A stretch of 34,214 bases of DNA from a virus, in the IMG/VR virus record IMGVR_UViG_3300049893_000056, positions 1 through 34,214 of that record; one strand, written 5' to 3'. This document shows, piece after piece, positions 1 through 34,214 of the stretch. Both the position numbers and the translations under genes were made by a program. Each line of letters starts with the position of its first letter. The first letter of the stretch is position 1. A model generated the notes under the pieces. The model was not told the origin of the DNA and made no database searches. It saw nothing but the letters and a program-made list of their open reading frames with translations.

Positions 1-72
1 ATATATATCTATATATATATAATAATATAATTATAATAATTATATAATAATATAACTATTTGTAAATAATAC
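1..72. other. A/T-only tract at left edge
   Basis: The first 72 bases are almost exclusively A and T (C at 9, 55 and 72, G at 62), made of TA dinucleotide runs and short ATAAT-like units. No open frame or RNA gene is visible. It ends directly at the -35 element of a strong promoter. If the genome is circular or circularly permuted, this would be the spacer between the divergent - strand replication block and the + strand virion block. An easily melted tract here could serve as an origin or an upstream promoter element, but nothing in the sequence proves either. Confidence 0.5.
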
Positions 73-101
73 TTGACAATTTAATAATTTTATGTTATAC
101 T
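73..101 (+). promoter_or_regulatory. sigma70-type promoter with extended -10
   Basis: TTGACA at 73-78 and TATACT at 96-101 are separated by exactly 17 bases, with TGT just before the -10 (TGN extended -10). Transcription would start near 107-109, about 46 bases before the first gene. A second TATAAT at 109-114 lacks a matching -35 and overlaps the expected start site. This promoter would drive the small terminase/HNH/tail-fibre genes. The same design recurs at 11758 and, on the - strand, at 31668. Confidence 0.8.
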
Positions 102-153
102 ATTCAGGTATAATATAAATTCGTCTTAAATAAACTAATTATCCGTCTTGACT

Positions 154-696
154 ATGAAAATAAATTACGCTTCTTTGAAAGATGAAATGGGTCGCTATAG
201 AACTCAGAGTCTATTCTGGGAGCTACGTTATGGTGTAGATGCGAAGTATCCCCCAATCTTCACCCTCAAAGCAGAAGATATTGAACGTGACGGTGTTAAG
301 TATCTTTCCCTCAAGAAGTTATACATGGCCTATGATCATGTACCAGGACTTGAGTATGAGTTCGCAATGGACGTATTCAATTCCTGGGATCATTGGCAAA
401 AGTTACAAGGGGACACTATCCCTGCGATTAAAGATGAGATTAAAGCTTGGAGAGAAGAACTCGATATTCGTATTAAAGCTAAAGCTATCAAAGCTCTTAT
501 GACCTCATCTCTAGATAATGACGCTAAAGGTGTTAATGCAGCTAAGTATCTTGTAGAGAAAGGTTACCTCACTAAACGAGGTCGTCCTTCTAAAGAAGAA
601 CTAGAACGTGAGAAGAAACAGATTTTAGGAATGAATAAAGACGTAGCGTCTGATCTAGAACGTATAGGTCTTAAAGTTGTTAACGGAGCAGAGTAA
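154..696 (+). CDS. probable terminase small subunit
   Basis: The 180-residue protein is mostly helical and highly charged. A conserved-looking middle holds a YDHVPGLEYEFA segment near residues 60-72, and a GRPSKEELEREK segment lies near 142-153. The latter type of GRPS(K/T) stretch is common near the end of phage small terminases. Its role would be to recognise the phage DNA and load the large terminase. No enzyme motif is visible. Two starts are possible, TTG at 148 and ATG at 154; ATG is chosen, and neither has a clear Shine-Dalgarno. It overlaps the HNH gene by one base (TAATG). The large terminase lies 7.7 kb downstream rather than next to it. Assignment rests on composition, size, the GRPSKEE stretch and the HNH neighbour, so it is moderately sure. 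Confidence 0.55.
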   Translation: MKINYASLKDEMGRYRTQSLFWELRYGVDAKYPPIFTLKAEDIERDGVKYLSLKKLYMAYDHVPGLEYEFAMDVFNSWDHWQKLQGDTIPAIKDEIKAWREELDIRIKAKAIKALMTSSLDNDAKGVNAAKYLVEKGYLTKRGRPSKEELEREKKQILGMNKDVASDLERIGLKVVNGAE

Positions 697-956
697 TGCC
701 ATTCCAAACAAACGGTAAAAGAGATTACAAGAAAGAACTTCGTTGGGAACATACTACTCACCCTAAACGAGTTAAGGAAAGAGCAGAACGAAATCAAGCT
801 CGACGTGCTGTAGGTCTTAAGGTAGGTGATCCTAGACAAGTAGATCATAAACGTCCTCTTGTTAATGGCGGTAGTAATAAGAAATCAAATTTAAGAATCA
901 CATCAGCTAAAACAAATTTACACAAAGAAGCAATGAGGAAAAAACGCAATGGCTAA
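696..956 (+). CDS. HNH endonuclease
   Basis: This is a short, very basic 86-residue protein. A beta-beta-alpha metal HNH core is visible: VDHKRPL with Asp50-His51, then NGG at 57-59 and SNLRITSAKTNLHK with Asn65 and Asn74. Small HNH proteins next to terminase genes nick or cut DNA during packaging in many phages, and that is the likely role here. The start overlaps the preceding stop as TAATG. The 3' end overlaps the next gene by 8 bases. It could instead be a free-standing homing-type nuclease, but the compact fit in the operon argues for a working packaging helper. Confidence 0.8.
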   Translation: MPFQTNGKRDYKKELRWEHTTHPKRVKERAERNQARRAVGLKVGDPRQVDHKRPLVNGGSNKKSNLRITSAKTNLHKEAMRKKRNG

Positions 957-1278
957 AATTTTAATTGGTAATGTAACGTCTGGTTTTGCAGCTACCACAG
1001 CTATCAATAACGCATTTGACGCTATTGAAACTGAATTAAACAGTAAGGTTTTATATCGAGACAATCCAGCTGGTGAACCTAACCAAATGGAAAACGATCT
1101 TGATATGAATGGATTCAACATCCTCAATGCAGGTGGTGTTGAAGTTGGTGGTGTTGATATTCTTGCACAAATGCAAACAATCTACGATGACTATCTTGCG
1201 TTAGTAGATCGAGTAACAATTAGTACATCTTCTCCTACAGGTGGTTCTGATGGAGATATTTGGTTTAAAGTAAGTTAA
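949..1278 (+). CDS. tail fibre/virion adaptor protein, short
   Basis: 109 residues. The centre carries QMENDLDMNGFNILNAG (about 46-62), the 'NDLDMNG-x-I-N' signature seen in N-terminal, tail-attaching regions of T7-type fibres and tailspikes. The end, PTGGSDGDIWFKVS, resembles the short glycine-rich C-terminal modules of phage fibre proteins. It probably sits at the tail and anchors or extends a fibre. It is too short for a receptor-binding domain, which the large protein at 3439 likely supplies. The start lies 8 bases inside the HNH gene. Confidence 0.65.
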   Translation: MAKILIGNVTSGFAATTAINNAFDAIETELNSKVLYRDNPAGEPNQMENDLDMNGFNILNAGGVEVGGVDILAQMQTIYDDYLALVDRVTISTSSPTGGSDGDIWFKVS

Positions 1279-1296
1279 TTTTTTTAGGAGAAATAA

Positions 1297-1689
1297 ATGG
1301 CAGCATTATCAGATTACGCAGAGAAGTTATTACTCGATTGGGCAATGACTACAGGTTCTGCAACTCGCCCTACAGCATGGTATGTAGCACTCTATACAGC
1401 AGCTCCATCTGATTCAGGTGGTGGTACAGAAGTTTCAACAGGAGGCTACTCACGTAAGTCAGTAACTTTTGCAGCAGCTACTTCACCAGGTGGTACAACA
1501 TCAAATACAAATACAGTTTCATTTACTGCATCAGGTGCTAACTATGGTACTGTAACACACATTGGTATTTTTGATGCATCAACTGCAGGTAACCTTTTAT
1601 GGCACGGAGCTATGACTGCTTCTAAGACAGTGAATGATGGTGATACACTAGAATTCTCAATTGGTAATATTGACTTAACAATCGCTTAA
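1297..1689 (+). CDS. phage tail/fibre-associated structural protein
   Basis: The 130-residue protein starts with ALSDYAEKLLLDWAM, followed by ALYTAAPSDSGGGTEVS near residues 30-46 and a beta-rich Ser/Thr/Ala/Gly remainder. This layout (helical start, YVALYTA-PSDSGGGTEV, beta sandwich) matches a small structural protein found in fibre modules of many tailed phages. No enzymatic residues are visible. AGGAG at 1286-1290, seven bases before ATG, is one of the better ribosome sites in the window, so the protein may be made in many copies. The exact position in the virion cannot be read from sequence. Confidence 0.6.
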   Translation: MAALSDYAEKLLLDWAMTTGSATRPTAWYVALYTAAPSDSGGGTEVSTGGYSRKSVTFAAATSPGGTTSNTNTVSFTASGANYGTVTHIGIFDASTAGNLLWHGAMTASKTVNDGDTLEFSIGNIDLTIA

Positions 1690-1691
1690 TC

Positions 1692-2567
1692 ATGGCTGAT
1701 GGCTTTCGCGTCCTCGAGAATGGGGACTATAGAATAACGGAAGCCGATGTCTTTCGGATCACTGAACGCTTTGATGAAGGGTTTAGTGATCACAGTGGTA
1801 GTGGTAGTTTAGCAGTAACAGGTACTTTAACACAGTTAGCTTTTTTTGATATTAGTAGCGAAGGAATCTTTTCCTCTACACCAATTTTAAAAAATGCTGG
1901 AGCAACAAGTTTAACTGGTACAGGATCTATATCATCAATAGGATCTTTAACTCAACCAGCTAACTCTAGTTTAACAGCACAAGGAACTATAAGTTCAAAT
2001 GCTAATGTAGGTAAGTTTGCTTACTCAGATTTATCTGCATCAGGATCAGTAAGTGCAATAAGTTCTAAAACATTATTTGGTTTTGCAAATTTAGAAGTAC
2101 TAGGTACACATTTATTTGCAGGTGATCGTAGAATTGGTCACAATCATAACTTTGAAGCTTTTGGTACAGTATCAGCAACTCCTGATCTAAAAGCTTATAG
2201 ATCAGTAAATGTAAATGCTACAGGATCTATTACAAGTTCTGCACAAGTTACACGATTTGGTTTAAGTGCACTAACAGGAACAGGTACTCTTGTTAACCAA
2301 GGGTTAAAGATTAGAACAGCAGATGCTTCTTTAACAGCATCAGGTTCAATCAGTGCAGATCCAGATGTAACTATTCAAGCTACTTCTGCATTATCAGGTA
2401 CAGGTACATTAGCAGCAGATGGAACAAGAATAGCCTTCTCATCTACGCTTTATGTTAAAGATACTAGTTGGAAAGTTACAACTCCTTACGTTAAACATTT
2501 AGGATCTTGGAAAATACCAGATTATATTTATGTTAAAGTAAGTGGTGCTTGGACGAGGGTTTACTAA
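1692..2567 (+). CDS. repeat-rich tail fibre protein
   Basis: 291 residues. The N-terminus (1-35) carries two RITE units (YRITEADVFRITERF). From about 40 to 250 the chain is built from degenerate repeats of roughly 20-25 residues centred on L(T/S)(G/A)(T/S)G(T/S)(I/L), an elongated beta fibre pattern. The last 30 residues form a module, YVKHLGSWK...VKVSGAWTRVY, that is repeated at the end of the next gene. Low-complexity Ser/Thr/Gly composition fits an extracellular virion fibre. It follows the previous gene after two bases and overlaps the next ATG by one base (TAATG). Confidence 0.6.
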   Translation: MADGFRVLENGDYRITEADVFRITERFDEGFSDHSGSGSLAVTGTLTQLAFFDISSEGIFSSTPILKNAGATSLTGTGSISSIGSLTQPANSSLTAQGTISSNANVGKFAYSDLSASGSVSAISSKTLFGFANLEVLGTHLFAGDRRIGHNHNFEAFGTVSATPDLKAYRSVNVNATGSITSSAQVTRFGLSALTGTGTLVNQGLKIRTADASLTASGSISADPDVTIQATSALSGTGTLAADGTRIAFSSTLYVKDTSWKVTTPYVKHLGSWKIPDYIYVKVSGAWTRVY

Positions 2568-2869
2568 TGCCTCTAATTCAATACGGACAATTTGAATCTA
2601 TAACAGAATTAATGACTCGTATTACAGAAGCGAGTGATACTCGTATAACAGAGGCTGGTGATACACGAATTACTAATGATGAGGTAGGTAATACTGTAGT
2701 TTCCTCTATGGTAGCTGATCCTACTTTAATACCATTAGCATCTGAACCTTATGTTAGAGTTAGTGGAGTATGGAAATTATTTGTTCCTTATGTAAAACAT
2801 AATGGATCTTGGAAACAACCGAATGCAATATATAAAAAAGTAAGTGGAAACTGGAAAAGGGTATACTAA
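2567..2869 (+). CDS. small fibre protein with RITEA repeats, paralogue of preceding gene
   Basis: 100 residues from the ATG at 2567; an upstream in-frame TTG at 2549 lies inside the previous gene and is less likely. Residues 17-40 hold three copies of an eight-residue unit (TRITEASD, TRITEAGD, TRITNDEV). The C-terminal 50 residues contain YVRVSGVWKLF and then YVKHNGSWK...YKKVSGNWKRVY, matching the end of the upstream protein. It looks like a shortened paralogue that kept both end modules and lost the fibre repeats. A tail tip or fibre part is likely. Confidence 0.6.
   Translation: MPLIQYGQFESITELMTRITEASDTRITEAGDTRITNDEVGNTVVSSMVADPTLIPLASEPYVRVSGVWKLFVPYVKHNGSWKQPNAIYKKVSGNWKRVY
2615..2686 (+). 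repeat. 24-bp coding tandem repeat (three units)
   Basis: Three consecutive 24-base units encode TRITEASD, TRITEAGD and TRITNDEV. Units 1 and 2 differ at several synonymous third positions (cgt att aca gaa versus cgt ata aca gag), so the protein repeat is kept while the DNA has diverged. The same RITEA unit appears twice near 1724-1770 in the neighbouring gene. Confidence 0.7.
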
Positions 2870-3439
2870 ATGGCAAACGTAAAAATATCAGGATTAACCT
2901 CAGCAGCAGCAGTAGTTGGTGCAAATGAATTTGAAATTAATGAAGCAGGTACGAGTAAAAAGGTTACCGCTACTCAGATTTCTACATTTGTTAAAGCTGA
3001 CTTACTAGATGATGCTACTGTAAACTTTACAGGTAATCTACAAGAGGGTGGTAGTAATGTTTTAATTGCAACTGATATTGGAACATCTGTACAGGGTTAC
3101 GATGCTAATACAGCTAAACTAAATGTAGATCAATCTTGGTCAGGATCACAACGAGGTACTCCAGTTACTGATAACGATTTATCATTTGATTTATCAGCAT
3201 CTAATAATTTTACATGTACACCAGCAGCTACAGGAGCTCTAACATTTACTAATCACACTGCAGGTCAATCTGGTTATGTTCTTCTTATCAATACAGGTGG
3301 TTATGCTATTACAGCTGCAGCTACTACTAAAGTAGGTTCTTCTTTCTTAACCACAGTTTCAACTGCTGGTACATATTTAATTTCATACTATGACAATGGT
3401 ACTAATGCTTATTGTACTTGTTCAGGAGCTCTTGCTTAA
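2870..3439 (+). CDS. tail fibre/virion structural protein
   Basis: 189 residues. It opens with MANVKISGLTSAAAVVGANEFE, the KISGL(T/P) start common to many aquatic-phage fibre and baseplate proteins. Residues 25-70 continue with EAGTSKKVTATQI. The second half is a Ser/Thr/Gly-rich beta domain with LSFDLSASNNFTCTP, TFTNHTAGQSGYVLLINTGG and YYDNGTNAY, a layout often found as a C-terminal beta domain of phage adhesins. No catalytic motif. It abuts the previous stop, and its own stop overlaps the start of the giant adhesin as TAATG. Confidence 0.6.
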   Translation: MANVKISGLTSAAAVVGANEFEINEAGTSKKVTATQISTFVKADLLDDATVNFTGNLQEGGSNVLIATDIGTSVQGYDANTAKLNVDQSWSGSQRGTPVTDNDLSFDLSASNNFTCTPAATGALTFTNHTAGQSGYVLLINTGGYAITAAATTKVGSSFLTTVSTAGTYLISYYDNGTNAYCTCSGALA

Positions 3440-6363
3440 TGTCCTTACTACAAAATAGTAATGCTATAGAGTCTGGTAGTTATAACATCAATAACTCACT
3501 TCGTTTTAGAAGTAGTGCTAGTGCTAATTTAAGTAGAACACCGTCAGGGACAACAAGACGAATAATGACATTCAGCTTTTGGGTGAAGCGAGGTTCTGTT
3601 TCAGCTGATAACTATATAATAAATGCAACAACAGACGCAACAGCCAGTTCTGTAATATATTTTAATAACTCTAATAGTGGTACGCTTGATGTATTTTTAA
3701 GAGATACATCTACAAACTATTCATTAACTACTACGCAAGTATTTCGTGATCCAAGTGCTTGGTATCATATTGTAGTAGCTATAGATACAACAAAAGCTAC
3801 TGCATCAGACAGAACTAAAGTATATGTAAATGGTTCAGAAGTTACATCTTTTTTAACTGCTAGTTATATACCACAAAACACACAATTAGCTTTTGGTAAT
3901 ACTGTAGCTCATTACATTGGTGGTAATGCAAGTTATTTGGATGGGTATTTAGCAGAATTTTATTATGTATCTGGTAGTCAATTAACACCATCATCATTCG
4001 GTGAAACAGATACTACTACAGGCGTATGGAAACCTAAAGCATACACAGGAACATATGGCAGTAATGGTTTCTACCTTAAATTCTCTGACATAGCTACTAC
4101 ATCAGGTTCTAACGCTGGACTAGGTAAAGATTTCTCTGGTAATGGTAATTACTGGACAACTAACAATATCTCTGTCACATCTGGCACAACTTATGATGCT
4201 ATGACAGATAGCCCTACATTAAGTGAAAGTGCTAGTAATTATGCTGTATTGAGTCCTATTGATTCATCTGGAAAAACTATTGCTGATGCTAATTTAAGAT
4301 TTTCAGGAAGTGCTAATGGAATTGTAAAAGCATCTATTGGTATGTCTAGTGGAAAATGGTATTGTGAAGTAACTAACAATGCAGCCAATGATACATTTTT
4401 AGGAATTTGCACACAATCTACAGCACCTACATCTGCTTATTTAGGAACAAATGCAACAAGTTGGTCATATCGTAGTGGTGGAACTAAATTTACCAATGCT
4501 TCTAGCTCTGCTTATGGAGCATCATATACAACTAATGATATTATTGGTATAGCTTTTGATGCAGATGCAGGTTCACTTACATTTTATAAAAATAATGTAT
4601 CACAAGGTGTAGCATTTTCTGGTTTAGCTGCTAATACTTATGTATTTGCTGCTGGTAACAATGCTGCTACAAATGATTGTTCGTTTAACTTTGGTCAAAG
4701 ACCATTCGCATACACACCACCTACAGGGTTTGTAGGATTAAATACATATAACTTACCTGATAGCACTATTAAAAAAGGTAATAGCTATATGGATATAACA
4801 TTATATACAGGTACTGCTACTTCAACCGCATTTACAAATAATGGGTCTTTTAAACCAGATTTAGTGTGGTTAAAAGGCAGATCTGCTCCTAAAGATCATT
4901 CATTATATGATTCCGTAAGAGGAGTTACAAAAAGATTACGTTCTAGTGCTACGGATGCAGAAAATACAGTAGCTCAAGGTTTAACTGCATTTAATTCTAA
5001 TGGTTTTACATTAGGAACTGATAATAATGACAACGCTACTGTTTCTACATATGTAGCATGGCAATGGCTTGGTTCAACAACAGCAACACCTACATATAAA
5101 TCAGTATCATTTATTCAAGGGGCAACTACTATTGCTGTTCCAATGCCTTCTACTTATGCAACAAATGATTTACTTGTAATGGTATGTGGCTCTGGAGGTA
5201 CTGGATCAACTTGGAGCACACCTAGTGGTTGGAATACTACACCTTCAAATACTAATGGTGGAGCTTGTTTTTGGAAGTATGCTACAGCATCAGAACCTTC
5301 AACTCATTCTACGACTATAACAGGAACCAATGTAGGTTCTGCATCTATTTTTGCATTTTCAGGAGCAGCATTTGATACATCAGGTGTGCCAGGAACAGCA
5401 TCAAGTACTCTAACACCAGCTTCAATTAGTGTGGGTGCTAGTAATAGTACAATATTATATGTGGTACATGACAATGGTGCTTCTAGAAGTTCTAGTACTC
5501 CAACAGGATATACTTCAAGAGTTAGTGATACAGATTCGACAGCTCCTAGTATGCAAATATATAGTTTAGATGGTGTAGCTTCTGGAACTTATACTCCTCC
5601 TACTGTGACTACTAGTGGTACTATGAGAGGTTTCCTTATATCACTTAAACCTAGTTCAGCTGTTCTTAATACAACAGGTTCTATTACATCTACTGTATCT
5701 GCAAATACAACTGCTGGGTTTAGTATTGTAACTTATACAGGAACAGGTGCTAATGCTACAGTAGGACATGGTTTGGGTGTAGCTCCTAAAATGATAATTA
5801 TTAAAGACAGAGTATCAGCAGCACAAAATTGGGCTATATATCATGTTTCTTTAGGCAATACAACTTTTATGCGTCTAAATACTACAGCAGCTCAACAAGC
5901 AGCAAATTCTATTTATTGGCAAAATACTAGTCCAACTTCATCAGTATTTTCTATTGGAACTTATGGTGAAATGAATACAAATACAGAAACATTTGTAGCC
6001 TATTGCTGGGCAGAAATAGCAGGATTTAGTAAGTTTGGTTCTTATACAGGTAATGGTAGTGCTAATGGGCCTTTTGTTTATCTTGGATTTAGACCTAAAT
6101 ATGTAATTATTAAATGTTCAAGTGCTGCAACTTATAATTGGAACACTTATGATTCTGCTCGTGATTTATATAATACTACAGATGATATATTACAAGCCAA
6201 TACAAGTTCTGCTGAATTTACAAATGATACAGCAAACCCATTAGATTTTCTTTCCAATGGATTTAAGATAAGAGGTTCTAATGCTGCTAATAATGGTTCT
6301 GGTGCTACATTTATTTACGCGGCGTTTGCCGAAAACCCTTTCAAAAATTCTTTAGCGAGGTAA
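3439..6363 (+). CDS. large multidomain adhesin (lectin-like LamG + SPRY)
   Basis: 974 residues from the ATG that overlaps the previous stop; an in-frame ATG at 3412 is inside that gene. Residues about 18-200 look like a laminin-G/concanavalin-like sandwich (TFSFWVKRG, WYHIVVAIDTTK, YLDGYLAEFYYV). Residues about 270-430 match a SPRY domain (GKWYCEVTN, FLGICT, IIGIAFDADAGSLTFYKNN). Beyond that come three similar modules with F-P-x-hydrophobic-IK followed by W-x-x-Y-D-x-x-R: PDLVWLKGR near 473, PKMIIIKDR near 784, and PKYVIIKCS near 886, resembling DUF7483. All these folds bind surface glycans or proteins, so this is the main receptor-binding candidate. The tail-fibre-assembly-like gene follows directly. 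Confidence 0.75.
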   Translation: MSLLQNSNAIESGSYNINNSLRFRSSASANLSRTPSGTTRRIMTFSFWVKRGSVSADNYIINATTDATASSVIYFNNSNSGTLDVFLRDTSTNYSLTTTQVFRDPSAWYHIVVAIDTTKATASDRTKVYVNGSEVTSFLTASYIPQNTQLAFGNTVAHYIGGNASYLDGYLAEFYYVSGSQLTPSSFGETDTTTGVWKPKAYTGTYGSNGFYLKFSDIATTSGSNAGLGKDFSGNGNYWTTNNISVTSGTTYDAMTDSPTLSESASNYAVLSPIDSSGKTIADANLRFSGSANGIVKASIGMSSGKWYCEVTNNAANDTFLGICTQSTAPTSAYLGTNATSWSYRSGGTKFTNASSSAYGASYTTNDIIGIAFDADAGSLTFYKNNVSQGVAFSGLAANTYVFAAGNNAATNDCSFNFGQRPFAYTPPTGFVGLNTYNLPDSTIKKGNSYMDITLYTGTATSTAFTNNGSFKPDLVWLKGRSAPKDHSLYDSVRGVTKRLRSSATDAENTVAQGLTAFNSNGFTLGTDNNDNATVSTYVAWQWLGSTTATPTYKSVSFIQGATTIAVPMPSTYATNDLLVMVCGSGGTGSTWSTPSGWNTTPSNTNGGACFWKYATASEPSTHSTTITGTNVGSASIFAFSGAAFDTSGVPGTASSTLTPASISVGASNSTILYVVHDNGASRSSSTPTGYTSRVSDTDSTAPSMQIYSLDGVASGTYTPPTVTTSGTMRGFLISLKPSSAVLNTTGSITSTVSANTTAGFSIVTYTGTGANATVGHGLGVAPKMIIIKDRVSAAQNWAIYHVSLGNTTFMRLNTTAAQQAANSIYWQNTSPTSSVFSIGTYGEMNTNTETFVAYCWAEIAGFSKFGSYTGNGSANGPFVYLGFRPKYVIIKCSSAATYNWNTYDSARDLYNTTDDILQANTSSAEFTNDTANPLDFLSNGFKIRGSNAANNGSGATFIYAAFAENPFKNSLAR

Positions 6364-6365
6364 TT

Positions 6366-6797
6366 ATGTTTTTATTAGACGGAAAAGTAATACAACCAGG
6401 TACTCAATTTACTCATAACGGTATCACATACCCACCACAATGGTTATATCAAACAACTTTAGCACAAAAACAAGCTATAGGTATTACAGAAGTACCTGAT
6501 CCAGTTCGTGCTGATGATAGATTTTATTGGGATGGAGATGTAAATAATCCTAAAGATCTAAAAGAGTTAAAAGAGTATCATGTTAAACAAATAAAAGAAA
6601 CAGCTGGTAAGTTATTAGCTCAAACTGACTGGCAAGTTCTTCGTAAATTTGAACGTTCACTTGACATTGAACCTGGTGTCATTGATCAACGTGCTTATAT
6701 TTTAGCTGAAACTAATAGATTAGAGAGTGAGATTAAATCTGCATCTACTGTTGAAGCTTTAATAGAGGCTCTTAACAATCAGAAATGGGAAATGTAA
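6366..6797 (+). CDS. tail fibre assembly-type protein
   Basis: 143 residues. The N-terminal half has FTHNGITYPPQWLYQTT, a short domain that in many phage proteins precedes a helical chaperone part. The C-terminal half has a helix with AGKLLAQTDWQVLRKFE near 76-92, the 'LL-x-x-TDW-x-x-x-R' signature of tail-fibre assembly proteins (DUF4376-like). It would help fold or attach the adhesin encoded just upstream, which fits its position two bases after that gene. It could instead be a minor virion part. Confidence 0.6.
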   Translation: MFLLDGKVIQPGTQFTHNGITYPPQWLYQTTLAQKQAIGITEVPDPVRADDRFYWDGDVNNPKDLKELKEYHVKQIKETAGKLLAQTDWQVLRKFERSLDIEPGVIDQRAYILAETNRLESEIKSASTVEALIEALNNQKWEM

Positions 6798-6964
6798 TGA
6801 AGCAGACTGACTTACAAGAAGTAGATCATCGCTTAAGTACTCATGAAGAAATTTGTGCTATGCGTTATGAGCAGATTAATGCTCGTTTAAAACGATTAGA
6901 ACAAATACTTCTTGGAGCTTTCGGTACAATTATTGTATTACTTTTAAATAACTTATTTAAATAA
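6797..6964 (+). CDS. small coiled-coil membrane protein (XhlA-like, holin partner)
   Basis: 55 residues: MKQTDLQEVDHRLSTHEEIC at the start, a basic amphipathic helix with INARLKRLEQ, then one hydrophobic segment at about 38-51 (LLGAFGTIIVLLLN). A short coiled coil plus a single C-terminal membrane helix is the layout of XhlA/hemolysin-type proteins and small holin partners. The start overlaps the previous stop as TAATG, and the 3TM holin begins one base after its stop. That position makes a role in membrane permeabilisation at lysis likely. Confidence 0.65.
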   Translation: MKQTDLQEVDHRLSTHEEICAMRYEQINARLKRLEQILLGAFGTIIVLLLNNLFK

Positions 6965-6965
6965 T

Positions 6966-7331
6966 ATGGATCCAATAACAATACTAGCAGCATTAGGTCC
7001 TTTAGCAGTAGATCTAGGTAAGTCTCTCATTAACAGGTTTGTAGCACCTGATCAATTCAAACCAGCTACTATAGAGCAATATGCTCAGATGAAACAGATT
7101 GATCTTGAGTTCTTCAAGGTAATGAATGAAGCTGGATCAGGTAACCCATCTTATCCATGGGTAGAAGCTATTGTAAGACTCATGAGACCAACTATTGGTT
7201 TATTAGTACTAGCTACTTGGGCTACAATGCATCTCAAAGGAGTTGCAACAGTAGAAGTAGATAACTTTGCTAGCGCAGTAGGATTTTATTTATTTGGTGA
7301 AAGAAGTTTATTCTACATTAAAAAGAAATGA
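6966..7331 (+). CDS. holin, three-membrane-segment (GTA-holin-like)
   Basis: 121 residues with three hydrophobic stretches, about 2-18, 74-91 (MRPTIGLLVLATWATMHL) and 100-116. The YPWVEAIVRLMRPTIG and GFYLFGERS patterns match the 3TM holin family described from gene transfer agents (GTA_holin_3TM). It would form the inner-membrane lesion that lets the endolysin reach the cell wall. It overlaps the endolysin start by four bases (ATGA), consistent with coupled expression of the lysis cassette. Confidence 0.8.
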   Translation: MDPITILAALGPLAVDLGKSLINRFVAPDQFKPATIEQYAQMKQIDLEFFKVMNEAGSGNPSYPWVEAIVRLMRPTIGLLVLATWATMHLKGVATVEVDNFASAVGFYLFGERSLFYIKKK

Positions 7332-7765
7332 AACTAACGGAACACTTTACTCTAGAAGAGTTAACAGCATCAGATATAGCAGATAGGCATGGAATAGACA
7401 ATACTCCAACTAGCCCTTTAATTTTAACAAACTTAAAGAACTTAGCAGAAGGATTGGAACATGTCAGGGCTTTATTGGGAAGACCTATTATTGTTAATAG
7501 TGGCTATCGTTCTGTTGTGGTTAATTCATTACTTGGAAGTAAACCGTCAAGTCAACACACGAAAGGATTGGCGGCAGATATTATCTGTCCATCCTTTGGA
7601 ACACCTAAAGATATTATTAAAAAGATTATATCTAGCGATATTAACTATGATCAAGTTATCTTGGAGTTTGATCGTTGGATTCACATTAGCTTCTGTGAAG
7701 AAGGTTATAAACCTCGTAAGCAAGCATTAATTATTGATAGTAAAGGAACTAGAATATATGGCTAA
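7328..7765 (+). CDS. endolysin, M15-family peptidase
   Basis: 145 residues covering a complete peptidase M15 (VanY/DacB-like) domain. The motif SGYRSVVVN (58-66) is followed by SSQHTKGLAAD with zinc ligands His77 and Asp84, then ILEFDRWIHIS with a likely catalytic Glu113 and third ligand His119. It should cleave peptide cross-links of peptidoglycan. No signal peptide or transmembrane segment is visible, so export depends on the holin encoded just upstream. This is a canonical holin-endolysin pair; the phage has a second wall enzyme, a transglycosylase, at 26923. Confidence 0.9.
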   Translation: MKLTEHFTLEELTASDIADRHGIDNTPTSPLILTNLKNLAEGLEHVRALLGRPIIVNSGYRSVVVNSLLGSKPSSQHTKGLAADIICPSFGTPKDIIKKIISSDINYDQVILEFDRWIHISFCEEGYKPRKQALIIDSKGTRIYG

Positions 7766-8150
7766 ACAATTTACAGAGGCAGTAACCTCAGATCCAGTAG
7801 TTTCAGCTTTTGCTTTAATGCTATTACACGCTGTTACTAATGCACACATTAATCATTGGAGAGCTAAAACTTATGCTCATCATGTTGCATTAGGAGAATT
7901 TTATTCAGGACTTGAAGATAAACTTGATTCATTTATTGAAGCTTATATGGGTAAATATGGTGTGCTAGAGAACTATAAATCTTTCTATGCACTACCTGGT
8001 CCTGATCCAGTAGCTGAATTAGAATTACTCTGTAACAATGTTTATACTATGCGAGAAAAATTACCACAAGATTCAGAATTACAAAACTTAATTGATGAGA
8101 TCAAAGATCTAATCGATTCTACACTTTATAAATTGAGGTTCTTAAAATGA
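7758..8150 (+). CDS. ferritin-like helical protein (DUF5856-like)
   Basis: 130 residues from the ATG at 7758, 8 bases inside the endolysin gene; an upstream in-frame ATG at 7734 would deepen that overlap. The sequence is all helical, with residues about 17-75 reading HINHWRAKTYAHHVALGEFY, then LEDKLDSFIEAYMGKYG. The spaced His-His, Glu, Asp and Glu residues resemble the first half of Dps/ferritin four-helix bundles, and this matches the phage family I recall as DUF5856. An iron or DNA-protecting function is possible but not shown. It lies between lysis and packaging genes. The family match is from memory. Confidence 0.55.
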   Translation: MAKQFTEAVTSDPVVSAFALMLLHAVTNAHINHWRAKTYAHHVALGEFYSGLEDKLDSFIEAYMGKYGVLENYKSFYALPGPDPVAELELLCNNVYTMREKLPQDSELQNLIDEIKDLIDSTLYKLRFLK

Positions 8151-8437
8151 GTGAAGCTTGGACAAGAAAAGAGGGTAAAAATCCTAAAGGTGGCTTAAAT
8201 GCAAAAGGTCGTGCTAGTTATTCTAAAGGTACACTAAAACCTCCTGTTAAATCTGGTGATAATCCTCGTAGAGCATCTTTCTTAGCTCGTATGGGTAATA
8301 TGCCAGGACCTGAAAGAGACTCTAAAGGTAAACCTACTAGACTTTTATTATCATTACAAGCATGGGGAGCTTCTTCCAAAGCAGATGCTAAAGCTAAAGC
8401 TAAAGCAATATCTGCAAGAAACAAAAATAAGAAATAA
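8147..8437 (+). CDS. small basic phage protein (DUF6321-like)
   Basis: 96 residues, very rich in Lys, Arg and Ala. The N-terminus reads AWTRKEGKNPKGGLNAKGR, followed by NPRRASFLARMG near 39-50 and an alanine/lysine tail. This is a conserved short family of marine phages, which I recall as DUF6321. Its role is unknown; the charge suggests DNA or RNA binding. The start overlaps the previous stop as ATGA, and its stop overlaps the terminase start as TAATG, so it may be a packaging accessory. That is inference from position only. Confidence 0.6.
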   Translation: MSEAWTRKEGKNPKGGLNAKGRASYSKGTLKPPVKSGDNPRRASFLARMGNMPGPERDSKGKPTRLLLSLQAWGASSKADAKAKAKAISARNKNKK

Positions 8438-9969
8438 TGAAAGATAAATTAGACCAGATTAGAGAATCAGCAGAGGCTGACTTATCAATCTTTATAAAAC
8501 TTGTTGCTCCACATCTATTATTAGGAGCCATTCATGAAGAACTAATTCAATGGTGGACTCGTTCAGAGGCTAAGCATAATCAATTAGTTCTTCTCCCCCG
8601 TGGACATATGAAGAGCAAGTTAATAGCTTATAGAACTGCATGGTGGATTACTAGACATCCAGAAACTACAATTCTATATGTGTCTGCTACTGCAGACTTA
8701 GCTGAGAAACAACTCTACGCTATTAAACAGATTATAGATAGTCCTATTTATCGTAGATATTGGCCTGAAATGATTAACCCTGAAGAGGGTAAAAGAGAAA
8801 AGTGGGCTGTTTCTGAGATTGCGGTAGATCATCCTCAACGTAAACTAGAAGGGATTCGAGATGCGACTTGCAAAGCTGTTGGTCTTACATCTAATACCAC
8901 AGGTTTTCATGCTGACGTTGTGGTTCTTGACGATATTGTTGTACCTGGCAACGCTTATACAACTGATGGCCGTGAGAAAGTTGAGTCAGCTTATTCTCAA
9001 CTTGCTTCCATTGAAAATCCAGGGGCTAGAGAGTGGGTCGTAGGTACTAGATACCATCCTAAAGATATTTATGATACCATGGTGGCTATGAAAGAGACTC
9101 TTTATGGTGAAGATGGAGATGTTATATCAGAAGAAGAGGTTTATGAGCTATTTCAAAAGGTAGTAGAGACTGATGGTGAGTTTCTCTGGCCTAAACAAAC
9201 AAGAGCTGATGGTAAAAAGTTTGGATTTGATGATAAAGAGTTAGCTCGTATTAAAGCTAAATATATAGACACTACACAATTCTATGCACAATACTATAAT
9301 AACCCAAATAGTGAAGATACTGCAAGGATTAGTGCAGATAAGTTTCAGTACTATGATAAATCTGTACTTCAAAATAAAGAAGGAGATTGGTTTATTAGAG
9401 ATAGGAAGCTTAATATTTATGCTGCTATTGACTTTGCTTTCTCTCTTCGTAAAAAAGCTGACTACACAGCCTTAGTAGTAATTGGAGTAGATAGTCAAGG
9501 TAATTATTACGTTTTAGATATAGATAGATTTAAAACTGATCGTATTGTTGAATACTATGACCATATAGTAAGAGCATGGCAAAAGTGGGGATTTAGAAAA
9601 ATTAGAGCTGAGGTTACTGTAGCTCAACAAACAATTGTTAAAGAACTTAAAGAGAGTTACCTTAAACCAAATGGTATATCTTTATCAATTGATGAGTTTA
9701 GACCTACAAGATCTCTAGGTGATAAGTATGAACGTGTAGGTGCAATACTAGAACCTAAGTATGATAACCTACAAATATGGCATTATAAAGGTGGTAATTG
9801 TCAATCACTTGAGGAAGAACTCGTAATGGCTCATCCTCCACACGATGATATTAAGGATGCTTTAGCTAATGCTATTGCAATATCAATAATTCCAAAACAG
9901 AGGTTTAGTTCATTCTCTGTTGGTAGTAATGTTGTAACACACTCTCGCTTTGGCGGAGTTTCATTTTAA
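8437..9969 (+). CDS. terL: terminase large subunit (DNA packaging ATPase-nuclease)
   Basis: 510 residues, T7 gp19-like. The ATPase domain has a Walker A-like LLPRGHMKSKL at 52-62, Walker B VVVLDD at 161-166 and a VGTRYHP motif at 202-208. The C-terminal RNase H-fold nuclease has AAIDFAF with Asp332, a second acidic strand ADYTAL with Asp342, Glu392 in RAEVTVAQQ, and HPPHDDIKDALANA with Asp471/Asp474. It pumps DNA into the prohead through the portal encoded next and cuts the concatemer. Length is normal for the family and all key residues are present. TAATG overlap with the upstream gene. Confidence 0.95.
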   Translation: MKDKLDQIRESAEADLSIFIKLVAPHLLLGAIHEELIQWWTRSEAKHNQLVLLPRGHMKSKLIAYRTAWWITRHPETTILYVSATADLAEKQLYAIKQIIDSPIYRRYWPEMINPEEGKREKWAVSEIAVDHPQRKLEGIRDATCKAVGLTSNTTGFHADVVVLDDIVVPGNAYTTDGREKVESAYSQLASIENPGAREWVVGTRYHPKDIYDTMVAMKETLYGEDGDVISEEEVYELFQKVVETDGEFLWPKQTRADGKKFGFDDKELARIKAKYIDTTQFYAQYYNNPNSEDTARISADKFQYYDKSVLQNKEGDWFIRDRKLNIYAAIDFAFSLRKKADYTALVVIGVDSQGNYYVLDIDRFKTDRIVEYYDHIVRAWQKWGFRKIRAEVTVAQQTIVKELKESYLKPNGISLSIDEFRPTRSLGDKYERVGAILEPKYDNLQIWHYKGGNCQSLEEELVMAHPPHDDIKDALANAIAISIIPKQRFSSFSVGSNVVTHSRFGGVSF

Positions 9970-9978
9970 GGAAAAATC

Positions 9979-11754
9979 ATGGCAGGAACAGTAGCAGAGT
10001 TTAGACGACTTTTAGATAGAGACGCTTTAGCTAGACAACTAGCAGGTCTATATAATAACTGGTATATCCAAAGAAGTGAAAAAGAAGCAGAATGGAGAGA
10101 ACTCCGTAACTACCTATTCGCTACAGATACTACTAAAACTATTAATTCTAAACTTCCTTGTAAAAATAAAACAACTCTACCTAAGTTAACTCAAATTAGA
10201 GATAACCTACATGCTAACTACATGGATGCTTTATTCCCTAACGATAACTGGCTTAAATGGGAAGGATATAACTTAGAGGCTTCTACTAAATCTAAACGTG
10301 TAGCTATTGAAGCTTACATGAAGAATAAACTTCGTGAGTCTGGTTTTAGAGAAACTATTTCACAATTAGTTTATGACTATATTGACTATGGTAATGTATT
10401 TGCAGATGTTATCTATGAAAATAATGTACATACTGATCCTATCTCGAAAGAAGAAATAACTAACTATAGAGGTCCTAAATTACAACGTATATCACCAATG
10501 GATATTACGTTTAATCCTGTAGCTAAATCGTTTAAAGATTCTCCTAAGTTTACACGATATGTTAAATCAGTTGGAGAACTTAAAAAAGATTTAATCTATA
10601 GACCAGACCTTGCTTATGATAAAGCTGCTTTTGAACGTGCTATTAATGTTCGTAAACACATTACTAACTTTAGACTTGAAGATGTACATAAAGCAGAAGG
10701 ATTCTTAATAGATGGTTTTGGATCTCTAAAAGAATACTATCAATCTAATCTAGTTGAGATCTTAGAGTTTGAAGGTGATATTCATAATGCTGCTACAGAT
10801 GAACTTCAAGAACGTAGAATTATTACTATCATTGATAGATCTTATATTATTCGCAACATTGAGAATCCATCATGGTTTGGTAAAGATTCAAAAGAACATG
10901 TATGTTGGAGAGCTCGTCCAGATAACCTCTATGGTATGGGACCATTAGATAATTTAGTAGGTCTACAATATCGTTTAGATCATCTTGAGAATATTAAAGC
11001 TGATGCTATGGATCTTACTATTCATCCACCTATTGCTGTTAAAGGTGATGTAGAACCATTTACTTGGGGTCCAGAAGAAACAATCCATATTCCTGAAGAT
11101 GGTTCAGTAGAATTACTACCACCTAACCCAGCAGCTTTCCAAGTTAATACTGAGATTGCAGCCCTTCTTCAAATTATGGAAGAGATGGCTGGAGCTCCTA
11201 AAGAAGCTATGGGCTTTAGAACTCCAGGTGAAAAAACAGCTTTTGAAGTACAACAACTACAAAATGCAGCTAGTCGAATCTTCCAAAACAAGATCAATAA
11301 GTTTGAGATTGAGTTTATGGAACCTTTACTCAATACTATGTTAGAGGTTGCTAAACGTAATATGGATTCAGCTGAACTAGCTAGAGTACTTGATGATGAT
11401 GTAGGTATTACAGACTTTATCTCAGTTACAAAAGAAGATATTACAGCTAAAGGTAAGTTAAGACCTATTGGTGCTAGACACTATGCAGCTAGAGCTCAAC
11501 TTATCCAAAATATGCTAGGAGTATTTAATAGTCCTATGGGTCAAATGATTGCCCCTCATATATCAGCTAAACGCTTAGCACAGATGCTTGAAGAGTATAT
11601 GGGCTTTGAACAATATGACTTTATTCAAGATAATGCTGCTTTATTTGAACAAGCTGAGACTGCTAAACTTGCTCAACAAGTTCAACAAACTATTGCAATA
11701 CAGCAAAATACACCTATAGAAGAGTCTATGATAGACGCTACTATGGGTAAATAA
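9979..11754 (+). CDS. portal (head-tail connector) protein
   Basis: 591 residues, the usual size for a podovirus portal. The start is helical (EFRRLLDRDALARQLAGLYNNW cut short here), and conserved patches include PMDITFNP, VCWRARPDNLYGMGPLDNL (near 311-329) and EMAGAPKEAMGFRTPGEKTA (near 402-421), typical of T7-type head-tail connectors. It forms the dodecameric ring through which DNA enters and leaves. It sits between the large terminase and the scaffold, as expected. The start has AAGGA about seven bases upstream. Confidence 0.9.
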   Translation: MAGTVAEFRRLLDRDALARQLAGLYNNWYIQRSEKEAEWRELRNYLFATDTTKTINSKLPCKNKTTLPKLTQIRDNLHANYMDALFPNDNWLKWEGYNLEASTKSKRVAIEAYMKNKLRESGFRETISQLVYDYIDYGNVFADVIYENNVHTDPISKEEITNYRGPKLQRISPMDITFNPVAKSFKDSPKFTRYVKSVGELKKDLIYRPDLAYDKAAFERAINVRKHITNFRLEDVHKAEGFLIDGFGSLKEYYQSNLVEILEFEGDIHNAATDELQERRIITIIDRSYIIRNIENPSWFGKDSKEHVCWRARPDNLYGMGPLDNLVGLQYRLDHLENIKADAMDLTIHPPIAVKGDVEPFTWGPEETIHIPEDGSVELLPPNPAAFQVNTEIAALLQIMEEMAGAPKEAMGFRTPGEKTAFEVQQLQNAASRIFQNKINKFEIEFMEPLLNTMLEVAKRNMDSAELARVLDDDVGITDFISVTKEDITAKGKLRPIGARHYAARAQLIQNMLGVFNSPMGQMIAPHISAKRLAQMLEEYMGFEQYDFIQDNAALFEQAETAKLAQQVQQTIAIQQNTPIEESMIDATMGK

Positions 11755-11757
11755 AGC

Positions 11758-11786
11758 TTGACTTTTAAGAGAATCTATGGTATAAT
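11758..11786 (+). promoter_or_regulatory. internal sigma70-type promoter before scaffold/capsid genes
   Basis: TTGACT at 11758-11763 and TATAAT at 11781-11786 are 17 bases apart, with TGG before the -10 (extended -10). It starts three bases after the portal stop. The expected transcription start, 6-7 bases past the -10, falls on or beside the ATG at 11793 of the next gene, so that gene's message would be almost leaderless. The promoter would boost the scaffold, capsid and head genes, which end at the terminator at 14245. Confidence 0.75.
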
Positions 11787-11792
11787 TATCGT

Positions 11793-12020
11793 ATGGATTT
11801 AAAATCTGAAAAGGGTAAAGCCTTATCAAAAACTGAAGTTTTAAAAGAAATAAGAGAATACTTACAAGAACAGATTGATTTGTCTAGACGTAAGTGTATA
11901 GATGAAGAAAATTTCACTCTACCAAGCTGGTCTGAGTTTCAAGCTTATCAGCTAGGTATTCAAAAAGCTCTTTCTAAACTTCAAACATTAATACCTGACC
12001 AAGGAGAAACTAGTGTCTGA
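11793..12020 (+). CDS. small helical protein of unknown function
   Basis: 75 residues, mostly charged helix (KTEVLKEIREYLQEQIDLSRR at the start, shortened here), with a SWSEFQAYQLGIQKALSKL segment near 46-64. I do not recognise the family. Proteins of this sort between portal and scaffold may be head-assembly helpers. No Shine-Dalgarno is visible upstream of ATG, and the predicted transcript start of the promoter at 11758 coincides with the ATG, so translation may be leaderless. Its last 8 bases overlap the scaffold start. Confidence 0.6.
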   Translation: MDLKSEKGKALSKTEVLKEIREYLQEQIDLSRRKCIDEENFTLPSWSEFQAYQLGIQKALSKLQTLIPDQGETSV

Positions 12021-12726
12021 AGAAAATAAACTAAACATTGATCTAAGTACCAACACGGATCAAAAACAAGATAGCCAAAAACCTGCGTTCCAGATTCCGA
12101 CAGAAGCTGCAGAACTTGTAGGAGATGGTAAGAAGTATCAATCAGTAGAAGATGCGTTAAAATCAGTACCTCATGCACAAAAGCATATTCAAACTCTTGA
12201 GTCTGAATTAGCTGCTGCCCGTGAAGAACTAGCTAAACGTAGAACAGCTGAAGAACTTCTAGATGAAATTAAGTCTGGCATTCAACCTAAGAACGACATT
12301 CCTAGCGCTGAAATTAGTCAAGATAAATTGCTCGAAGTAGTTAATCAAACTCTCGAAGCTAAAGAAAGACAAAGAACTGCTCAACAAAATGCTAGATCAG
12401 TAGCTGAAAAGTTTACTGAGAAGTATGGCGATAAAGCAGAAGAAATGTATAAGACCTTAGCTAGAGAAAGTGGATTATCTGAACAACAACTAAACGAATT
12501 ATCAGCAAGATCTCCTGGAGCTGTTATTAAGTTGGCTGGTTTTGTTACCACTCAACCTAACATTCCTAGTAGACCTTCAAGTACTGTTAACACAGAATCT
12601 TTAAAAGCTAATTCTAACCCTGCTGAGTTATCAGCTAGAGTTAAGCAAGGAGCTACTACTAAAGATTTAGTTAATGCTTGGAAAATTGCTGGTGAAAAAG
12701 TAAAACAACAAAACTTAACTAATTAA
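12013..12726 (+). CDS. capsid scaffolding protein
   Basis: 237 residues, acidic and Gln/Glu/Lys-rich with no hydrophobic core. A predicted coiled coil lies near 54-85 (HIQTLESELAAAREELAKRR), with further helical parts to 150 and a Ser/Thr/Pro-rich linker near 175-200. The C-terminal helix is basic (WKIAGEKVKQQ), as in scaffolds that bind capsid protein through a short basic tail. The start is GTG, supported by AAGGAG at 12001-12006, six bases upstream. The position directly before the capsid gene is classic for the role. Confidence 0.75.
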   Translation: MSEENKLNIDLSTNTDQKQDSQKPAFQIPTEAAELVGDGKKYQSVEDALKSVPHAQKHIQTLESELAAAREELAKRRTAEELLDEIKSGIQPKNDIPSAEISQDKLLEVVNQTLEAKERQRTAQQNARSVAEKFTEKYGDKAEEMYKTLARESGLSEQQLNELSARSPGAVIKLAGFVTTQPNIPSRPSSTVNTESLKANSNPAELSARVKQGATTKDLVNAWKIAGEKVKQQNLTN

Positions 12727-12735
12727 GGATAAATT

Positions 12736-13719
12736 ATGTCACAATTAACTAGCAATACTACCTCATTTATTGAGGCTCAACAGTATTCTCAGTTCATCGT
12801 TGAAAATTTAAAAGACTTCTTATTGCCAGAAGGTTTATGGAGAGATGTGTCTGACTTCGGTGCAGGTACAACTCTTAACATTAAAACTGTTGGTACAGTC
12901 ACAATTCAAGATGGTCAAGAGGATACACCTTTAAACTTTAACCCAATCGACACAGGTACTATCACACTTTCTATCACTGATTACATTGGTGATGCTTGGA
13001 AAGTTAGTGATGAACTCCGTGAAGATGGTGCTCAAGTAGAAGCTTTAATGTCAATGCGTGCATTAGAGTCAACACGTGCTCTTGGTGAATACCATGAATC
13101 ACGTTTACTATCAGTAGCTAACGCTGCTCAAACTAACGCTAACGTAAACTTAGTTAACGGCCGTCCACATCGTTGGGTAGCTGGTGGTGCAGGAGCTACT
13201 AATCGTATCATGACATTAGCAGACTTTGTTGCTATGAAATTGGCTTTTGATAAAGCTAAAGTTCCAGCAGCTGGTCGTATCGCAATCGTAGATCCGATTG
13301 TTGAAGCTTCATTAAATAGCATTACAAACTTAGTTTCAGTATCTAACAACCCAATGTTCGAAGGTATTGTAACAGAAGGTTTCGCACGAGATCATAAGTT
13401 TGTTAAGAATATTTTTGGTTTCGACATCTGGACATCTAACTATCTACCTGTTAAGACAGCTACAGAAGTTCTCAATGCTTCTTCATATGGCTTAGCAAAT
13501 GATACAGCAGAAATTGGTGACGTTGCAAACGTATTTATGTCAGTTGCTGACGACAATACTAAGCCAATTATGCATGCATGGAGACGTGCTCCTAAAACAG
13601 AAGGTTGGAGAGACAGCGAAGAACGTGCTGACAAATTCCAAGTAACTTCTCGTTTTGGATTCGGTGCCCAACGTGTTGATACACTTGGTGTTATTTTAAC
13701 ATCTGGTTCTACATACTAA
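12736..13719 (+). CDS. major capsid protein
   Basis: 327 residues, beginning SQLTSNTTSFIEAQQYSQFI with a helical N-arm, then beta-rich stretches (TTLNIKTVGTVTIQDGQ, ITLSITDYIGDAWKVSDEL) and a central helix with MRALESTRALGEYHESRL near 99-116. This order fits the HK97-fold capsid proteins of aquatic podoviruses. It is placed after portal and scaffold, and AAGGA lies about seven bases before ATG. Codons such as CGT and GGT are more frequent here than in the neighbouring genes, which fits a very highly expressed protein. No catalytic motif is expected. Confidence 0.88.
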   Translation: MSQLTSNTTSFIEAQQYSQFIVENLKDFLLPEGLWRDVSDFGAGTTLNIKTVGTVTIQDGQEDTPLNFNPIDTGTITLSITDYIGDAWKVSDELREDGAQVEALMSMRALESTRALGEYHESRLLSVANAAQTNANVNLVNGRPHRWVAGGAGATNRIMTLADFVAMKLAFDKAKVPAAGRIAIVDPIVEASLNSITNLVSVSNNPMFEGIVTEGFARDHKFVKNIFGFDIWTSNYLPVKTATEVLNASSYGLANDTAEIGDVANVFMSVADDNTKPIMHAWRRAPKTEGWRDSEERADKFQVTSRFGFGAQRVDTLGVILTSGSTY

Positions 13720-13730
13720 GGAGATATAAC

Positions 13731-14219
13731 ATGGGTTTCGAAATTGATGCAAAACGTGGCGTAGCCGCAAGTTATGGTGTTAGAACCACAAACGGTAAGT
13801 TTGGTGGTCAACAATCAACAAAAAACGGTATTGTTAAATCTGCTGTTTGGGATTTCAAGTATAACGATTTACCATCATATGGTTCAAATGGTTTACAATT
13901 CTCACTTCCAGCAAATACAACTATCGTTTCAGCTAAGTTATATGTTGATGTAGCATTTACTTCTACATCTACAACTACTGACTTAGACGTTGGTTTGTAT
14001 ACATCTGCAGGTTCAGCAATTGATGCTGATGGCTTAATTACTGTTTCTGAGGCAACTCAAACAGCAATTGGTACTGCAGGTAATGTAATTACTGGTGCAG
14101 GTGCTTTAATTGGTAAAACAATTGGTGCTTCTGCTGGTGAACTCGTTGTAACACCATCTGTAGCAGACTTAACAGCAGGCCAAGGCCGTATTGTTGTTGA
14201 GTATGTTTACGACAAGTAA
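13731..14219 (+). CDS. head decoration/structural protein
   Basis: 162 residues, beta-rich and rich in Gly, Ala, Thr and Val. Segments such as YGSNGLQFSLPANTTIVSAK and LYVDVAFTSTSTTTDLDVGLY suggest a jelly-roll type sandwich. It has an excellent ribosome site (AAGGAG, 13718-13723, spacing 7) and directly follows the capsid gene, so it is probably an abundant capsid-associated protein. It is the last gene before a strong intrinsic terminator, closing the head transcription unit that starts at 11758. Its precise function is not recognised. Confidence 0.65.
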   Translation: MGFEIDAKRGVAASYGVRTTNGKFGGQQSTKNGIVKSAVWDFKYNDLPSYGSNGLQFSLPANTTIVSAKLYVDVAFTSTSTTTDLDVGLYTSAGSAIDADGLITVSEATQTAIGTAGNVITGAGALIGKTIGASAGELVVTPSVADLTAGQGRIVVEYVYDK

Positions 14220-14244
14220 TACCTAAGATGAAGGGCCTTCTATT

Positions 14245-14265
14245 GAGAGGGCCCCTCTCTTTTTT
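14245..14265 (+). terminator. intrinsic terminator after head genes
   Basis: GAGAGG, a three-base GCC loop and CCTCTC form a perfect six-base stem (14245-14259), followed at once by six T (14260-14265). An alternative stem pairs GGGCC at 14233-14237 with GGCCC at 14250-14254. This is the only GC-rich hairpin with a U tract noticed in the window. It sits 26 bases past the stop of the head protein and 13 bases before the next ATG, so it should end most head-unit transcripts or reduce read-through into the tail genes. Confidence 0.85.
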
Positions 14266-14277
14266 CTAGGAAATCAA

Positions 14278-14847
14278 ATGACTATCCAACACAAGAATAT
14301 TTCAGATGCTGATCTACATGAACCCAAAGGCGTTGCTTCCGCTACGGTGGACAAAGTCTATGTCTCTAACGGACTAGGTTCAGGATCTTGGCAAGTTGTT
14401 CCAGGTAGAGCCCATGCAGATATGTATATTGATGCTGGAGCTACTACACAAACTCTATCAGCTTCACAAGTTTATGCTAAATTAAATCCAGGCACAGAGT
14501 GGACGTCAGGGGTTTCTAACATTCTTACAATCTCACCTTCTACTGGTGAAATTACTTTATCTCAAGCTGGTAATTATTTAATTAACTTTTGGGTTACTTT
14601 TACTACTACAGCTTTAGCTGCAGGTACTGGCTATCGTTTTAAATTTGCTTTAGATGGTACTACAAGTACTAGAACACTTGAAGCACATAAACCAACTAAT
14701 GGCGCTGATGTTGTTACATGTTCAGCTACAGGTTTAGTTACAGCAACAGCTGGTCAAAAACTTACAATTTATTGTGCAGGTGATGCTACATCTTCAGGAG
14801 CTAATATCACAGTAACAGAAGCAGGATTAACTGCTGTTAAACTCTAG
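14278..14847 (+). CDS. virion structural protein with C1q/TNF-like beta domain
   Basis: 189 residues. The N-terminal 40 residues hold HKNISDADLHEPKGVASAT and KVYVSNGLGSGSWQVVPG, a motif recurring in podovirus head-fibre or tail-associated proteins. Residues 45-189 form a beta sandwich resembling C1q/TNF folds, with LSQAGNYLINFWVTFTTT and GYRFKFALDGT. The likely role is a capsid or neck fibre that contacts the cell surface; placement between head genes and tail tube A is consistent. It starts 12 bases after the terminator, with AGGA upstream. Confidence 0.65.
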   Translation: MTIQHKNISDADLHEPKGVASATVDKVYVSNGLGSGSWQVVPGRAHADMYIDAGATTQTLSASQVYAKLNPGTEWTSGVSNILTISPSTGEITLSQAGNYLINFWVTFTTTALAAGTGYRFKFALDGTTSTRTLEAHKPTNGADVVTCSATGLVTATAGQKLTIYCAGDATSSGANITVTEAGLTAVKL

Positions 14848-14855
14848 GATCTATC

Positions 14856-15605
14856 ATGGCTAAAATGACTCTATTAGAAATGGTACAAGATATCTTATCT
14901 GATATGGATTCAGATGAGGTAAACTCTATTACTGATAGTGCTGAATCATTACAAGTAGCTCAAATTATAAAAAGTTCTTATTATGCTATTGTAGATGGTA
15001 GAGACTATCCTTGGTTTAAAGAACTATTTCAATTAGAAACAAGTGGTACTACTTCTAGACCTACACATATGAAATTACCAGAAACTATTATAGATCTGGA
15101 ATGGATTAAATATAATGCTCGTAAGTCTACAGATACTAAAGATAAGTTTGTTAAAGTAACTTATAAAGCTCCAGAAGACTTCTTAAATATATTAGATCAA
15201 AGGTCAAGCAATGCTTCTAATGTTGTTGTTATTAATGATACTACTGGTATTAAGTTAAACATAATTAATAACCATTATCCAACTTACTATACTTCTTTTG
15301 ATGATGAGTATGTTGTATTTGATTCTTATGATTCCGACATAGACTCTACACTTCAAAACAGTAAGTCTCAATGTCATGGCAAACGATCTGTTCCTTTTGT
15401 TTTAGATGACGACTTTGTTCCTGATATGCCTGTTCAAATGTTTAGTTATCTTTTAAATGATGCTAAATCAGCTGCATTCTTAACTCTTAAACAAATGCCC
15501 AATCAAAAGATAGAACAAAGAGCTGTATCTCAAAAAAGACGTATGAGTCAAGAAGCTTGGAAAGTAGCAAGTGGCATTAAATTCCCCCATTATGGACGTA
15601 AATAA
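14856..15605 (+). CDS. tail tubular protein A (gp11-like)
   Basis: 249 residues, the usual size for the gatekeeper ring under the portal. The N-terminus is helical (TLLEMVQDILSDMDSDEVNS) and followed by AQIIKSSYYAIVDGRDYPW, the typical 'I-x-x-YY-x-I-x-x-x-x-x-x-W' pattern of gp11-like adaptors. It carries a beta core and a basic helical tail (QKRRMSQEAWKV). It joins the portal to the nozzle protein at 16489. Unlike T7, five tiny genes separate it from that partner. Family assignment is well supported by pattern and order. Confidence 0.85.
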   Translation: MAKMTLLEMVQDILSDMDSDEVNSITDSAESLQVAQIIKSSYYAIVDGRDYPWFKELFQLETSGTTSRPTHMKLPETIIDLEWIKYNARKSTDTKDKFVKVTYKAPEDFLNILDQRSSNASNVVVINDTTGIKLNIINNHYPTYYTSFDDEYVVFDSYDSDIDSTLQNSKSQCHGKRSVPFVLDDDFVPDMPVQMFSYLLNDAKSAAFLTLKQMPNQKIEQRAVSQKRRMSQEAWKVASGIKFPHYGRK

Positions 15606-15806
15606 ATGACAATGCTAACGAGTAATACTCCTGCATTTATTAATAAAGAGCAGTATGGTAAAAAAAAGAAAGGAATCAGTATGGCTATTAAAGAGTATGG
15701 TGGTAAAGAAGTTTACAAATCTAAAGCTGCAATGAAAAAACATGAGAAAAAAGAAGGTAAAAAAGTAGAGAAAAAAGAAAAGAAAATGTACGGTAAGAAG
15801 AAATGA
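15606..15806 (+). CDS. very Lys-rich small protein
   Basis: 66 residues. The start (MLTSNTPAFINKEQYGKKKK) resembles the opening of the capsid protein (QLTSNTTSFIEAQQY), which is unexpected. From residue 36 on it is almost only Lys, Glu, Gly and Met. An internal start, MAIKEYGGKEVYKSK at residue 26 (ATG 15681), is preceded by AAAGGA and may be the real one, giving 41 residues; the 66-residue frame is kept because its ATG follows the upstream stop directly. Function unknown. The charge suggests nucleic-acid binding or packaging inside the virion. Confidence 0.55.
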   Translation: MTMLTSNTPAFINKEQYGKKKKGISMAIKEYGGKEVYKSKAAMKKHEKKEGKKVEKKEKKMYGKKK

Positions 15807-15955
15807 AACCTACTAAACAACCTTCTAAAGCTAAAGCACTACCTAAAGTTAAAGCTTCTCCTGTACATAAACTTAAAGGTAGTAAACATCAGAAACATGT
15901 TTTAATCTATAAACATAAAGGCATTAAAGTTACTACAGAAAACTGGGGTGCATAA
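15803..15955 (+). CDS. small basic protein, 50 residues
   Basis: A short frame of 50 residues starting MKPTKQPSKAKALPKVKASP, with a KHQKHVLIYKHKGIKV segment and a final TTENWGA. It contains more than ten lysines. The start overlaps the previous stop as ATGA and the stop overlaps the next ATG as TAATG, strong signs of a true translated gene in a coupled series. The family is not recognised. A nucleic-acid-binding virion component or assembly helper is possible. Confidence 0.65.
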   Translation: MKPTKQPSKAKALPKVKASPVHKLKGSKHQKHVLIYKHKGIKVTTENWGA

Positions 15956-16134
15956 TGGCAGAAAAATGGATTCAGAAAGCAATTAAACATCCAGGAGCTT
16001 TACACAAGCAACTAGGTGTTCCAGCAGGTCAAAAGATCCCAGCTAAAAAGTTAGCAGCAGCTGCAAAGAAACCAGGTAAACTTGGTCAACGTGCTAGATT
16101 AGCACAAACTCTAAAAGGCTTTAAAAAGAAATGA
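15955..16134 (+). CDS. conserved small basic phage protein, 59 residues
   Basis: 59 residues: MAEKWIQKAIKHPGALHKQL, then GVPAGQKIPAKKLAAAAKKP and GKLGQRARLAQTLKGFKKK. I recognise this pattern (WIQxAIKxPGALxKxLGVxAGxKIP and GQRARLAxTL) as one that recurs in many unrelated phages, but no function is assigned that I know of. Net charge is strongly positive. The ATGA overlap to the next gene and the TAATG overlap to the previous one indicate coupled translation. Confidence 0.75.
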   Translation: MAEKWIQKAIKHPGALHKQLGVPAGQKIPAKKLAAAAKKPGKLGQRARLAQTLKGFKKK

Positions 16135-16277
16135 AAAACGGTTTATACGCTAATATCCATGCTAAACGTGAAAGAATCAAAGCAGGTTCAGGTGAGAAAA
16201 TGCGTAAAGTAGGTACTAAAGGTGCTCCTACTGCAAAAGCGTTTAAACAAGCTGCTAAGACAGCTAGGAAGAAATAA
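16131..16277 (+). CDS. conserved small basic phage protein, 48 residues
   Basis: 48 residues: MKNGLYANIHAKRERIKAGS, then GEKMRKVGTKGAPTAKAFKQ and AAKTARKK. The pattern NGLYANIxAKxxRIxxGSGEKMR, followed by GAPTAxAFxxAAKTA, is a recurrent phage microprotein that often accompanies the WIQ-type protein just upstream. The pairing of the two is itself evidence that they are real. No function is known to me. ATGA and TAATG overlaps link it to both neighbours. Confidence 0.75.
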   Translation: MKNGLYANIHAKRERIKAGSGEKMRKVGTKGAPTAKAFKQAAKTARKK

Positions 16278-16489
16278 TGTTAAAATTTGAAACTCCTAAC
16301 GGAAAAGAAATAGAAATTTATAGATGTCCTACATCTGCTCAATATAGAATTAAGTTTACTACTGGTGGTGAGTTACCAGAACAACTTAGTGGTCTATATA
16401 CTGACAGCATTATTGCTCAGACAGATGTTTTACGTTATCTAGAAGAGAAAGAAGCAAAGAAAAAAGTTAAAGACACTAAGGACGAATAA
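16277..16489 (+). CDS. small conserved hypothetical protein
   Basis: 70 residues with a short beta part (MLKFETPNGKEIEIYRCPTS, IKFTTGGELPEQLSG) and a helical, charged C-terminus ending KEAKKKVKDTKDE. It differs from the four preceding microproteins in being mixed in charge. Family not recognised. It could be a small chaperone for the nozzle protein, whose ATG overlaps its stop (TAATG). That is inference from position only. Confidence 0.55.
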   Translation: MLKFETPNGKEIEIYRCPTSAQYRIKFTTGGELPEQLSGLYTDSIIAQTDVLRYLEEKEAKKKVKDTKDE

Positions 16490-18768
16490 TGGCCGTTGGT
16501 GGAGAGAAGTCGTATAAAACTTTTGTTAAAGGTCTTATTACTGAGGCTAGCGCCCTTACTTTCCCTGAAAATGCATCCTTAGATGAAAGCAACTTTGTAC
16601 TCAATCGTGATGGGTCTAGGTCTAGAAGATTAGGTGTAGACTATGAGAATGGGTATACTCTTAAATCTTCAGGCTTTACAGCAGCTCAATTAGCTTCAGG
16701 ACGTCAAGAGTTTTATTCTTGGCCTGCACCTGGAGGTGATAAAAATATTTCAATTGGTGTTATTCGAGTTAATGATAAACTTTGGTTTGTTGATGTTTTA
16801 ACTAGTTCTCCTAGTGCTAACTACTTAAATGGTGGTAATTCTATTACTATTTCTGGACTAGGATCTTCACCTGTAGATACAGCTGTTATTAATAATAAAT
16901 TAGTTTTAGTATCTGAAACACTTCCTTTACCTGTACTATTAACCTATGATAAAACTACTAAACTTGTATCTCAAACTACAATTAGTATCAATGTACGAGA
17001 TATCTGGGGTGTAGATGATGGTTTAGCAGTAGATAACAGACCTACAACTTTAAGTAATACTCATAGATATAATCTTAAGAATCAAGGTTGGTCTCGTAAA
17101 GTTCAATCTACTAATTCTACATATAATAGTACTGATGTTACTCAACCAGACTGTATAGATTATACAAAAACTGTTTTAACTTATTATCCTTCTAATTCAG
17201 ATTCATGGTCTAATGGTAAAAACACTAATCCTAGTGATAGTAACTATGAAAAATATGATCCCAATATTCTTGTTAAAAACTCAGTATCAAACTGGCAAGT
17301 TGCTAAAGGTAGTTTTGTAATTGATGCCTTTAATAGAGGTACAAGTAGAGCTTCTAAATCAGGAGTTAGTTCTGGATTACCTTTAGATAAAGAAAATGGA
17401 GCATTTAGTTCAGTAGCATCTTATGCTCAACGTTTATTTTACTCTGGAGTAACTTCTTCAATTACAAGTGGAGATACTAGATCTCCTAGTTATACTTCAT
17501 ACATTTTTTATACAGCTATTGTAACTAGTGATGAGAAACTAGGATTTTGTTATCAAGAAGCAGATCCTACAGATCCTAGAATTAATGATTTAGTATCTTC
17601 AGATGGTGGAACTATTCAGATTCCTGAGGCTACTCAAATTGTTAAGATCTCACCATCAAAAGCTTCATTATTAGTTTTTGCAGAAAATGGTGTATGGGAA
17701 CTATATGGTGATACTGGAGGATTTAATGCTACCTCTTATCAAGTAGGTAAAGTATCTACAAACGGAGTTAAGAATCCTAAATCTGTTGTTAACGTTAATG
17801 GTAACTTTGTATACTGGTCTAACGCTGGTATCTATATTTTAACTCCAGATCCTGTATCTGGACGTTTTAAAGCAGAGTCTTTATCATTACAAACAATTCA
17901 AACTTTATATTTAAACATTCCTGACCTTGCTAAAATTAACTGTAAAGGTTTCTATGATGAAAAAGAGAATAGAGTTCGTTGGTTATATAATGATACTGAT
18001 ACTTATTCTACAACAAACTATATAAATAAATATAATAGAGAATTAGTTTTAGACTTAACTTTAAAAGCTTTTTATACAAACTCTATTTCAAGTTTAGCAA
18101 CTAATTCACCTTGGATAGCTGATTATGTTAATATTCCTGGATACTCAGTATCTCAATTAGACTCGACAGTCACATCTGGTACTGATGATGTTATAGTAAC
18201 TGATGGAAGTACTGTGGTAATTACTGAAGATGTTTTGATTAATCGCTTGTCATTATTTAGTTTCTTAACATTTACAGGAACATCTTTTACAATAAGTAAG
18301 TATTCAAACTCTAACTTTGTAGATTGGCAAACAGCTGGTTCTGGTACAGGTGCAGATTACTCTAGCTATCTAGTTACAGGTTATGAACTCTATACTGATA
18401 TCATGAGACGTAAACAGGTTCCTTATATATTCTTCTATTTCATAAGAACTGAAGATGGTTTTTCAGATGTAGGAGGTACTCTTCAAATAGATAAACCTTC
18501 GTCTTGTTTAGTACAAGCCCAGTGGAATTGGACTAACTCAGCTGCTAGTGGTAAATGGGGAACACAGTTCCAAGCTTATAGATTAACTCGTAACTATATA
18601 CCATCAGGTAGTTCTGACGACTTTGATTATGGTGAACATGTAATTGTAACTAAGAATAAACTACGAGGATCTGGTAAGAGTCTATCTTTAAAGATTCAAT
18701 CTGAAGCAGGTAAAGATATGAAGATCTTAGGTTGGGCTGAGGTAGCTACTGCAACATCTAAGCCTTAA
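16489..18768 (+). CDS. tail tubular protein B / nozzle (gp12-like)
   Basis: 759 residues, close to T7 gp12 size. The start shows KTFVKGLITEASALTFPENA, then SLDESNFVLNRDGSRSRRLG, the 'GL-TEAs-L-FPE-as--e-NF-l--dGs--rRlG' signature of gp12-like tail nozzles. A later SLLVFAENGVWELYGDTGG near 391-409 and FVYWSNAGIYILTPD near 440-455 are also typical of this beta-propeller family. It forms the distal tail through which DNA leaves. It follows the microprotein cluster with a TAATG overlap and is followed by one more at 18768. Confidence 0.88.
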   Translation: MAVGGEKSYKTFVKGLITEASALTFPENASLDESNFVLNRDGSRSRRLGVDYENGYTLKSSGFTAAQLASGRQEFYSWPAPGGDKNISIGVIRVNDKLWFVDVLTSSPSANYLNGGNSITISGLGSSPVDTAVINNKLVLVSETLPLPVLLTYDKTTKLVSQTTISINVRDIWGVDDGLAVDNRPTTLSNTHRYNLKNQGWSRKVQSTNSTYNSTDVTQPDCIDYTKTVLTYYPSNSDSWSNGKNTNPSDSNYEKYDPNILVKNSVSNWQVAKGSFVIDAFNRGTSRASKSGVSSGLPLDKENGAFSSVASYAQRLFYSGVTSSITSGDTRSPSYTSYIFYTAIVTSDEKLGFCYQEADPTDPRINDLVSSDGGTIQIPEATQIVKISPSKASLLVFAENGVWELYGDTGGFNATSYQVGKVSTNGVKNPKSVVNVNGNFVYWSNAGIYILTPDPVSGRFKAESLSLQTIQTLYLNIPDLAKINCKGFYDEKENRVRWLYNDTDTYSTTNYINKYNRELVLDLTLKAFYTNSISSLATNSPWIADYVNIPGYSVSQLDSTVTSGTDDVIVTDGSTVVITEDVLINRLSLFSFLTFTGTSFTISKYSNSNFVDWQTAGSGTGADYSSYLVTGYELYTDIMRRKQVPYIFFYFIRTEDGFSDVGGTLQIDKPSSCLVQAQWNWTNSAASGKWGTQFQAYRLTRNYIPSGSSDDFDYGEHVIVTKNKLRGSGKSLSLKIQSEAGKDMKILGWAEVATATSKP

Positions 18769-19100
18769 TGTCAAATTCAAGTATTAAAACCCTCTATGAA
18801 GAACCTAGAGGTAATATAGGTATAAGTTATAATTATTTCTTAAAGTCTTATGAACTACATATCAACATACCGATTTGGGGAAACTCTATAGCAGAGAAAG
18901 TAAATCAAGTTAGAGAGTGTAAAAAGATCTTTGAAGAAATTAAAACAGCATTAAAAAATGCAGGAATTAAATCTGTTGTTGGGTTAGCTAGAACTGGTAA
19001 AGAAGCAAAGTTTGATATGATGTTTGGTTTTACATATACTGGGTATACGGCTCATACAGTAGATGGAATAGAAAAAGCAATTTTATATTTGGAGTTATAA
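18768..19100 (+). CDS. small protein, possible GNAT-like remnant or fold
   Basis: 110 residues. The second half (GLARTGKEAKFDMMFGFTYT, then GYTAHTVDGIEKAILYLEL) resembles the C-terminal half of GNAT acetyltransferases, where a 'KF-x-x-x-FGF-x-x-x-GY' turn precedes the last strand. The acetyl-CoA pyrophosphate loop (Q/R-x-x-G-x-G/A) is not visible, so an active enzyme is doubtful. Acetyltransferase-like proteins often lie here in podovirus genomes, in the gp13 position between nozzle and internal proteins. A virion-morphogenesis role is the best guess. Confidence 0.4.
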   Translation: MSNSSIKTLYEEPRGNIGISYNYFLKSYELHINIPIWGNSIAEKVNQVRECKKIFEEIKTALKNAGIKSVVGLARTGKEAKFDMMFGFTYTGYTAHTVDGIEKAILYLEL

Positions 19101-19101
19101 T

Positions 19102-19686
19102 ATGAAACATAAAAATACAAGAAAAGTTGGATATGGTCCTGTTGGAGAAGCTCTAAAAGTTATTACATCTAATCCATATTTTATAGCTGCTTCTTTAGCA
19201 TTTCAAGGATTTAGTATGTTAGAATCTATGGATGCTGGAGATGATGCAGCTGAAGCACAAAGAAAAGCTGCAGAGTTACAACGTCGTCAAAATGAAGCTG
19301 AGGCAGCTAAACAAAGAATTCAGATTGAGCGTGAAGCTCGTATTAAACGTTCTAATGTTTTAACTGCAGGAGCTGCTACTGGTGTTTCAGATTCTTCTTC
19401 TGTTGAATCTTCTATTGGTAGTATTAATACTGCAGCTGTTGAAAACGTATCTACTGTTAATACAAAACTTGGATTTGCCACAGCTATTGGTCAAGCACAA
19501 TCAGACTATTATCAAGCCGCAGCAGATGCTTCTTTCTGGAAATCTATCGCTGGTGTTCCAAATATGTTAACTTCTGCAGCAAGTATGTTTAAGACTCCTG
19601 AAGCACCTTCTACACCAGCTCCTAACTTTGCTCCAATTAAACCATCTTCATGGCAAGCTCCTAATCCTTTTAGTAGCATTGGATAA
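19102..19686 (+). CDS. internal virion protein B (gp14-like)
   Basis: 194 residues, the size of T7 gp14. There is a hydrophobic stretch near 23-40 (SNPYFIAASLAFQGFSML), then a long Ala/Glu/Gln/Arg coiled coil near 48-78, Ser/Ala/Gly-rich helices, and a Pro/Ser-rich C-terminal tail. This layout is the hallmark of gp14-like ejection proteins that insert into the outer membrane during DNA entry. Position after the nozzle and before two large ejection proteins fits exactly. Confidence 0.8.
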   Translation: MKHKNTRKVGYGPVGEALKVITSNPYFIAASLAFQGFSMLESMDAGDDAAEAQRKAAELQRRQNEAEAAKQRIQIEREARIKRSNVLTAGAATGVSDSSSVESSIGSINTAAVENVSTVNTKLGFATAIGQAQSDYYQAAADASFWKSIAGVPNMLTSAASMFKTPEAPSTPAPNFAPIKPSSWQAPNPFSSIG

Positions 19687-19691
19687 TATAC

Positions 19692-22600
19692 ATGGAACTA
19701 AACACTTTAGTTACTGAACCAGATTACTCTTTATTAAATAATGAGTTCTCTCTTCCTGAGATTCCTCAGGATAATCCTCCTATTCGTCCTAAAGATGCAT
19801 ATGAGGATGCGTTCTACGCTGTTAATCCTGGAGCTAAGGATCCTATTAGTGAGACTGCTAAAGCAGCTGAAGATCTTATTAACAAAGGTTCTTCTGATGC
19901 TGTTGATTATGCAAAGACTAAATGGGCAGCAGAACAAGATCAAGTAACTAAAAAGGTTATTGGTGATATAATCCAAGATGAGTCTATTGATAAGATGGAG
20001 AAATTCCGTATCTTAACTCAGTACTCTACTGGTGGATATGTATCTCAAAGTTTAAAAGATAAGTACATTCAAAAAGTAGCAGTCATGCCTACAGATCATA
20101 CTGTAGAAGATCGTAAGTCTCAAGATAATAATATTGATGTTTTACCTCAAAAATTAGAACTCTCTATTAATCAAAAGCAAGATAAAGTTATAAACAACTT
20201 AGCTGAGGATATTACTAATAAAGTAGTTAAACAGTCTTCACAAGTTGACTTTAAAAATGCAGATTCAGTAAGAGCATTTACTAGTCAAAGTTTAGACCTA
20301 TTAAAGAATACCATTTTAGATGGTGTTAGGTTTGGTATAGAAAACTTCCATAAAAGAGGTTTAGATGCTGCTGGTGAATCTATTGCTTTTGAAAAGATGC
20401 TAGCTAGTACTCCTGAATGGATTGAAGATTTAACCTTAAGAACTACAGGATACCTTGCACAAGGTTTGACAGGTAAAGTACCAACCATGAAAGAAGCTTC
20501 GGCTTTAAGTAAACAAATTCAAAAAGATGGTGCTCCAGGTTCTTGGATATCTAAAACTTTAAATTCATATATAGACTTACAACTTAAAGATCCTGAAGTT
20601 AAGAAAGCTTATGATGAAGCTCTAGTTACAAAAGGTTTTACAAAACTTGCTGATAAAGTAACAGCTTTAGGGGAAGCTGTAGAAAAGAAATCTGATGGTG
20701 CTGTATCTAAAGAAGCTGTACAATATGGTGCAGATCTCTTAATGTTATTTTCTCCTCACCTTATTGGTAAGGGTTATCGTGTTATTAAGAAAGCTTATCA
20801 AGATAGAATGCCTAGAGAAGGTGAAGTTCTTCCTCCAGAAGATCAAGGTCCAGCAGGCCCAGCTTTAGATTCTGCTCCTAATGAACCAATTGAAGGAGAG
20901 TTTGAAGTTATCTATGATCCTATTACTGGATCTGAAATTCAAGTAGCTAGAACTCAACGTTCAGCTAATTCTGAACGCTCAACTCCTACTACAGTTACTA
21001 TGGATTCTGAAGGAGCTCTTGTTCCTACAGAACCTTCTATAGATTTAGGTATTACTCCTGATAGCCCTTTAGATGTAACTAATCAAGCTAATCCTGTAAC
21101 TGGCGGTGATATGGCTGTAATGGCTATAACTGATCAGACAGGACGTGTAGCTGAAACTTTAGGTACCGATCCAGCATCTATATTTTTTAGTTCTGTTCTT
21201 CCAAGTCTTGAAAGACGTTATGGTGATCTTAGAAATAATCCAGACCTAAGAGCTAGACTCAGAGCTTTAGAAACAGATCTACAAAGTCAAATTGAATATG
21301 GTAGATTTGATCCTAATGCTTTAAACATCTATGAATACTATGGTGATAAGTTGGCTATTGATCGTGTAATCAATGAGCAAAACTTACCTTACCTACGTTT
21401 AAATGAGTCTTTAGTAAATCATAATAACTTCTCATTAACAGGTTCATTTTTATTTGGACGTAATGAAAACTACTTCTTTAGTACCAAAGAACAAGTAGAA
21501 GCTGCCTATAATAATATAGTAAACTCTCTAGAGATACCTCCAGGTGCTTCATCTAAGATTCAAGTTCTTGATAGAAAAACAGGTAAACTCTATTCATTTA
21601 GTGAGTTTATGGCTAATGAGTCATTCAATGTTCCTGATACTTTAGTTCCTACCGAAGCTCATGACTTTGCTATTCAATGGGATTTTAATAAACAATATGA
21701 TGCTCTAGCTTCATTTGTAGATGGTCTAGAACAACATCAAGTTAAACTTCACAAGTATCTTGGAGGTCTTGATGTAACAAATCTTGCTATGAAGAAGTTC
21801 TTCTCTGAGAATGTGTTCTGGACAAATCAATTCCCAACGTTTGTTCAAAAAGGTTTTGCACGAGATGCTGAAAGAGCTGCCTTTATTTCATCTAAAGCTC
21901 TACTCGCTGCTCAAAAGATTATTGCTGGATCTAAGAATCCTAAACTATTAAATCAGTTAATCATCTATCAAAATGATCATGGTAAACCTTTATTAGAACT
22001 ACATGAGATTGCTTCTCTATACCCAGAAACAACAGTTAAACAAAGACGTCAACTCTTTGATGAACTAGCTCAATTTAGAGTTTTAAATACTCATTTCTAT
22101 AATATGGCTAATATAGTTGAGCGTTATTCTCTAACTCAAAAGGGCTTTACATCTTCTATATATAGAAATAAAAAGTATATGGGAGCTGTTGCTGAAGAAT
22201 TTAAACTAGAAGTAGAAGGTAAAGGCCTACCTAAATATGTTTATGATTTAGATACAAAGACTATTGTACCACTTAAACTATGGCAAGGTAATCCTAAACC
22301 TCATGGTCAATGGTCTATTGATGGTAAACAAATTGTCCAACTTGAGAAACCTATAGAGTCTACTATTGATCATAGCATTTGGGCTAATGATATAGATGGA
22401 TCTTTAATCCCTGATCAACCTGGCAGAGCTCATGTAATGCTCAACTATGCATTAGTTGGTACTAAGAATAGAGTTCGTCCTTCTCTACCTAATGAAGTAT
22501 TACCTAATATTCCAGGCCATGCTCCTATACTAAATAAAGGCCAGTATATAGTAATGCTTGAACCTAAAGAACTTTCTGTAGATGGTTATCCTATTCCAGA

Positions 22601-24989
22601 TGATAAAGCTCATCAATCTACTAGAGTACATTATAGAAAAGCTGTAGCTATAGCTCAAAGTAAAAAAGAATTAAAAGCTTTAAAAATTGAACTAGAAGAT
22701 AGATTTGGTAGTCAATATAAAGTTCTTGAAAGAGAATCAACAGATAGTAATAAAGATTTAAAAGATCGTTTAACGATTCATAAAGAGAATCTAGCTCGAG
22801 CAAAAGTTCGTGGACAACCTTTAGTTGGGTTACATGGTGTAAGACCTCCTATTGAGGAACCACTACTTGCGGCTATTGAAAGCTATAAGCATGCTGTTAG
22901 ATCTTATTCTATTAAAGATATTGATTATGCTTTACAAAAACAATTCTTAAAAGAGTATGGTCATTTAGTTCCTAGTGGTGAGTTTCCAGCTACAGAAGCT
23001 GATATTGCTGATAATCCAAGTTTTTCTAAAGCAGAACGTTTAACTAGAAGTAAAGCTGTAGCTTTATTTAGATATAGACAAAACTTAGAATCTTTAGGTA
23101 AGTGGGATGGTTTAGATTCAGCTTATCAAACAGTACTTCATAGTATTGCTGATGTTTTAGAGAATGTTAATGTTCCACCAGCTATATTAAGAGATCTAGG
23201 TAACAAAGGTATTTCTCCAGCACAAGCTGCTAGACATTTAACATCTACACTTTTAATTACTCTTAATCCAGCTAAACAGTACTTTGTTCAAACATCACAA
23301 TCTTTAATAGCTTATGGTATGCAAGCTTTTGGGCTTCAAGGTAAGACTCTTGCTAAACAAGGAGCAATTGCTAATACTATATTAGTAGATGTGTTGTTAA
23401 GTACTTATGCTAAACCATATGAAGCAGGTATTAATACCTTAGCAAAACGAGCAGTTTCTTGGGGAATTACTGAAGCTGAGTATAATATTCTTCGTGAAGA
23501 CTTTAAAACTTTAATTCCTGCCGCTAATTTAAACTTATTGGTATCAGAGTTTATTGGGGATGCTACTAAAAAATTAGATCCAACTATGGCTGAAAAATTA
23601 GTAGGTGGTGTAAAAGCACCTATTACAGGTATAACTACTTTGGCTAGAAAGTATGGTTTTAACGCAGCAGAACTTATTAATAGACTTAATCTATATTTAT
23701 TTGCTATTCAAGATTTTAAAGCTAAGAATCCAGGAGTAGACTGGACATTACCAGCTACAAGAGAACATCTTATGTATGAGTCTTGGAGACTTGCTCAAGG
23801 TATGTCTAAAGCAGGTTCTTATAAGTGGCAAACTGAGGGACTAGGATCCTTTATATTACAATTCTTTGCTAACGGGTTTAAATCTTGGATGAGTTTATTA
23901 GTAAAAGATTCTAACTTATATACTCCTAAACAGAACGCTGCTTCTTTTGGAGTTATGTTAGCCTTATTTGGAACAGGTACTATTTATGCTACACAATGGT
24001 TATATGATAAACTTGAAGAAAGTTTAAGTAATAACGAAGTTGAAATCAGTAAACTAGTTGACTATAAAAAACTTCAAGATAACCTTAAGACTATTTCTAA
24101 GGGAGTAGTTAATAATCTTTATAACCAAGTAACTAGAGATGTAACAAATTCTAAAGAATCAAATATTGATTTCTCTAGTCAAATTAGTCCATTAAACATG
24201 AGACCTATAGATACACTTAAAAACGTATATTATGCTGTATCTTTAAATGAAGATCATAGACCCAGATTCCCAGTTACAAATGGTATAGATATATTTAGTA
24301 ATATCTTTAGAGAACTTAATGATTTTTATAGTGTTAAGAAATTTGGAAATGAAGACGTAAGAGATAAAGCTTTATCAAACTTAATCTATGGTTTAAGTTC
24401 TGAAGTTAAAGGTTGGAGTAATATTCAAAAAGCAATTGTTGCTTGGACTCTAGAAGACTTAGTTGATAAGAATGGTAATAAGTATGGTTTACATTTAACT
24501 AAAGCTGATGCTGCCGGGTTAGCTTTTGGATTCCCTCCTAAAGAACAAGAGAAGATTATCCAACAACTTATGGCTCAAGGGGATGAGACTAAAGTAGTCA
24601 GAGATATGGCAAGTAGCTGGCATGCTTATATTATGAGGGGTTCTGTTACGGAAGATCCAAATAGTTTTAATTCTAGATCATTCCGTATGAAAGAGTATGA
24701 AGCTTTTAAAACAGGAGCTGAAGAAAGTAAGAAATGGTCTTCTGATCAGTTAGCTAAACTTGATAAAGAGTTCCAAAGACTTGATGCTCGTTCTCAACAA
24801 ACTTTAGCTGATTCTGTATTTAACTATGTAGTGAATAATCACACAGCTACAGAACAAAATACCGTAATTGAAGCAACTAAACAAGTAAGAAAATGGATAA
24901 CAGATAACTCTGTTAACATTTCTACTGAAGGTCGTAAACTTATAGAAAATACATTAGACTTAATTAAAGGAAGAGATAATGGCAACTGA
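19692..24989 (+). CDS. giant internal virion (ejection) protein, gp16-like
   Basis: 1765 residues, larger than T7 gp16 (about 1320). It is soluble and highly helical, with an acidic Pro-rich linker near 380-415 (LPPEDQGPAGPALDSAPNEP). A hydrophobic pair near residues 1388-1440 (FILQFFANGFKSWMSLLVK and FGVMLALFGTGTIYATQWLY) could span or touch the membrane. No lysozyme/SLT domain is visible in it; that function is a separate gene at 26923. Like T7 gp16 it should be ejected to form the trans-envelope channel. The 3' end overlaps the next gene by 11 bases. Confidence 0.75.
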   Translation: MELNTLVTEPDYSLLNNEFSLPEIPQDNPPIRPKDAYEDAFYAVNPGAKDPISETAKAAEDLINKGSSDAVDYAKTKWAAEQDQVTKKVIGDIIQDESIDKMEKFRILTQYSTGGYVSQSLKDKYIQKVAVMPTDHTVEDRKSQDNNIDVLPQKLELSINQKQDKVINNLAEDITNKVVKQSSQVDFKNADSVRAFTSQSLDLLKNTILDGVRFGIENFHKRGLDAAGESIAFEKMLASTPEWIEDLTLRTTGYLAQGLTGKVPTMKEASALSKQIQKDGAPGSWISKTLNSYIDLQLKDPEVKKAYDEALVTKGFTKLADKVTALGEAVEKKSDGAVSKEAVQYGADLLMLFSPHLIGKGYRVIKKAYQDRMPREGEVLPPEDQGPAGPALDSAPNEPIEGEFEVIYDPITGSEIQVARTQRSANSERSTPTTVTMDSEGALVPTEPSIDLGITPDSPLDVTNQANPVTGGDMAVMAITDQTGRVAETLGTDPASIFFSSVLPSLERRYGDLRNNPDLRARLRALETDLQSQIEYGRFDPNALNIYEYYGDKLAIDRVINEQNLPYLRLNESLVNHNNFSLTGSFLFGRNENYFFSTKEQVEAAYNNIVNSLEIPPGASSKIQVLDRKTGKLYSFSEFMANESFNVPDTLVPTEAHDFAIQWDFNKQYDALASFVDGLEQHQVKLHKYLGGLDVTNLAMKKFFSENVFWTNQFPTFVQKGFARDAERAAFISSKALLAAQKIIAGSKNPKLLNQLIIYQNDHGKPLLELHEIASLYPETTVKQRRQLFDELAQFRVLNTHFYNMANIVERYSLTQKGFTSSIYRNKKYMGAVAEEFKLEVEGKGLPKYVYDLDTKTIVPLKLWQGNPKPHGQWSIDGKQIVQLEKPIESTIDHSIWANDIDGSLIPDQPGRAHVMLNYALVGTKNRVRPSLPNEVLPNIPGHAPILNKGQYIVMLEPKELSVDGYPIPDDKAHQSTRVHYRKAVAIAQSKKELKALKIELEDRFGSQYKVLERESTDSNKDLKDRLTIHKENLARAKVRGQPLVGLHGVRPPIEEPLLAAIESYKHAVRSYSIKDIDYALQKQFLKEYGHLVPSGEFPATEADIADNPSFSKAERLTRSKAVALFRYRQNLESLGKWDGLDSAYQTVLHSIADVLENVNVPPAILRDLGNKGISPAQAARHLTSTLLITLNPAKQYFVQTSQSLIAYGMQAFGLQGKTLAKQGAIANTILVDVLLSTYAKPYEAGINTLAKRAVSWGITEAEYNILREDFKTLIPAANLNLLVSEFIGDATKKLDPTMAEKLVGGVKAPITGITTLARKYGFNAAELINRLNLYLFAIQDFKAKNPGVDWTLPATREHLMYESWRLAQGMSKAGSYKWQTEGLGSFILQFFANGFKSWMSLLVKDSNLYTPKQNAASFGVMLALFGTGTIYATQWLYDKLEESLSNNEVEISKLVDYKKLQDNLKTISKGVVNNLYNQVTRDVTNSKESNIDFSSQISPLNMRPIDTLKNVYYAVSLNEDHRPRFPVTNGIDIFSNIFRELNDFYSVKKFGNEDVRDKALSNLIYGLSSEVKGWSNIQKAIVAWTLEDLVDKNGNKYGLHLTKADAAGLAFGFPPKEQEKIIQQLMAQGDETKVVRDMASSWHAYIMRGSVTEDPNSFNSRSFRMKEYEAFKTGAEESKKWSSDQLAKLDKEFQRLDARSQQTLADSVFNYVVNNHTATEQNTVIEATKQVRKWITDNSVNISTEGRKLIENTLDLIKGRDNGN

Positions 24990-26922
24990 GAGCTTTTTTA
25001 ATCCAATGAATATAGTAAATCCTACTTTCACACCTCCTATTGATAAATCAAGTATTGTTCAAGCTAAAGGCTTTGAGAATGCTATTGAAATAGGTAAAGG
25101 TATGATTGATACCTATGGTACATATAAAAAGAATGTAGCTTTACAAGAGATTGAATCTGACTACACTAAAACTATTCAAGACTATGAAAGTCAAAGCCCT
25201 ACATATCAATCTTTAGTTAATAAAAGTATTCAAAGTATTCAAGACGAGATTAATAATGTTAAAGGTAGTGGTAAACCTGCAGCCGATATTGATACTCAAG
25301 TAAATATCCTTACTTCACAATTAAATAGTGAGTATGCTAAGTTAACTAAAGCTAGACAGCAAGGTACTATTACTCCTTTAGAATTAGAAGCTAGACTAGA
25401 TCAACTAACTCGTGATAAAGTAGCACAGAATCCTGCATTTAGAAAAGAGATTATTGCTCACGCTGCTTCTACAAAAGATCTATTAGGTATCTCTACTATT
25501 GTAGCTAAAGATGTTTCTTACTATAATGAGATAGCAGCTCAAGAAAAAGAAAATAGAACTAGATTAATGAATGAAGCTAATCAATATCATCTAGATTTAA
25601 ATGATAACAAATATAAAAATATAGATGGTAGTCTTAATCCTGTTGCTATTAATTATGAGATTAATGATAAACGTGGTAAAATTGGTGCCTATGAAGCTAT
25701 TCAACTTTTAGGTAATACATCTGATGTTATTAGAAAAGTTAAATTACAACAAGAAATTGATAATGGTAATATAAATAAAATATTTGAAGGGGGACTCTTA
25801 ACACTTCAGATAAACTTAGATAAAGTATGGAGTAATCCAAGTTTAAATATTGAACAAAAAATAAAACTAACTGATGGTGTTTTAATAGGTGAGCAATCTA
25901 AAGTAACTGGTCTTTTGACTAAGTTTGGTAATGCTCAAGAGTTACAACCATTCAAAGAGAACTTTAATAGTTTATTAAAAGACATTAAAGATAACTATAA
26001 AAATATTGGTTCTGGTAAGGAGATGAAAGACTTTGTAGAAACCAGACTTGCTATTATTAAAGCAAATCAAGGTATAGGTTTAAATCAAGTTGTTAATACA
26101 ACTCAAATGAACTTTATAGCTGATACTGTGCAGAAAATGGGACCAGCTGGGATAAGTCAAGATGCTAAACTTAGAATTCAAAATGATCTTTTAATTCTTT
26201 CTGATGCTTTTACTCAGTCAAATCTAACTGGTATATTACAAGTAAATCCTGAAGTAACTAATAGAATGTTTAGTGAGGTTGTAAACACAACTACTGGTAA
26301 AACAAAAGCTGGTATTGCATTAGATTCTGCTCATGATATAGTTCTAAAAGGGGACCCATCTCTTGAACTATACTCTCAACAAGTAAGTAACTATGAGAAT
26401 ATGTTGAAGCTACATGCACAATACTCTGCAGATCCTAAAGTATCTAAAAATGAAAGTTTAAAGATATCTGATAAGATTATGTTAGAACTTGGATCTTCTT
26501 CTATTAAGAATAAAAACATACCATATACTGACTCATTTAAAGCGGACATGGATGCAAACATTACATCATATGCTAAACGTGTAGGTGACGAGATTGCTAA
26601 TCTTAGAGGTAAACCTGATGGCGTAGTGTTAGGATTAAATCCTGATGGTACTCTAAAAGCTACCGCTGATCCTAACATTAAAGTTTCTAATCCATCATTA
26701 CAACAATCTTATATTAGTCGTTTTAACAGCATTATTGTTAATCGTATTAATAATAGTATGAAAGCTTATGCAACTATACATGGTTCAACAACTCAATCTA
26801 TTTCAGCAGAGTTTATTAGAAATTACTATGGTTCTGTATTTAGTAATTTAAATAAAGCTCCAGGAAACACAGATACTTTCACAGATAAACAAAAAGAAGC
26901 TAACGCAATCATAGGTGAATAA
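24979..26922 (+). CDS. internal virion protein, gp15-like
   Basis: 647 residues, nearly all helical, rich in Asn, Lys, Gln and Ile, with no hydrophobic membrane helix. The start (SFFNPMNIVNPTFTPPIDKS) is followed by a long coiled-coil-like stretch (residues 30-190). Size and position, between the giant ejection protein and the transglycosylase gene, suit the T7 gp15 role as the periplasmic tube partner. In T7 the order is gp14-gp15-gp16, so the order here is changed. The gene ends one base before the transglycosylase start. Confidence 0.65.
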   Translation: MATESFFNPMNIVNPTFTPPIDKSSIVQAKGFENAIEIGKGMIDTYGTYKKNVALQEIESDYTKTIQDYESQSPTYQSLVNKSIQSIQDEINNVKGSGKPAADIDTQVNILTSQLNSEYAKLTKARQQGTITPLELEARLDQLTRDKVAQNPAFRKEIIAHAASTKDLLGISTIVAKDVSYYNEIAAQEKENRTRLMNEANQYHLDLNDNKYKNIDGSLNPVAINYEINDKRGKIGAYEAIQLLGNTSDVIRKVKLQQEIDNGNINKIFEGGLLTLQINLDKVWSNPSLNIEQKIKLTDGVLIGEQSKVTGLLTKFGNAQELQPFKENFNSLLKDIKDNYKNIGSGKEMKDFVETRLAIIKANQGIGLNQVVNTTQMNFIADTVQKMGPAGISQDAKLRIQNDLLILSDAFTQSNLTGILQVNPEVTNRMFSEVVNTTTGKTKAGIALDSAHDIVLKGDPSLELYSQQVSNYENMLKLHAQYSADPKVSKNESLKISDKIMLELGSSSIKNKNIPYTDSFKADMDANITSYAKRVGDEIANLRGKPDGVVLGLNPDGTLKATADPNIKVSNPSLQQSYISRFNSIIVNRINNSMKAYATIHGSTTQSISAEFIRNYYGSVFSNLNKAPGNTDTFTDKQKEANAIIGE

Positions 26923-27591
26923 ATGGATAATAGTAGCTTAGCTGACAAATACGCTGACTGGATCATTAAGAATAAAGACAAAAAAGGATCACCAGAATTT
27001 AATACTGTAGCAGACGCTTATAAAGAAACGTTACAGCTTTTAAAAGGAGGAGTATCTAATGAAAAAACTAACCTTAATCCTAGTGTTACTGGGTCTACTA
27101 CTGATGCCATTAACAAAAAAGAAATACCTCAACAGGAGTCTGAAAATGTAAGGCCTGCTCCAGCTAAGGTATCTAGTTTTAAAGTTCCTAGATTCTTTAG
27201 TGAAGCAAATGCAGGTGAGATTGAAAACATTTTAGTACCTAAGGTAAAGCAAGTAGAGTCAGGTGGTAAACACATTGATCCAACTACTATGCAGTTAGTT
27301 AAATCTAAAAAAGGTGCTGAAGGTAGTACTCAAGTAATGCCTGCTACTGGTATAGATCCTGGGTTTGGTGTTACTCCTCTTCAAAATAAATCTGAAGAAG
27401 AGTTTACACGATTCTCAACTGATTATCTAAAAGCTATGCTAGCTCAATTTGATGGTGATACAGAGAAAGCCTTGGCTGCCTATAACTGGGGCCCAGTTGT
27501 TCTTAAAAGCCACATTAGTAAGCATGGAATTAAATGGAAAGATACTTTACCTAAAGAAACTAAAGACTATATTCAAAAGGTTATGAATTGA
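26923..27591 (+). CDS. lytic transglycosylase, virion-associated (SLT)
   Basis: 222 residues. The N-terminal 90 are a charged linker, and residues about 100-222 form an SLT/goose-lysozyme-type domain. KQVESGGK near 110-117 carries the likely catalytic Glu113; GSTQVMPATG follows near 133-142 and the AAYNWGP signature lies near 185-191. It should cleave glycan strands of peptidoglycan during DNA entry. T7 fuses this domain to gp16; here it is a free-standing gene within the ejection cluster. The next gene starts inside its stop (TTGA). Confidence 0.85.
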   Translation: MDNSSLADKYADWIIKNKDKKGSPEFNTVADAYKETLQLLKGGVSNEKTNLNPSVTGSTTDAINKKEIPQQESENVRPAPAKVSSFKVPRFFSEANAGEIENILVPKVKQVESGGKHIDPTTMQLVKSKKGAEGSTQVMPATGIDPGFGVTPLQNKSEEEFTRFSTDYLKAMLAQFDGDTEKALAAYNWGPVVLKSHISKHGIKWKDTLPKETKDYIQKVMN

Positions 27592-28634
27592 AAGTAACTC
27601 TTTCAGATGAATTAATTAATAATGATGTTTATAATCAACAGGCTTTGTATTTTGCAAAATCTAGTGATATAAGTAAAGTTTCTAAAGAGAAGCCAGGACA
27701 GAAGTTTAATACTGGGCTTATTGATGCAGCTGTAATTAATGCAAATGAGGCTGTTCAAAAAGGATTACTAACTCCTGAACAAGGAGATCTTTTTATAGCT
27801 AATTCACTTAGAGAAGCTAGAAGAGATTTTGGTTTACATCCTTATAACACAACTATCAATCTTACAGAAGGTAAAACTAGAGAAGCTGTTAAACAGTTCT
27901 TTCCTAATTCAACTGTAGGAAGTATTAGAATAGGGGCAGACTTAGAGGTTCTACTTGCAAATATAGAAGGTAAGGATAAAGATCCATACCTTTTACTACA
28001 GCCGTCTACTAAAGCTGGAGAACCTCATAAAGTCAAGTATAATGCTGTAGGTAATGGTATCTATGCTAATGAAGACCCTAATTCTCCTTATAGAAGTAAT
28101 GAGTTCAAAGATCATCAAGAACAAGTTACATATAATGATTACTTAGTTAATGGTAAAGCCGCTATGATTAAGTTCTTAAGTTTAGTAAAACCAGGTCGTT
28201 CTAATAAAGATATTATTAAAGCTTGGAACGGTACTGGTCCTGACGCTGAAGAGCATACTAAAGCTGTATTTGATAATTTAAAAGCGTTACAACATCCTCA
28301 TAATAAAGAAATCAAAGACTATATAGAATCTCGTAAAAATTATAATAGAGTGGAGTCCAAACCTAACTGGGGTACTAGAGAAGATGGTACTCAGAAAGGT
28401 AACGGTTGGTTAGGACCTATACCACGTAAAGATGGTACTGTTATGACTGAAGTTTCTGAAGAGTCTGATGGTATTCTATATCCATTATTAGTCCCTACAT
28501 TAACTCAAAAAGAAATAGATATACTAAAAAGCTTAGACTTTAAAAAAGACAAAATCCCCGATTCCATTCGAGAAAAAGCAATTAAGCATGCTCAGGAACG
28601 AATAAAACAGGGGAAGAGTCCTTTTGCTGATTAG
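27588..28634 (+). CDS. virion protein with phage-conserved C-terminal domain
   Basis: 348 residues from a TTG start that overlaps the preceding stop (TTGA), with AAAGG about ten bases upstream. The helical N-terminus is unlike known enzymes to my eye; LSLVKPGRSNKDIIKAWNGT near 197-216 is followed by a C-terminal module (about 258-348) with GNGWLGPIPRKDG, LVPTLTQKEID and an IREKAIKHAQERIKQGKSPF end. That end module is widespread in phage ejection proteins with transglycosylase parts. It probably works with the SLT protein upstream as a split form of a larger protein. Its stop overlaps the convergent SLOG gene by four bases. Confidence 0.6.
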   Translation: MKVTLSDELINNDVYNQQALYFAKSSDISKVSKEKPGQKFNTGLIDAAVINANEAVQKGLLTPEQGDLFIANSLREARRDFGLHPYNTTINLTEGKTREAVKQFFPNSTVGSIRIGADLEVLLANIEGKDKDPYLLLQPSTKAGEPHKVKYNAVGNGIYANEDPNSPYRSNEFKDHQEQVTYNDYLVNGKAAMIKFLSLVKPGRSNKDIIKAWNGTGPDAEEHTKAVFDNLKALQHPHNKEIKDYIESRKNYNRVESKPNWGTREDGTQKGNGWLGPIPRKDGTVMTEVSEESDGILYPLLVPTLTQKEIDILKSLDFKKDKIPDSIREKAIKHAQERIKQGKSPFAD

Positions 28635-29002
28635 TCAAATACCTTTAACACCATAACGGGTATACCCAGTTTCTGAGAGTATTTAATTCCATACTCTGTT
28701 CCTTTACTCTTACCATCCCAAAAGACTAGTACTTTATCAGCATTATCAATCATTTGTTTATTACGAATGAAGAAGTACTTGCTACTAAATGGCACTTTAT
28801 CTAATAGATGATAGGGTAGAAACTCTACAAAGTCTATCTTATTAGCTTCAGCATATTTTTTGGAGAGCTGATCTACACCCTTAGCTCCCCCTGAAATAAT
28901 AGTAACTTTCCCTGTAGTATGATCTTTAATAAACTTATCGATAGCTGGAAATACAAGTTCAGCTTTATCAATACTACGGCTTCCTATAATACAAATCTTC
29001 AT
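28631..29002 (-). CDS. SLOG-fold (DUF2493/YspA-like) protein
   Basis: 123 residues: GSRS at 7-10 after the first strand, SGGAKGVDQLSKKYA at 37-51, a central FIRNKQMIDNADKVLVFWDG (78-97), then SKGTEYGIKYSQKLG. These are the hallmarks of the SLOG superfamily, which binds nucleotides or nucleotide-derived ligands. Known members range from nucleotide hydrolases to sensors of signal nucleotides in defence systems. Here it ends the ribonucleotide reductase operon, so handling of a nucleotide substrate or ligand is plausible. The start overlaps the 41-residue gene stop as ATGA. Confidence 0.8.
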   Translation of the reverse strand: MKICIIGSRSIDKAELVFPAIDKFIKDHTTGKVTIISGGAKGVDQLSKKYAEANKIDFVEFLPYHLLDKVPFSSKYFFIRNKQMIDNADKVLVFWDGKSKGTEYGIKYSQKLGIPVMVLKVFD

Positions 29003-29124
29003 TCTTTTTCCACTGAGAATTGTAATCGTACAAAAAGTAGATCAATGAGTAGATAGTTAAAGTATTCATCAGATATAAACTCAAAGCCTACACTTAAACC
29101 GCCAATAATTTCTACATCAAACAT
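28999..29124 (-). CDS. 41-residue small protein between RNR and SLOG genes
   Basis: A short frame reads MFDVEIIGGLSVGFEFISDE, then YFNYLLIDLLFVRLQFSVEK and a final E. It is hydrophobic and acidic, with a possible amphipathic beta-then-helix shape. TAGGAG, seven bases upstream of ATG and overlapping the RNR stop, is a strong ribosome site, and its stop overlaps the SLOG start as ATGA. These two signals make it a real gene despite its size. The family is not recognised. It may partner the RNR or the SLOG protein. Confidence 0.65.
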   Translation of the reverse strand: MFDVEIIGGLSVGFEFISDEYFNYLLIDLLFVRLQFSVEKE

Positions 29125-29132
29125 ATTATCTC

Positions 29133-31007
29133 CTAGATTTCACAAGTACCAGCTGTACAAGCTAGTGTCTGTTGACCTGTTGTATTATCTTCTTGTTCTA
29201 AGAAATCAGCCCAATCAATACGAGTAGGAGTCTTAGCTAGAAGTTCGTTATATTGTTCTTCAGTACAATCTTCATAAGGAGCTTGTTGATATGTATGATT
29301 AGAGTGTGGTAAGAATGATACACCACTAATCTCATCAAAGTGTTTCCATACCCAAGCACCTACTTCAGGCCAATCTTCATCTTTAACTGAGATAGTTACA
29401 GATGGTTTATGTTCACACCAATGACGCTGATAGATTAACCAATTTTCTAATTGCTCAATGGCTGTCTTGTCATTTCTAAGAATAGCACCTCTAGGAGCTT
29501 TCATAGGGAAACTAAATACAGCTGTACTGTCAGGACGGAAAGCTTCGTCTTCTACTTGTACTCCCATTTGTTTGAGATATTCATAGATCGGATCTTTTTT
29601 ATCCATGCGTATGCGTCTGATATAAAAGTCATTGTGACGAGCATGGATACCACTAGCGGAATCAACCAACTGCGATACAGTTCCTGAAGGCTTAACACAA
29701 GTGATAGAAGTAGAACATGGTATATCAAATTGTTTAGCATAGATCTCATTTGTTTTCCTAGCGACATCTCTTAACTCCTCTAGTAGTTTAGGATCAGGAT
29801 TACTTGTAATATCAGCATCCATAATACCAGTTAAACTGACTCCTAGTAAACGTTCATCTTCAGTATTCTTTTTCCATTCAGATGAAAGGAATTGGAAGTT
29901 AGTTAAGGTTGACTGGATAGTTCCGAGAATTGTAGCAAGTCTGACCTTACGAGTAAGGGTAGCTCTGGTATCTCCTTCCCGTACAACCACTTCCGTAAGA
30001 TTGCAGAATTGCTTATCACGAAGGATAATTTCTGAGCATGGATTCGTTCCGTAGCTGAGAGTCGGATCTCGTCTTCCCCACTTATTTGCTTGATTCTGAG
30101 CAGCAATACGATTAAAGATTCCTCGTTCACCTGATTTAGACTTAACCAAGCTGAGCCATTCTTCCATGAAAGTTTCACTATCGGGTTTCTCTGTGTAGGC
30201 GACAGAGTTATTGGCAAGTCCTCTATGTGGATAATCATTATACCATGCTCCCATTTTAGCTTCACGCATTCTGCGATCAGTCAAGTTAGATAAAGAGATG
30301 AGAGCTGATCGTCTTACACCACCAACTACTACAATCTCACCAATCATACACATAATATCGTGTACTTCTATAGAATTTAACTTACGTCCTTTAGCTTGTT
30401 TAAAGGTTTCAACTACAAAGTCAAAGAGTTTCTTTAATGGTTCAGGACCACTAGCACGACCTCCAAATACTTTTAGTCTAGCACCAGCTGGACGTACTTT
30501 ACTAAAGTCAAACGTAGGGATATCACCTTCCCAAAGGGACGATAATAGTTTCTTGAATGCTTTAGCCCAACCTAGTTTACTATCTTCTACTACAATGATG
30601 TCATCACAGTATTTAAGTTCAGCTGGGATTTCAGGAAGTTTGGCAATCTCTTGACGTTCACAAGAGAAACCAACTCCTGTACCGTTCATGAGTATATATA
30701 AAGCTTCACTAAAAGCACGTTTATTATTAACAGCAAGATAAGAACAGTTATAAGCAGCGATATTATCTCTTTCACAGGCTTCTCCAGCAGTCATTAGTAA
30801 ACGCATAGAAGGCATAACTTCTAGGTTTAAGACTGCGTTATGTAACTCAGTCCATTCATCATCAATTAAATTAACCTTAGTTTTAAGGTAATTTGTTAAA
30901 CGTGTTACTGTTTCTTCCCAAGTTTCTCTGCGTTTTTGTTCAGGCATAAATCTAGCATACCTGCTCATTGCTATTACTTCTTGGTAAACACTTGGTAAAC
31001 TACTCAT
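29133..31007 (-). CDS. nrdJ: adenosylcobalamin-dependent (class II) ribonucleotide reductase, monomeric
   Basis: 624 residues, related to the Lactobacillus RTPR type, which reduces ribonucleoside triphosphates. SRYARFMPEQKRRETWEE is the family start. Cys88 (AAYNCSYL) and Cys335 form the active-site pair; TNPCSEI holds Asn322, the thiyl-radical Cys324 and Glu326. The C-terminus has Cys617 and Cys622 (CTAGTCEI), the redox shuttle pair with the same spacing as in RTPR. It is shorter than RTPR (about 740). It supplies dNTPs for replication and relies on host-derived cobalamin. An in-frame ATG 13 codons in could also start. Confidence 0.92.
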   Translation of the reverse strand: MSSLPSVYQEVIAMSRYARFMPEQKRRETWEETVTRLTNYLKTKVNLIDDEWTELHNAVLNLEVMPSMRLLMTAGEACERDNIAAYNCSYLAVNNKRAFSEALYILMNGTGVGFSCERQEIAKLPEIPAELKYCDDIIVVEDSKLGWAKAFKKLLSSLWEGDIPTFDFSKVRPAGARLKVFGGRASGPEPLKKLFDFVVETFKQAKGRKLNSIEVHDIMCMIGEIVVVGGVRRSALISLSNLTDRRMREAKMGAWYNDYPHRGLANNSVAYTEKPDSETFMEEWLSLVKSKSGERGIFNRIAAQNQANKWGRRDPTLSYGTNPCSEIILRDKQFCNLTEVVVREGDTRATLTRKVRLATILGTIQSTLTNFQFLSSEWKKNTEDERLLGVSLTGIMDADITSNPDPKLLEELRDVARKTNEIYAKQFDIPCSTSITCVKPSGTVSQLVDSASGIHARHNDFYIRRIRMDKKDPIYEYLKQMGVQVEDEAFRPDSTAVFSFPMKAPRGAILRNDKTAIEQLENWLIYQRHWCEHKPSVTISVKDEDWPEVGAWVWKHFDEISGVSFLPHSNHTYQQAPYEDCTEEQYNELLAKTPTRIDWADFLEQEDNTTGQQTLACTAGTCEI

Positions 31008-31185
31008 AAGTATCGTATTCCTCTAATTCGTTATCAGTTTCTTTTAATAGTCTATCTAGATTCTCTTCAATTTTATCCTGAAACATGTCTACTAATTCTT
31101 CACTAGTAATGTTAAGAAGTTCTAATAGGGTAGTCTCGTCAAATTTCTTGAGATCTTCACAGAGTTCTTGAAAAGTGCGTTGCAT
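31000..31185 (-). CDS. small acidic protein upstream of RNR
   Basis: 61 residues, strongly acidic, all helical: MQRTFQELCEDLKKFDETTL, then LELLNITSEELVDMFQDKIE, ending DNELEEYDTYE. Its 3' end overlaps the RNR start by 8 bases, so the two are probably translated together. The TSEELVDMFQDKIEEN part resembles short acidic proteins found beside phage RNR genes, but I cannot name a family. It may bind the RNR or another basic partner; no enzyme motif is seen. Confidence 0.6.
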   Translation of the reverse strand: MQRTFQELCEDLKKFDETTLLELLNITSEELVDMFQDKIEENLDRLLKETDNELEEYDTYE

Positions 31186-31187
31186 AA

Positions 31188-31421
31188 TTAACTTTCTTGT
31201 GACCGACCATAATGATCGCCATCGTTGCCATTCTGACCAATGATGTCAATTCTAGAAGATGTATCCACCTGTGAATCCTGGACCATATTCATTAAGTCTT
31301 CCTGGGTCAATTTTTGTTCCTTTATTCTTTTTCCGAAGATAAGATCCCAATTCTCTTGGCCCTCTTTTGATAAGGTCTTTGAGACTAGTCTTGCTCCTGT
31401 GTGTTCGTTCTGACTTGCCAA
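31188..31421 (-). CDS. 77-residue protein overlapping the DUF3310 gene
   Basis: The frame starts with TTG at 31421 and reads ASQNEHTGARLVSKTLSKEG, then QENWDLIFGKRIKEQK. The 'LVSKTLSxEGxxNWDxIFGK' stretch is like a short conserved protein of podoviruses that I have seen often. AAGGAG lies seven bases before the TTG, inside the DUF3310 gene. It overlaps that gene by 170 bases in another frame. Strong ribosome site plus family-like sequence make it likely to be real. Function unknown. It ends two bases before the 61-residue gene. Confidence 0.65.
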   Translation of the reverse strand: MASQNEHTGARLVSKTLSKEGQENWDLIFGKRIKEQKLTQEDLMNMVQDSQVDTSSRIDIIGQNGNDGDHYGRSQES

Positions 31422-31620
31422 CTTCGATCTCCTTAAGTAGTTCTACGTAATGAATGACCTTATTTAGGTCATCTATACCACCTTTTTCTCTCCACCGAGA
31501 GATATATTTGATTATATTACCTTCAATATACGGAATATTATTAGCTGTAATATATTGAATTGGTTGAATTTTAAAGCCTTTGTAATGCTTACCACCTACT
31601 TGCTTATCTAATGCACTCAT
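31252..31620 (-). CDS. DUF3310 (SaV-like nucleotide-kinase-annotated) protein
   Basis: 122 residues. Residues 7-66 match DUF3310: VGGKHYKGFKIQPIQYI, then EGNIIKYISRWREKGGIDDL and NKVIHYVELL. These proteins are often annotated as nucleotide kinases, but no P-loop is visible and the activity is unproved. The 57-residue C-terminal extension (SERTHRSKTSLKDLIKRG onwards) is unlike the family and is the part that overlaps the 77-residue gene. It is the first gene after the promoter at 31668, with AAGGAG seven bases before ATG. Confidence 0.8.
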   Translation of the reverse strand: MSALDKQVGGKHYKGFKIQPIQYITANNIPYIEGNIIKYISRWREKGGIDDLNKVIHYVELLKEIEVGKSERTHRSKTSLKDLIKRGPRELGSYLRKKNKGTKIDPGRLNEYGPGFTGGYIF

Positions 31621-31639
31621 AGTTATCTCCTTACCTAAT

Positions 31640-31668
31640 ATTATAACAATTTATTATATAGTTGTCAA
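31640..31668 (-). promoter_or_regulatory. consensus sigma70 promoter for the RNR operon
   Basis: Reading the - strand, TTGACA (31668-31663), 17 bases, then TATAAT (31645-31640), both exact consensus, with TGT before the -10 (extended -10). The -35 contains the stop codon of the SprT-like gene. The start should lie near 31633, giving a leader of about 12 bases that holds AAGGAG before the ATG at 31620. It would drive DUF3310, the 77- and 61-residue genes, RNR, the 41-residue gene and SLOG. Confidence 0.85.
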
Positions 31669-32009
31669 CCAAAATGTGCCCTACTTATAAGTAAAGTGTC
31701 ACAAATTTGATCTGCTATCTTTTTAAACTTTTCTTCATGCTGATTGTAGTCGGAATGACCATTATAAAAGAGGTACAAATGAACCATTTCATGTAAAAGA
31801 GTATCACAAAGGTTATAAAAGTCTTTTACTTCATGAGTAATGACTATACGCATAGGATAAGGTACAAATAACCCATAGTATCCAGTATCATTAGATATCT
31901 CAAAGGTTACTTTGCGGGCTGGAGGCATCCGAAGACTGCAAAAAGGTGGGAGATCTTTATAACAATTATATAGCTTTCGTAGGAATCTTTTATCTAAGAT
32001 CTGACTCAT
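31665..32009 (-). CDS. SprT-like zinc metalloprotease
   Basis: 114 residues. Residues 70-95 show TLLHEMVHLYLFY with zinc ligands His73 and His77 and catalytic Glu74, then NGHSDYNQHEEKF, where His91 is the likely third ligand. This is the SprT/Spartan pattern; cellular Spartan proteins cut proteins crosslinked to DNA. In a phage replication operon it might clear protein roadblocks or process a host protein, which is inference. The start overlaps the preceding gene stop as ATGA. Confidence 0.85.
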   Translation of the reverse strand: MSQILDKRFLRKLYNCYKDLPPFCSLRMPPARKVTFEISNDTGYYGLFVPYPMRIVITHEVKDFYNLCDTLLHEMVHLYLFYNGHSDYNQHEEKFKKIADQICDTLLISRAHFG

Positions 32010-32236
32010 AACCCACCATGAGCCTCTGCTAGTTTTTTAGCATCATACTTCTTCGTGTTATTAATACGTTTAATATTCTTCTCATCAGGAATAAGAGGAA
32101 TAATTTCAAGGTTATGTTGTTTGTTTTTAAGATCTTTCATCCAAGATAGTTCAGTAGGCTCACTCATTAGTAAGCCTTGCCAAACTAAATTACCTTTGCT
32201 ATCATACTCTTTAATCAACCACGCTGAGGGAATCAT
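32006..32236 (-). CDS. small hypothetical protein
   Basis: 76 residues. It begins MIPSAWLIKEYDSKGNLVWQ, a short beta hairpin-like piece, followed by GLLMSEPTELSWMKDLKNKQ and a Lys/Asn-rich helix ending KKLAEAHGGL. The 'AWLIKEYDSKGN' style of beginning occurs in short phage proteins, but no named family comes to mind. ATGA overlaps on both sides place it firmly in the operon between zinc ribbon and SprT genes. No catalytic motif. Confidence 0.6.
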   Translation of the reverse strand: MIPSAWLIKEYDSKGNLVWQGLLMSEPTELSWMKDLKNKQHNLEIIPLIPDEKNIKRINNTKKYDAKKLAEAHGGL

Positions 32237-32421
32237 ACATTAATCACCTTAAGTTCACCTTTTTCTTTAAGGTTTTTATTATCTCTAAACCAATTACCAC
32301 AAGCACGACATTGATAACGTTGGTATCTACCTGCTGAAGTTAAGTTAAAACCTCGTCTTTGGAAATTAGTAGATGCACAAGTAGGGCAACAGAGTTTTAA
32401 TCCAAGGTTTAAACTTCTCAT
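32233..32421 (-). CDS. zinc-ribbon protein (InsA-like, putative DNA-binding)
   Basis: 62 residues. Two CxxC knuckles form a zinc ribbon: CPTC (Cys12, Cys15) and CRAC (Cys38, Cys41), with AGRYQRYQCRACGNWFR between and after. This is the small DNA-binding ribbon known from the N-terminal part of IS1-type InsA proteins. No transposase domain follows, so it is not an insertion sequence. Its start lies 56 bases inside the RNase H-fold exonuclease gene, which suggests joint function in replication or repair. The ATG has only a weak ribosome site. Confidence 0.7.
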   Translation of the reverse strand: MRSLNLGLKLCCPTCASTNFQRRGFNLTSAGRYQRYQCRACGNWFRDNKNLKEKGELKVINV

Positions 32422-32944
32422 AGACTTTTTCTAAAAGAATAACATCGTTACGATTATACTCTTCCATAATCTTCCAAGCCTTAGGGATACCTGCCATACA
32501 TTGTACCCATAGTTCATGACCAGAGTGTTCAGTCTTTTTACCAAGACCTAGCTGTTGAGCTACATAATCTAGTTTGTTAGATACAAACCTAAATCTACCT
32601 TTAGCTACAGTCAATAAGTCAATCTCTTTAAATGGTGCTGGAGGATGCATTCCATGTAATAAAAATTCTTTATTAAGAGATGGAATATCAAATCGTTTAC
32701 CATTGTAATGTATAACTGCGTCTGCCTCATCAAGTAATTTATGAATACCTTCAAGCATTTTTTTATCACCTGATTTTTTAACAGAATCAAATATCATTTT
32801 CTTATCACCTAACCATTTAGCTGCATAGCACATGACATAAGAAGACTCTTGTAATTGATTGATACCAATGTTTTGATCCCATATACCCCATACGTGTGCT
32901 ACGTTAGGGGCCATCTCAATATCTAATAAAAGAATTTTACTCAT
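32366..32944 (-). CDS. RNase H-fold 3'-5' exonuclease (DnaQ/YprB-like)
   Basis: 192 residues from ATG 32944; an in-frame ATG at 32986 lies inside the preceding gene. Exo I is LLLDIEMAP (Asp8, Glu10), Exo II is VIHYNGKRFDIPSLN (Asn81, Asp86) and Exo III is EEYNRNDVILL (Tyr163, Asp167). All four metal-binding acids of a DEDDy exonuclease are in place. It would degrade or proofread single-stranded ends; as a stand-alone enzyme it could aid recombination or nucleotide recycling. The 3' end overlaps the zinc-ribbon gene by 56 bases. Confidence 0.85.
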   Translation of the reverse strand: MSKILLLDIEMAPNVAHVWGIWDQNIGINQLQESSYVMCYAAKWLGDKKMIFDSVKKSGDKKMLEGIHKLLDEADAVIHYNGKRFDIPSLNKEFLLHGMHPPAPFKEIDLLTVAKGRFRFVSNKLDYVAQQLGLGKKTEHSGHELWVQCMAGIPKAWKIMEEYNRNDVILLEKVYEKFKPWIKTLLPYLCIY

Positions 32945-32945
32945 G

Positions 32946-33059
32946 TTAATTAAACTCCGTTTTAACTGCCTTCCATCGTGTAGCAAATAGAATAAAGTTA
33001 TGTCTATATTGTAATAGATAAGGACTATTACCCTCTTTTAAAAATCTTAATTGAATCAT
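32946..33059 (-). CDS. 37-residue microprotein
   Basis: The frame reads MIQLRFLKEGNSPYLLQYRH, then NFILFATRWKAVKTEFN. It is basic with alternating hydrophobic residues, as in a short beta strand pair. GGAGG nine bases upstream of ATG is a strong ribosome site, and ATG overlaps the previous stop (ATGA). It ends one base before the exonuclease ATG. These features support a real gene. The family is not recognised. Confidence 0.6.
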   Translation of the reverse strand: MIQLRFLKEGNSPYLLQYRHNFILFATRWKAVKTEFN

Positions 33060-33250
33060 TGTACTTGTCCTCCAGCTTCTTTAAATAATTCTAGTTGTTG
33101 TTGAGCTTCATCTAGATTTACATTAATAATTCCATGATGAATTAAATCTTTGATAGCATGATCCATTAAGAATGCAGCTTCATTAGGTTCAACATGGAAG
33201 TCAAAATCAAAACTACCATCTTCATTTTTTACACAGTTGCTTATAAGCAC
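33056..33250 (-). CDS. small acidic hypothetical protein
   Basis: 64 residues from a GTG start with AAAGGA eight bases upstream. The protein is acidic and reads SNCVKNEDGSFDFDFHVEPN, EAAFLMDHAIKDLIHHGIIN, then a Gln/Glu-rich end. The 'FDFHV-x-x-x-EA-FLMD-AIKDLI--GII' stretch recurs in podovirus replication operons, but I know no function. It overlaps the endonuclease gene by 29 bases and the 37-residue gene by ATGA, so all three are probably translated as a set. Confidence 0.6.
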   Translation of the reverse strand: MLISNCVKNEDGSFDFDFHVEPNEAAFLMDHAIKDLIHHGIINVNLDEAQQQLELFKEAGGQVQ

Positions 33251-33605
33251 GTAACCAATCCTTTCTAAAATCTAGCCATTCAAAACCATTGTCAGTAGCC
33301 CACATGGCATAGGTTGTTTTACTACGTTTAGTTATCTTATTATCAGGGTTTTGAAATAAAAAGATAATACGTATAGATGGATTAGATTGTTTAAACCATA
33401 CCATCTTTTTTCTAGTTTCTAAATCTAATTTACCCTTGGCTTCAAGAAATATGTTAGTACGTCCTGTTTTGAAATCAGGTATATAAGTTCTTTCTATTTC
33501 AGGTTGTATAAACTTAAACTTTTGAGGTTCATACTTTACAGTAGGATATTCACGTTTAAGTGTTGCCCATACTTTTTCTTCTAATTTACTTTTAAATGAG
33601 GGCAT
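33222..33605 (-). CDS. endonuclease I, Holliday junction resolvase (T7 gp3-like)
   Basis: 127 residues from ATG 33605. T7 endonuclease I catalytic residues are matched: Glu10 (LEEKVW), Asp44 (YIPDFKTG), Glu55 and Lys57 (IFLEAKGKL), corresponding to T7 Glu20, Asp55, Glu65 and Lys67. The whole domain is present at nearly full T7 length (149). It cuts four-way and branched DNA, debranches concatemers before packaging and helps degrade host DNA. It overlaps the upstream exonuclease gene by 14 bases, a natural functional pair. Confidence 0.93.
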   Translation of the reverse strand: MPSFKSKLEEKVWATLKREYPTVKYEPQKFKFIQPEIERTYIPDFKTGRTNIFLEAKGKLDLETRKKMVWFKQSNPSIRIIFLFQNPDNKITKRSKTTYAMWATDNGFEWLDFRKDWLRAYKQLCKK

Positions 33606-34214
33606 TAAACCTATCTTTCCAGTTATCATCTAGTGATCTAAGTATCCAGAGTACAGATGCATTCATGATAAACTCTTCATCATTGCCATAAAGTTCTCTT
33701 ACTTTGTTAAACATTTCCAAATGACTAGTGCAATCCATAAGCAAAGCAGTAGCTTTCTTCTCACCGAGTCCTTCAACGCCTTTAACATTATCTGATGTAT
33801 CTCCTTTAAGACATTGTTTATAGAATAATCTTAAACCTTCTAGTTCAGTTTGTTCTGTAAATGTATCAGGTCTTGTCCAACCTTTACCATTAATTTCCCA
33901 TGAGAAATGACGACCAGGTACTTGAAGTAAATCCTTATCAAGTGTACAAATAATTGTATCTTCTGTTTGATTAATAGCCATAGCATCATCAGCTTCTAAT
34001 CCTTCAGGTGCAAACTCTGCATTTAGTTTTTCTAAACTATATTCTTGTAAATCTTTAAGATGTTTAGGTTTAGGTTGTGTGCGATTAGCTTTGTATTCAG
34101 GATAGATTTGTTTTCTAAAATTGTTAGCCCCAGTTAAGAATGCTCTATAACTAGTAGCTTCAGTTTTATTAAGAATATTATCTAATAATTCATCTATTCT
34201 ATATATAGCAATGC
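33592..34214 (-). CDS. 5'-3' exonuclease (FEN-like, T7 gp6-type), 5' end missing
   Basis: The open frame runs without a stop to the window edge, so about 207 residues are seen and the start is beyond 34214. Near the visible start, FRKQIYPEYKANRTQPKPK is the helical-arch signature of the Pol I/T5 FEN family, followed by EADDAMA (metal-binding Asp pair). Later come CTLDKDLLQV with Asp-Lys-Asp, then GDTSDNVKGVEGLGEKKATA, the helix-three-turn-helix. The enzyme removes RNA primers and degrades DNA from 5' ends. An inner ATG at 33981 is not the real start, since conserved motifs lie upstream of it. Confidence 0.93.
   Translation of the reverse strand, partial: IAIYRIDELLDNILNKTEATSYRAFLTGANNFRKQIYPEYKANRTQPKPKHLKDLQEYSLEKLNAEFAPEGLEADDAMAINQTEDTIICTLDKDLLQVPGRHFSWEINGKGWTRPDTFTEQTELEGLRLFYKQCLKGDTSDNVKGVEGLGEKKATALLMDCTSHLEMFNKVRELYGNDEEFIMNASVLWILRSLDDNWKDRFNALI

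Follow-up and report, generated by a model that had tools for sequence, protein, structure and literature searches.

A conserved sigma70-type promoter set close to the start codon of a small, probably leaderless gene in the head module of a group of Zobellviridae phages

Genes and signals of the head unit

This study analysed the window, a virus contig of 34,214 bases (IMG/VR record IMGVR_UViG_3300049893_000056) that is perhaps incomplete. The portal, terminase, capsid, and tail genes of the window matched phage families, and its head module was homologous to and syntenic with those of Zobellviridae members, on which basis the window was assigned to this family as kin of the Methylophilales phages MEP401 and MEP402. 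These two phages and the Manatee Spring genome MW202697 were its closest named kin (69-70% identity in the portal and 73-81% in the capsid protein); MEP401, classed in the Zobellviridae like MEP402, shared 70% of the portal and 73% of the capsid residues. The OM43 strain FZCC0133 with MEP401 and MEP402 forms a cultured pair with the same layout as the window. Elsewhere in the window, the 983-residue frame of a tail-fibre or virion protein (3412-6363) was listed with a TTG start and a 28-base overlap with the end of the preceding gene.

The portal (head-tail adaptor) gene occupies positions 9979-11754 on the plus strand, as do all features of the head unit described here, and encodes 591 residues (phrog_332, E 7.6e-95). 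Its TAA stop (11752-11754) is followed by AGC, the -35 hexamer TTGACT (11758-11763), a 17-nt spacer, the -10 hexamer TATAAT (11781-11786), the six bases TATCGT, and the ATG (11793-11795) of a small gene. Direct reading thus bore out the initial annotation, which had placed TTGACT-N17-TATAAT three bases past the portal stop. The site (11758-11786) matches 11 of the 12 consensus bases, and a TG (11778-11779) stands one base before the -10, giving an extended -10 of TGG-TATAAT (11778-11786). RNA synthesis by host-type polymerase usually starts approximately seven bases past the -10, with a purine after a pyrimidine favoured; the predicted transcription start is therefore position 11793, the A of the ATG, which lies after six bases and has a T at -1.

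We compared the site with 200 dinucleotide shuffles of the whole window. Four sites with at least 11 of 12 matches were observed, against 2.2 by chance, and the site under study was the only 11/12 match between positions 5000 and 24000; sites that also had a spacer of 17 and the TG were expected 0.045 times. The hexamer score alone is unremarkable, and what stands out is the TG, the place, and the conservation. A repeat spread over the window was considered for the promoter place and rejected, as the 20 largest repeat families (of at least 60) included none there.

The small gene (11793-12020) encodes 75 residues and is predicted to be leaderless. Residues 16-68 matched PHROG 8956 (E 6e-5); the MEP401 protein is 65% identical to that of the window, yet was missed by the same profile at E 0.001. 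The predicted structure is a two-helix hairpin (two main helices, mean pLDDT 86). A BFVD structure search returned no match at E 0.001, the best being an unnamed 82-residue protein at 0.022, and bacterial genomes yielded no match to the small protein. In most ungapped pairs (pairs with indels being left out), dN was 0.18 to 0.38 and dS exceeded 0.8. On the basis of the modelled fold and the place of the gene, our guess is that the product may be a head-assembly helper. A start further downstream was rejected, for the 75 residues hold no second methionine and the N-terminus is conserved from residue 3.

Three genes follow. The scaffold-like gene (12013-12726, 237 residues; phrog_7931, E 1.8e-41) begins with a GTG lying within the last codons of the small gene, has the Shine-Dalgarno (SD) sequence AAGGAG at 12001-12006, and is syntenic with a gene annotated as scaffold in MEP401 and MEP402. 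The major capsid protein gene (12736-13719, 327 residues; phrog_267, E 2.6e-38; PF25209) has AAGGA at 12725-12729. The fourth and last gene (13731-14219, 162 residues) has AAGGAG at 13718-13723 and no PHROG match, and its position is conserved.

Behind the fourth gene lie hairpins resembling an intrinsic terminator, with a T-run (14233-14265); one stem spans 14233-14254, and an alternative stem (14245-14259) is followed by TTTTTT. A GC-rich hairpin was found at this place in 61 of 62 distinct relatives, compared with 3.8% of random 110-nt windows, which supports the earlier suggestion that a terminator at 14245 would close the head unit. A T-run (at least five T in eight bases) followed the hairpin in 22 of the 62 distinct sequences, and termination may be partial in the 40 with a hairpin and no clean T-run. 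At the same place in six other Zobellviridae, a hairpin and T-run occurred in five, and PA11 had none.

Conservation of the promoter and its distance from the ATG

The relatives comprised the best 80 of 580 capsid relatives, the best 80 of 200 small-protein relatives (with contigs partly shared), three named records, and the window; picked by similarity to the capsid and small protein of the window, the sample leans to near kin. Two loci from the window itself (L084 and L085) and other Zobellviridae (L086-L091) were excluded by design, and 17 loci were dropped: 6 with a match beginning past residue 3, 8 without a small-gene match, and 3 with less than 80 nt upstream. The counts rest on the 144 starts kept, 71 of them distinct over -80 to +60.

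The results revealed that TTGAC[AT]-N17-TATA[AC]T adjoins the small gene in 68 of the 71 distinct upstream sequences, each hexamer being present in 68. All 68 promoter-bearing sequences have a spacer of exactly 17, and 66 have the TG. The distance from the -10 to the ATG is 6 nt in 56 of them, 7 in seven, and 12 in two, with single cases of 5, 8, and 9, so that 66 distinct sequences fall between 5 and 9 nt; 64 of the 68 have a T directly before the ATG. At 12 nt (L060 and L070) and 9 nt (L083), the distance would leave a leader of a few bases. When the loci were clustered at 80% gene identity, the promoter was present in 24 of 27 clusters, with a distance of 6 in 18 and a T before the ATG in 23 of these 24. 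Pairwise identity over the cluster representatives was 95% in the hexamers and 45% in the inner spacer. The gap from the portal stop to the ATG is variable, mostly 31-62 nt, whereas the distance from the -10 to the ATG is nearly constant, and the promoter is therefore tied to the ATG. By comparison, TATAMT lay 4-9 nt before none of 519 starts of the portal, capsid, fourth, and fifth genes at the same loci (near-copies counted).

The full promoter is absent from three loci, and it is thus not essential to the gene order. L063 is rearranged, with the portal 634 nt off, a -10 kept, and a weak -35. L076 and L142 are wholly promoterless before the small gene and have an SD sequence instead, AAGGAG and AAGGA, respectively, in the end of the portal gene.

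We further examined the translation signals. The statement of the initial annotation that no SD sequence precedes the ATG at 11793 was confirmed for the strict 5-mer in the window, and among the 71 distinct sequences this 5-mer occurred in three, namely L076, L142, and L050, where it lies inside the promoter. SD matches of at least four bases within 20 nt preceded 9 of 59 distinct small-gene starts; as read from the sequences listed, six of these nine were four-base matches to the GTGA of the extended -10. At the other genes, such matches preceded 45 of 46 distinct portal starts, 61 of 61 capsid starts, 57 of 57 fourth-gene starts, and 59 of 60 scaffold starts, the scaffold start being chosen for the best SD, which favours its count. 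The start codon of the small gene is ATG in 59 of 59 distinct starts, as located by a finder that sought an ATG near the aligned start and dropped no locus for want of one; the 60 distinct scaffold starts comprise 39 ATG, 17 GTG, and 4 TTG. The predicted RNA is not unusually open at its 5' end, the mean folding energy there being -3.4 kcal/mol against -3.5 kcal/mol for random 35-mers from the same loci.

Outside this group, ten other Zobellviridae (PA11, CW02, CVT22, Vibrio 1.264, T5S1_444551, Pecta, ICP2, ICBM1, T5S1_653015, and KZY1) have the small gene directly at the portal stop or overlapping it; the start lies from 35 nt upstream to 10 nt downstream of that stop, with an SD-like site or a stop-start overlap. 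PA11, CVT22, CW02, and others carry, like the window, a gene of the PHROG 8956 family between portal and scaffold; unlike in the window, that gene abuts or overlaps the portal stop, uses an SD or overlap, and leaves no room for a promoter in the gap. A similarly sized gene, possibly related, stands at this place in Vibrio 1.139.A, and a motif search of the unannotated SIO1 record yielded no match. In phage T5S1-k141_444551, tRNA-Gly and tRNA-Arg genes (L090:6106-6263) lie in the gap that separates the small gene from scaffold; several other family members have AT-rich non-coding DNA there.

A portal tree of 39 rows, built by a quick method with 12 of 36 inner branches starred, separated the 29-row group of the window from the ten others with full support. 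The promoter was present in 26 of the 29 rows and in none of the 10 outgroup rows, and L063, L076, and L142 were scattered over the tree, away from each other. This distribution fits one gain and later losses, the direction of change being inferred from the outgroup. As judged from these sequences, a branch of water-living phages has retained the promoter-gene layout.

The same promoter at other genes

In the window, a sigma70-like site with TG, TTGACA-N17-TATACT (73-101), precedes the first late gene (phrog_8035); at L211 and L181, apparently the same gene has its -10 only 6-8 nt from the ATG. On the minus strand, at 31668-31620, a promoter of the same kind (31668-31640) precedes the DUF3310 gene with a 20-nt leader containing AAGGAG. 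The motif is therefore usable with and without leaders, and leaderlessness is not forced by it. At the DUF3310 gene of MEP401 and MEP402 (L219 and L222), the -10 stands 6 nt from the ATG in place of the SD leader of the window, and so the leaderless state would shift between relatives there too. TTGACW-N16-18-TATAMT occurred 58 times in 15 related records, against 4 occurrences of the backwards pattern, and most of these records held two to six per genome; the excess over the backwards pattern indicates that these phages have a genuine class of such promoters.

No match to the exact sequence was found in a scan of viral contigs. The pattern TTGACTTTT-N11-TGnTATAAT-N6-ATG was found at no fewer than 119 loci, near-copies being kept. 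Among the matches listed, the ATG begins a frame taken to be a gene at 98 of 120 sites, compared with 18% of all ATGs at the same loci opening at least 60 residues; a crude sorting rule that misplaced a few genes divided these 98 into 26 small genes, 6 DUF3310-like genes, and 66 others, mostly of at least 60 residues. The other genes, again among the matches listed, included DNA polymerase, primase, and UvsY families. A -10 six bases before the ATG was seen at DNA polymerase, primase, and UvsY-like genes at L280:857-894, L243:5518-5555, and L301:400-437. Such sites suggest that T4-like aquatic phages, too, use leaderless starts. When run on bacterial genomes, the same scan gave 29 of 81 among the matches listed, against a background of 25%, many in Saccharibacteria. 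We tentatively raise the idea, which we hold to be somewhat doubtful, that phages of aquatic bacteria repeatedly use a strong host-type promoter positioned for transcription to begin at the AUG, beyond this one gene. A cistron so arranged could be translated mainly from its own promoter, independently of SD-led initiation.

Proposed expression of the head unit and comparison with known systems

We consider it probable, on sequence evidence, that an internal sigma70-type promoter starts the head unit, the first cistron being leaderless, the others SD-led, and the unit closing at the hairpin. A host-type, extended -10 promoter in the gap between the portal and small genes would give a separate head transcript whose 5' end lies at, or within approximately two bases of, the AUG. 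The small gene would be translated as a leaderless cistron, and the scaffold, capsid, and fourth genes from ordinary SD sites on the same RNA, which would end behind the fourth gene. The promoter motif and its conservation, its constant distance from the ATG, the lack of an SD, and the hairpin can be read directly in the sequences; from these we infer the start point, the leaderless translation, and the gating and dosage effect described below. A 70S ribosome binds an AUG at the end of an RNA, and other start codons serve poorly there in E. coli, according to a passage in PMC9031893. The near-leaderless message proposed in the initial annotation agrees with the spacing, the exclusive use of ATG, the missing SD, and the SD sites in two promoterless loci. 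That annotation had offered either a leaderless small gene or a promoter serving scaffold and capsid; each option is supported, whereas their mutual exclusion is not, since both would apply at once.

Because the small gene has no SD, it would be translated poorly from portal read-through RNA and made well only from the head promoter. Its supply would consequently be tied to scaffold and capsid rather than to the portal. By analogy with T7, the head promoter might also allow capsid to be made in excess.

The reader of the promoter would most simply be host sigma70. The near-consensus hexamers, 17 nt apart where 16-18 nt are expected, and the TG one base before the -10 are those of a sigma70-type extended -10 promoter. 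Sigma70_r2 was found in 0 of 10 records (controls matched in 10 of 14), and Sigma70_r4 reached only a weak match below cut-off in 1 of the 10 (E 7e-5); a passage in PMC9960094 describes Zobellviridae as having no RNA polymerase of their own, and host sigma70 is the simplest reader for these reasons. The single-subunit polymerase domain PF00940 matched 0 of 10 records, and its control matched nowhere either. The weak region-4-like match lies at G006:10286-10375 (L470), in a 165-residue frame close behind a strong promoter. That a phage-modified polymerase or a phage sigma factor reads the site, as in phiEco32, would suit the conservation beyond the sigma70 consensus of a C before the -35, TTT after it, and a T at spacer position 13, and the same passage of PMC9960094, which describes the family as having no polymerase of its own, points to sigma changes in phiEco32. 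Nevertheless, the two hexamers, the 17-nt spacer, and the TG are textbook sigma70 features, and the sigma-domain searches also count against this reading, which we regard as quite improbable.

The promoter might alternatively serve scaffold and capsid only, with the small gene translated by reinitiation after the portal and the 6-nt spacing a product of genome compaction. Scaffold and capsid each carry a strong SD on the shared RNA, and the position of the small gene in the ten other Zobellviridae suits coupling or SD initiation. Compaction alone, however, would not fix the -10 at 6 nt from the ATG while the gap to the portal stop varies, and the absence of SD sites solely from promoter-bearing loci and the exclusive use of ATG also count against this account, which we judge unlikely. 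A functionless chance match in AT-rich DNA, for which the 2.2 sites per shuffled window might speak, is refuted as far as sequence can do so by conservation at one position in 24 of 27 clusters while the spacer varies freely, and we give it hardly any weight.

The arrangement offers a conserved example, readily open to test, of probable leaderless initiation within an operon of phage structural genes, in which translation of one gene should hinge on which promoter made the RNA. If true, it would provide a promoter-based annotation rule for small phage genes without SD sites. A literature search on leaderless phage head genes returned nothing comparable among the matches listed. The main text of the MEP401 paper (PMC10580990) does not mention a promoter, terminator, or leaderless gene, nor does PMC9960094, and in PMC9004378 the word 'leaderless' occurs in a reference title only.

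Several known systems share parts of this arrangement. The head promoters of T7 are served by its own single-subunit polymerase. Promoters phi9 and phi10 precede scaffold (gene 9) and capsid (gene 10), and Tphi follows gene 10A, as outlined in part of PMC6068830; T7 thus resembles the window in having local promoters ahead of its scaffold and capsid genes and in placing a terminator after capsid. The window differs in its host-type promoter and predicted leaderless first cistron, in a family described in a passage of PMC9960094 as having no RNA polymerase of its own. Its head unit also has one extra gene on each side.

The cI gene of the temperate phage lambda encodes the repressor. Its RNA is leaderless according to a passage in PMC9031893 and, like that predicted for the small gene, is read from a 5'-end AUG without an SD; the small gene differs as the first cistron of a structural operon. 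In Deinococcus-Thermus, leaderless RNA arises from a -10 placed a few bases before the start codon, a pattern described in PMC12340547 and predicted for the window as well. A lone -10 can serve there, and the pattern is common genome-wide, whereas here a full -35, TG, and -10 stand at selected phage promoters. Phage transcripts are often leaderless, as remarked in the AR9 paper (PMC5312081). The head unit would be a variant of these known kinds, joining the phi9/phi10-Tphi logic of T7 with that of leaderless genes.
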